From Actinomycetota bacterium (GTDB taxonomy: Bacteria > Actinomycetota > Actinomycetes > JACCUZ01): a DNA stretch of 50,173 nucleotides. Below, in pieces: positions 1-50,173 of the stretch; the stretch's first letter is position 1, and each line of letters begins with the position of its first letter. Under the pieces are notes generated by a model, which was not told where the DNA came from, did no database searches, and saw only the letters and a list, made by a program, of their open reading frames with translations. A program made the position numbers and the translations under genes. The stretch lies in NCBI GenBank assembly GCA_030841185.1, contig JAVEDB010000099.1, positions 1-50,173 of the forward strand. The letters are read 5' to 3'.

Positions 1-5
1 CAGAC

Positions 6-209
6 ATGACCGACCAGCCCGACACACCCCTCACGTCCGACACGGGCGAGGACGAGGAACGCCGCGACGTCCTTGACGCGATGGCCGTCTACAGCGCAGA
101 CGGTCAGGTCGACGACGCCAGCGGCAATGATGCAGCGGCCGGCGCCGCACTCCCCCGGGACAGCGGATCGGAGCCCGAGCCGGACCGCGAGCCGCACGGC
201 CCGAACTAG
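6..209 (+). CDS. small acidic hypothetical protein
   Basis: 67-aa ORF, low-complexity acidic; no recognisable domain. Confidence 0.4.
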   Translation: MTDQPDTPLTSDTGEDEERRDVLDAMAVYSADGQVDDASGNDAAAGAALPRDSGSEPEPDREPHGPN

Positions 210-218
210 GCGGCTCGC

Positions 219-410
219 CTAGAGCCGCCCCTTTCCCCCGCGGCGTAGCTCCTCGGGGTTCTGCCAGGGCTTCAGGCGCTCCTCATGGCGCTGCGGTTCC
301 TCATCGCGGGCCGGGGGCAGGGGGTCGCGGCCCTTCAGCACCAGGTAGCCGACGAGGCAGACGAGGAAGACCCCGGCGATCAGCAGGGTGACGAGCGTCG
401 AACCGTCCAT
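219..410 (-). CDS. small single-pass membrane hypothetical protein
   Basis: 63-aa ORF with N-terminal TM segment (LVTLLIAGVFLVCLVGYLVL) and charged tail. Confidence 0.55.
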   Translation of the reverse strand: MDGSTLVTLLIAGVFLVCLVGYLVLKGRDPLPPARDEEPQRHEERLKPWQNPEELRRGGKGRL

Positions 411-426
411 ACGGTGACGATAGCGC

Positions 427-834
427 TCAGCCGCTGGCTTTGCGGGTCTCCCGGGCGTTGGCCTTCTGCAAGGCCTCGACGAGCTCGCGCTTGGACATCG
501 TGGAGCGACCCGGCACGTCGAGCCGGCGTGCCAGCTCCATCAGGTGACGCTTGGACGCATTGGCGTCCACGCCGCCGGCGGTCGGGGTGGTGCCTCGGCG
601 GGCGGCCGGGCCGCTCTTGGCCGCCTGGTCGTCGGAGGGCCCCTTCTCCGCCTTGGGCTCCCAGTGATCGCCAACCTTCTCGAAGGAGTGCTTCAACGAG
701 TCGAAGGCGGTGCGGTGGGCTCGCTCCCCCTCGCCGTACCGCTCGACAGCGGAGTCGTGGGTCTTCCCCCACGTCTCCTGGGCCTTCTTCGGCGACCGCT
801 GCAGCGTCGACGGCATGTCCTTCTTGGCCGGCAT
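427..834 (-). CDS. ChaB family protein with C-terminal Rho-N/SAP-like segment
   Basis: MPAKKDMPSTLQRSPKKAQETWGKTHDSAVERYGEGERAHRTAFDSLKHSFEKVGDHWEPK is ChaB-like; C-term RHLMELARRLDVPGRSTMSKRELVEAL is Rho-N/SAP-like; internal start chosen after GGTGAGGTG. Confidence 0.8.
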   Translation of the reverse strand: MPAKKDMPSTLQRSPKKAQETWGKTHDSAVERYGEGERAHRTAFDSLKHSFEKVGDHWEPKAEKGPSDDQAAKSGPAARRGTTPTAGGVDANASKRHLMELARRLDVPGRSTMSKRELVEALQKANARETRKASG

Positions 835-882
835 GGTCATCACCTCACCAGCCGGGTTGCCCGAGGGGCCGCCGGACAAACG

Positions 883-1437
883 TCAGAGCAGCCCGGCGGC
901 GTCCAGCGCGAGGTAGCCGAGGTCGACGTCGGTGGTGCCGCCCCGCCGCAGCGCATCCCGGAACTCCGCGACCGAGACGACGACCGGCTCGCAGTACTCC
1001 TCGCCTCCCCACGAGGAGACCTCAGACGTGTGGACGCAGTCGCGCGCGACCGCCACGTTGCGACGCCAGTTGGAGGCGCCGAACGCCCAGCAGGAGGCGA
1101 CGACCTCGAGGCTGCCCGCGGCGTACCCGGTCTCTTCGCGGAGCTCCCGGGCTGCCGCCTGCTCGACGCTCTCACCGTCGTCGATGATGCCGCCCGGCAG
1201 GTCGAGCAGGATCTCCGCCGGCCCGGGGCGGAACTGGCGGGCGAGTACGAGATCGTTCTCCGCGGTCAGCGCGAGGACGCCGACGGTCGTGAAGCCCGGA
1301 GTGTGGATGTCCCAGTCGGACAGCGAGCCGTCGGGCATCCGGTAGGTGCGGGTGACGATGGGCAGCCAGCCACCCGTACGCGGTCGCTCGGCGAGCAACT
1401 CCCACGCGACCGCATGCCGCGGCGCTGGCTCGGTCAC
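883..1437 (-). CDS. NUDIX hydrolase (ADP-ribose pyrophosphatase-like)
   Basis: NUDIX box [24 protein letters not shown]; start overlaps the prcA stop (ATGA). Confidence 0.85.
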
Positions 1438-2267
1438 GCCTCGTTGTCGGGAGCGGGTGGCCCGGACGGTTCGTGCGAGCCACCGGCCAGGCTCGTGGGC
1501 GGCGAGGAGTCGCGTTCGTCGGGGGCACGACCGCCCAGGGGGGTCGGCTCGCCGGTATGGTCGCCGACCGCCTCTTCGCGCCCGAGCAGGCTGTTCAGGG
1601 CGCCGCCGGTGATGCGCCGGAACCGTCGTCGCGGCCGGGTGCGATCCAGGACGGCGACCTCGAGGTCCGGAGCGCTCAAGGTGCGCTGCTCCCCCGACAC
1701 CGGGTCGCGGGAGAGCAGCTCGACCCCGAGCGTGAGGGTCTCCTCGAGGCTCATCAGGGGCTGGTAGCGCTCCTCGAGAGCCTGGGAGATCTGCTCGGCC
1801 TGGCCACCCATGGCGACGAAGCCGCGTTCGTCGGCCACCGAACCGTCGTAGGTCAACCGGTACATCTGGTCCTCGTCCGGGGACTCGCCGACCTCGGCGA
1901 TGACGATCTCGACCTCGAACGGCTTGGACTCCTGGGTGAAGATCGAGCCGAGCGTCTGGGCGAACACGTTGGCAAGACCGCGCCCGGTCACGTCCTGCCG
2001 GTCGTAGGAGTAGCCCCGCAGGTCCGCGTAGCGGACGCCGGCCATCCGCAGGTTCTCGAACTCGTTGTACTTGCCCACCGCGGCGAACGCGATCCGGTCG
2101 TAGATCTCGCTGATCTTGTGCAGCGCCCGGGACGGGTTCTCCCCCACGAACATGATGCCGCCCTCGAAGGCGATCACGAGAACGCTGCGCCCGCGCGCGA
2201 TCCCCTTGCGGGCGTAGTCGGCCCGGTCCTTCATGATCTGTTCGGGCGAGACGTATCCGAACGGCAT
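1434..2267 (-). CDS. prcA: 20S proteasome alpha subunit PrcA
   Basis: [71 protein letters not shown]; start set at MPFGY with prcB immediately upstream. Confidence 0.95.
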
Positions 2268-2292
2268 CGTCACAGCGGAAGCTCCTTCTGGG

Positions 2293-3138
2293 TCACCGGA
2301 GAGGGGCGGGCGGGCCGCCGGGGTTCTGCATCCGGCCGGCGAGCACCGTCTCGATGTAGGCACCGACCTCGTCGTCGGACAGGCGCCGGTAGCCGTCGAA
2401 CGTGACGGTCGCCACGACGGGGAAGATGCGACGGGTCAGGTCCGGTCCGCCGGTCGCGGAGTCCTCGTCGGCCGCGTCGTAGAGCGACTGGACGGCGCAC
2501 AGCACGGCGTCCTCGTTGCTCAGCCCGTCGTGCCAGAGCTTCTTCAGCGCGCCACGCGCGAACACCGAACCCGAGCCGACCGAGTGGAACTTGTGCTCCT
2601 CGTAACGCCCGCCGGTGATGTCGTAGCTGAAGATCCGACCTTCGTCCGTCTCCAGGTCGAAGCCGGCGAACAGCGGCACGACCGCCAGGCCCTGCATGGC
2701 CATCCCGAGGTTGCTGCGGATCATCTGCGCCAGCCGGTTGGCCTTGCCCTCGAGGGACATCGTGGTGCCCTCGATCTTCTCGTAGTGCTCGAGCTCCACC
2801 TGAAAGAGCCGGACCATCTCGATCGCGATCCCCGCCGTGCCCGCGATGCCGACGCACGAGTAGTCGTCGGCGTGGAAGACCTTCTCGATGTCGCGCTGCG
2901 CGATGTAGTTGCCCATCGTGGCGCGCCGGTCGCCCGCCATGACGATCCCGCTGGGGAAGCTGAGTGCCACGATGGTCGTGCCGTGGGGGGCCTCCGTGGT
3001 CAACGCGGTGACCGGCGGCGTACGGCGTCCTGGGAGCAGCTCGGGTGCGTGGTCGCCGAGGAACTCGGCGAAGGAGGAGCTCCCTGGCGTGAGGTAGGCC
3101 GCCGGGAGTCGTCCGGAGCGAGCCGGGTCGGTTGCCAC
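2293..3138 (-). CDS. prcB: 20S proteasome beta subunit PrcB
   Basis: Propeptide then [26 protein letters not shown] with N-terminal Thr nucleophile. Confidence 0.95.
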
Positions 3139-3227
3139 ACGTTTCCTTCCACGTACGCCGCCGAGCGGCGGAGCGTCATCGAACCATCCTCGTGCCCGGG
3201 CGGCGGCACTGCCGGCACCGGCGCGAC

Positions 3228-3437
3228 CTACTGGCCGCCCTTCTGGATGAACCCCCTCACGAACTCCTCGCTGTTCTCCTCGAGCGCCTCGTCGATCTCG
3301 TCGAGGATGGCGTCGATGTCCGAGTCCAGCTTGTCCTTGCGCTCGGAGAGGTCGGCGGCTTCGTCGGTGCTGACCTCGTCGGTCTCCTCCGAGGTCTTCG
3401 TCGCGCGCTTCTGCCCGCCGGTGTCCTTGGCTGCCAT
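3228..3437 (-). CDS. pup: prokaryotic ubiquitin-like protein Pup
   Basis: 69 aa, C-term [24 protein letters not shown] (GGQ end); strong SD before MAAKDTGGQ. Confidence 0.97.
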
Positions 3438-3561
3438 CGAACCCTCCCGTTGCGGGGCTATATCTGTCCTGACCCTAGTCGTCGGCACGGTCGGACCGGT
3501 GCCGTAGCCCCCGTTCGCGGGCTTCCCTGCGGACCGGTCGACCCGGAGGTAGCCTGCCGCC

Positions 3562-4122
3562 GTGGAGTTCCTGGTGGCCTTGCTGGTCATGACCGTGGTC
3601 CTCGTGGGTACTGGCGTCGTCCTGACCAGGCGGGCGGTGCGGGCGGTCCGCCGGCACGCTCTCCGAGTGCTCGCGCGGCTCGGGCTCGCCGCTCGCGCGC
3701 AGACCCTCGGGTCGTTCGGTGAAGTCGCCCGGGTACGCCGGGACCTGCACCGCTCGATGACGTCCGCCCGTCGGGCGCTGGCCATCGCGCGGTCTACGAA
3801 CCTCCCCGTCGGGGATGTGGCCTCGTTGCTGGCCCGGATGCAGATGGCCGCCGGATCGGTCGACGCCGAGCTGCAGCTGCTCGAGACCCTCCGCGACCCT
3901 GGCCAGGCCTTGGCTCGGCTGGCCGGTCCGCGCTCCCGGGCGGCTGCCCTCATGTCGGCGGCCGCCGCGCTGACCGAGGGACTCGTTGCCGCCGCTGGTC
4001 ACGAGTCAGCGGAGGTGTCCGCTCTGCACGCCGAGTGCGTCATCGAGGCTCGCGCTCTGCGCGCGGCCGCGGGAGATCGGGCTGGTCAGCCGGGGAGCAT
4101 GGAGCGCGTCACCCGCCGGTGA
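3562..4122 (+). CDS. hypothetical membrane-anchored protein between pup and dop
   Basis: 186-aa ORF, N-terminal TM ([19 protein letters not shown]) then helical region; opposite strand to the proteasome genes, overlaps the dop 3' end by 14 bp. Confidence 0.7.
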
Positions 4123-5623
4123 TCGCGTCGACCAGCTCCTCCGCCGTGTCGCAGCGGTCCAGCAGCTCGCCGACGTGCTCCCGCGTGCCGCGCAGGGGCT
4201 CGAGTGTCGGGACGCGCTGCAGGGAGTCGCGACCAGGCAGGTCGAAGATCACCGAGTCCCACGAGGCGGCCGCCACCTCGTCGGCGTACTTCGCCAGGCA
4301 CCGCCCGCGGAAGTAGGCGCGGGTGTCCTCCGGCGGGTTGGTCACCGCTGCGGCGACCTCCTCCTCGGTCACGATCTTCTCGAAGCGGCCGGACGCGGCA
4401 AGTCGGTTGAACAGGCCCTTGTCGGGACGCACGTCGGAGTACTGCAGGTCGACCGCGGCCAGCCGCGGCGAGTCCCAGTCGAGGCCGTCGCGGGACCGGT
4501 AGCCCTCGAGGATCGCCAGCTTGGCCACCCAGTCCAGCTCGCGGTTCAGCGACATCGGGTCGCTCTCCAGCCGGGTGAGGACCGACTCCCAGCGGTCGAG
4601 GACGTCGACGGTCACGGCGTCGGCGTCCACCCCGTAGCGGTCCTCGACGTACTTGCGCGCCTGCTCGGCGTACTCCATCTGCAGCTGGACCGCGGTCAGC
4701 TTGCGCCCCGAGCGCAAGGTGAGCAGCGACTTCAAGGTGGGGTCGTGGCTGACCGCGTGCAGCGTCGCCACCGGCCGGTCGACCGCGAGGTCCACGGAGA
4801 GGAAGCCGTCCTCGATCATGGCCAGGACCAGGATCGTGGTGCCGATCTTGAGATAGGTCGAGACCTCCGCGAGGTTCGCGTCGCCGATGATCACGTGCAG
4901 CCGGCGGTACTTCTCGGCGACCGCGTGCGGCTCGTCACGGGTGTTGATGATCGGGCGCTTCAGCGTGGTCTCGAGCCCGACCTCGACCTCGAAGTAGTCG
5001 GCGCGCTGGGAGATCTGGAAGCCGTCCCCACGACCGTCCTGACCGATGCCGACGCGGCCGGACCCGGTGACGACCTGCCGGCAGACGAAGAACGGGGTGA
5101 GGTGCCGGACGATGTCCGCGAACGGCGTCTCGCGCTTCATCAGGTAGTTCTCGTGGGTGCCGTAGGACGCGCCCTTGTTGTCGGTGTTGTTCTTGTAGAG
5201 GTTGATCGGCTGGGTGCCGGGGATCTGCGCCGCGCGTCGCGACGCCTCCGCCATGATCCGCTCCCCCGCCTTGTCCCAGATCACGGCGTCGCGCGGGTTC
5301 GTGCACTCCGGGCTGGAGTACTCCGGGTGGGCGTGGTCGACGTAGAAGCGTGCGCCGTTGGTCAGGATGACGTTGGCGAGCCCGACGTCCTCGTCGGTGA
5401 GCTGGGTGGCGTCTGCCACATCGCGCGCGAGGTCGAAGCCGCGCGCGTCGCGCAGCGGGCTCTCCTCCTCGAAGTCCCAGCGCGGTCGCCGCGACCGGGC
5501 CGGCGAGGGCTGGGAGTAGGCGTTGACCACCTGCGAGGAGATCAGCATCGCGTTGGCGCCGGGGTTGCCCGGGACGGAGATGCCGTACTCCGTCTCGGTG
5601 CCGACGACCCGCCACACGCTCAT
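4109..5623 (-). CDS. dop: Pup deamidase/depupylase Dop
   Basis: [36 protein letters not shown]...; Dop/PafA family fold; start at MSVWR. Confidence 0.95.
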
Positions 5624-5683
5624 GCGTCGAGGGTACGTCGTGGGGTCGGCCGGGCACGAGCGCAGCCGCGGCATGATGGTGGC

Positions 5684-6190
5684 GTGGCGGAGGAGCAGGT
5701 ATCGCTGGTCGACGACTCCGGCGCGGTGACCGGGTCCGCGCCGCGGTCGGTCATGCGGCGCGACAACCTGCCGCATGCAGTCGTGGCCGTGCTGGTCCGG
5801 GACAGCGGTGGGCGGGTCTACGTGCACCGGCGCACCCCGACGAAGGACGTCTATCCCGGTCTGCACGACTGCTGGGTCGCCGGGGTGATGGCGTTCGGTG
5901 AGGAGCCGGGGCCGGCGGCGGCCCGGGAGCTCGAGGAGGAGCTCGGGATCCGGGACGTCGAGCTGCGGCACCTGTTCTCAGGCTGGTACGCCGACGAGGA
6001 CACCCGACAGCTGTGTCACGCATACACCACGACGTACGACGGTCCCCTCAACCACCAGGAGTCCGAGATCGCCTGGGGTGGCTGGCTGACGGTCGACGAG
6101 CTGCGTGAGCGACTGGCCGACCCGAGCTGGCCGTTCGTGCCCGACGGCCGGGCGTTCATCACCCGCTGGCTCGCGGGCGGCGACGGCTAG
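5684..6190 (+). CDS. NUDIX hydrolase
   Basis: In frame with ORF 3986..6190; GTG start; NUDIX box [23 protein letters not shown]. Confidence 0.85.
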
Positions 6191-7953
6191 AGGTACTGGC
6201 CGGTGTTGGCGACGGTGTCGATGGACCGGCCGGCCTCGGTGCCCTGCTTGCCCTGGATGAGCGTGCGGATGTAGACGATCCGCTCGCCCTTCTTGCCGGA
6301 GATCCGCGCCCAGTCGTCGGGGTTGGTCGTGTTGGGCAGGTCCTCGTTCTCCTTGAACTCGTCGACGCAGGCCGCGAGCAGGTGCGAGATCCGGATGCCC
6401 TTCTGCCCCAGGTCGAGGAAGTCCTTGATCGCCATCTTCTTGGCCCGGTCGACGATGTTCTGGATCATCGCGCCGGAGTTGAAGTCCTTGAAGTACAGGA
6501 CCTCCTTGTCGCCGTTGGCGTAGGTCACCTCGAGGAACTTGTTCTCGTCGAGCTCGGAGTACATCCGCTCGACCGTGCGCTGGATCATCGCGGCAACCGT
6601 GATGACCGGGTCGTCCTCGTTGGCCTTGAGGTCCTCGGCGTGCAGCGGCAGGTCAGCGGTGATGTACTTCGAGAAGATGTCACGAGCCGACTCCGCGTCG
6701 GGTCGCTCGATCTTGATCTTCACGTCGAGCCGGCCGGGTCGCAGGATCGCTGGGTCGATCATGTCCTCGCGGTTGGAGGCGCCGATCACCAGCACGTTCT
6801 CCAGTCCCTCGACGCCGTCGATCTCGGACAGCAGCTGCGGGACGATGGTGTTCTCGACGTCCGAGGACACTCCGGAGCCACGGGTGCGGAACAGCGAGTC
6901 CATCTCGTCGAAGAAGACGATCACCGGCGTGCCCTCGGAGGCCTTCTCCCGGGCGCGGGCGAAGACCAGCCGGATGTGCCGCTCGGTCTCACCGACGTAC
7001 TTGTTGAGAAGCTCGGGGCCCTTGATGTTGAGGAAGAACGACCGGCCCTCGGGCTTTCCGGTCACCTCGGCGACCTTCTTGGCCAGCGAGTTGGCGACCG
7101 CCTTGGCGATCAGCGTCTTGCCGCAGCCGGGCGGCCCGTAGAGCAGCACCCCCTTGGGCGGGCGCAGCTTGTGCTCCTTGAACAGCTCGGGGTGCAGGTA
7201 GGGCAGCTCGACCGCGTCGCGGATCTGCTCGATCTGGGCGGCGAGGCCACCGATCAGCGAGTAGTCGATGTCGGGCACCTCTTCGAGGACCAGTTCCTCG
7301 ACCTCGGACTTGGGGATGCGCTCGTAGATGTAGCCCGACCGCGGCTCCAGGAGCAGCGACTCACCCACCCGCAGGTGCTCGGCGCGTAGTGGCTCGGCCA
7401 GGCGGACGATCTTCTCCTCGTCGGTGTGACCGACCACCAGAGCGCGCTCACCGTCGGCGAGCACCTCTTTGAGCATGACGACCTCGCCGAGGCTCTCGAA
7501 CTCCAGCGCGGCGACGACGTTCATGGCCTCGTTGAGCATGACTTCCTGGCCCCGGTGCAGCGAGTCGAGCTCGACGCCGGGACTGACGGCGACGCGCAGC
7601 TTGCGCCCGCCGGTGAAGATGTCGACGGTGTCGTCCTCGTTGCGCTGGATGAAGACCCCGAACCCGGCGGGAGGCTGCGCGAGGCGGTCGACCTCTTCCT
7701 TGAGCGCCACGATCTGGTCGCGGGCGTCCTTGAGCGTGGAGACCAGCCGCTCGTTCTGGGTGGTGACGGCGGCGAGGTTGGTCTGCAGGTCGGTGATGCG
7801 CTCCTCGAGGGCGCGCAGGTGGCGCGGCGACTCGGTCATGCGCCGGCGGAGGACCTCGACTTCCTCCTGCAGCGCGCCGACCTGCTGGAGCAGTTCGTTG
7901 GCTCGCTTCGGCGCGTCGTTGCCTGGGCGGTCCGCTGATGGCGTGGACGGCAC
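6187..7953 (-). CDS. arc: proteasome-associated AAA ATPase (Arc/Mpa)
   Basis: Coiled-coil N-term, Walker A GPPGCGKT, Walker [11 protein letters not shown]-terminal QYL. Confidence 0.96.
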
Positions 7954-8058
7954 GGCGTCACCTCCCCATGGGGATGCTCCCGGTCGGGAGCCGATTCCCC
8001 GACACTACCTTCGGCAGGTCCGGATAGAACCTGCAACCTTTGCGTGTCGGTGTACCAA

Positions 8059-10127
<2,069 letters not shown>

Positions 10128-10216
10128 CACGATGCTAGGTGCCGATCCGGGCCGGCTCGCGTGTCGAGGCACGCGAACGGCGGGAACTGTCGGAACCCGG
10201 ACCTAGAGTTCAGGAC

Positions 10217-11152
10217 ATGAGCTCGACCAGCACAGCCGCGGCGGACGCCGTTCGATCGGTCTCGACCGGCACGTCCGACGGCGGGGTCCCGGCAGTCCTC
10301 GGCTCCCTGTCACCGTCGCGGGCCAGCGACTTCCTGACCTGCCCGCTGCTCTACCGGTTCCGCGTGATCGACCGGTTGCCCGAGCGGCCGAGCCCGCTGG
10401 CGACCCGCGGCACGGTCGTGCACGCCGTGCTGGAGCGGCTCTTCGACCTGCCTGCGGCCGAGCGCACCCCGGAACGCGCCGGTGACTTGCTGCGACCCGA
10501 GTGGGACCGCCTGCTGGAGACCGAGCCCGAGCTCGGCGAGCTGTTCTCGGCCGACGCGGAGCGCGACGAGTGGCTGGCCGGCGCCCGGGGACTGCTCGAC
10601 GCCTATTTCGCGCTGGAGGACCCGCAGCGGCTCGAGCCGGCCGAGCGGGAGCTGTTCGTCGAGTGCGACCTGGAGTCGGGGCTGCGGCTGCGCGGCTACG
10701 TCGACCGGCTCGACGTCGCGCCCTCGGGTGACGTCCGCGTCGTCGACTACAAGACCGGTCGTGCCCCCCGTGAGGGGTTCGAGGCCAAGGCGATGTTCCA
10801 GATGCGGTTCTACGCGCTGGTGCTCTGGCGGCTGCACGGTCGCGTCCCCCGGTTGCTGCAGCTGCTCTACCTGGGCAGCGGCGAGATTCTGCGCTACCAG
10901 CCGGACGAGGCCGACCTGCTCGCCACCGAGCGCAAGCTCGCGGCCATCTGGTCCGCGATCGCCCGGGCGACCGAGCGTGGCGACTGGCGCCCGAGTCCCA
11001 GCAAGCTGTGCGACTGGTGCGACCACCAGAGCCTGTGTCCCGCGTTCGGCGGCACGCCGCCCCCGCTGCCGCTCGTGCCCGTGCCGGTGATCCCCGAGGC
11101 GCGAGTCACCGACGAACGGCCGTCCCCGCACACGCCTGTCGACGAGGTGTGA
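10217..11152 (+). CDS. RecB-like PD-(D/E)XK nuclease with Cys cluster
   Basis: SPSRASDFLTCPLLYRF, RGTVVHAVLE, DVRVVDYKTG, C-terminal CDWCDHQSLCPAFG. Confidence 0.87.
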   Translation: MSSTSTAAADAVRSVSTGTSDGGVPAVLGSLSPSRASDFLTCPLLYRFRVIDRLPERPSPLATRGTVVHAVLERLFDLPAAERTPERAGDLLRPEWDRLLETEPELGELFSADAERDEWLAGARGLLDAYFALEDPQRLEPAERELFVECDLESGLRLRGYVDRLDVAPSGDVRVVDYKTGRAPREGFEAKAMFQMRFYALVLWRLHGRVPRLLQLLYLGSGEILRYQPDEADLLATERKLAAIWSAIARATERGDWRPSPSKLCDWCDHQSLCPAFGGTPPPLPLVPVPVIPEARVTDERPSPHTPVDEV

Positions 11153-11307
11153 ACGAGCGGTCGTCGGACCCGAAGGCGCCGTCTGTCGCATGAGTCGGGG
11201 ACACCCGGATCCATACCGGAGGTCACCCTGAGATTGCCCTTAATTCGTCGGGTCCTCGCGCGAAACCGTCCTACGGTGGGCGCGTTGTCATCGTCAGAGG
11301 AGTGATT

Positions 11308-12174
11308 GTGAGCACAAGCACCACCGGCCCCCGTGCCGCCGAGACCAGTTCGCTGGCTGCGCGCGCCGAAGGCCTCACCAAGATCTACGGAAGCGGTGAC
11401 ACCAGGGTCGTCGCCCTGGACGGGGTCAGCGTGGAGCTGCCCCGTGGCCAGTTCACTGCGGTCATGGGCCCGTCGGGTTCGGGCAAGTCGACGCTGATGC
11501 ACTGCCTCGCTGGCCTGGACGACGCGAGCGAGGGCGCGGTGTTCATCGGCGACGTCGACATCACCAAACTCGACGACAAGCGACTGACTCGCATCCGCCG
11601 GGACTCCGTCGGGTTCGTCTTCCAGGCGTTCAACCTGCTGCCCACACTGACCGCGCTGGAGAACATCACCCTCCCGATGGACATTGCCGGCCGCAAGCCC
11701 GACGCGGCGTGGCTCGACACGGTGATCGACTCGATCGGGCTCCGCGACCGGCTCGGCCATCGGCCCACCGAGCTGTCGGGTGGCCAGCAGCAGCGCGTCG
11801 CCTGCGCGCGGGCCCTGGCCAGCCGGCCGGAGATCGTGTTCGCCGACGAGCCCACCGGCAACCTGGACTCCCGCTCGGGTGCCGAGGTGCTCGGTTTCCT
11901 GCAGCGTTCGGTGCGCGAGATGGGCCAGACGGTCGTCATGGTGACCCACGACGCCAATGCAGCGTCGTATGCCGAGCGAGTGCTCTTCCTGGCTGACGGC
12001 CAGATCGTGGACGAGATGCAGGACCCCACGGCCGAGGGGGTCCTCGAGCGGATGAAGCAGTTCGATGCGGCCGGTCATGCCACCCACGGCTTCACTCGCC
12101 CCTCCACGCCGCACGTCCCGGTGAGCCGCTCCGTCGACGAGGTCGCTGTTGACCGCACCGCGGACGAGGTCTGA
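11308..12174 (+). CDS. ABC transporter ATP-binding protein (LolD/MacB-type)
   Basis: GPSGSGKST, LSGGQQQRVACARAL, VFADEPTGNLD; start 11302 or 11308. Confidence 0.93.
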   Translation: MSTSTTGPRAAETSSLAARAEGLTKIYGSGDTRVVALDGVSVELPRGQFTAVMGPSGSGKSTLMHCLAGLDDASEGAVFIGDVDITKLDDKRLTRIRRDSVGFVFQAFNLLPTLTALENITLPMDIAGRKPDAAWLDTVIDSIGLRDRLGHRPTELSGGQQQRVACARALASRPEIVFADEPTGNLDSRSGAEVLGFLQRSVREMGQTVVMVTHDANAASYAERVLFLADGQIVDEMQDPTAEGVLERMKQFDAAGHATHGFTRPSTPHVPVSRSVDEVAVDRTADEV

Positions 12175-12177
12175 GCC

Positions 12178-14694
12178 ATGTTGCGTGCAACGTTCAAGAG
12201 CCTGCTCGCCCGCAAGCTGCGGCTGCTGCTGTCGGCGATGTCCATCGTGCTCGGAGTCTCGTTCGTCTCGGGTGCTTTCGTCCTCACCGACAGTCTGGGC
12301 AAGGTCTTCGACGACCTGTTCAGCACCGTCAACAAGAACATCGCCGTCGACGTGCGTGGGACGAAGGTCAGCGACGTCGGCAGTCAGACCTCCAATGTCA
12401 CCCGCAAGCTGGTGCCGGTCTCGGTGCTCGATCAGGTCCGCTCCGTCGACGGTGTCGCCGAGGCCCGCGGTTCCATCGCCGGGCTCGCCCAGATCATTGA
12501 CACCCACGGTAAGGCCGTTGCCTCCAACGCGGCGCCCAACTTCGGCTTCATGTGGGTCACCTCGGACAAGCTCGAGGCCGCGAAGATCTCATCGGGCCGG
12601 GCGCCGACCGGTCCCAACGAGATCGTGATCAACACCGGTCTCGCGACGAAGGCCGGCTACCAGGTCGGCGACAAGGCGCCGGTCCTCACCGAGGGGCCCA
12701 CTCGCTCGTTCACTATCGTCGGACTGGTCACCTATGAGGGGAAGCCCTCGCTCGCCGGAGAAACCTCCATCTTCTTCACCGAGCCGACAGCGCACGAGCT
12801 GCTCAACCGGACAGGGACCTACGACGAGATCGAAGTTGCCTCGAGTCCAGGTGTGAGCCAGTCCGCGCTCAGAGACCGCATCGCAAAGGTTCTCCCGCGC
12901 GGGACTGAGGCCATCACCGGGAAGGCCTACACCGACGAGTCGACGAGCGACATCAAGAAGGGCCTCGGCTTCTTCGCCACCTTCCTGCTCGTCTTCGCGG
13001 CGGTCGCCCTCTTCGTGGGTGCGTTCATCATCTTCAACACCTTCACCATGCTGGTCGCCCAGCGCACCCGCGAGTTGGCGCTGATGCGCGCGCTCGGCGC
13101 CAGCCGGAACCAGGTCACTCGGTCCGTGCTCGTGGAGGCCGTGGTCATCGGCGCCTTGTCGTCGGTGATCGGCCTGCTCGTCGGCATCGGCGTCGCCGCC
13201 CTGCTCAAGGCCGTCTTCGGCGCCGTCGGCGCCGAGCTGCCGAGCGGTCCGACCGTGATCGCGACCCGGACGGTCATCGTGTCCTTCGCCGTCGGCATCC
13301 TGGTGACCGCGCTCGCTGCCTTCATGCCCGCCCGGCGGGCATCGAAGGTGGCCCCGGTCGCCGCTCTCCGGGACGCCGCTACACCGGACCGGTCACTCAA
13401 GCGCCAGACCGTCATCGCCTCGATCGTGTTCGTCCTGGGCGCCATCGCGATGGCGCGCGCCCTCACCGCCGGCGGCCTGAAACTCCTCGGCCTTGGGACG
13501 GTGCTCGCGTTCATCGGCATCGCCCTGCTGTCACCGCTGATCGGGCGCCCGGTCTCGCGCGCGCTGGGCACACCGTTCCGGCGGGCCCTGCCCGGTCGGC
13601 TGGGACGCGAGAACGCGATGCGCAACCCGCGTCGCACCGCGTCGACCGCGGCGGCGCTCATGATCGGCATCGCCCTCGTCACGGCTGTCAGCATCCTGGG
13701 TGCCTCTCTCAAGGCGACTGTGGTGAAGGTGGTGGCCGGCGCGGTCAGCGCTGACTTCCTCCTCACCACCCAGCGGGCGGGCTTCCCCGACGCAGTGGTC
13801 ACAAAGGTCAGGTCAGCGCCCGGCGTGGCCGATGCGAGCGGCCTGAAGTTCGACGGAGTCGTGATCAACAAGAAGACGGAGTTCGTGACGGCCCTCGACC
13901 CTGAGGTGCTGGGCAAGTCAGTCACCCTGGAGCAAGTGAGCGGGTCCGTCGACGGCCTCTCTCCCACGTCGATCCTGATGTCGGACAAGCAGGCCAAGAC
14001 CGACAAGGTCCACGCGGGCAGCAAGGTGTCGATGAAGTTCGGCACCGGAGTGACCCGCACCTTCACACTGGCCGGCACCTACAAGGAGAACCAGCTCATC
14101 GGCGGCTTCCTGCTTGACAAGACTGCGGCCAAGGACTTCGCCACGCAGCGCAACGGTGTCGCCCTCATCAAACTGAAGAAGGGTGCGGACCCCGCCGTAA
14201 CCCGGGCCGCGTTGGAGGCCGACATCAAGGCTTACCCGACCATCCAGGTCCAGGACCAGTCGGAGTTCGTCGCTGCCACCGGCAAGCAGATCGACACGAT
14301 CGTGAACATCATCAGCGTGCTGCTGATCCTGTCCATAATCATCGCCATCCTGGGCGTCGTGAACACGCTGGCGCTCTCGGTGATCGAGCGGACTCGCGAG
14401 CTCGGCCTGCTGCGTGCTGTCGGCATGGCTCGCAGGCAGATGAAGCGGATGGTCCGGGTCGAAGCGGTGATCATCGCCGTGTTCGGCGGCCTGCTCGGCA
14501 TCGCCGTCGGCTCGGCCTTCGGCATCGCCCTCCAGCAGGCGCTGAAGTCCCAGGGTGTGAGTGAGCTGGGCATCCCGGTCACGAGACTCGTCGAGTTCCT
14601 CATCGTGGCCGGCCTGACCGGCGTGCTCGCGGCATGGCTACCGGCCCGCCGGGCCTCGCGACTGAACATCCTGAATGCGATCGCCACCGAGTAG
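12178..14694 (+). CDS. FtsX-family ABC transporter permease
   Basis: 838 aa with two FtsX-like modules and MALMRALGASRNQV / ERTRELGLLRAVGMARRQ segments. Confidence 0.92.
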   Translation: MLRATFKSLLARKLRLLLSAMSIVLGVSFVSGAFVLTDSLGKVFDDLFSTVNKNIAVDVRGTKVSDVGSQTSNVTRKLVPVSVLDQVRSVDGVAEARGSIAGLAQIIDTHGKAVASNAAPNFGFMWVTSDKLEAAKISSGRAPTGPNEIVINTGLATKAGYQVGDKAPVLTEGPTRSFTIVGLVTYEGKPSLAGETSIFFTEPTAHELLNRTGTYDEIEVASSPGVSQSALRDRIAKVLPRGTEAITGKAYTDESTSDIKKGLGFFATFLLVFAAVALFVGAFIIFNTFTMLVAQRTRELALMRALGASRNQVTRSVLVEAVVIGALSSVIGLLVGIGVAALLKAVFGAVGAELPSGPTVIATRTVIVSFAVGILVTALAAFMPARRASKVAPVAALRDAATPDRSLKRQTVIASIVFVLGAIAMARALTAGGLKLLGLGTVLAFIGIALLSPLIGRPVSRALGTPFRRALPGRLGRENAMRNPRRTASTAAALMIGIALVTAVSILGASLKATVVKVVAGAVSADFLLTTQRAGFPDAVVTKVRSAPGVADASGLKFDGVVINKKTEFVTALDPEVLGKSVTLEQVSGSVDGLSPTSILMSDKQAKTDKVHAGSKVSMKFGTGVTRTFTLAGTYKENQLIGGFLLDKTAAKDFATQRNGVALIKLKKGADPAVTRAALEADIKAYPTIQVQDQSEFVAATGKQIDTIVNIISVLLILSIIIAILGVVNTLALSVIERTRELGLLRAVGMARRQMKRMVRVEAVIIAVFGGLLGIAVGSAFGIALQQALKSQGVSELGIPVTRLVEFLIVAGLTGVLAAWLPARRASRLNILNAIATE

Positions 14695-15399
14695 GGCTGT
14701 GGCGGCGTCGTGCCCGCCACTGCTGGTGGCATGGCGGTGCACGATCTCGCGCAGGTCCTGGACGGCCAGGTCGGCGAGGGAGCCGACCACGGTGCGGCCG
14801 GGCGCTGCCGGGATCGCCACGATGTGCGGCACGCCGACGACCGCGCACCCGGCTGCCTCCGCTGAGGCCAGTCCGGTGGGTGAGTCCTCGATGGCGACGC
14901 ATCGCCGGGGATCGACGCCGAGCCGGTTGGCGGCCTCGAGGTACGCCTCGGGGTGTGGCTTGCCGTGCTCCACCTCGTCGCCGGTGACCACGGTGGCGAA
15001 TGTCTTCGGAGGCAGCCCGGAGACGACGGCCCTGGCCAGGCGCCGGTAGGACATCGTCACGAGGGCGCACGGGATCCCAGCGGCGGCGATCTCCTCGAGC
15101 AGGGCGCGAGCCCCTGGCTGCCAGCGGACCTCGTGCCGGACCCCCGCCACCACCCCGTCCAGCAGGATCTCGACGATCTCCTCAGGGGGCAGGTCGACGC
15201 CACCGAGGAGCCGGATGTTCTCGGCCGCCACGAGCAACGGCTTTCCCACCTGGGCGGCACCCAGCGCGTCGGTCCACACCCCGCCGTGCGCCGCAACCAG
15301 TGCGCGCTCGCACGCGATCCAGTCCGGCTCGGTGTCGACGAGCGTGCCGTCCATGTCCATCAGGACGGCCTGCAGGCCGCCCGCACCGTCGCCGCTCAC
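14638..15399 (-). CDS. HAD-superfamily phosphatase/mutase
   Basis: LMDMDGTLVDTEPDW, GKPHPEAYLEAANRLG, VAIEDSPTGLASAEAAG; 3' end overlaps permease by 57 bp. Confidence 0.88.
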   Translation of the reverse strand: MSGDGAGGLQAVLMDMDGTLVDTEPDWIACERALVAAHGGVWTDALGAAQVGKPLLVAAENIRLLGGVDLPPEEIVEILLDGVVAGVRHEVRWQPGARALLEEIAAAGIPCALVTMSYRRLARAVVSGLPPKTFATVVTGDEVEHGKPHPEAYLEAANRLGVDPRRCVAIEDSPTGLASAEAAGCAVVGVPHIVAIPAAPGRTVVGSLADLAVQDLREIVHRHATSSGGHDAATALLGGDRIQDVQSRGPAGR

Positions 15400-18300
15400 T
15401 TGGCGTTGAAGTACTTGGCCTCAGGATGGTGGATGACGATCGCGTCCGTCGACTGCTCCGGGTGCAGCTGGAACTCCTCGGACAGCTTCACGCCGATTCG
15501 CTCAGGTGCCAGCAGGTCCACCAGCTTGGCGCGGTCCTCGAGATCGGGGCAAGCGCCGTAGCCGAAGGAGAAGCGGGCGCCGCGGTAGCGCAGGTCGAAG
15601 AAGTCCTCGGGCTTGTCCGGGTCCTCGGCGGCGAAGCCGAGCTCGGCGCGCATCCGCATGTGCCAGTACTCGGCCAGCGCCTCGGTGAGCTGTACGGAGA
15701 GGCCGTGCAGCTCGAGGTAGTCGCGGTAGGCGTTGCGCTCGAACAGCTCGCCCGTGACCTCCGCGATCCGCGGGCCCATCGTCACCAGTTGCAGACCCAG
15801 GACATCGGTCTCCCCGGACTCACGGGACCGGAAGAAGTCAGCGATGCACAGGTGGCGCCCGTGCCGCTGCCGCGGGAACGTGAAGCGGTGCCGCTCGCGG
15901 CCGTCCTCGTGCAGCACGACCAGGTCGTCACCCTCGCTGACGCACGGGAAATAGCCGTAGACGACCGCTGCCTCGAGCATCCGCTCGGCCTGCACCCGCT
16001 CCAGCCACATCCGCAACCGCGGGCGTCCCTCGGTCTCGACGAGTTCGTCGTACGACGGGCCGGCGCCGCGGCTGGACTTCAGTCCCCACTGCCCCATGAA
16101 CGTCGCCCGCTCATCGAGCAGCGACGCGTAGTCGGCCAGCTGGATGCCCTTGACGATGCGGTCGCCCCAGAAGGGCGGCGTGGGCACCGGGTTGTCGGCC
16201 GCCACGTCGGACCGGGCCGGCATGTCCTCGGGCGGAGTCGCGTCCGGGCGGTTGCTGACACGCACCCGGCGCTCGCGCAGGGCAGGCAGCTCCGCGCCCG
16301 GGACACCACGCTTGACGGCGACGATCACGTCCATCAGCCGGAGGCCCTCGAAGGCGTCCCGGGCGTAGCGCACCTCCCCGTCGTACAGGCCGGCGAGGTC
16401 CTGCTCGACGTACGCCCGGGTGAGGGCGGCACCGCCGAGGATCACCGGCCACTTGGCCGCGACCCCGCGGGAGTTCATCTCCTCGAGGTTCTCCTTCATG
16501 ATCACGGTGGACTTCACGAGCAGGCCGGACATCCCGACCAGGTCGGCCCGGTGCTCCTCGGCGGCCTCGAGGATGGCCGAGATCGGCTGCTTGATGCCGA
16601 TGTTGTGCACCGTGTAGCCGTTGTTGGACAGGATGATGTCGACGAGGTTCTTGCCGATGTCATGGACGTCGCCCTTGACCGTGGCGAGCACGATGGTGCC
16701 CTTGCCCTCCTCGTCGGTCTTCTCCATGTGCGGCTCGAGCCAGGCGACGGCCGCCTTCATGACCTCGGCGGACTGCAGGACGAACGGCAGCTGCATCTCG
16801 CCCTTGCCGAAGAGCTCGCCGACGACCTTCATGCCGGCGAGCAGGTGGTCGTTGACGACGTCGAGGGCGCTGATGCCGGTGTCCAGGGCCTCCTGCAGGT
16901 CGCCCTCGAGGCCGTTGCGCTCGCCGTCGATGATGCGCCGCCCGAGCCGCTCGCCGAGCGGGAGTCCGGCCAGCTCCTGCGCCCGGGACTGGCGCACCGC
17001 GGCGGCGTCGACGCCTTCGAAGAGGTCGAGGAACTTCTCGAGCGGGTCGTAGCCCTCCTTGCGCCGGTCGTAGACGAGGTCGAGGGCGACGCTGCGCTCC
17101 TCCTCCCCGATCTTGGTCATCGGCAGGATCTTGGCGGCGTGCACGATGGCCGAGTCCAGTCCGGCTTTGATGCACTCGTGCAGGAACACGGAGTTGAGCA
17201 CGATGCGCGCTGCGGGGTTGAGCCCGAACGACACGTTGGACAGGCCGAGAGTGGTCTGCACGTCCGGGTAGCGCCGCTTGAGCTCGCGGATTGCCTCGAT
17301 CGTCTCCAGGCCGTCCCGCCGGGTCTCCTCCTGGCCCGTCGCGATCGGGAAGGTCAGCGCGTCGACCATGATGTCCGACGTCTGCATCCCCCAGTTGTTC
17401 GTCAGGTCCTCGATCAGCCGGGTGGCGACGCGCACCTTCCACTCCGCGGTCCGGGCCTGGCCCTCCTCGTCGATGCACAGCGCAACCACGGCAGCGCCGT
17501 GCTCGCGTATCACCGGCATGACTCGGGCGAACCGCGAGTCGGGGCCGACGCCGTCCTCGTAGTTGACCGAGTTGACGATCGACCGGCCGCCCAGCAGCTC
17601 GAGCCCCGCTTCGATCAGAGAGGGCTCCGTCGAGTCGAGCATCAAGGGCAACGTGGAGGCGGTGGCGAACCTGCTGACCACCTGCCGCATGTCGGAGACA
17701 CCGTCGCGCCCGACGTAGTCGACGTTGACGTCGAGCAGGTGGGCGCCGTCGCGCGTCTGGTCGCGGGCGATCTCGATGCAGTCGTCCCAGCGCTCGGCGA
17801 GCATTGCGTCCCGGAAGGCCTTCGACCCGTTGGCGTTGGTGCGCTCGCCGATGGAGAGGTAGGAGGTGTCCTGCCGGAACGGCACCTGCTGGTAGAGAGA
17901 GGCGACGCCGGCCTCGGTGCGAGGCTTCCGCGCGGCGATGGCACGACCGTGGATGCGCTCGACCACCTGGCGGAGGTGTTCGGGTGTCGTTCCGCAGCAC
18001 CCGCCGACGAGGGCGAGACCGAAGTCGCGGGTGAAGTGGTCGTGGGCCTCGGCGAGCTGCTCCGGAGTCAACGGGTACGACGCGCCGTCGCGGCCCAGCA
18101 CGGGCAGGCCGGCGTTCGGCATGCACGACAGCCCGACCCGCGCATGCCGGGACAGGTGGCGCAGGTGCTCGCTCATCTCGTCTGGGCCGGTGGCGCAGTT
18201 GAGCCCGATGAAGTCGATGCCGAGCGGCTCGAGCGCCGTCAGGGCGGCGGCGATCTCGGTCCCGAGCAGCATCGTGCCGGTGGTCTCGACGGTCACCTGG

Positions 18301-18872
18301 CAGAAGAGCGGCAGGCTGACCTGTGCTTCGGTCATGGCCCGCTTGGCACCGATCACCGCGGCCTTGGCCTGCAGCAGGTCCTGGGCCGTCTCCACCATCA
18401 GGGCGTGCACCCCGCCGGTGATCATGCCGCGCACCTGGGTCTGGTAGGCGTCGCGCAAGGTGGCGTAGGGCACGTGACCGAGCGTCGGCAGCTTGGTTCC
18501 CGGCCCGATCGACCCGATGACCCAGCGCGGCTGCTCGTCGGTGCTGCGCTCGTCGGCGACCTCGCGGGCGATGCGGGCGCCCGCCTCCGCCAGCTCCTCG
18601 ATCCGGTCCTCGATGCCGTACTCCGCCAGGTTCGCCAGGTTGGCACCGAAGGTGTTGGTCTCGACGAGGTCCACGCCGACGTCGAAGTAGGCCTCGTGCA
18701 CGGCGCGCACGATGTCCGGCCGGGACACGTTGAGGATCTCGTTGCAGCCCTCGTGCCCCTGGAAGTCGTCCATCGTGGGGTCCTGGGCCTGCAGCATCGT
18801 CCCCATGGCCCCGTCGGCGACGAGGACACGCTCGGTCAGAGCACTCCGCAGCTGCTCAGATGTGTTCGGCAT
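15396..18872 (-). CDS. metH: cobalamin-dependent methionine synthase MetH
   Basis: DGAMGTMLQAQ, GGCCGTTPEHLRQ, KGDVHDIGKNLVDIIL, C-terminal activation domain; start MPNTSEQL. Confidence 0.96.
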   Translation of the reverse strand: MPNTSEQLRSALTERVLVADGAMGTMLQAQDPTMDDFQGHEGCNEILNVSRPDIVRAVHEAYFDVGVDLVETNTFGANLANLAEYGIEDRIEELAEAGARIAREVADERSTDEQPRWVIGSIGPGTKLPTLGHVPYATLRDAYQTQVRGMITGGVHALMVETAQDLLQAKAAVIGAKRAMTEAQVSLPLFCQVTVETTGTMLLGTEIAAALTALEPLGIDFIGLNCATGPDEMSEHLRHLSRHARVGLSCMPNAGLPVLGRDGASYPLTPEQLAEAHDHFTRDFGLALVGGCCGTTPEHLRQVVERIHGRAIAARKPRTEAGVASLYQQVPFRQDTSYLSIGERTNANGSKAFRDAMLAERWDDCIEIARDQTRDGAHLLDVNVDYVGRDGVSDMRQVVSRFATASTLPLMLDSTEPSLIEAGLELLGGRSIVNSVNYEDGVGPDSRFARVMPVIREHGAAVVALCIDEEGQARTAEWKVRVATRLIEDLTNNWGMQTSDIMVDALTFPIATGQEETRRDGLETIEAIRELKRRYPDVQTTLGLSNVSFGLNPAARIVLNSVFLHECIKAGLDSAIVHAAKILPMTKIGEEERSVALDLVYDRRKEGYDPLEKFLDLFEGVDAAAVRQSRAQELAGLPLGERLGRRIIDGERNGLEGDLQEALDTGISALDVVNDHLLAGMKVVGELFGKGEMQLPFVLQSAEVMKAAVAWLEPHMEKTDEEGKGTIVLATVKGDVHDIGKNLVDIILSNNGYTVHNIGIKQPISAILEAAEEHRADLVGMSGLLVKSTVIMKENLEEMNSRGVAAKWPVILGGAALTRAYVEQDLAGLYDGEVRYARDAFEGLRLMDVIVAVKRGVPGAELPALRERRVRVSNRPDATPPEDMPARSDVAADNPVPTPPFWGDRIVKGIQLADYASLLDERATFMGQWGLKSSRGAGPSYDELVETEGRPRLRMWLERVQAERMLEAAVVYGYFPCVSEGDDLVVLHEDGRERHRFTFPRQRHGRHLCIADFFRSRESGETDVLGLQLVTMGPRIAEVTGELFERNAYRDYLELHGLSVQLTEALAEYWHMRMRAELGFAAEDPDKPEDFFDLRYRGARFSFGYGACPDLEDRAKLVDLLAPERIGVKLSEEFQLHPEQSTDAIVIHHPEAKYFNAK

Positions 18873-18984
18873 TGCCGGCCAGTCTACGAGTCGGCGCGCG
18901 CGGGAGCCGTGTGGCAGGCTGGATGCTGAGACACGGGCGGACTCGATGGTGCGCCCGGGACCGCGAGACCGACGGAGGACCTGG

Positions 18985-19836
18985 GTGATCGAGCTCGAGG
19001 GCTTTCCCGAGCTGGTCGACCCGATCCTCATCGCCGCCTTCGAGGGCTGGAACGACGCCGGGGATGCAGCAACGGCGGCGGTCGAGCACCTGGAAGAGGT
19101 CTGGCCGACCACCTTGCTCGCGACGGTGGACTCAGAGGACTACTACGACTACCAGGTCAACCGCCCCGTCGTCAGCCTGGACGAGGACGGGAACCGGGTC
19201 GTGACCTGGCCGACGACACGGGTGTCCTACGCGCACCTGCCCGACGTCGGTCGCGACGTCGTCCTGCTCCGCGGCATTGAGCCGAACATGCGCTGGCAGT
19301 CCTTCACCGCCGAGGTCCTCGGCTGCTGCAACGAGCTGGGCGTCGAGATGGTGGTGACGTTGGGCGCGCTGCTCGCGGACTCACCGCACACGCGTCCCGT
19401 CCCCGTCACGGGCACTTCGTCCGACGCGAGCGTTGCCCGGAGTCTGCACCTTGAGCAGTCCCGCTACGAGGGACCCACCGGCATCGTCGGCATCATCAAC
19501 GACGCCTGCGGTCTCGCGGGCATCCCCGCGCTCTCCATCTGGGCGGCCGTCCCGCACTACGTGGCCCAGCCACCGTGCCCGAAGGCCACCCTGGCCCTGC
19601 TCCGGCACGTCGAGGACCTGCTGGACGTCCCGATCCCGCTCGGCGACCTCCCGGAGGACGCCCGGGCCTGGGAGCGTGGGGTCGACGACCTGGCCGCGGA
19701 GGACAGCGAGGTCGCGGAGTACGTGCGCTCGCTCGAGGAGGCCAAGGACCTCGCCGAGGCGCCGGAGGCCTCCGGCGAGGCGATCGCCCGCGAGTTCGAG
19801 CGCTACCTGCGGCGCCGCGACGACCCGCAGCGCTAG
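18985..19836 (+). CDS. PAC2 family protein
   Basis: VIELEGFPELVDPILIAAFEGWNDAGDAATAAVEHL; SD GACGGAGGA before GTG. Confidence 0.88.
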   Translation: MIELEGFPELVDPILIAAFEGWNDAGDAATAAVEHLEEVWPTTLLATVDSEDYYDYQVNRPVVSLDEDGNRVVTWPTTRVSYAHLPDVGRDVVLLRGIEPNMRWQSFTAEVLGCCNELGVEMVVTLGALLADSPHTRPVPVTGTSSDASVARSLHLEQSRYEGPTGIVGIINDACGLAGIPALSIWAAVPHYVAQPPCPKATLALLRHVEDLLDVPIPLGDLPEDARAWERGVDDLAAEDSEVAEYVRSLEEAKDLAEAPEASGEAIAREFERYLRRRDDPQR

Positions 19837-19858
19837 CCAGCGACGGAGCCTTACAGCC

Positions 19859-21085
19859 TTACAGCCGTACGCCGAGCAGCGCATCCACGATGGCGGTCAC
19901 CACGGCCGGCCCATCCGCGTCGTGCCCGCCTGCGCCGAGGGCCTCGTCGGCCCACGCGTCCACGACGGCGAGCGCACCCGGGGCATCCAGGTCGTCGGCG
20001 AGGTGACGGCGGACGCCCGCGAGCACCTCGGCGGCAGGCGGCCCCGTCGTACCCGCCGCCGCCGTGCGCCACCGCGCCAACCGCGCCTCGGCCGCGACGA
20101 GCTCGTCCTCGGTCCAGTTCCAGTCGGTGCGGTAGTGATGCCCCAGCAGGACCAGCCGGATGGCCATCGGGTCGCGGCCGGCGCGTCGCAGCGCGGACAC
20201 GAAGACCAGGTTCCCCTTGGACTTGGACATCTTCTCGCCGTCGAGGCCGACCATGCCGGTGTGCACGTAGTGCCGGGCGAACGGCGCCTCGCCGGTCAGC
20301 ACCTGTGCCTCGGACGCGCCCATCTCGTGGTGCGGGAAGGCGAGGTCCGAGCCGCCGCCCTGGACGTCGATGCCGTTGCCGAGGTGGTCGAGGGCGATCG
20401 CGGTGCACTCGATGTGCCAGCCGGGGCGCCCGGCCCCGAGGGCCGACTCCCACGAGGGCTCCCCCGGGCGGACCGCCTGCCAGAGCAGACAGTCCAACGG
20501 GTGCTTCTTCCCGACCCGTTCGGGGTCGCCACCGCGCTCCGCGAACAGCGCCAGCATCTGCTGCTCGTCGAGGTGGCCGACCCCGCCGAACCGCGGGTCC
20601 GCGTGGACCGCGAAGTACGTGTCACTCTCCACGTCGTACGCCGCGCCCTTGTCCTGCAGGGCGCGGACGGCGTCGACGATGCGCGGGATTGCCTCGACCG
20701 CTCCGACGAAGCTGCGCGGCGGCAGCACCCGCAGGGCGGCCATGTCCTCGCGGTACAGGTCGATCTGCTGCTCGGCCAGCTCCTTCCAGTCCTGGCCGTC
20801 GCGCGTCGCGCGCTCCAGCAGCGGGTCGTCCACGTCGGTGACGTTCTGCACGTAGTGCACGTCGAGACCGGCGTCCTGCCAGACCCGGACGACCAGGTCG
20901 AAGGTGACGTACGTGGCGGCGTGCCCGATGTGGGTCGCGTCGTACGGCGTGATGCCGCAGACGTACATGCGCATTTCGGGGCCGGGCCCGGTGGGCGCCA
21001 GCGCCCGGGTCGCGGAGTCGTACAGGGTCAGCGGTGGCCCCTGCCCCGGCAGCGCAGGCACGTCGGTGGCAGGCCAGGCGCGCAT
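19859..21085 (-). CDS. mshC: mycothiol biosynthesis cysteine ligase MshC
   Basis: CysRS-like: [43 protein letters not shown]; short C-terminus typical of MshC. Confidence 0.93.
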
Positions 21086-21108
21086 GCGGCGAGCCTAACC
21101 GCGCCGGT

Positions 21109-21906
21109 TCAGAAGGGCGGCCAGGGGATCGACGGCCAGCCCTCGGCCGGCAGGGTGAAGCAGCCGCCGGCCAGCAGACCGGTCACCCGTCGGCGCGTCG
21201 CGCGAACCTCCGCACGGGTCAGCAGCGTCCCGAGCCGTTCTCCGAGGTCACCGTCGAGCTGTGTGTCGAGCCGGCGCAGGACCTCGGTCTCCTCGGCGGA
21301 GAGGGCCTCACCGGCCCAGCCCCACAGGACCGTGCGCAGCTTGCTCTCCACGTGGAAGCACACCCCGTGGTCGACGCCGAGGACCTGCCCCGAGGTCATC
21401 GGGAGGACGTGGCCGCCCTTCCGGTCCGCGTTGTTGATGACCGCGTCGAGCACCGCCATCCGGCGCAGGCGCGGGTCGTCCGCGTGACCGAGCACCACGG
21501 GCTGGCCGAGGCTGCCCAGTGCCTCGAGAACCCCCCGCCAGTCCGTCGGCAGGTCTTCCGGCGGCACGACGTCCACCAGGTCGACGGTCGGGTCCGTGTC
21601 GATCCACAGCTGGCACATGCCGGGGCCGAACGGTCCTTCGCGCATGACCGTCGGCGGCACGATGCCCCAACCGGTGGCCTCGGACACGGCGTACGCCGCC
21701 ACCTCCCGCGCGGCGAGCGTGCCGTCGGGGAAGTCCCACAGCGGCCGCTCCCCCGCCACCGGCTTGTAGACGCAACGCGCCTGGCTGCCGTCGAGGGCGA
21801 TGTCGCAGAACAGGGTGGCGTTGGAGGCGTCGACCAGCCGGCCTTCGACGGAGATCTCGCCGTCGCGCAGCAGCGCCAGAGCGCCGTTCACGTCGATGCC
21901 GGTCAT
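21109..21906 (-). CDS. SCO1664-family uncharacterised protein (kinase-like fold suspected)
   Basis: ALDGSQARCVYKPVAGERPLWDFPDGTLAAREVAAY... VINNADRKGGHVL. Confidence 0.82.
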   Translation of the reverse strand: MTGIDVNGALALLRDGEISVEGRLVDASNATLFCDIALDGSQARCVYKPVAGERPLWDFPDGTLAAREVAAYAVSEATGWGIVPPTVMREGPFGPGMCQLWIDTDPTVDLVDVVPPEDLPTDWRGVLEALGSLGQPVVLGHADDPRLRRMAVLDAVINNADRKGGHVLPMTSGQVLGVDHGVCFHVESKLRTVLWGWAGEALSAEETEVLRRLDTQLDGDLGERLGTLLTRAEVRATRRRVTGLLAGGCFTLPAEGWPSIPWPPF

Positions 21907-21934
21907 GGCTCCAGTCTGCCGCGCCGTTCCAGCG

Positions 21935-22504
21935 TCACGATGCGCGCCTGATCCCGTTCGCGCGTGGGCACACGTGGCCGGCCGGGTCGAGGGGGTTGCC
22001 GCAGAACGGGCAGGGTGGCCGCCCGGCGGCCACGAGGGCCAGGGACCGCTTCACGAACGCGCGGGCCGTGGCGCCGGTGATGCGCACCCGGAGCAGCGGC
22101 GGCCCCTCCTCGGTCTCGTCGATCAGCGCGGTCTCGTCGTCGGTCTCGTCCTCGGCCACGGCCTGCGCCTCGATCACGACCCGCTCGTCGGACCCGTCCC
22201 AGGCCAGCGCCATCGTCCCGACGCGGAACTCCTCCTCGATCGGGGTCGCGAGCGGCGCCGTGTCCTCTGCGTCGGTCGGGACGGCCGCCGGCACCGATGT
22301 CTCCCCCGCGGTGCGCCGCAGCACCTCGTCGAGCAGGGCCTCGACGCGCTCCGCGAGGACCGTGACCTGCTGCTTCTCGAGGGCGACGCTCGTCAGCCGG
22401 CTGCCCTCGCTGGCCTGCAGGAAGAAGGTGCGCTGGCCCGGCTCACCGACCGTGCCGGCCACGAAGCGGTCGGGTGGGTCGTAGTCGAAGATCAATCGGG
22501 CCAT
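21935..22504 (-). CDS. DUF3090 family protein
   Basis: MARLIFDYDPPDRFVAGTVGEPGQRTFFLQA; C-term CPFCGNPLDPAGHVCPRANG. Confidence 0.85.
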   Translation of the reverse strand: MARLIFDYDPPDRFVAGTVGEPGQRTFFLQASEGSRLTSVALEKQQVTVLAERVEALLDEVLRRTAGETSVPAAVPTDAEDTAPLATPIEEEFRVGTMALAWDGSDERVVIEAQAVAEDETDDETALIDETEEGPPLLRVRITGATARAFVKRSLALVAAGRPPCPFCGNPLDPAGHVCPRANGIRRAS

Positions 22505-22513
22505 ACCGAAACC

Positions 22514-23227
22514 CTATGCCGACTCCGACGAACCGATCCCGCCACCGAGGGCCGCGTCCGAGTCGGCGGTCTTGCGCCGCCGCCGCGCGGTCTTCTTCCT
22601 GGGCGCCAGGAAGGACAGGTCGCCGCCGACGTCGTTGGCCCGCACGACGAAGGGCCGCAGGGCCGTGTAGCTGATGACGCTGACCGAGGCGGGGTCGACG
22701 ACGATGCGCTGGAACTGGTCCAGGTGCATCCCCAGCGCGTCGGCCAGCACCGCCTTGATCACGTCGCCGTGGGACACCACCGCGTACACGGCATCGTCCC
22801 CGAAGGCGGCGTTCCACTCCCGTACGGCGGACACTGCCCGGGCCTGCATGTCGCGCATCGACTCCCCGTCCTCGCCCGGGAACGTCATCGCCGAGGGGTG
22901 GGACTGCACCACCTTCCAGAGTGGCTCCTTGGCGAGCTTCTTCAGCTCCTGGCCGGACCAGTCGCCGTAGCGCACCTCGCCGAGTCGCTCGTCCTCCTTC
23001 AGCGCGATGTCCGGGCGTCCGTCCAGGAGGATCGCCGCTGTCTCCTGACAGCGCTGCAACGGGCTCGTGACCACGGCACGCAGCGGAACCGGCGCCAGCC
23101 GGGTGGCGAGGGCGGCGACCTGGGAACGGCCGGTGTCGTCCAGCGCCACGCCCTCGGTCCAGCCGGCGAGGATGCCGGCCCCGTTGGCCGCCGTCCGGCC
23201 GTGGCGCACGAGGAGCACGGTGGTCAC
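22514..23227 (-). CDS. histidine phosphatase family protein (MSMEG_4193-like)
   Basis: LVRHGRTAANGAGILAGW, VSHGDVIKAVLADALG; GTG start. Confidence 0.87.
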   Translation of the reverse strand: MTTVLLVRHGRTAANGAGILAGWTEGVALDDTGRSQVAALATRLAPVPLRAVVTSPLQRCQETAAILLDGRPDIALKEDERLGEVRYGDWSGQELKKLAKEPLWKVVQSHPSAMTFPGEDGESMRDMQARAVSAVREWNAAFGDDAVYAVVSHGDVIKAVLADALGMHLDQFQRIVVDPASVSVISYTALRPFVVRANDVGGDLSFLAPRKKTARRRRKTADSDAALGGGIGSSESA

Positions 23228-23278
23228 GTCGGGGCACTCTACGCAGGCACGCGCTGGCGGGAGGGCCACAATGGTCCG

Positions 23279-24250
23279 GTGATCGTCGACTACGCCGTCT
23301 ACCGGAAGGGGATCCGGGACGAGACGCCCGAGGATCTGTCCGACGCTCTGGACGCCGCCCGGGAGCGCGACGGGTTCGTCTGGATAGGGCTGCACGAGCC
23401 GGACCAGGCCGAGCTCGACCACGTCGCCGCGGAGCTGCACCTGCACAAGCTCGCGGTGGAGGACGCGATCAAGGCCCACCAACGGCCGAAGCTCGACGAG
23501 TACGCCGACTCCCTGTTCCTGGTGCTGAAGACGATCCAGTACGACGAGGGCACCTCCACCATCGACGTCGGCGAGGTGATGCTCTTCATCGGAGACAGCT
23601 TTCTCGTCACGGTCCGGCACGGAAAGAACAAGGCGCTCACCGACGTCCGCCATCGCCTGGAGCACGAGCCGAGGCTGCTCGAGTGCGGGCCTTCAGCGGT
23701 GCTGTACGCCGTGGCGGACCGCATCGTCGACGACTACGGCGTCGTCGCCGCCGCCGTCGAACAGGACATCGACGAGGTCGAGCAGCAGGTCTTCGCCGGT
23801 GACCGCTCGAACAATGCCGAGCGCATCTACAACCTCAAGAGCGAGGTGATCGAGTTCCGGCGGGCGACCCGGCCCCTGATCGAGCCGCTGACGCGACTCG
23901 CCAGTGGATCGGTGCCCAGCGTTCACGAGGTCATGCGGCCGTTCATGCGCGACGTGGCCGACCACGTGGAACGCGTCGTCGACCAGATCGAGAACTTCGA
24001 CGACCTCCTCAGCTCCGCGCTCAACGCCAACCTCGCCCAGGTCAGCGTGCGGCAGAACGACGACATGCGGCAGATCTCGGCGTGGGTGGCTATCGCGGCG
24101 GTCCCGACCATGCTCGCGGGGATCTACGGGATGAACTTCGACCACATGCCAGAGCTGCACTGGCGCTACGGCTACCCGATGGTCCTCACCCTCATGGCCG
24201 TGGCCTGTCTCGGGCTCTACCGCGCGTTCAAACGCAGTGGCTGGCTCTGA
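23279..24250 (+). CDS. corA: CorA-family Mg2+/Co2+ transporter
   Basis: GMNFDHMPELHWRYGYPMVL (GMN motif); GTG start in frame with ORF 21800..24250. Confidence 0.92.
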   Translation: MIVDYAVYRKGIRDETPEDLSDALDAARERDGFVWIGLHEPDQAELDHVAAELHLHKLAVEDAIKAHQRPKLDEYADSLFLVLKTIQYDEGTSTIDVGEVMLFIGDSFLVTVRHGKNKALTDVRHRLEHEPRLLECGPSAVLYAVADRIVDDYGVVAAAVEQDIDEVEQQVFAGDRSNNAERIYNLKSEVIEFRRATRPLIEPLTRLASGSVPSVHEVMRPFMRDVADHVERVVDQIENFDDLLSSALNANLAQVSVRQNDDMRQISAWVAIAAVPTMLAGIYGMNFDHMPELHWRYGYPMVLTLMAVACLGLYRAFKRSGWL

Positions 24251-24378
24251 ACTCTGCTCGTCCACCTGGTGCGGCCCGGCGGTGCTGGCTCGCTGATTTC
24301 TGGGAACCGGCCCCCACGTCCCGGCGGCGCGGCACCATGTCGGATGACAACGACGTGGACCTAACACGGGTGGGGACG

Positions 24379-25788
24379 ATGCGGCGGGCGAGATGGGCGG
24401 TGGCTGCAGGCGTCACGGCCGTGCTCCTCGCCACCTCCCTGCCGGCCGCTGCGGACGACACGGCGGCTCCATCCTCGTCCGCGACGCCTTCGCCGGTCGC
24501 CAGCGCGCCAGCCGTCACCATTGAGCCCACCGTCACCACTGGGCCCACGGTCACCGCCCGACCCACGGTCAAGCCAGCGACCCGAACGACGGCCGGGGCG
24601 ACGGCCCGACCGGCGACCCCGAGCAGGCGCACCGCGACGGCCGCGCCCACCCGCCCCCCGACGGACGACCCCCACGACGCTCCCGCCCTGGTCGCCGCCC
24701 TCGCCGCTCTCACCAAGACCGAGGCCGACCTGGTCACCGCTCGGGCGGCGGTGGTCCTGGCGCACGCCGACCTGGTGGCCGCCCAGGACGAGCACGTTCG
24801 GGCGACCGAGGACCTGGCTGCGGTCCAGCTGGCCGAGCAGGTGGCCGCGCGGGCGCAGGTGACGGTCCGCGAGAGCATCGCGGTTCACCGCAGGACGCTC
24901 GGGCAGCTCGCCCGCTCGGCCTACCAGGCCAACGGACCCCTCGGCGAGTGGTCGGTGGTCCTGTCCTCGCAGACCCCTGAGCAGCTGGTCGACCGGCTCG
25001 CGATGGTGCAGAGCGTCACCAACGCCGGCAACGCCATGATCGGGCACCTGCGCGAGGAGAGCGCCGACCTCAGGACCTACTCGGGCCGGCTGCGTGCCGC
25101 ACGCATGCAGCAGGAGTTCCTCACGGCCGCGGCCGCGGCGGCCCTCCAGCGCAGCATGCTTGCCGACGCGGCAGCGCAGGCCGCCGAGCAGCAGCTCGAG
25201 GCCGTTTTGGTCGTGCACAAGGCCGCCCTGGCCGCCGCCCTGGCCGCCGAGGCCGCAGACCGGGTGCGCTACCAGGTCTTCTCGGCCCAGTCCGGCCAGC
25301 TCGCGATCCGCATCCGGTCGTTGGCCGCCGCGCTCGCTGCCACGAAGCACCCCGCGCGGGGGACGGGCAGCTTCGACCGGCCGGGCACCGGCCCGGTCAC
25401 CTCGCCGTTCGGACCCCGGCTGCACCCGATCCTGCACTACGTCAAGATCCACACCGGGGAGGACTTCGGCAAGGGTGACGGCATCGTCTACGCGGCCGAC
25501 GACGGGGTCGTCCTGCTCACCGAGCTGAACACGGCGTACGGGAACATGACGGTGGTCGACCACGGCACGATCGGCGGCCTGCGCGTCACCACGCTCTACG
25601 CCCACCAGGCGGCGTTCGGCGTCCGCCCCGGCGACCGGGTCCGCAAGGGCCAGCCGATCGGGGTCATCGGTGCCACCGGCTACGCGACCGGGCCGCACCT
25701 GCACTTCGAGGTGCGCATCGACGGCAGCCCGCTCGACCCCGCACCCTTCCTCGTGCGCGCCCCGCTGCCACCCGGAGCACGCCTCTGA
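24379..25788 (+). CDS. secreted coiled-coil M23 peptidase (1)
   Basis: Signal-like MRRARWAVAAGVTAVLLATSLPAAADD, T/P-rich linker, coiled-coil, HTGEDFG and HLHFEVR zinc motifs; upstream starts possible. Confidence 0.87.
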   Translation: MRRARWAVAAGVTAVLLATSLPAAADDTAAPSSSATPSPVASAPAVTIEPTVTTGPTVTARPTVKPATRTTAGATARPATPSRRTATAAPTRPPTDDPHDAPALVAALAALTKTEADLVTARAAVVLAHADLVAAQDEHVRATEDLAAVQLAEQVAARAQVTVRESIAVHRRTLGQLARSAYQANGPLGEWSVVLSSQTPEQLVDRLAMVQSVTNAGNAMIGHLREESADLRTYSGRLRAARMQQEFLTAAAAAALQRSMLADAAAQAAEQQLEAVLVVHKAALAAALAAEAADRVRYQVFSAQSGQLAIRIRSLAAALAATKHPARGTGSFDRPGTGPVTSPFGPRLHPILHYVKIHTGEDFGKGDGIVYAADDGVVLLTELNTAYGNMTVVDHGTIGGLRVTTLYAHQAAFGVRPGDRVRKGQPIGVIGATGYATGPHLHFEVRIDGSPLDPAPFLVRAPLPPGARL

Positions 25789-25822
25789 GCGTGACCTGAC
25801 CGGTCCCCCGCTCGTTGGACCA

Positions 25823-25884
25823 GGTAGCCAACCCGGGTCACCACATCCGTTTGCCGGGGTGGGCTACCGGCAAAGGGAGAGACC
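25823..25884 (+). promoter_or_regulatory. leader with mutually exclusive inverted repeats before second M23 gene
   Basis: GGTAGCC (25823-25829)/GGCTACC (25862-25868) and TTTGCCGG (25850-25857)/CCGGCAAA (25867-25874), then GGGAGAGACC-ATG. Confidence 0.45.
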
Positions 25885-27306
25885 ATGCGTGCTCCGTCGG
25901 CCCTGGTGGGCATCGCCGCGGTGCTGTGCGCCGCCGCGCTGACCGCCGCGCCGGACGCGGCCGCTGTGGACTCCGTCGGTGGACTGCCGCTGCCGACCGT
26001 GTCCGTGACCCCGCTTCCCACGAGCACTCCGCTGCCGGTTCCGAGGCTCACGACACCGACGTTGCCCCTGCCGACATCGCCGGTGCCGACGACGCCGTCG
26101 GTGCCCACGCTTCCCGGCCTGCCCAGCCCCCCGCCTGGCGTCCCGACGCTGCCGGGCGGCACGCCCGGGCCCCTGCCGGGCGCGCCGGGTGGCATCACCA
26201 CGCCCGGTGACAACCGCGGGGCCGCCGGCACCGGGATCCGCCCCATGTTCGCGGGGACCCCCGCGGCGGCGACGATCCTCGACGACGAGACAACCCCCGC
26301 GATGCTGAAGGCCAGTCGCGAGTTCCTGGCCGCGGACCAGGGCATCGCCTCGATCACCGCCGAGCAGAAGGCCCTGGACAACGCCCTCGCCGTTGCCCGC
26401 CAGGCATTCGGGGCCTACCTCCCGACCGCCACCGATGTCAGCGGCGCACAGACGACCGCCCTGAGGGTCCAGGACCGGTTCGTCATCGCGAAGCGAGCGC
26501 TCACCGGTTATGTACATGTGCGCTACCAGACCGGCAGTCTCAGCGCCGGCTCCGAGGACGCGGCGCAGACCCTGGCCGACTCGGTGAACCGCCTCGACGA
26601 CACCGTGACCCGGGCCGAGCTCCGCGTGGGTGCACTCAACGTGCAGCTCGCGCAGATCCGCCAGCAGTACGCCGAGGCAGCCTTGGTGTACGCCCAGACC
26701 TATCAGGCGCTGGCCAACGCGAAGGCCCGCCTCGCCGTGCTTGCCTCCCAGCGGTCGGCGGCCCTGATCGCGATGAATGCGGCGAAGGCCGGCGACCTCC
26801 AGCTCAACGCGTCGCGCATCGTGGAGTCCGGCCGGCTGGGTGCCCAGATCCGGGCCCTGTCGGCACGGCTTCGTGCGACCGGCGCCACCGTGAACGGCAC
26901 CGGGACGTTCATCCGGCCCGGCCACGGACCGATCACGTCGCCGTTCGGGATGCGCTACCACCCGATCCTGCATTACGTGAAGTTGCACACCGGCACCGAC
27001 TTCGGCCATTCCGACGGCGTCATCGAGGCGGCGGACGACGGGGTCGTGATCATGACGGTCGCGAACCGGGCCTACGGCAACATGACGGTGATCGACCACG
27101 GCACGATCGGTGGCCGGCACATCGTGACGATGTACGCCCACCAGGCCCGTTTCCTCGTCAAGGAGGGTCAGCGGGTCAAGAAGGGCGACATCATCGGCGT
27201 CATCGGAGCAACCGGTTACGCGACCGGCCCGCACCTTCACTTTGAGGTTCGGGACGATGGCGCGGTCGAGAACCCGGCGCCCTGGTTGCCGGGCAACGGC
27301 TCCTGA
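25885..27306 (+). CDS. secreted coiled-coil M23 peptidase (2)
   Basis: Signal-like MRAPSALVGIAAVLCAAALTAAPDAAA, P-rich linker, HTGTDFG and HLHFEVR motifs. Confidence 0.89.
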   Translation: MRAPSALVGIAAVLCAAALTAAPDAAAVDSVGGLPLPTVSVTPLPTSTPLPVPRLTTPTLPLPTSPVPTTPSVPTLPGLPSPPPGVPTLPGGTPGPLPGAPGGITTPGDNRGAAGTGIRPMFAGTPAAATILDDETTPAMLKASREFLAADQGIASITAEQKALDNALAVARQAFGAYLPTATDVSGAQTTALRVQDRFVIAKRALTGYVHVRYQTGSLSAGSEDAAQTLADSVNRLDDTVTRAELRVGALNVQLAQIRQQYAEAALVYAQTYQALANAKARLAVLASQRSAALIAMNAAKAGDLQLNASRIVESGRLGAQIRALSARLRATGATVNGTGTFIRPGHGPITSPFGMRYHPILHYVKLHTGTDFGHSDGVIEAADDGVVIMTVANRAYGNMTVIDHGTIGGRHIVTMYAHQARFLVKEGQRVKKGDIIGVIGATGYATGPHLHFEVRDDGAVENPAPWLPGNGS

Positions 27307-27325
27307 GGACTCCCGTCACGAGGCG

Positions 27326-28162
27326 TCAGGTGGCGCTGATGGTGCCCGCGGCGAGCAGGCCCAGCAGCACCAGGCCGACGATGACGCGGTAGGGCACGAA
27401 GAACGTGATCGGGTGGTGAGCCACGAACCGCAGCAGCCAGGCGATCGAGACGTAGGCCACCACGAACGAGACGAGGGTGCCGACCGCGAGCGCACCAACG
27501 GGGACGTGCTCCTTGACGGCGTCCTTGAGCTCGAACAGGCCGGCCCCCACCAACGCGGGGATCGACAGGAAGAACGACACCCGGGTGGCAGCGACCCGGT
27601 CCAGTCCCCGCACCAGCCCGGCGCTGATGCTGGCGCCTGAGCGGGACACCCCCGGGACCAGTGCCACGCACTGCACCAGCCCCATCACGAGGACGTCCGT
27701 CAGCGTGGTGTCCCGCTCCTCCCGGTCCTGCCGGGCCGTCCGCTCCGCGTAGACCATCACCCCGCTCCACACCACCAGCGCCGCACCCACCACCCACAGG
27801 CTCCGCAGGGACCCCGAGATGACGTCGCGGGCGAGGAAGCCGATGACACCGATCGGCAGGCTCCCCCAGATCACGAACCAGGCGAAGCGGTAGTCGAAGG
27901 TGCCGCGCACCTCCGCGTTCCCGAGGCCGCGGACGAAGGCGGACACGATCCGCACGATGTCGCGGAAGAAGTAGACGAGCACGGCCGCGATGGCCCCGAC
28001 CTGGATGATCGCCGTGAAGGCGGTGACCCCCTTGTCGTCGATCGGCAGGCCGAGCGCCTTCTCCGCGATGGTGAGGTGACCCGTGCTGGACACGGGCAGG
28101 AACTCGGTGAGCCCTTCGACGACGCCCAGCACGAGCGAGTCGAGGATGCTGATGTCGGTCAC
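27326..28162 (-). CDS. uppP: undecaprenyl-diphosphatase UppP/BacA
   Basis: LVLGVVEGLTEFLPVSSTGHLTIAEKALG, PGVSRSGASISAGLVRGLDR. Confidence 0.95.
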   Translation of the reverse strand: MTDISILDSLVLGVVEGLTEFLPVSSTGHLTIAEKALGLPIDDKGVTAFTAIIQVGAIAAVLVYFFRDIVRIVSAFVRGLGNAEVRGTFDYRFAWFVIWGSLPIGVIGFLARDVISGSLRSLWVVGAALVVWSGVMVYAERTARQDREERDTTLTDVLVMGLVQCVALVPGVSRSGASISAGLVRGLDRVAATRVSFFLSIPALVGAGLFELKDAVKEHVPVGALAVGTLVSFVVAYVSIAWLLRFVAHHPITFFVPYRVIVGLVLLGLLAAGTISAT

Positions 28163-29214
28163 GTCGACTCTCCTAGTCCGGATGCTTCCAGGGCATCAGC
28201 CACGGTGCGCAGCGTGGCGACGCGCTCGTCCAGCGTCGGGGCGTAAGTGCCGACGCTCAGGGTGGTCACGCCCGCCTCGGCGTACGCGGACAACCGGTCG
28301 CGGATGCGCTCGGGTGGCCCGATCAGCGACGTCTGGTCGATGAACTCGAACGGGACGGCCGCGGCCGCGTCGCGGTGCTGGCGCGCGAGGTAGAGGTCCT
28401 GCACGTCACGCGCGGCCTGTTCATAGCCCATCCGGACGGCCAGGCGGTTGTAGAAGTTCTGCTCGCGGCTGCCCATGCCGCCGATGTAGAGCGCCGCGTA
28501 GTGACGCACCGGCTCGGCGCACGCCTGCACATCGGCACCGACGACCACCGGCACGGTCGGTACAACCTCGAGCCCGGCGAGCTCCCGGCCCGCCTTCGCG
28601 CAGCCCGTCCGCAGATGGCCGAGGGACTCCTCGGCGTGCTCGGGTGCGAAGAAGATCGCGAGCCACCCGTCGGCGACCTCGCCGGTGAGCTCCAGGTTCT
28701 TGGGGCCGACTGCGGCGAGGTAGACCGGGATCGTTTCGCGCGCCGGATGGACCGTGAGCCGCAACGCCTTGCCGGGCCCGTCGGGCAGCGGCAGGGTCCA
28801 GTGCTCTCCGGCGTACTCCACCTTCTGCCGGGACAACGCGAGCCGGACGATGTCGAGGTACTCGCGGGTCCGGCTCAGCGGGCGATCGAACCGCACCCCG
28901 TGCCAGCCTTCGGAGACCTGCGGCCCGGACACGCCGAGGCCGAGCCGGAAGCGGCCGCCCGAGAGGGTGTCGAGGGTCGCCGCGGTCATTGCCGTCATGG
29001 CCGGCGTGCGGGCAGGGATCTGGAAGATGGCCGAACCGATGTCGATCGTCGTCGTGTGCGCGGCCACCCAGGCCAGCACGGTGGCCGCGTCCGACCCGTA
29101 CGCCTCTGCTGCCCACACGCAGCTGTAGCCGAGCCGCTCGGCCTCGACGGCGAGTGCGAGGTTGTCCCCGTCGTTGCCGGCTCCCCAATAACCGAGGTTC
29201 ACGGCGAGGCGCAT
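28159..29214 (-). CDS. LLM class F420-dependent oxidoreductase
   Basis: Luciferase-like TIM barrel: GYWGAGNDGDNLALAVEAERLGYSCVWAAEAYGSDAATVLAWVAAHT. Confidence 0.88.
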   Translation of the reverse strand: MRLAVNLGYWGAGNDGDNLALAVEAERLGYSCVWAAEAYGSDAATVLAWVAAHTTTIDIGSAIFQIPARTPAMTAMTAATLDTLSGGRFRLGLGVSGPQVSEGWHGVRFDRPLSRTREYLDIVRLALSRQKVEYAGEHWTLPLPDGPGKALRLTVHPARETIPVYLAAVGPKNLELTGEVADGWLAIFFAPEHAEESLGHLRTGCAKAGRELAGLEVVPTVPVVVGADVQACAEPVRHYAALYIGGMGSREQNFYNRLAVRMGYEQAARDVQDLYLARQHRDAAAAVPFEFIDQTSLIGPPERIRDRLSAYAEAGVTTLSVGTYAPTLDERVATLRTVADALEASGLGEST

Positions 29215-29258
29215 GGCTCGCGACCTTAGCGGTCGGCCGCCCGCTAGCCTTCGGCGAC

Positions 29259-30212
29259 ATGGAGCAGCGGACGGTGGGCCGGTCCGGCCTCAAGGTCTCC
29301 CGTCTCGGACTCGGGACCATGACGTGGGGCCGCGGGACCGACGAGCACGAGGCCGCGGACCAGCTCAAGGCGTTCCTCGAGGCGGGCGGCACGCTGCTGG
29401 ACACCGCGGCCGGTTACGGCGACGGGGAGTCCGAGCGCGTGATCGGCGGCCTGCTCGCCTCGATCGTCGACCGCGAGGAGATCGTGCTGGCGACGAAGGC
29501 CGGCGTGTCCCGGCGTACCGGCGAACGTGTCGTGGACACCTCGCGGCGCGCGCTGCTGGACGCGTTGGACGACTCGCTGTCCCGGCTCGGGACTGACCGG
29601 GTCGACCTCTGGCAAGTTCACGCGTGGAGCGACGCGGTGCCGATCGAGGAGACTCTCGCGGCCGTCGACACCGCGGTGTCGAGCGGCCGGGCGCGCTACG
29701 CCGGCATCTCGAACTACTCGGGGTGGCAGACCGCCCGGGCCGTGACGTGGCAGGCCGCCTGGCCCGGACGGGCCCCCATCGTCTCGACGCAGATGGAGTA
29801 CTCCCTGCTGCAGCGCGGCATCGAGCACGAGGTGCTGCCGTGCGCGTCGGCGCTGGGGCTCGGGGTGTTCCCCTGGTCACCGCTCGGCCGGGGCGTGCTG
29901 ACCGGGAAGTACCGCAGCGGGATCCCGTCTGACTCGCGGGCGGCGTCGGACCAGTTCGCCGGGTTCCTCGAGCGCTACCTCGACGAGCGGTCCACGCACA
30001 TCGTCGACGCGGTCCACACCGCGGCCGAGGGGCTGGGAGCCTCGCCGTCGGAGGTGGCACTGGCGTGGGTCCGCGACGTACCCGGCGTTACGGCACCAGT
30101 CGTGGGGGCACGTACGGCGGCTCAGTTGCGGGCCTCGCTGGAGTCGGAGAGCCTCACGCTGCCCGCCGAGATCCGGTCCGCGCTGGACGACGTGTCCTCC
30201 CCCATTCGCTGA
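29259..30212 (+). CDS. aldo/keto reductase
   Basis: LKVSRLGLGTMTWG, LLDTAAGYGDGESERVIG; ATG in frame with ORF 28989..30212. Confidence 0.92.
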   Translation: MEQRTVGRSGLKVSRLGLGTMTWGRGTDEHEAADQLKAFLEAGGTLLDTAAGYGDGESERVIGGLLASIVDREEIVLATKAGVSRRTGERVVDTSRRALLDALDDSLSRLGTDRVDLWQVHAWSDAVPIEETLAAVDTAVSSGRARYAGISNYSGWQTARAVTWQAAWPGRAPIVSTQMEYSLLQRGIEHEVLPCASALGLGVFPWSPLGRGVLTGKYRSGIPSDSRAASDQFAGFLERYLDERSTHIVDAVHTAAEGLGASPSEVALAWVRDVPGVTAPVVGARTAAQLRASLESESLTLPAEIRSALDDVSSPIR

Positions 30213-30215
30213 GGG

Positions 30216-30782
30216 TCAGCCAGCTTCGACGTCCTCGTCCAGCCGGTGCAGCAGCCGCGACTCGTCGACCACCGCGAACGGTGCGCTGGTCATCGTGTCG
30301 TCCTCGGCGTCCTGCTCGAGCAGCCACGTCGTGCCGCCGAGCCAGTGCAGCCCCATCTGGTCGGCCGCGGCCACCGTGTCATCGACCCCGTGCGCGTCGA
30401 GGTAGAGCGCCAGGGCGTCGACCGCGGAGAGGTCCTCCTCGTCCTCGCCCTCCTCGCGGAGGATCTCCCGGCCGGCGGTCACCAGGTCCGCTCCCGAGCG
30501 GACCGCGAAGTCCCGCCGCGACAGGACGCTGACGCGGACCGGGACGTCGGGGTCCTCGACCTCGGACGCCTCGAAGATCGGCCCCTGCGAGAACTCGAAC
30601 GGCGTGACCTCCTCGTAGGCGTCGAACAGTGCGTCGTCGTAGGCCTCGGCGGCCTCCCGGAGCAGGTCGTAGGCAGCCTGCACGGTCGGGTCCTCTTCGC
30701 CGGCCTTGCTGGCGCAGGCTTCGAGGTGGCGGTCGATGGCGGACTTGAGCAGGTCGGCGGCGGCACGAACATCGGGGGACAT
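30216..30782 (-). CDS. hypothetical protein
   Basis: Acidic 188-aa ORF MSPDVRAAADLLKSAIDRHLEAC... Confidence 0.75.
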   Translation of the reverse strand: MSPDVRAAADLLKSAIDRHLEACASKAGEEDPTVQAAYDLLREAAEAYDDALFDAYEEVTPFEFSQGPIFEASEVEDPDVPVRVSVLSRRDFAVRSGADLVTAGREILREEGEDEEDLSAVDALALYLDAHGVDDTVAAADQMGLHWLGGTTWLLEQDAEDDTMTSAPFAVVDESRLLHRLDEDVEAG

Positions 30783-30820
30783 GGCGAAAAACCTAGCGGG
30801 CCGTGAGCACAATGGGGTCG

Positions 30821-31006
30821 ATGGGCGAGTACGAGGTCAAGCAGCTCTACCTCCCCCGGGGCACGACCCGCGGCGAGGCTCGTCGGCTGCTCACCGACCA
30901 CGCCGAGTACGGGCACTGGGAGCTGGCCCGGCTGCGGCTCTTCCCGGACGGCAGCCGACGGGTGTGGCTGCGGCGCAGGGTGATCCGGGCCGTCCGTACC
31001 GCGTGA
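30821..31006 (+). CDS. small conserved protein (DUF5703-like)
   Basis: MGEYEVKQLYLPRGTTRGEARRLLTDHAEYGHWELARLRLFPDGSRRVWLRRRVIRA. Confidence 0.72.
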   Translation: MGEYEVKQLYLPRGTTRGEARRLLTDHAEYGHWELARLRLFPDGSRRVWLRRRVIRAVRTA

Positions 31007-31090
31007 GCCCGCGGCTTTCCTGGACGGTTGCTGTGATCACAATCGGGGCATAGCGCCGCAGAGAGCCATCTCGACGTGGGGCGGTGGGTC

Positions 31091-32587
31091 ATGAACCTGA
31101 CACGGACCAAGGCCATCGAGCAGTCGATCCAGGACACCGAGGAACCCACCCATCAGCTCCGGCGAGAGCTGTCCGCCCTCGACCTGACGGTCTTCGGCAT
31201 CGGCGTCATCATCGGCACCGGCATCTTCGTCCTCACTGGGGAAGCCGCCGGCGTCCAGGCGGGACCGGCGGTGGCGCTCTCCTTCGTCGTGTCTGGCGTC
31301 GTCTGCGGGCTGGCCGCCCTCTGCTATGCCGAGTTCGCGTCGACGGTCCCGGTCGCGGGCAGCGCGTACACGTTCTCCTACGCGACTCTCGGCGAGATCG
31401 TCGCCTGGATCATCGGCTGGGACCTGATCCTCGAGCTCGCGCTCGGCGGCGCGACCGTCGCGTCCGGCTGGTCCACGTACTTCGCGGACCTGGCCAAGGA
31501 GGCCGGGATCACGTTGCCCAAGAGCATCTACAGCGACGGGCACAACCTGGTGGCTGCGGCCATCGTGCTGATCCTCACCGGCGTCATCTGCCTCGGCATC
31601 AAGGTGTCGTCGAAGATCAACGCCGTGATCGTGGCCATCAAGCTGGCGATCGTCCTGTTCGTGATCATCGCAGGCCTCTTCTTCATCAAGACCAGCAACT
31701 ACTCGCCGTTCATCCCGCCGTCGGGGTCGCCAGGGGCCAAGAGCACGGCCCCGGACGCCGGCTCGCTGCTGTCCGATATCGGGTTGTCCGCCGGCGGTCC
31801 CTTCGGCGTGGCCGGCATCTTCACCGCGGCTGCGCTGGTCTTCTTCGCGTTCATCGGGTTCGACATCGTGGCGACTGCCGCCGAGGAGACGAAGAACCCG
31901 CAGCGCGACATGCCGCGAGGAATCCTGGGATCGCTGGCGATCTGCACCGTCCTCTACGTCGCGGTGTCGCTCGTCGTGACCGGCATGGTGAAGTACAACA
32001 AGATCAAGGTGGACGCACCGTTGGCCGAGGCGTTCCGCTCCGTCGGCAAGCCGACGTTCGCGACCATCATCTCTATTGGGGCGCTGGCCGGCCTCACGAC
32101 CGTGATGATGATCCTGATGATCGGCCAGAGTCGCGTTTTCTTTGCGATGGCCCGCGACGGACTGCTGCCGTCGATCTTCTCGAACGTCAGCCAGCGGACG
32201 GGGACGCCGACGGCGACCACCATCACTACCGGCGTCGTGGTCGCGGCCATGGCGGCGCTGCTTCCGTTGGAGGAGCTCGCGGCGCTGGTCAACATCGGCA
32301 CCCTCTTCGCGTTCATCCTGGTCGCGATCGCCGTCCTGATTCTGCGCAGGAAGCGGCCGGACCTGCCGCGGTCCTTCCACACGCCCTTCGTGCCGGTGCT
32401 GCCGATCCTGTCGGTGCTGGCGTCGTTCTACCTGATGCTCAACCTGCCGTCGTCGACGTGGCTGAGGTTCGTCGTGTGGATGGTCGTCGGCTTCGTCGTC
32501 TACTTCTTCTACGGGTACGGCCACAGCCGTCTCGGTCGCGGGTACGCCGGCGAGACGCGGCGACCGGAGCAGGCCCGCAGCGGTTGA
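31091..32587 (+). CDS. APC family amino acid permease
   Basis: LSALDLTVFGIGVIIGTGIFVLTGEAAG; about 12 TM segments. Confidence 0.93.
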   Translation: MNLTRTKAIEQSIQDTEEPTHQLRRELSALDLTVFGIGVIIGTGIFVLTGEAAGVQAGPAVALSFVVSGVVCGLAALCYAEFASTVPVAGSAYTFSYATLGEIVAWIIGWDLILELALGGATVASGWSTYFADLAKEAGITLPKSIYSDGHNLVAAAIVLILTGVICLGIKVSSKINAVIVAIKLAIVLFVIIAGLFFIKTSNYSPFIPPSGSPGAKSTAPDAGSLLSDIGLSAGGPFGVAGIFTAAALVFFAFIGFDIVATAAEETKNPQRDMPRGILGSLAICTVLYVAVSLVVTGMVKYNKIKVDAPLAEAFRSVGKPTFATIISIGALAGLTTVMMILMIGQSRVFFAMARDGLLPSIFSNVSQRTGTPTATTITTGVVVAAMAALLPLEELAALVNIGTLFAFILVAIAVLILRRKRPDLPRSFHTPFVPVLPILSVLASFYLMLNLPSSTWLRFVVWMVVGFVVYFFYGYGHSRLGRGYAGETRRPEQARSG

Positions 32588-32606
32588 GGCAGTTTGGGGT
32601 AGCTGC

Positions 32607-33929
32607 TCAACTGGCGGCGAGGAAGCGGTCGAGCACCCGGACGCCGAAGCGCAGGGACTCCAGCGGCACCCGCTCGTCGACGCCGTGGAACATCCCGGCG
32701 AAGTCGAGGTCCGGCGGGAGGCGCAGCGGCGAGAAGCCGAAGCCGCGCACGCCGAGCAGTGAGAACGACTTGTTGTCGGTGCCGCCCGACAGCGAGTACG
32801 GGATGGCGCGGGAGCCGGGGTCCTCGGCCTGCAGCGCCGCTACCATCGCCTCGACGAGAGGGCCGTCGAAGGTCGTCTCAAGAGCGATGTCGCGCACGAC
32901 GGTCTCACGGCGGATGTCCGGGCCGATGAGCTCGTCGATCGTCGTCAACAGCTCGTCCTCGAAGCCGGGCAGGAACCGGCAGTCGATGTAGGCCTCCGCG
33001 ATCTGCGGGATGACGTTCTGCTTGTAGCCCGCCTTGAGCATCGTGGGGTTGGCGGTGTTGCGCAGGGTGGCGCCGACGATGCGGGACAGCGTGCCGAGCT
33101 TGGCGAGCGCGGGCTCCGGGTCGTCGGCGTCGAACTCGATGCCGAGCGCGTCGGACATCTCCTCGAGGAACTGGCGCACCGTGGCGGTCATCCGCAGCGG
33201 CCACTCGTGGCGGCCGACTCGGGCCACGGCCTCGGAGAGGGCGGTGATGGCGTTGTCGTCGCAGACCATCGAGCCGTGCCCGGCGCGCCCCTGTGCGACG
33301 AGCCGCAGCCAGTGGATGCCCTTCTGCGCGGTCTCGATCAGGTAGGCGCGCTGGTCCTTGGCATAGGTGAAGGAGAACCCGCCGACCTCGCTGATGGCCT
33401 CCGTGACGCCCTCGAACAGGTCTGCGTGGTGCTCGACGAGCCAATGGGCGCCAAGGACTCCGCCGGCCTCCTCGTCGGCCATGAACGAGAGGACCACGTC
33501 GCGCGGCGGCTTGCGGCCCTCTCGCCGCCACTGGCGCACCAGCGCCAGCACCATCGCGTCCATGTCCTTCATGTCGACCGCGCCACGGCCCCAGAGGCAG
33601 TCGTCGGCGATCTCCCCGGCGAAGGGGTCGTGCGTCCAGTCGCTCTTCTCGGCGGGGACGACGTCGAGATGTCCGTGGATCAGCAGACCGGGGCGGCTGG
33701 TGTCCTCGCCCTCCCAGCGGACCACGACGCTGGTCCGCTTCTCCTCGGACTCCAGCACTGTGGGCTCCAGACCGACCTCCGCCAGCTTCTCCGCGACGTA
33801 CTCCGCTGCTTTCCGCTCCCCCGGGCCACTGCTGTCGCCATAGTTCGACGAGTCGATCCGGATCAGGTCTGCGGCCAGGTCGACGACCTCGTCCTGGGCG
33901 TTGGCGACGCTCGGCGCGGGGTCGGGCAC
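32607..33929 (-). CDS. M20 family metallopeptidase
   Basis: LLIHGHLDVVP, LWGRGAVDMKDMDAM, FMADEEAGG; start approximate. Confidence 0.9.
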   Translation of the reverse strand: MPDPAPSVANAQDEVVDLAADLIRIDSSNYGDSSGPGERKAAEYVAEKLAEVGLEPTVLESEEKRTSVVVRWEGEDTSRPGLLIHGHLDVVPAEKSDWTHDPFAGEIADDCLWGRGAVDMKDMDAMVLALVRQWRREGRKPPRDVVLSFMADEEAGGVLGAHWLVEHHADLFEGVTEAISEVGGFSFTYAKDQRAYLIETAQKGIHWLRLVAQGRAGHGSMVCDDNAITALSEAVARVGRHEWPLRMTATVRQFLEEMSDALGIEFDADDPEPALAKLGTLSRIVGATLRNTANPTMLKAGYKQNVIPQIAEAYIDCRFLPGFEDELLTTIDELIGPDIRRETVVRDIALETTFDGPLVEAMVAALQAEDPGSRAIPYSLSGGTDNKSFSLLGVRGFGFSPLRLPPDLDFAGMFHGVDERVPLESLRFGVRVLDRFLAAS

Positions 33930-34088
33930 GATGCCTCCTGCGGGGTGGTGTTCAGGCCTTGGCCCGTACGACGGGGTGCCGCCCATCCTGCCGCACCGGG
34001 CCTCTCGCCGGGCGGCCGGATCACCGGCCGTTTGCTAAGGTTGCGGCGCACTGGAGGCCGCAGCATCGGTGGTCGACCAGGGCACCTC

Positions 34089-34176
34089 GTCCGGGTGGCG
34101 GAATTTGGTAGACGCGCTAGCTTGAGGTGCTAGTGCCCTTCGGGGCTTGGGGGTTCAAGTCCCCCCTCGGACACCA
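34089..34176 (+). tRNA. tRNA-Leu (anticodon GAG), CCA encoded
   Basis: Acceptor GTCCGGG/CTCGGAC, anticodon arm CTAGC-TTGAGGT-GCTAG, long variable arm, TpsiC GGGGGTTCAAGTCCCCC, terminal ACCA. Confidence 0.93.
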
Positions 34177-34278
34177 CGGTTCTTCTCGCCAAGATCAGGC
34201 TTCGCCTGCGACCGCCTCCTCCGCCTGTCAGCGAAGCGTGAGGAACGCCGGCTCTCGTTGCCGGTCTAGGGTCCTGTC

Positions 34279-35226
34279 ATGGACGTGCTGGTCTTGGGTG
34301 GCGGATCCTTTGTCGGCAGATGGATCGTCGAGGACCTCCTCGAGCGAGGCCACACACTGACGTTGTTCAGTCGCGGTAAGACGGGTGTCGGGCTCTTCGA
34401 CGGGGTCGAGCGGCTCATCGGGGATCGAGAGACCGGCGACTACGAAGCTCTGGCTGGCCACGTCTGGGACGCCGTGGTAGACGTCAGCGGGTACGTGCCG
34501 CGTCACGTCGAGCAAGCGATTCAGGCTTTGCACGAGACGCCAGGCCGGTACGTGTTCATCTCTACCGGCCTCGTCTACGACCGGGCACTTGCGCCGGAGC
34601 CCATCACCGAGACGAGCCCCCGGCTCGCCCCCGAATGGCAGTCGGAGGAGATCGACGACGACACCTACGGGCCGCTCAAGGTTGCCTGCGAGGACGTGCT
34701 CGCAGCTCGCCTCGGGACGCGTGGCACGGTGGTCAGGCCAGGCTGGGTTGTTGGTCCCTACGAGCTTGCGGAACGCCTCACGTACTGGGTGCGACGCGCC
34801 GCGGGGGCAGGTCCTGTCGCTGTGCCCCTGCGTCTTGACCGACCGGTCCAAGTCGTGGATGTTCGCGACGTGGCGCGCCTCGTCACCCACCTGCTCGAAA
34901 GGAACCTGCCGGGCGCCTTCAACGCGGTCGGGCCGACACCCGCCGTCACGCTTGCTCAGCTGATCAGGGCCTGCGGGGATGCCGAGCTCATACCCGTTGA
35001 AGGAGGGGAGCTCGACTTCCCGCTGACCCTGCCGGACGAGTCCTGGGACGTGATGTTCCGCATCAGTGCCGCTGCGGCGCACGCCGCGGGCATGCCTCGC
35101 ACGTCACTCTCAAGCACCATCGCTGCCACGCGCGCTTGGGACCTTGAACGGGGCGAACCACCGCTGAAGTCAGGGCTCTCCGACGAGCACGAGAGCGAAC
35201 TGCTGGCGGCCGCCCTGCCTCGTTGA
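34279..35226 (+). CDS. NAD-dependent epimerase/dehydratase family protein
   Basis: MDVLVLGGGSFVGRWIVEDLLERGHTLTLFSRG. Confidence 0.87.
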   Translation: MDVLVLGGGSFVGRWIVEDLLERGHTLTLFSRGKTGVGLFDGVERLIGDRETGDYEALAGHVWDAVVDVSGYVPRHVEQAIQALHETPGRYVFISTGLVYDRALAPEPITETSPRLAPEWQSEEIDDDTYGPLKVACEDVLAARLGTRGTVVRPGWVVGPYELAERLTYWVRRAAGAGPVAVPLRLDRPVQVVDVRDVARLVTHLLERNLPGAFNAVGPTPAVTLAQLIRACGDAELIPVEGGELDFPLTLPDESWDVMFRISAAAAHAAGMPRTSLSSTIAATRAWDLERGEPPLKSGLSDEHESELLAAALPR

Positions 35227-35243
35227 CATCCTCGCGCCCTGGG

Positions 35244-35660
35244 TCAGTAGCTCTCGCCCCTGCGCCAGGCCATCTCCTGCAGCGTCAACGTGTTGCCGTC
35301 GGGGTCACTGAACCCGGCGTACTTCACTCCGCCGCCGACATCCTCGACCGCCGCGATGTCGAGCCCTCGACTCAGGAGCTCGGTCCGTACCCGGTCGATG
35401 TCGTCGACCACCAGGTGCAGGCCCTTCACCGAACCCGGTGCCATCGCGGTGAAGACCGGCAGTCCGGTGCCCATGGTGATAGAGCAGCTCGAGCCAGGTG
35501 GAGTCAGTTGCACGATGCGTAGACCGTCCTGCGGCCGCACGTCGACGTCTTCTACGAAGCCGAGGACGTCGCGGTAGAACTCCTTCGCCCGGTCGACGTC
35601 GGCGACCGGGAGGATGACCAGCTCGAGCTTCATCTGAATGGGGTGCTCCTCGTCGGTCAT
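35244..35660 (-). CDS. VOC family (glyoxalase-like) protein
   Basis: ELVILPVADVDRAKEFYRDVLGF, FSDPDGNTLTLQE; ATGA overlap with upstream gene. Confidence 0.87.
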   Translation of the reverse strand: MTDEEHPIQMKLELVILPVADVDRAKEFYRDVLGFVEDVDVRPQDGLRIVQLTPPGSSCSITMGTGLPVFTAMAPGSVKGLHLVVDDIDRVRTELLSRGLDIAAVEDVGGGVKYAGFSDPDGNTLTLQEMAWRRGESY

Positions 35661-36817
35661 GACGCCGGGACTTCGTCGGCACCGATGGTCGGTTCCGGGC
35701 GAAGGCGGGCACGCCGGACGTCGTACAGGTCCCGGACCACGATCTGGATGATGCCGGCTATCGGGATGGCCAGCAGTGTCCCGAGGATGCCCGCGAGCTC
35801 GGCACCCAACAGGATGCTGATCAGGACGGTGAGCGGGTTGAGGTTGACGGTTCGCGACAGGATCACCGGCTGCAGCAGGTGATTCTCGACCTGCTGGTAG
35901 ATGAGGAACCAGATCGCCACGACGATCGCCGCCGGCACCGAATGGACCAGCGCCGCGATCACCGCCACCACCGCACCGAGGGTTGCCCCGATCAGCGGCA
36001 CCAGGTCGGCCACCGCGACGAACAGCGCGATGACGCCCGCGAAGGGCACCCCCATCACGGCAAGCACGATCCACGTCGCCAGTCCGCAGATCACGCTGAT
36101 GAGCAGATTCCCGGTGATGTACCCGGTGACCGCCTTGGCGCAGTCGGCACCCACCCGGCGTACGCGGGTCTCGTGCTCCGGCTCGAGCTGGCTGAACGCC
36201 ACGTCGAGAATTCGCGGGCCCTGGAGCACCATCAGGAAGGCCAGCACGAAGATGGACAGGGTGGCCGCGACCCCTTCGCCGATCAACGCGACGAAGTGCG
36301 CGGCCGGAGCGCCCAACCGGCTGAAATTGGAACGCAGCGTCGCCTCGTTGTTGCGCAGGTACTGGTCGACGTGGAAGCGGTGCGCCAGTCCGCCGAGTGG
36401 CCCACGCCCGGCCCGGATGTCTGCCGCCCAGCCCGGCACCGCAGCTGCCAGGTCACCGGCCTGCCGCGCGAGAGGTGTGATGAACACCGCGAGCAGGCCG
36501 GCGAGGACCAGGAAGATGCCGAGGAACACGACCAGCGCGGCGAGCGACCTCCGGAAGTGCAGCCGGCGCTCCAGGAAGCTCACGGCCGGGGACGCCGCGA
36601 CCGCGAAGAACACCCCGATCACGATCCAGATCAGGGTGCGTTGGACCTGTTGAATCAGCCACAGGGCGAGCACGGTCGCGAGAACCATGCCGATCGTGGT
36701 CGCGATGGTCCGTACCGGCACGTGCTCCCGCCGTCTCGACGGTCGAGCGATGCGCGCCGCGTCTGCCATCGGAATGCCGGCTGGCTCGGGTGTGAGAGAT
36801 CCCTCCTCAGCGCCCAT
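35657..36817 (-). CDS. AI-2E family transporter
   Basis: Multi-TM; ERRLHFRRSLAALVVFLGIFLVLAGLLAVFITPL, GAELAGILGTLLAIPIAGIIQIV. Confidence 0.9.
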   Translation of the reverse strand: MGAEEGSLTPEPAGIPMADAARIARPSRRREHVPVRTIATTIGMVLATVLALWLIQQVQRTLIWIVIGVFFAVAASPAVSFLERRLHFRRSLAALVVFLGIFLVLAGLLAVFITPLARQAGDLAAAVPGWAADIRAGRGPLGGLAHRFHVDQYLRNNEATLRSNFSRLGAPAAHFVALIGEGVAATLSIFVLAFLMVLQGPRILDVAFSQLEPEHETRVRRVGADCAKAVTGYITGNLLISVICGLATWIVLAVMGVPFAGVIALFVAVADLVPLIGATLGAVVAVIAALVHSVPAAIVVAIWFLIYQQVENHLLQPVILSRTVNLNPLTVLISILLGAELAGILGTLLAIPIAGIIQIVVRDLYDVRRARLRPEPTIGADEVPAS

Positions 36818-36888
36818 CGTCGTGTCCTTCCCGGTCGTCAGATGTCGAACCCTTGCGTAAAGCGGGTCAGGTGGGGAAACCGGGTCCC

Positions 36889-37104
36889 ATGGCCAAGGAC
36901 CTGAGCTCCACGAAGGAGCGCAAGAAGCTGAGCAAGAAGTCGTTCGCCCTGCCGGGCAAGCGCAAGTACCCGATCCCGGACAAGGCGCATGCGCGCAACG
37001 CGCTCGCCCGGGTCGAGCAGAACGGCACCCCGGCGGAGAAGAAGAAGGTCAAGGCTGCCGTGAAGAAGCGCTTCCCGGGCATCGGGAAGAAAAAGAAGAA
37101 GTAA
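36889..37104 (+). CDS. small very basic protein (DUF6582-like)
   Basis: MAKDLSSTKERKKLSKKSFALPGKRKYPIPDKAHARNALARVEQNGTPAEKKKVKAAVKKRFPGIGKKKKK. Confidence 0.75.
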   Translation: MAKDLSSTKERKKLSKKSFALPGKRKYPIPDKAHARNALARVEQNGTPAEKKKVKAAVKKRFPGIGKKKKK

Positions 37105-37119
37105 GGCAACCTCGACCCG

Positions 37120-38442
37120 TCAGTTCGCGGTGCGCAGCCGCGCGGGAACCGCCCACCACTGATCGGGGCGGTCGACGACGGAGGCGCCGAGACTGTCGTC
37201 GAGGACCCGGGCAAGCCGGAACAGGAACGCGGCGATCCCGGCGGCACCTTGCATCCACGAGGTGCCCGGTGGGAGGAGCGGCGTGTCCTGTCGGTGCTCG
37301 ATGAAGCGCCACCGCGCGCCGGCATCGTCACGGATGGCGCGATCGACGAGGGCGTCACCCATCGTGATCCCTGCGCGCAGCAGAACCTCTGCTCGGGTGG
37401 CATCCGGACAGTCCTGAGCCGCGTCGAGCAAGACGTCGCCGACCCCGGCCGTCCCGCAACAGCGCCCGTCGTTGTCCCAGAACCCCGGGCGGAGCCGACG
37501 CGGGATGCCCGAGGCCAGGACGGAGTTCAGACATCGTTGCCGCAACTCCTCGACGTCGTGCCCGGCGACGGCGTCCACACCGGCGTACGCGAGGGCCGCG
37601 AAGGCGAGCGAGGTCCCGGTCGGGCCGTGGCACCAGCCGTAGGTCACCGGCTCAACCTCGCGGGTGGACGGCGGGATGGTGTGCGGGATCACGAAGCCGT
37701 CGTCGTCCAATGCGGCCACGTCGACAAGATGCTGCGCACCCTGCCGTGCGGCGGTGACGAAGTCCTCCCGGCCCAGCTCCGTCCCGGCGACCGCGAGCGC
37801 AGCGGTGACCCCGGCCGTGCCGTGCGAGTAGTTCGGCGAGCTGCTCCGGTACCCCGGGTGCATCCGCCAGTCCAGCCCCGCCGGGGTGCGCTCGGCGACC
37901 CCCAGCAGCGCCTCGCCGCCAGTCACTGCGATCTCGCGGGCCTGTTCACCGCCCGCCCAGACCGCAGCCAGCACCACACCGGCGGTGCCAGTCACCAGGT
38001 CGGTCATCGGCGCGGTCGAGCCGGGTTGCATCCCCAGGGTGCTGGGCCAGCCCGTCTCGGTCCTCATCTCGGCCAGGCGCTGCAGCGGGATGCGCTCAGC
38101 CCCCGGGGCGAGCAGCCGCAGCGCGGTGACATCCCCGGCGAGCCCGTCGTAGAGGGAAGGTTCGACGCGACCCGCCGCGACGGCCGAGAGCCGGCCCACG
38201 ATCCCGGTCCCGACGGCCCGCTCGAGCTCGTTCAGCGGACGGGACCGGCTGACCTCCGCCAGCACGGGCGCCAGGCCGGCGATCCCGGAGTAGAGCGAGT
38301 CGCGGTCCCACCCCGGTCCCGAAGGCGGCTCGTCGTCCCTCACCACCTCCGGCAGCCACGGGCCGTCCTCGCCGCGCACCTGGTCCAGGACCCAGCACCA
38401 GGCCGACTCGGCCAGCTCCCGATAGACCGCGCCGGACCTCAC
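37120..38442 (-). CDS. LanC-like (lanthionine synthetase C-like) protein
   Basis: Zn-ligand motifs GWCHGPTGT and CCGTAGVGD, repeated GTAGV motifs, C-term GTSWMQGAAGIAAFL. Confidence 0.85.
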   Translation of the reverse strand: MRSGAVYRELAESAWCWVLDQVRGEDGPWLPEVVRDDEPPSGPGWDRDSLYSGIAGLAPVLAEVSRSRPLNELERAVGTGIVGRLSAVAAGRVEPSLYDGLAGDVTALRLLAPGAERIPLQRLAEMRTETGWPSTLGMQPGSTAPMTDLVTGTAGVVLAAVWAGGEQAREIAVTGGEALLGVAERTPAGLDWRMHPGYRSSSPNYSHGTAGVTAALAVAGTELGREDFVTAARQGAQHLVDVAALDDDGFVIPHTIPPSTREVEPVTYGWCHGPTGTSLAFAALAYAGVDAVAGHDVEELRQRCLNSVLASGIPRRLRPGFWDNDGRCCGTAGVGDVLLDAAQDCPDATRAEVLLRAGITMGDALVDRAIRDDAGARWRFIEHRQDTPLLPPGTSWMQGAAGIAAFLFRLARVLDDSLGASVVDRPDQWWAVPARLRTAN

Positions 38443-38501
38443 CTGGCAAGGCTAGGGCTGCCCCATCGACGGACCGGCCCCCGGCCTGGCACGCTCGGGG
38501 C

Positions 38502-39227
38502 GTGGGCCGACTCGACGACGTAGACCTGACTCTCCGCTTGTCGCGCAAGGAAGAGGCGGAGCAGCTCGAGACGCAGCGGGAACGCCTGCTCCGGCTCCGG
38601 CTCGCCTTGGGCGGACAGATCGGCGGGAAGATCGGACCACCGCTGTGCGTCGTCTTCGAGGGGTGGGACGCCTCCGGCAAGGGCGGCGCGATCAAGCGGC
38701 TGGTGGACCACCTCGACCCCCGCCACGTCCGCGTGTCGCAGTTCGCCGCACCGACCTACGACGAGAAGCGTCACCACTTCCTCTGGCGGTTCTGGCCGGT
38801 GCTGCCCGGCTGGGGCGGGATGGCGGTCCTCGACCGCTCCTGGTACGGCCGGGTGCTGGTCGAGCGGGTCGAGGGCTTCGCCACCGACGAGCAGTGGGAG
38901 CGCGCCTACGACGAGATCGTCGGGTTCGAGAAGACACTCGTTGCCGAGGGCATGATCCTGGTGAAGTTCTGGCTGCACCTGTCTCCCGAGGAGCAGCAGC
39001 GCCGATTCGACCGGCGCAAGGACGACCCGCTGAAGTCTTGGAAGCTCACGGACGAGGACTGGCGCAACCGGGAGAAGCACGCCCAGTACCTCGAAGCCGT
39101 CGAGGACATGCTCACGCGCACCGATCATCCGGCGGCGCCGTGGCACGTCATCCCCGCCGAGGACAAGCGCTACGCCAGAGTTGCCGTGCTGCGCCGGGTC
39201 AGCGAGGCCATCGAGAAGGTGACGTAG
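38502..39227 (+). CDS. ppk2: polyphosphate kinase 2 family protein
   Basis: VVFEGWDASGKGGAIKRLVDHLDPR, AVLDRSWYGRVLVERVEGF. Confidence 0.94.
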   Translation: MGRLDDVDLTLRLSRKEEAEQLETQRERLLRLRLALGGQIGGKIGPPLCVVFEGWDASGKGGAIKRLVDHLDPRHVRVSQFAAPTYDEKRHHFLWRFWPVLPGWGGMAVLDRSWYGRVLVERVEGFATDEQWERAYDEIVGFEKTLVAEGMILVKFWLHLSPEEQQRRFDRRKDDPLKSWKLTDEDWRNREKHAQYLEAVEDMLTRTDHPAAPWHVIPAEDKRYARVAVLRRVSEAIEKVT

Positions 39228-39257
39228 GAGTTCCGCTGACCACCTCGGGGAACGCGG

Positions 39258-39503
39258 TCAGTCCGACCCTCGCCGCAGACTCCTCGTCAGCACCTCGAGT
39301 GCCTCGTCCATCTCCTCCTCGTCGTAGCCGGCGGAGAACAGACGCGTGGATACGAACTGAACCCGCTCGACCTCGTCGGCAGTCACCAACCCGGCCTCGG
39401 CGCGGGTCAGGAAGTCGTCCACGTCCTGCGCGCGGTAACCGGGCCTGAGCCTGCTGCGAGTGAACCGCTCGCCGGGAGTCGAATCGGTATCTGGCAACTC
39501 CAT
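39258..39503 (-). CDS. short DivIVA-domain-like protein
   Basis: FTRSRLRPGYRAQDVDDFLTRAEAGL matches DivIVA N-terminal pattern. Confidence 0.72.
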   Translation of the reverse strand: MELPDTDSTPGERFTRSRLRPGYRAQDVDDFLTRAEAGLVTADEVERVQFVSTRLFSAGYDEEEMDEALEVLTRSLRRGSD

Positions 39504-39967
39504 CATCCTTCGGCGCTGGCCAACGGGAGGCCGAGGTTTGTGCGGCGCATCAGCCGACTCTCGCCCACCCGCGAGGTGAATCCCCAGTGCGCGTAGAACG
39601 GCTCGAGCTCCTGCTGGCACACCAGCTCCATGCTGTGCACGGACGCGAGTCTCTCGTCCCCGCACAGCGCGTCCATGAGCGCAGCACCGATCCCCTGCCC
39701 GCGTGAACTCTCCGCCACGATCACGTCGAGGATCTGTGCGAGGTAGACGTAGTCGGTCAGCACGCGGGCGAAGCCCACGAGTTTCCCGGTGCCGGAGTCC
39801 TGCGCAACCGCGAAGAGATCGGTGTGGTTCAGCATCGTGACGACATCGTTGGGCGCGCGCTGCTCGGCCCACCACTGTCCGGCGTACAGGTCCATCAGCT
39901 CTGCCTGCCACCTCGCGTCGGGCGCATCGGTGACCGTGACCGCGACTCCCTCTCCCACGCGGCCCAT
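39503..39967 (-). CDS. GNAT family N-acetyltransferase
   Basis: ILDVIVAESSRGQGIGAALMDALCG, ELEPFYAHWGF. Confidence 0.88.
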   Translation of the reverse strand: MGRVGEGVAVTVTDAPDARWQAELMDLYAGQWWAEQRAPNDVVTMLNHTDLFAVAQDSGTGKLVGFARVLTDYVYLAQILDVIVAESSRGQGIGAALMDALCGDERLASVHSMELVCQQELEPFYAHWGFTSRVGESRLMRRTNLGLPLASAEG

Positions 39968-39997
39968 GCTCGCAGAGGTCCGTGCCAAGGTGGACAC

Positions 39998-41341
39998 GTG
40001 CAGCCGCGCGTCGCCGTCGTCGGGTCCGGGCCGGCGGGGGTCTACGCCGCCGAGGCCCTCATCCGGTACGCCGGGGAGGTGAGCGTCGACGTCCTCGACG
40101 CGCTGCCGGCTCCGTTCGGCCTCGTCCGGTACGCCGTGGCCCCTGACCACCCCCGCACGCAGTCCATCTCGGAGTCGCTCGCGACTGTGTTGGACCACCC
40201 CGGGGTGCGCTTCCTGGGCAACGTGCGCGTCGGGGCGGACATCTCGATCGACGAGCTGCTCGAGCACTACGACGCCGTCGTGATCGCGGTCGGGGCGGCC
40301 ACCGACCGGCGGATGGGCATTCCCGGCGAGGATCTGCCGGGCAGTGTCTCGGCCACCGACCTCGTCGCGTGGTACTGCGGCAACCCCGACGTCGATCCGG
40401 GACGTTTCGTGCTCGACGCCTCGAGCGTTGCCGTCGTCGGCGCGGGCAACGTCGCCGGCGACATCGCCCGGATGCTCGCGAGATCAGCCGGGGAGCTCGC
40501 TGCGACCGACGCGCCCGACCACATCCTGGCTGCCTTTGCGGCCAGCTCGGTGCGGGACATCCACCTGATCGCGAGACGCGGACCGGCGCAGTCCCGGTTC
40601 ACCACCCGCGAGCTTCGCGAACTCGGCGATCTTGAGCTGGCCGACCTGCTGGTGGACCCGGCCGACCTCGAGCTCGATGCGCACAGCGCTGAGGTCGTCA
40701 GCAGCAGCTCGGCCGCGCGCCGCAACGTCGAGGTGTTGCGAGGCTGGGTCGGGCAGGCCGAGACACGCCTGGACCGGCGCATCCACCTGCGCTTCTTCCA
40801 GCGTCCGGTCGAGGTGCTCGGCACCGACCGCGTCGAGGCCATCCGGCTCGAGCGCACCCGGCTCGACGTGGACGGAGAAGTCCACGGCACCGGCGACATC
40901 GTCGACCTGCCCGTGCAGATGGTCGTGCGGGCGGTGGGCTATCGAAGTCTGCCCCTGGACGGGCTGCCCTTCGACGAGGGTTCTGGCGTCGTCCCTCATC
41001 TCAACGGGCGGGTGCACCGTGACGGTGTCGTCATGCCCGGTCTGTACGTCGCTGGGTGGGCGAAGAGGGGACCGACCGGCGTGATCGGGACCAACAAGCA
41101 CGACGCCCGCGAGACCGTGCGCTCCCTGATGGACGACCTGCCGGCGCTCCCCCGGGCCGCCGCCGACAGCCCGGATGCCGTCGTGCAACTGCTGGAGTCC
41201 CGTGGGGTCGACGTCGTGAGCTGGGCCGGCTGGCGGGCGATCGACCTGGCCGAGGTCGAGGCGGGCCGCCGCCAGGGCCGGCCGCGCGCCAAGATCAGCG
41301 ACCGGGCCGCGCTGCTGCGCATCGCTGCCGGAGAGGGTTGA
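39998..41341 (+). CDS. FAD-dependent ferredoxin/adrenodoxin-NADP reductase-like protein
   Basis: VAVVGSGPAGVYAAEALIRYAG, APFGLVRYAVAPDHPRTQS; GTG in frame with ORF 39824..41341. Confidence 0.92.
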   Translation: MQPRVAVVGSGPAGVYAAEALIRYAGEVSVDVLDALPAPFGLVRYAVAPDHPRTQSISESLATVLDHPGVRFLGNVRVGADISIDELLEHYDAVVIAVGAATDRRMGIPGEDLPGSVSATDLVAWYCGNPDVDPGRFVLDASSVAVVGAGNVAGDIARMLARSAGELAATDAPDHILAAFAASSVRDIHLIARRGPAQSRFTTRELRELGDLELADLLVDPADLELDAHSAEVVSSSSAARRNVEVLRGWVGQAETRLDRRIHLRFFQRPVEVLGTDRVEAIRLERTRLDVDGEVHGTGDIVDLPVQMVVRAVGYRSLPLDGLPFDEGSGVVPHLNGRVHRDGVVMPGLYVAGWAKRGPTGVIGTNKHDARETVRSLMDDLPALPRAAADSPDAVVQLLESRGVDVVSWAGWRAIDLAEVEAGRRQGRPRAKISDRAALLRIAAGEG

Positions 41342-41400
41342 GGTCCGACCGGTCGAGGATCCGAGGTTCATTGCAGGGCGACGGGGGGCACCCACCTCCC

Positions 41401-42219
41401 GTGGCGGCTCTGCACGAGGTGACGCAACGGCTTCGGAGCAGCCGCACGCTGCGCGCTTCGGCGCGCGTCGGACTTGCTTCCCGAGGAGTGCTGTACCTCC
41501 TCCTGGCCTACCTCGCGGCCGCCCTCGCCGGGGGTTGGGGACTGCACGGGAAACAGGTCAACGGGAATGGCGCGCTGCGAGCCGTCGCCGGCACCCCGCT
41601 GGGCCTGGTGGCTCTCTGCGGCGCGGCGGTCGGCTTCGCGGCCTTCGGGCTCGTCCGGCTGGCCGGCGCCTACGGGGACCGGTCGATCGGCCGGGGGCGC
41701 CGCCTCACGACCGCCGGGCAGGCGCTGTTCTACCTGGGCCTGGCCGCCGTGACGGCGGCGTTCATCCTCGGCCGGCGCTCCACGGGGTCCGAGCAGCAGC
41801 AGCAGTCGACCACCATGCGGGTGCTCAGCGCACCGGGCGGCCGCCTCGCCCTCGCCGCCGCCGGGCTTATCGCGCTCGGCGTCTGTGCCTGGCAGATCTG
41901 GATCGGGGTACGCGGAGGCTTCGCCGACAGCCTGCGCACCCGGGACATGGGCGGCCGGACGCGCCGCGTCACACATTGGGCCGGCACGGTCGGGATCGTG
42001 GCGCGGGCAGCAGCCGTCGCCCCGCTGGCTGTCCTCCTCGTCGTCGCGGCCGCCCGGGGGCGGCCACGAACCGCGAAGGGGCTCGACGACCTGCTGATGG
42101 ATCTCGACCGCTCGGGCAGCGGCCGGGCCCTGGTCTGGCTGGTCGCGCTCGGCTTCCTCGTCTTCTCGCTGTACAGCTTCCTCGAGGCCAGGTACCGCGA
42201 GGTCCACGCCGGGGACTGA
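41401..42219 (+). CDS. DUF1206 membrane protein
   Basis: SARVGLASRGVLYLLLAYLAAALA repeated modules, six TM. Confidence 0.85.
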   Translation: MAALHEVTQRLRSSRTLRASARVGLASRGVLYLLLAYLAAALAGGWGLHGKQVNGNGALRAVAGTPLGLVALCGAAVGFAAFGLVRLAGAYGDRSIGRGRRLTTAGQALFYLGLAAVTAAFILGRRSTGSEQQQQSTTMRVLSAPGGRLALAAAGLIALGVCAWQIWIGVRGGFADSLRTRDMGGRTRRVTHWAGTVGIVARAAAVAPLAVLLVVAAARGRPRTAKGLDDLLMDLDRSGSGRALVWLVALGFLVFSLYSFLEARYREVHAGD

Positions 42220-42330
42220 CGAATTGCCCCCTTGACAGACGGTGACGCGCGGCGCACGTTCGGTGAGTGGCGGTAGGGGGGGCCGAGACCCCGGGTCCCG
42301 CGACGACTCGACGTATCACGCGAGGCGCTG

Positions 42331-42375
42331 GGACCTCCTCATAGCTGCCACCCGTCTAAGGACCAGGAGGTCCTC
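42331..42375 (+). promoter_or_regulatory. putative SD-sequestering mRNA leader of the 993-aa protein gene
   Basis: GGACCTCCT (42331-42339) perfectly complementary to AGGAGGTCC (42365-42373); alternative AGGACC-AGGA-GGTCCT hairpin (42359-42374); ATG at 42376. Confidence 0.5.
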
Positions 42376-45357
42376 ATGGACCAGGAGTTCAACGTCGGCC
42401 GCAACACCTACCTCGACCGGGACCAGCGCGGAACAGTGCGCCAGCTCCGGCACATCGACGTGCCGTTCCAGTCCCAGGCGCGAACTCCGCAGCTCGTCGC
42501 TGCCGAGTACCTCCACAGCTTCGCCGACCTCCTCGAGCTGCCCGCGACCAGCCTCTCGCGCATCAGCGAGTCGCCCGCCACGCACCCCGAGGCCGCCGAC
42601 GTGGAGCTGCGCTTCCTGGGTGAGAAACAGCAGTTCGACACGGCCACCGTTGCGTTCCACCAGACCGCCCTGGGTCTGCCGGTCTGGGAGGCCGGCGTCG
42701 CCGTACAGATGAAGACCGCACCCTTCCGCGTCCTGAGCTCGCAGTCGACGCAGCACCCCGATGTCCACGTCGAGCGCCCGAACGACGACTCGCTCAAGCG
42801 GGCCGAGTCCATCACCGCCACCCATTTCGCGCGTTCTCTCGGGCTGCACTTCCGCGGGGGCGACAACCAGGTCGACAGCAAGCAGCTCGAGATCGAAGGC
42901 CGCCAGCTGGTGGTCTACCGCTACGAGGCGGCCAAGGTGCAGCGGGACGGACCTCCGTCGGTGATCGCGCGCGACATCCCGCAGGCGCGGGGCGGGAACG
43001 GCCGGGCCAAGAAGCCCGACGTCCTCGTCGAGGAGCCGCAGGGGATCAACCAGGCGAGCATCCCCTGGCTGCCACTGCCACCGGTGCCGGACAGCATCCG
43101 CGAGGGCCAGCACTACGTGAGCATCAAGATCGACTTCGCCCTCCCGCTTCCGGCGTGGGGAGCGCTGAACTGGACGGCGATCCTGGACGTCGACACGCTG
43201 GCCGTCCTCTACGTGCGACCGCACGTCGACGACGTCACCGGACTCGTCTTCGAGGTCGACCCGGTCACGACCAACGGCGGGCCGTTGCCCACCAGCACGA
43301 GCGCCACCCTGAACCCGGTGCGCGTCTCACGCCCGCTGCTGGGCCTCGCGCCGCCGTCGGGAGGAACCCAGTCCCTTACCGGGGACACCGTGGCGCTGAT
43401 CGACTCCGAGATTCCGACGGTGGTCTTCCCGACTGAGCCCAGTGGGACCAACTTCGACTTCGACGCGCGCACCGACAACTTCTCGGCCGTCAACGCCTAC
43501 GTGCACTGCGACCGGTTCTTCCGGCTCGTCGACAGCATGGGTTTCTCCCGGGCGTCGTACTTCAGCGGGTCGTCGTTCCCCAGCTCAGTGGACCACCGCG
43601 GCCGGATGAACACGACCGACGGCATTGAGGTCAACGCGCACTGCCTGGGCACCACTGGTGGCGGCGGCATCCTGCGGACCACCTTCGCGCTGGCGAACAC
43701 CGGCGACACCGCGCACCCGATCGGGATTGCTGACGACTTCCGGGTCGTCCTGCATGAGCTCGGTGGCCATGGAGTGCTCTACAACCACGTCAGCTCGGCC
43801 AACTTCGGCTTTTCGCACAGTGCGGGAGACAGCGTGGCCGCCATCCTCGCCGACCCGGGAACCCAGGCACCGGACCGCTTCGTGACCTTCCCGTGGGTCA
43901 ACATCGGCCGACGCCACGACCGGCTGCCCAGCGGCGGCTGGGGCTATGCCGGGTCGATCGCGCTCAACCCGTTCGACAACACCCTCGACTACGCGGGGTA
44001 CAAGAACGAGCAGATCCTCTCCAGCACGATGTTCCGGATCTACCGCTCTCTGGGCGGCGACTCGGCCGACCTCAACACGCAGCGCTTCGCCGCGCGGATG
44101 ACCGTGTACCTCATCCTGCGGGCCATCGGCACGCTGAGCCAGGCCACCAACCCGACCACCGGCTCAGGCTTCGAGACGGCCCTGGAGACGGCAGACTCCG
44201 GCGACTGGGTGAGCGAGAACATCACCGGCGGCGCCTACCGCAAGGTCATCCGCTGGGCGTTCGAGAAGCAGGGCGCGTTCCAACCGCCCGGGGCCGCGAC
44301 GCCCAACAACAACGCGGGCGCGCCACCGGCGGTTGATGTGTACGTCGATGACGGGCGGGCCGGTGAGTACCAGTACCAGCCGGTCTTCTGGGACAACCAG
44401 AACGTCTGGAACCGCACGCACGCGGACGGTGGCACCACCCACCAGGACCCGATCGTCAACCGCACCAACTACGCGTACGTCCGCATCCGCAACCGCGGCA
44501 CCCAGACGGCCACCGGAGTCCTGGTCAAGGCCTACCACGCCAACCCGGCGGCCGGCCTGTCCTACCCCAACGACTGGATCCCGATGACCACGGCCCAGCT
44601 CTCCGGGGCGAACGTCCCGGCGAACAACTCCGGCGACGTGATCGTGGGGCCGTTCTCGTGGACCCCCACGCACGTCGGGCACGAGTGCATGTTCATGGTC
44701 GTGTCGGCGACCGGGGACGCCAGCAACGTCAACAACATCGCCGCCGGGGACTCGATCCCCGAGTGGCGCCTGGTGCCGCACGACAACAACATCGGGCAGC
44801 GCAACGTGGCACCGGTCCCGGGTGGTGGCACGAGCGGACTCACCGAGGAGTTCTCGGGGCTGAGCTTCGAGGTCAAGAACCCGCTGCTCAAGCCGGCGGC
44901 CATGCAGCTGGAGTCGAGCCTGCCGCCGCTGCTGTCCGAGCGGGGCTGGAAGCTCGACTTCACCAGCCGCGGCGGTGCCGCCTTCTCCCTGCAGCCCGGG
45001 GAGAGCCGGGAGGTCGTCATGGCTCTCACCAAGGGCGGTGAGTTCACCGCCGGCGAGGTCGAGAAGGCAGACCAGCGCTCGATCCAGGTGGTCGCGCGGG
45101 CCGACGGAATCCTCGTGGGCGGCATGACCTACCAGATGGACCCGAAGATCACCCGACCGAACCGGCCCGGAGCCAACCCGGCGCCGGGGCAGCCCGGGCA
45201 CCAGCACGACGACGGCTGCGGGTGCCAGCCCGACGCCAAGGCCGACACCATGGCGGAGACGCTGTTGCGCTACCTCAACCAGCGCAACCAGCGGGTCCGT
45301 GAGGTGGAGGTGCGCAAGGTCATCCTCGAGATCGAGCTCGAGGACTGCGACGACTGA
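42376..45357 (+). CDS. large leaderless putative zinc metalloprotease with CARDB-like C-terminal region
   Basis: 993 aa; FTP-like N-term (ALGLPVWEAGVAVQMKT), LHELGGHGVLYNHVSSANFGFSHSAGDSVAAILADPG, later VRIRNRGTQTATGVLVKAYH segment; no signal peptide seen. Confidence 0.75.
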   Translation: MDQEFNVGRNTYLDRDQRGTVRQLRHIDVPFQSQARTPQLVAAEYLHSFADLLELPATSLSRISESPATHPEAADVELRFLGEKQQFDTATVAFHQTALGLPVWEAGVAVQMKTAPFRVLSSQSTQHPDVHVERPNDDSLKRAESITATHFARSLGLHFRGGDNQVDSKQLEIEGRQLVVYRYEAAKVQRDGPPSVIARDIPQARGGNGRAKKPDVLVEEPQGINQASIPWLPLPPVPDSIREGQHYVSIKIDFALPLPAWGALNWTAILDVDTLAVLYVRPHVDDVTGLVFEVDPVTTNGGPLPTSTSATLNPVRVSRPLLGLAPPSGGTQSLTGDTVALIDSEIPTVVFPTEPSGTNFDFDARTDNFSAVNAYVHCDRFFRLVDSMGFSRASYFSGSSFPSSVDHRGRMNTTDGIEVNAHCLGTTGGGGILRTTFALANTGDTAHPIGIADDFRVVLHELGGHGVLYNHVSSANFGFSHSAGDSVAAILADPGTQAPDRFVTFPWVNIGRRHDRLPSGGWGYAGSIALNPFDNTLDYAGYKNEQILSSTMFRIYRSLGGDSADLNTQRFAARMTVYLILRAIGTLSQATNPTTGSGFETALETADSGDWVSENITGGAYRKVIRWAFEKQGAFQPPGAATPNNNAGAPPAVDVYVDDGRAGEYQYQPVFWDNQNVWNRTHADGGTTHQDPIVNRTNYAYVRIRNRGTQTATGVLVKAYHANPAAGLSYPNDWIPMTTAQLSGANVPANNSGDVIVGPFSWTPTHVGHECMFMVVSATGDASNVNNIAAGDSIPEWRLVPHDNNIGQRNVAPVPGGGTSGLTEEFSGLSFEVKNPLLKPAAMQLESSLPPLLSERGWKLDFTSRGGAAFSLQPGESREVVMALTKGGEFTAGEVEKADQRSIQVVARADGILVGGMTYQMDPKITRPNRPGANPAPGQPGHQHDDGCGCQPDAKADTMAETLLRYLNQRNQRVREVEVRKVILEIELEDCDD

Positions 45358-45366
45358 CCTTCCCCT

Positions 45367-45408
45367 AGCGGCGGGGCCTCCCATCAGGGACGCCCCGCCG
45401 TTGCATTT
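45367..45408 (+). terminator. hairpin downstream of the 993-aa protein gene
   Basis: CGGCGGGGC (45369-45377) / GCCCCGCCG (45392-45400) with inner TCCC/GGGA; followed by TTGCATTT. Confidence 0.65.
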
Positions 45409-45532
45409 CCTCGGCACTGATGTATCAGCGCCGGTGCCGCCGCCTCTTGTTCGGTGAGACGGCACCCTCCGGTGGCGTCGACAAGGTGTCGGAGCGCGGT
45501 CGGTCGGATCGCCAGGAACACGAGGGGATGCC

Positions 45533-45733
45533 ATGGACAACTCGGGCTACCGCGTCGCCGTGGCACGTGGCTTGACGATCCTCGAGCGCGTTGCCGATGA
45601 CCTGCTCGGCGACGGCACGAGTCCCGATCGGGACCGGGACGCCGACGCCGACAGGGCGCTGATTCGCGATGCCGTACGGCGGGCCCACCAGCGGAACGCA
45701 CGCCGTCGGCCGCTCGTGAGCCGGCGAAGCTGA
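45533..45733 (+). CDS. small charged hypothetical protein
   Basis: 66-aa ORF preceded by GAGGGG SD; followed by a strong hairpin. Confidence 0.5.
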   Translation: MDNSGYRVAVARGLTILERVADDLLGDGTSPDRDRDADADRALIRDAVRRAHQRNARRRPLVSRRS

Positions 45734-45752
45734 GGGGAGCGGGGAAGCGGGG

Positions 45753-45789
45753 ACGGGACCGGGGCGAACAGGGGGCGCCCCGGTCCCGT
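45753..45789 (+). terminator. strong hairpin between small ORF and S8 gene
   Basis: Perfect 14-bp stem ACGGGACCGGGGCG (45753-45766) / CGCCCCGGTCCCGT (45776-45789), 9-nt loop; no clear T-tract. Confidence 0.6.
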
Positions 45790-45894
45790 GCATGCCGCAC
45801 CGGTCTTACGAGACGTTGAATCCGGTCCCGTCATCGGGTCCACTAAGCAGCACCAACAACACGAGACACGACCCAGGACATGAAGGAGCCCGCC

Positions 45895-47085
45895 ATGAGG
45901 TCCCCCGAGGAGCGCCTGGCCCGGCTGCTCGACCGCCACAGTGAGTTCCTCCCTGTCGCGTCCGACGACCCCACCGGCGCGATCATCCGCCGCGACGAGC
46001 TGCTCGTACCGGCCCGGCATGCGGCGGCCGTGGAGGAGGCCGCTCGCCGGTGGACCGATGGACGCACCGATGTCGAGGCACTTGGTCTCGCCAGGTTCCG
46101 GCTGCGGGGCGACGCGGATGTCGCCGACCTCATCACCAGCCAGTTCTCCCCTGAGGGCGGCGAGCCGCTCGCTGCCCCGGTGCACATGTTCCGCGGCGAG
46201 CCGAACTATCAGGGTGGGCCCGGAGGTGTCCCCTCACCCGTGCCTACGTCGCTACCGGCACCCGCGACCGCCAGCTCCGGGCACCGGGTCACCGTCGCGA
46301 TCCTCGACACCGGGATCTCCGCGAACCACCCGTGGTTCCCCGCAACGAGCTGGGACGCGATCGACAAAGACGTCGACGACCGGCTGGACGAGAACAACGA
46401 CTACGAGCTCGACGCTCAGGCGGGGCACGGCACGTTCATCGCCGGCGTGGTGCGTCAGCACGCTCCGGGGGCGCATGTCCTCGTCGGCCGAGTGCTCGGG
46501 TCCGACGGTGTCTGCGACGAGATGGACCTGCTGCGCGCCTTGCTGAGGCTGCGGGACAGCAGCGCGGCGAGCCACCACGGGATCGGTGTGCTCAACCTGT
46601 CCCTAGGCGCGTACATGTGGAACGACCGGCCACCCGCCCTTGTCTCGCAGGCGATCGAGAGCCTGGGCCGCGACACGGTGGTTGTCGCGGCGGCCGGCAA
46701 CAACCACAACGACCGGGCGTTCTGGCCGGCGGCGTTCGAGCCCGTCATCGGCGTCGGTGCACTGCGCGCGGATGGCACCGGCCCGACATCGTTCTCCAAT
46801 TACGGGTCGTGGGTCGATGCCTGGGCGCCCGGCGACGAGGTCGCCAGCAGCTTCGTCACGTTCGACGGCCCGAAAGAGAAGCTGCCGGGCACCGACATCG
46901 ACCCGGACTGCTTCACCGGCTTCGCGCACTGGAGCGGCACGTCGTTCGCTGCGCCACGGGTCGCCGCCGAGCTCGCCCGTCGGGCGCAGGAGGAGAAGAG
47001 CTCCCCCCGGGATGTCCGCGATGCGGTGCTTCGGCAGTTCACGGCGCCCGTAAACGCCGCAGCGGTGACGGACGGTGGTCCCTGA
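45895..47085 (+). CDS. subtilisin-like S8 serine peptidase, apparently cytoplasmic
   Basis: Triad motifs VAILDTGIS, AGHGTFIAG, SGTSFAAP; AAGGAG SD 6 nt before ATG 45895; no signal peptide. Confidence 0.9.
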   Translation: MRSPEERLARLLDRHSEFLPVASDDPTGAIIRRDELLVPARHAAAVEEAARRWTDGRTDVEALGLARFRLRGDADVADLITSQFSPEGGEPLAAPVHMFRGEPNYQGGPGGVPSPVPTSLPAPATASSGHRVTVAILDTGISANHPWFPATSWDAIDKDVDDRLDENNDYELDAQAGHGTFIAGVVRQHAPGAHVLVGRVLGSDGVCDEMDLLRALLRLRDSSAASHHGIGVLNLSLGAYMWNDRPPALVSQAIESLGRDTVVVAAAGNNHNDRAFWPAAFEPVIGVGALRADGTGPTSFSNYGSWVDAWAPGDEVASSFVTFDGPKEKLPGTDIDPDCFTGFAHWSGTSFAAPRVAAELARRAQEEKSSPRDVRDAVLRQFTAPVNAAAVTDGGP

Positions 47086-47668
47086 TGAGCACTATCGTGA
47101 CGGCGTGGAACGCGCGGATCTCGGCCAGCTCGTCGTCGGCGCCGCCGGCGGGGACACTAACGCCTGGGACGAGCTCGTGGATCGGTTCTCCGGCCTTGTC
47201 TGGCACATCGCCCGCGGCCATCGCCTCGGCGACGCCGACGCGGCGGACGTCGCCCAGACCGTCTGGCTGCGCCTCGTCGAGTCGCTGCCCCGGTTGCGCG
47301 AGCCGGCGGCCCTTGGCGGATGGCTCGCCACCACGACCCGGCACGAGTGCCTGCGCGTGCTGCGCATCTCGGGCCGCGAGGTGCCCGACGAGTCCGACGC
47401 GCTGGTGGACATCCCGAGCACCGATGCCTCACCCGAGGCGGTCGCCGAGCTCGCCGAGGACCGCCAGCTGGTCCGGGCCGCCCTCGACCGTCTGTCGGAA
47501 CGCTGCCGAACCCTGCTGCGCGCCCTGGCCTATTCCCCCGACGACAGCTACGCGGACATCTCCGCAGCCCTCGGCATGCCGGTGGGCAGCATCGGACCGA
47601 CCCGGGCCCGGTGCCTGCAGCGGCTGCGTCGTGAGCTGGTCGCCGGTGGCGCCCTTGCCGAGGACTGA
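47075..47668 (+). CDS. ECF-like RNA polymerase sigma-70 family factor
   Basis: Region 2 ELVDRFSGLVWHIARGHRLGDADAADVAQTVWLRLVESLPRLREPAALGGWLATTTRHECLRVLR and region 4 YADISAALGMPVGSIGPTRARCLQRLRREL; start 47075 or 47105. Confidence 0.9.
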   Translation: MVPDEHYRDGVERADLGQLVVGAAGGDTNAWDELVDRFSGLVWHIARGHRLGDADAADVAQTVWLRLVESLPRLREPAALGGWLATTTRHECLRVLRISGREVPDESDALVDIPSTDASPEAVAELAEDRQLVRAALDRLSERCRTLLRALAYSPDDSYADISAALGMPVGSIGPTRARCLQRLRRELVAGGALAED

Positions 47669-47679
47669 GGCCGGACGCC

Positions 47680-48135
47680 ATGACTGACATCGACCCTGCC
47701 GACCGGCGCCTTCTCGACCATGTCAGGTCGGCTCTGGACGAGCACGACCCGGTGCCGGACGCCGTCGTCGCGGCGGCCCGGGCCAGCCTGACCTGGCTCA
47801 CGGTCGACGCCGAGCTCGCCGCCCTCGCCGAGGACTCGGCCCTGTCGGCGACCGGAGTCCGCTCCGTCGACACCTCGCGTGTGCTGACCTTCGAGTGCAG
47901 CACCGGGGTGATCGTGCTCGAGGTGACGTCCCTCGGCGACACCCGGCGGCTCGTGGGCCAGGCGGACCGGCCGGCCCACCTGTCCATCACGCATCCCGGG
48001 GGCGACACGGAGGTCGACACCGACGAGCACGGCCGGTTCCAGGTCGAGGGCATCTCGGCCGGGCTGGTCCGGCTGCGCTGCGTCTTCACCGACTCGCCGG
48101 ATGCGCCGATCGTCACGTCCTGGGTTCTGGTCTAG
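47680..48135 (+). CDS. uncharacterised protein in S8/sigma/CHAT operon
   Basis: 151 aa; N-term helical, C-term beta-rich (LSITHPGGDTEVDTDEHGRFQVEGISAGLVRLRCVF) resembling a carboxypeptidase-regulatory-type sandwich. Confidence 0.78.
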   Translation: MTDIDPADRRLLDHVRSALDEHDPVPDAVVAAARASLTWLTVDAELAALAEDSALSATGVRSVDTSRVLTFECSTGVIVLEVTSLGDTRRLVGQADRPAHLSITHPGGDTEVDTDEHGRFQVEGISAGLVRLRCVFTDSPDAPIVTSWVLV

Positions 48136-48140
48136 CACCG

Positions 48141-50173
48141 GTGCCGACGCTGGAGGCTTCCCCGTCGGTCCGCCTGGCGATGGCTGACGAGGCCCTCGCC
48201 TCGGCGTACGACCGTCCTGCCGAGGTGCTCGAGCAGACGAACGAGCTGCTTCGCGGCGGCACCGACGACGAGCCCGCCGCAGTCGCGTTGCGCGCCCGTG
48301 CCCTGGCCCGCCGGTGCACGGGTGACCTCGGCGGCGCCATCGTCGACCTGACCCGCGCGGTGCGGGTCGCCGAGGCGGCCGGACTGCCCCGACGCGTCGG
48401 CGAGGCACGGATGAGTCTCGTGGTCGCCCTGGCGGATGCCGGCCGCACCACCGCGGCACTCGACGAGGCGGAGCGGGCCCGCCCGCTGCTCAAGGGTGCG
48501 GACGTGAGCCGGTTGCTCGCGCAGCGAGCGCTGGTGCTGCAGCGGATCGGCCGGTACGACGATGCGCTGGCCGGCTACCGGCAGGCACTCCCCGGCCTGC
48601 GCCGTGACGGGGACGCGCTGTGGGAGGCGCGCCTGCTCGGCAACCGGGGGCCGTTGCGTGCCTACCTCGGTGACCATCGGGGCGCGGTCAGCGATCTGCG
48701 CCGCTGCGCCGAGGTCGCGCAGGCCAACGGGCTGCGCAACCAACTCGCCCGGGCCCGGCAGAACCTCGGGTTCGCGATGGGCCTCATCGGCGACGTCCCG
48801 GCGGCCCTCGAGCTGCTCGACGAGGCCGCAGAGGTGGGGCTGGACCACGGCTTCGACGACAGCTCTCTGGTCCTCGACCGCGCCGAGGCGCTGCTAATGG
48901 CGGGCCTGGGGGCCGAGGCCGCGGACTGCGCTGCGGCGGCACTGGTCGGGTTGGAAGAGCGTGGCCTCGCCTACGACGCAGCCGAAGCCCGACTGCTGCT
49001 CGCGCGGGCCGCGCTCAACGCCGGGCGTGCGGTCGATGCCCGGGCTGCCGCCGAGCACGCTGCCGGGGACTTCGCCCGGCAGCGCCGCCCGGCCTGGACG
49101 CGGCTGGCCCGCCAGGTCGCCGTGCTGGCTCGCTGGGACGCCGGTGAGCGCGGAGCGGACCTGACCCGCGCTGCCCGGCGCAGCGCCGAGGAGTGCGCGA
49201 GCGCCGGCTGGACCGTCGCCGCACTGAGCGCCAGGTTCGTGGCTGCGCGGTCGGCGCTGGAGTCCGCGTCACTGACGAGTGCGCGGGCGCTGCTCGCCGA
49301 CGTGGCCGTCGCACGAGAAGCCCGCGGTGCCGAGGCGCGGGCGACGGGATGGCACGCCGAGGCGTTGCTGCGGCTGGCCAACGACGACCGCCGCGGCGCC
49401 GAGCGCGCCCTGCGTCGGGCGCTGGCCGTGCGTGCGGAGAACGCGGCCGTGCTGGGAGCGACTGACCTGAGGGCGCATGCCGCGGTCTTCGGTGAGGAGC
49501 TGGCGAGCGCCGGCCTGCATCTCGCTCTCGAGGACGGCCGGGCCGGGAACGTGCTCGCCTGGGCGGAGCGGTCGCGGGCCAGCGCGCTGCAGACCCGACC
49601 CGCTCGTCCCCCGAGCGACGGCGTTCTCGCCACCGAGCTCGGGCACCTGCGGGCCGTCGCGGCCCGGCTGCGGGAGGAGCTGCTCGCGGGTCGACCCGGA
49701 GCCGAGCTGCGCCAGCAGCAGCTGCGGCTGGAGGCAGCGGTGCGGGCCCGGGCCCGGCACGCCCGCGGCGGCCGGGGCCGGGACGGCGACGCGCTGGACC
49801 TGGCGGCATTGACTGAGCAGCTCGGCCGGTGGGCCCTGGTCGAGCTGGTCCGTGACGGAGTCGATCTGCATGCGGTGACGGTGGTCGGCGGCCGGGTCAC
49901 GGTGCAGGCCCTGTGTCGCTACGAGGAAGCCACCGCCGAGACGACGGCGCTCCGGTTCGCGCTGACCAGGCTCGCGCACACCACCGGGTCGGACCGGGTC
50001 CGTGAGCTGGCCGCGCGGGGGCGGACCATAGCCGCCGGGCGCCTCGACGCGCTGCTGCTGGGTCCGCTGCACAAGCAGATCGATGACCGGCCGCTCGTCG
50101 TCGTACCCACCGGGGACCTGCACGCGCTGCCGTGGCCGGTGCTGCCCTCGGTCGTGGGACGCCCGACCGTGGT
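48141..50173 (+). CDS. TPR-CHAT domain protein, truncated by the window end
   Basis: Open frame from GTG 48141 to the end (missing from the ORF track because it runs off the edge); TPR-like repeats; VVVPTGDLHALPWPVLPSVVG is the CHAT PxGxLhxlPwxxL signature. Confidence 0.85.
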   Translation, partial: MPTLEASPSVRLAMADEALASAYDRPAEVLEQTNELLRGGTDDEPAAVALRARALARRCTGDLGGAIVDLTRAVRVAEAAGLPRRVGEARMSLVVALADAGRTTAALDEAERARPLLKGADVSRLLAQRALVLQRIGRYDDALAGYRQALPGLRRDGDALWEARLLGNRGPLRAYLGDHRGAVSDLRRCAEVAQANGLRNQLARARQNLGFAMGLIGDVPAALELLDEAAEVGLDHGFDDSSLVLDRAEALLMAGLGAEAADCAAAALVGLEERGLAYDAAEARLLLARAALNAGRAVDARAAAEHAAGDFARQRRPAWTRLARQVAVLARWDAGERGADLTRAARRSAEECASAGWTVAALSARFVAARSALESASLTSARALLADVAVAREARGAEARATGWHAEALLRLANDDRRGAERALRRALAVRAENAAVLGATDLRAHAAVFGEELASAGLHLALEDGRAGNVLAWAERSRASALQTRPARPPSDGVLATELGHLRAVAARLREELLAGRPGAELRQQQLRLEAAVRARARHARGGRGRDGDALDLAALTEQLGRWALVELVRDGVDLHAVTVVGGRVTVQALCRYEEATAETTALRFALTRLAHTTGSDRVRELAARGRTIAAGRLDALLLGPLHKQIDDRPLVVVPTGDLHALPWPVLPSVVGRPTV

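Follow-up and report, generated by a model that had tools for sequence, protein, structure and literature searches.

A possible protease-gated sigma factor switch in the ECF54-type gene set of an actinobacterial genome

The gene set at the end of the contig

The window analysed here, a complete contig of 50,173 nucleotides (C232), belongs to a 3.0-Mb draft genome of an actinomycete in 277 contigs (94% complete), and four genes at its right end, all on the + strand, encode an S8 subtilase, an ECF sigma factor, a small protein and a TPR-CHAT protein (Table 1). They are packed as closely as the original prediction of a compact operon had claimed: the sigma gene, if read from its start at 47075, begins inside the end of the S8 gene (stop at 47085), and the gaps on either side of the small-protein gene are 11 and 5 bp. 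The same prediction had recognised a dedicated sigma factor and proteases of two clans, and both points were borne out by family models; the sigma sequence scores 77.7 bits against TIGR02937 (cut-off 42.9), with Sigma70 region 2 above and region 4 below cut-off, the subtilase matches PF00082, and the CHAT protein possesses its His/Cys dyad.

This dyad lies beyond the window, where the CHAT gene is still open, and its recovery had been proposed as a check. Contig C134 shares with the window end an exact overlap of 127 bp, as would be expected of an assembly-graph overlap, and the sole above-threshold CHAT match in the genome begins at the extreme end of C134. The joined TPR-CHAT ORF closes at 50753 (870 aa) and contains His751 in HLATHGHF and Cys791 in LSACDSG; a truncated or dead CHAT protein was rejected on the basis of this completed ORF.

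Because the sigma-type promoter motif described below is present at 42313 and 45422, the cluster appears to reach leftward, with transcription units beginning at 42.3 and 45.4 kb. The site at 42313 precedes the gene of a 993-aa protein with an HELGGHG motif, which for this reason is probably in the regulon, either as a target gene or as the first gene of the cluster. No Pfam or NCBIfam family was found for this protein up to E values of 10 and 1, respectively, and part of it resembles proteins adjoining the module in two other loci (L124 and L077). The site at 45422 is located directly 3' of a hairpin-like stretch that trails the 993-aa gene. For the tentative 66-aa ORF 5' of the S8 gene, no convincing relatives were found upstream of S8 in other loci.

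Table 1. Features at the right end of the window, with coordinates on the forward strand
Feature	Position	Strand	Evidence or remark
Putative ECF54-type promoter 1, GTATCACGCGAGGCGCTGGGACCTC	42313..42337	+	Exact GTATCA-N16-CTC match; about 40 bp 5' of the 993-aa gene
993-aa protein, HELGGHG metalloprotease-like motif	42376..45357	+	ORF; without Pfam/NCBIfam match
Putative ECF54-type promoter 2, TGTATCAG-N15-CTCTT	45422..45446	+	Exact motif match; 5' of S8-sigma-small protein-CHAT
Small ORF, 66 aa, tentative	45533..45733	+	
Subtilase (S8)	45880 or 45895..47085	+	PF00082, E=1.4e-31
ECF sigma factor, ECF54-type context	47075 or 47105..47668	+	Sigma70_r2, E=3.9e-12; TIGR02937, E=7.7e-22
Small partner protein, 151 aa, putative anti-sigma and protease substrate	47680..48135	+	AlphaFold2 model; directly 3' of sigma in nearly all loci
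Arg61 codon, linker V-R-S, candidate cleavage site	47860..47862	+	R in 108/111 non-redundant relatives
TPR-CHAT, N-terminal 677 aa in window	48141..50173	+	Rest on C134, to joined position 50753; overlap and dyad

The combination of genes had been regarded as undescribed, and this view has to be corrected. The gene set is already known as the context of the ECF group ECF54, which is defined by a carboxypeptidase, a subtilase and a CHAT protein and for which proteolytic regulation was proposed without experiments (PMC8999054; Huang 2015 and Casas-Pastor 2021, as cited there). The group has been described from Actinobacteria, with a Geodermatophilus as the named model species (PMC8999054), and the full set is found in two Geodermatophilus loci (L135 and L145). 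The sigma factor of the window is assigned to ECF54 (reference SFT86700.1) by gene context, not by the score of an ECF54 model. What is called "carboxypeptidase" in that group almost certainly corresponds to the small protein, which is carboxypeptidase-regulatory-like. No anti-sigma factor is named in the review (PMC8999054); we propose the small protein as such a factor, point to a candidate cut site in it, and add the promoter motif and a split-locus form of the module. Knowledge of ECF54 seems to be limited to gene neighbourhoods; no mention was found, in the literature outside the primary ECF54 papers, of the structure of the small protein, its conserved linker arginine, the split loci or the planctomycete forms, and part of the present results, the promoter above all, may already be contained in these papers.

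Occurrence and gene order in other genomes

Among 395 genomes of the class, 128 carry both the small protein and TPR-CHAT, 2 the small protein only, 1 TPR-CHAT only and 264 neither, in counts that ignore the kinship of the genomes. TPR-CHAT was assigned by a profile at E <= 1e-60 (129 of the 395 genomes), and the small protein by a single-sequence bait (103 matches) supplemented by a profile (27 more, in CHAT-positive genomes); this latter profile was applied to the genomes with CHAT and to a small number without it, so that a few diverged copies elsewhere may be missed. One of the two genomes with the small protein only is a 75%-complete draft, and in the second a CHAT match falls slightly below the threshold. 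Presence and absence shift jointly within groups, as in one genus (g67 of family f19) with both proteins in two genomes and neither in two. Conservation of the neighbourhood had been proposed as a check of the original prediction, and the recurring gene set together with the co-occurrence across the class led us to reject a chance neighbourhood; the module gives the impression of a stable trait of the chromosome in many actinobacterial families, not of a mobile island.

Gene order was examined in 60 loci of the class, 20 further regions and 80 named loci, the last of which were retrieved with the sigma sequence. Besides the window, most of the 60 class loci and 46 of the 80 named loci have the full four-gene set, the latter including loci of Geodermatophilus, Micromonospora, Actinomadura, Nocardioides and Amycolatopsis; the sigma relative stands alone in 22 of the 80, and therefore the sigma family extends beyond the module. 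With a single exception, loci with both genes have the small-protein gene 3' of the sigma gene and in its orientation, and the placement of S8 and CHAT relative to this pair varies (before, after, divergent or convergent). In families f19 and f28 and in relatives of the window's own family, a divergent S8/CHAT pair occupies a second site and the sigma and small-protein genes stay together elsewhere. Because the two pairs persist together though at separate loci, gene order points to a module of two pairs, sigma with the small protein and S8 with CHAT, that are tied together functionally and not by a common operon. The recurring neighbours of the module in several families are sepH-like and other housekeeping-type genes.

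Properties of the proteins and of the promoter motif

Among 42 aligned S8 sequences, the catalytic residues Asp138, His178 and Ser350 of the subtilase (counted from a start at 45895) never vary, and the same holds for the His/Cys dyad of CHAT in all 43 sequences that include it. No signal peptide, membrane helix or hydrophobic segment was found in the S8 of the window, and a secreted S8 was rejected because a hydrophobic N-terminal segment is missing, except for a Rubrobacteraceae locus (L185), the S8 of which is the only one with a clearly hydrophobic segment there. In TPR-CHAT, an N-terminal membrane segment was not found, and the hydrophobic peaks are internal and mostly in the CHAT core. 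On the basis of these properties of the two proteases, the module is probably cytosolic.

The structural model of a TPR-CHAT relative (L037; pLDDT 91.4, pTM 0.87) consists of a TPR superhelix and a caspase-like domain, and its structural matches include human separase at the top, Csx29/Craspase TPR-CHAT and DdvA. When the CHAT sequence was compared with the PDB, DdvA came first (8rot/8rw5, E=1.8e-11), followed by Craspase TPR-CHAT and Csx29 and then by separase. Separase, of clan CD, likewise has a TPR-like superhelix followed by a caspase-like domain; it is the eukaryotic cohesin protease, without a link to sigma factors. Asp828, located 37 residues past the catalytic Cys, is nearly invariant among the TPR-CHAT relatives, and an aspartate at a similar place in separase binds the P1 arginine. 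This correspondence is a lead, by analogy, to a possible arginine preference of CHAT.

The AlphaFold2 model of the small protein, built from 59 sequences, has a mean pLDDT of 87.8, and it predicts a helical hairpin at residues 6-56 (helices 6-22 and 27-56) and an eight-stranded beta-sandwich at 66-150, joined by a disordered linker at 57-65 in which a run of pLDDT <50 covers 59-61 only. A Foldseek search with this model gave no match with E <0.001, and in a profile search of the PDB no similarity to Csx30 or to known anti-sigma domains was found. There was no NCBIfam match, and the Pfam match, CarboxypepD_reg, is sub-threshold; a carboxypeptidase was rejected on the basis of this sub-threshold match, the absence of a peptidase domain and the hairpin-sandwich form of the model.

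The conserved position of the linker is Arg61. When 117 non-redundant relatives were aligned, 108 of the 111 rows covering the position had arginine; residue 62 was G, S or A in 97 of the 111 and residue 60 was V or L in 85, and the flanking columns are poorly conserved, at about 1-2.5 bits. In two Planctomycetota loci (L139 and L167) and in the Rubrobacteraceae locus, diverged homologues that occupy the position between sigma and CHAT have the same arginine aligned, in the contexts GLRGG (E 2e-4), GFRAS (1e-3) and GVRSA (3e-9), respectively. Because a single residue is fixed in a disordered and otherwise free linker, which is what a protease site looks like, we read Arg61 as a candidate cleavage site. 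The residue could alternatively serve in binding; conservation cannot separate the two roles, because nearly all genomes with the small protein also carry CHAT. In the sigma alignment, no isolated invariant linker residue comparable to Arg61 was noticed.

The motif GTATC-N17-CTC, which is identical to GTATCA-N16-CTC when the sixth base is A, was found upstream of sigma genes in 27 of 92 regions (shuffled mean 0.28) and upstream of S8 genes in 19 of 102 (shuffled mean 0.12), and before other genes of the same loci in 17 of 862. Its spacing is sharply 17, with few matches at other spacings, mostly 18. The two exact sites in the window compare with 0.12 in shuffles, and three of the five exact sites in the whole genome, including one on C134, are located within 10 kb in this region. 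We read the motif as the likely promoter of the sigma factor itself. It is present at part of the loci only and was found at none of the separate S8/CHAT loci of family f19, so that either the motif varies or the S8/CHAT genes of this family are under other control. A genome-wide search with the strict motif did not reveal a larger regulon, with 0-3 sites per genome against control counts of 0-4.

Proposed mechanism and competing explanations

Coupling of proteolysis to transcription, which the original prediction had considered plausible, is the most likely reading of these sequences, and the best model for it, by analogy, is a CRISPR-free counterpart of the type III-E switch in which Csx29 cleaves Csx30, the inhibitor of the ECF factor CASP-sigma (PMC10028731). 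We therefore propose, at slightly less than an even chance, a protease-gated cytosolic ECF sigma switch, with the small protein as anti-sigma factor and Arg61 as the place where CHAT cuts. In the resting state the small protein would bind the sigma factor, probably via its N-terminal helical hairpin, and hold it inactive. A signal, most likely sensed by the TPR superhelix, would activate the CHAT protease, which would then cleave the small protein in the linker that joins hairpin and beta-sandwich, on the C-terminal side of Arg61. Once released, the sigma factor would act at GTATC-N17-CTC promoters, namely those of its own operon, of the protease genes and of a few outputs, which in this genome would include the 993-aa HELGGHG protein. 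An accessory function would fall to the subtilase, which may degrade the hairpin once it has been cut off, or else process CHAT.

The likeness to the CASP system consists of a TPR-CHAT protein with a His/Cys dyad, which matches Csx29 by sequence and fold, and of the presumed cutting of a sigma inhibitor. The two systems differ in that Csx30 is unrelated in sequence to the small protein, a subtilase is added here, and cleavage is putative here. A CRISPR link was rejected, because no gene of the RAMP/Cas7-11 effector type (PF03787) was found in this 94%-complete genome. In EACC2-caspase systems, predicted from genomics, a caspase-like peptidase, TPR and an ECF sigma factor also occur together; the core domains are others (EACC2 and DUF1822), and the part of PMC8195603 consulted describes neither a subtilase nor a small linker protein.

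The strongest rival, which we consider unlikely, is that TPR-CHAT is itself the anti-sigma factor and the small protein an adaptor or sensor. Its model is DdvA of Myxococcus xanthus, a CHAT-domain protein that controls the ECF sigma factor DdvS, which becomes active once DdvA is inactivated (PMC4374960), and the rank of DdvA among the sequence matches of CHAT and its presence among the structural ones speak for this reading. However, DdvA is a single transmembrane anti-sigma factor, whereas the CHAT protein here appears soluble, with a separate small protein beside the sigma factor. Retention of the dyad in all TPR-CHAT sequences covering it argues for catalysis, and it is the small protein that stays adjacent to sigma when CHAT is distant or even in another locus.

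Somewhat less probable is the published proposal, made for ECF54 from gene context, that in the absence of an anti-sigma factor the proteases degrade the sigma factor itself and thus keep the system off (PMC8999054 section 3.3). Its lower rank reflects that the small protein goes unexplained: this protein is nearly always beside sigma and has no peptidase domain, and its near-invariant linker arginine, with no comparable residue noticed in sigma, finds no place in the proposal. That CHAT and S8 are effectors of a conflict or programmed-death module, with sigma only timing expression, appears improbable; CHAT and caspase-like proteins do occur in conflict systems, some of them with ECF sigma genes (PMC8195603), and a sigma-type motif precedes the protease genes here, but PADLOC gave no match for sigma, the small protein or CHAT (searched as the N-terminal 677 aa) and only a generic subtilase/IetS match for S8, by which a known defence system was rejected, the spread is broad, stable and chromosomal with a recurring neighbourhood in several families, and this genome has no type III RAMP gene. 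None of the results indicates the phage conflict or cell death that the original prediction had considered.

If the proposed switch is correct, transcription is governed by a soluble caspase-like protease, through the cutting of a single partner, in about a third of the sampled genomes of the class (130/395); Micromonospora, Geodermatophilus and large genomes of 9 Mb are among them. A wider claim is put forward tentatively and below an even chance: this would be a caspase-to-sigma switch independent of CRISPR, and probably the most widespread of those known, in which a soluble TPR-CHAT cuts a hitherto unrecognised anti-sigma factor at one near-invariant arginine and thereby sets free an ECF sigma factor that turns on the genes of its own proteases. 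The model is directly testable through one predicted cut arginine and a promoter, and, if true, it would define a substrate of a CHAT protease, give the CRISPR-linked CASP circuit a simple counterpart for comparison, and provide a promoter usable as a readout of the activating signal. Because diverged versions of the module reach Planctomycetota, the CASP circuit could in that case be a specialised case of an older cellular design. A weaker candidate for the small protein, with the context GVRGG (E 0.04), is located 3' of a sigma gene in a Burkholderiales draft genome.

Module variants, apparent decay and relatives of the sigma factor

Twenty-two named loci (including L119, L122, L148 and L150–L152) carry a close relative of the sigma factor with no small protein, S8 subtilase or CHAT gene nearby, several of them being from Geodermatophilus and Pseudonocardia; these sigma factors may form a sister group that works with different partners. 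Two loci in Planctomycetota drafts (L139 and L167) have the sigma, small-protein, CHAT and S8 genes all in one row, the small protein being very diverged, and in Geodermatophilus chilensis (L145) CHAT is flanked by two small-protein genes. A single in-frame TGA was found within each of the CHAT ORFs of four genomes, G228, G279, G193 and G358 (locus L109). G358 also has its sigma gene broken across reading frames, and the module genes seem to decay together.

Promoter motif at further genes

The putative promoter motif was also found in two other loci (L149, 13123; L108, 6309, minus strand), upstream of small proteins of 105–116 aa that are encoded behind the CHAT gene, are mutually similar (RF..LG.SRW.V) and had no match in Pfam. 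In L076, L201 and L064, from Streptomyces-like and other large genomes, it precedes large NTPase-like proteins adjoining the module, which are possibly further regulon members. The C134 motif (see table) lies approximately 400 bp upstream of a gene for an AMIN-like protein (PF24837).

Positions of two features in the genome of the window
Feature	Location	Joined position
Third exact motif of the module region	C134:12592-12616	about 52121
993-aa protein with HELGGHG	window 42376-45357	

The HELGGHG protein

This protein had no match in Pfam, searched up to E=10, or in NCBIfam. Part of its C-terminal region is similar to module-adjoining proteins in L077 and in Micromonospora matsumotoense (L124), the latter having a signal-peptide-like N-terminus.
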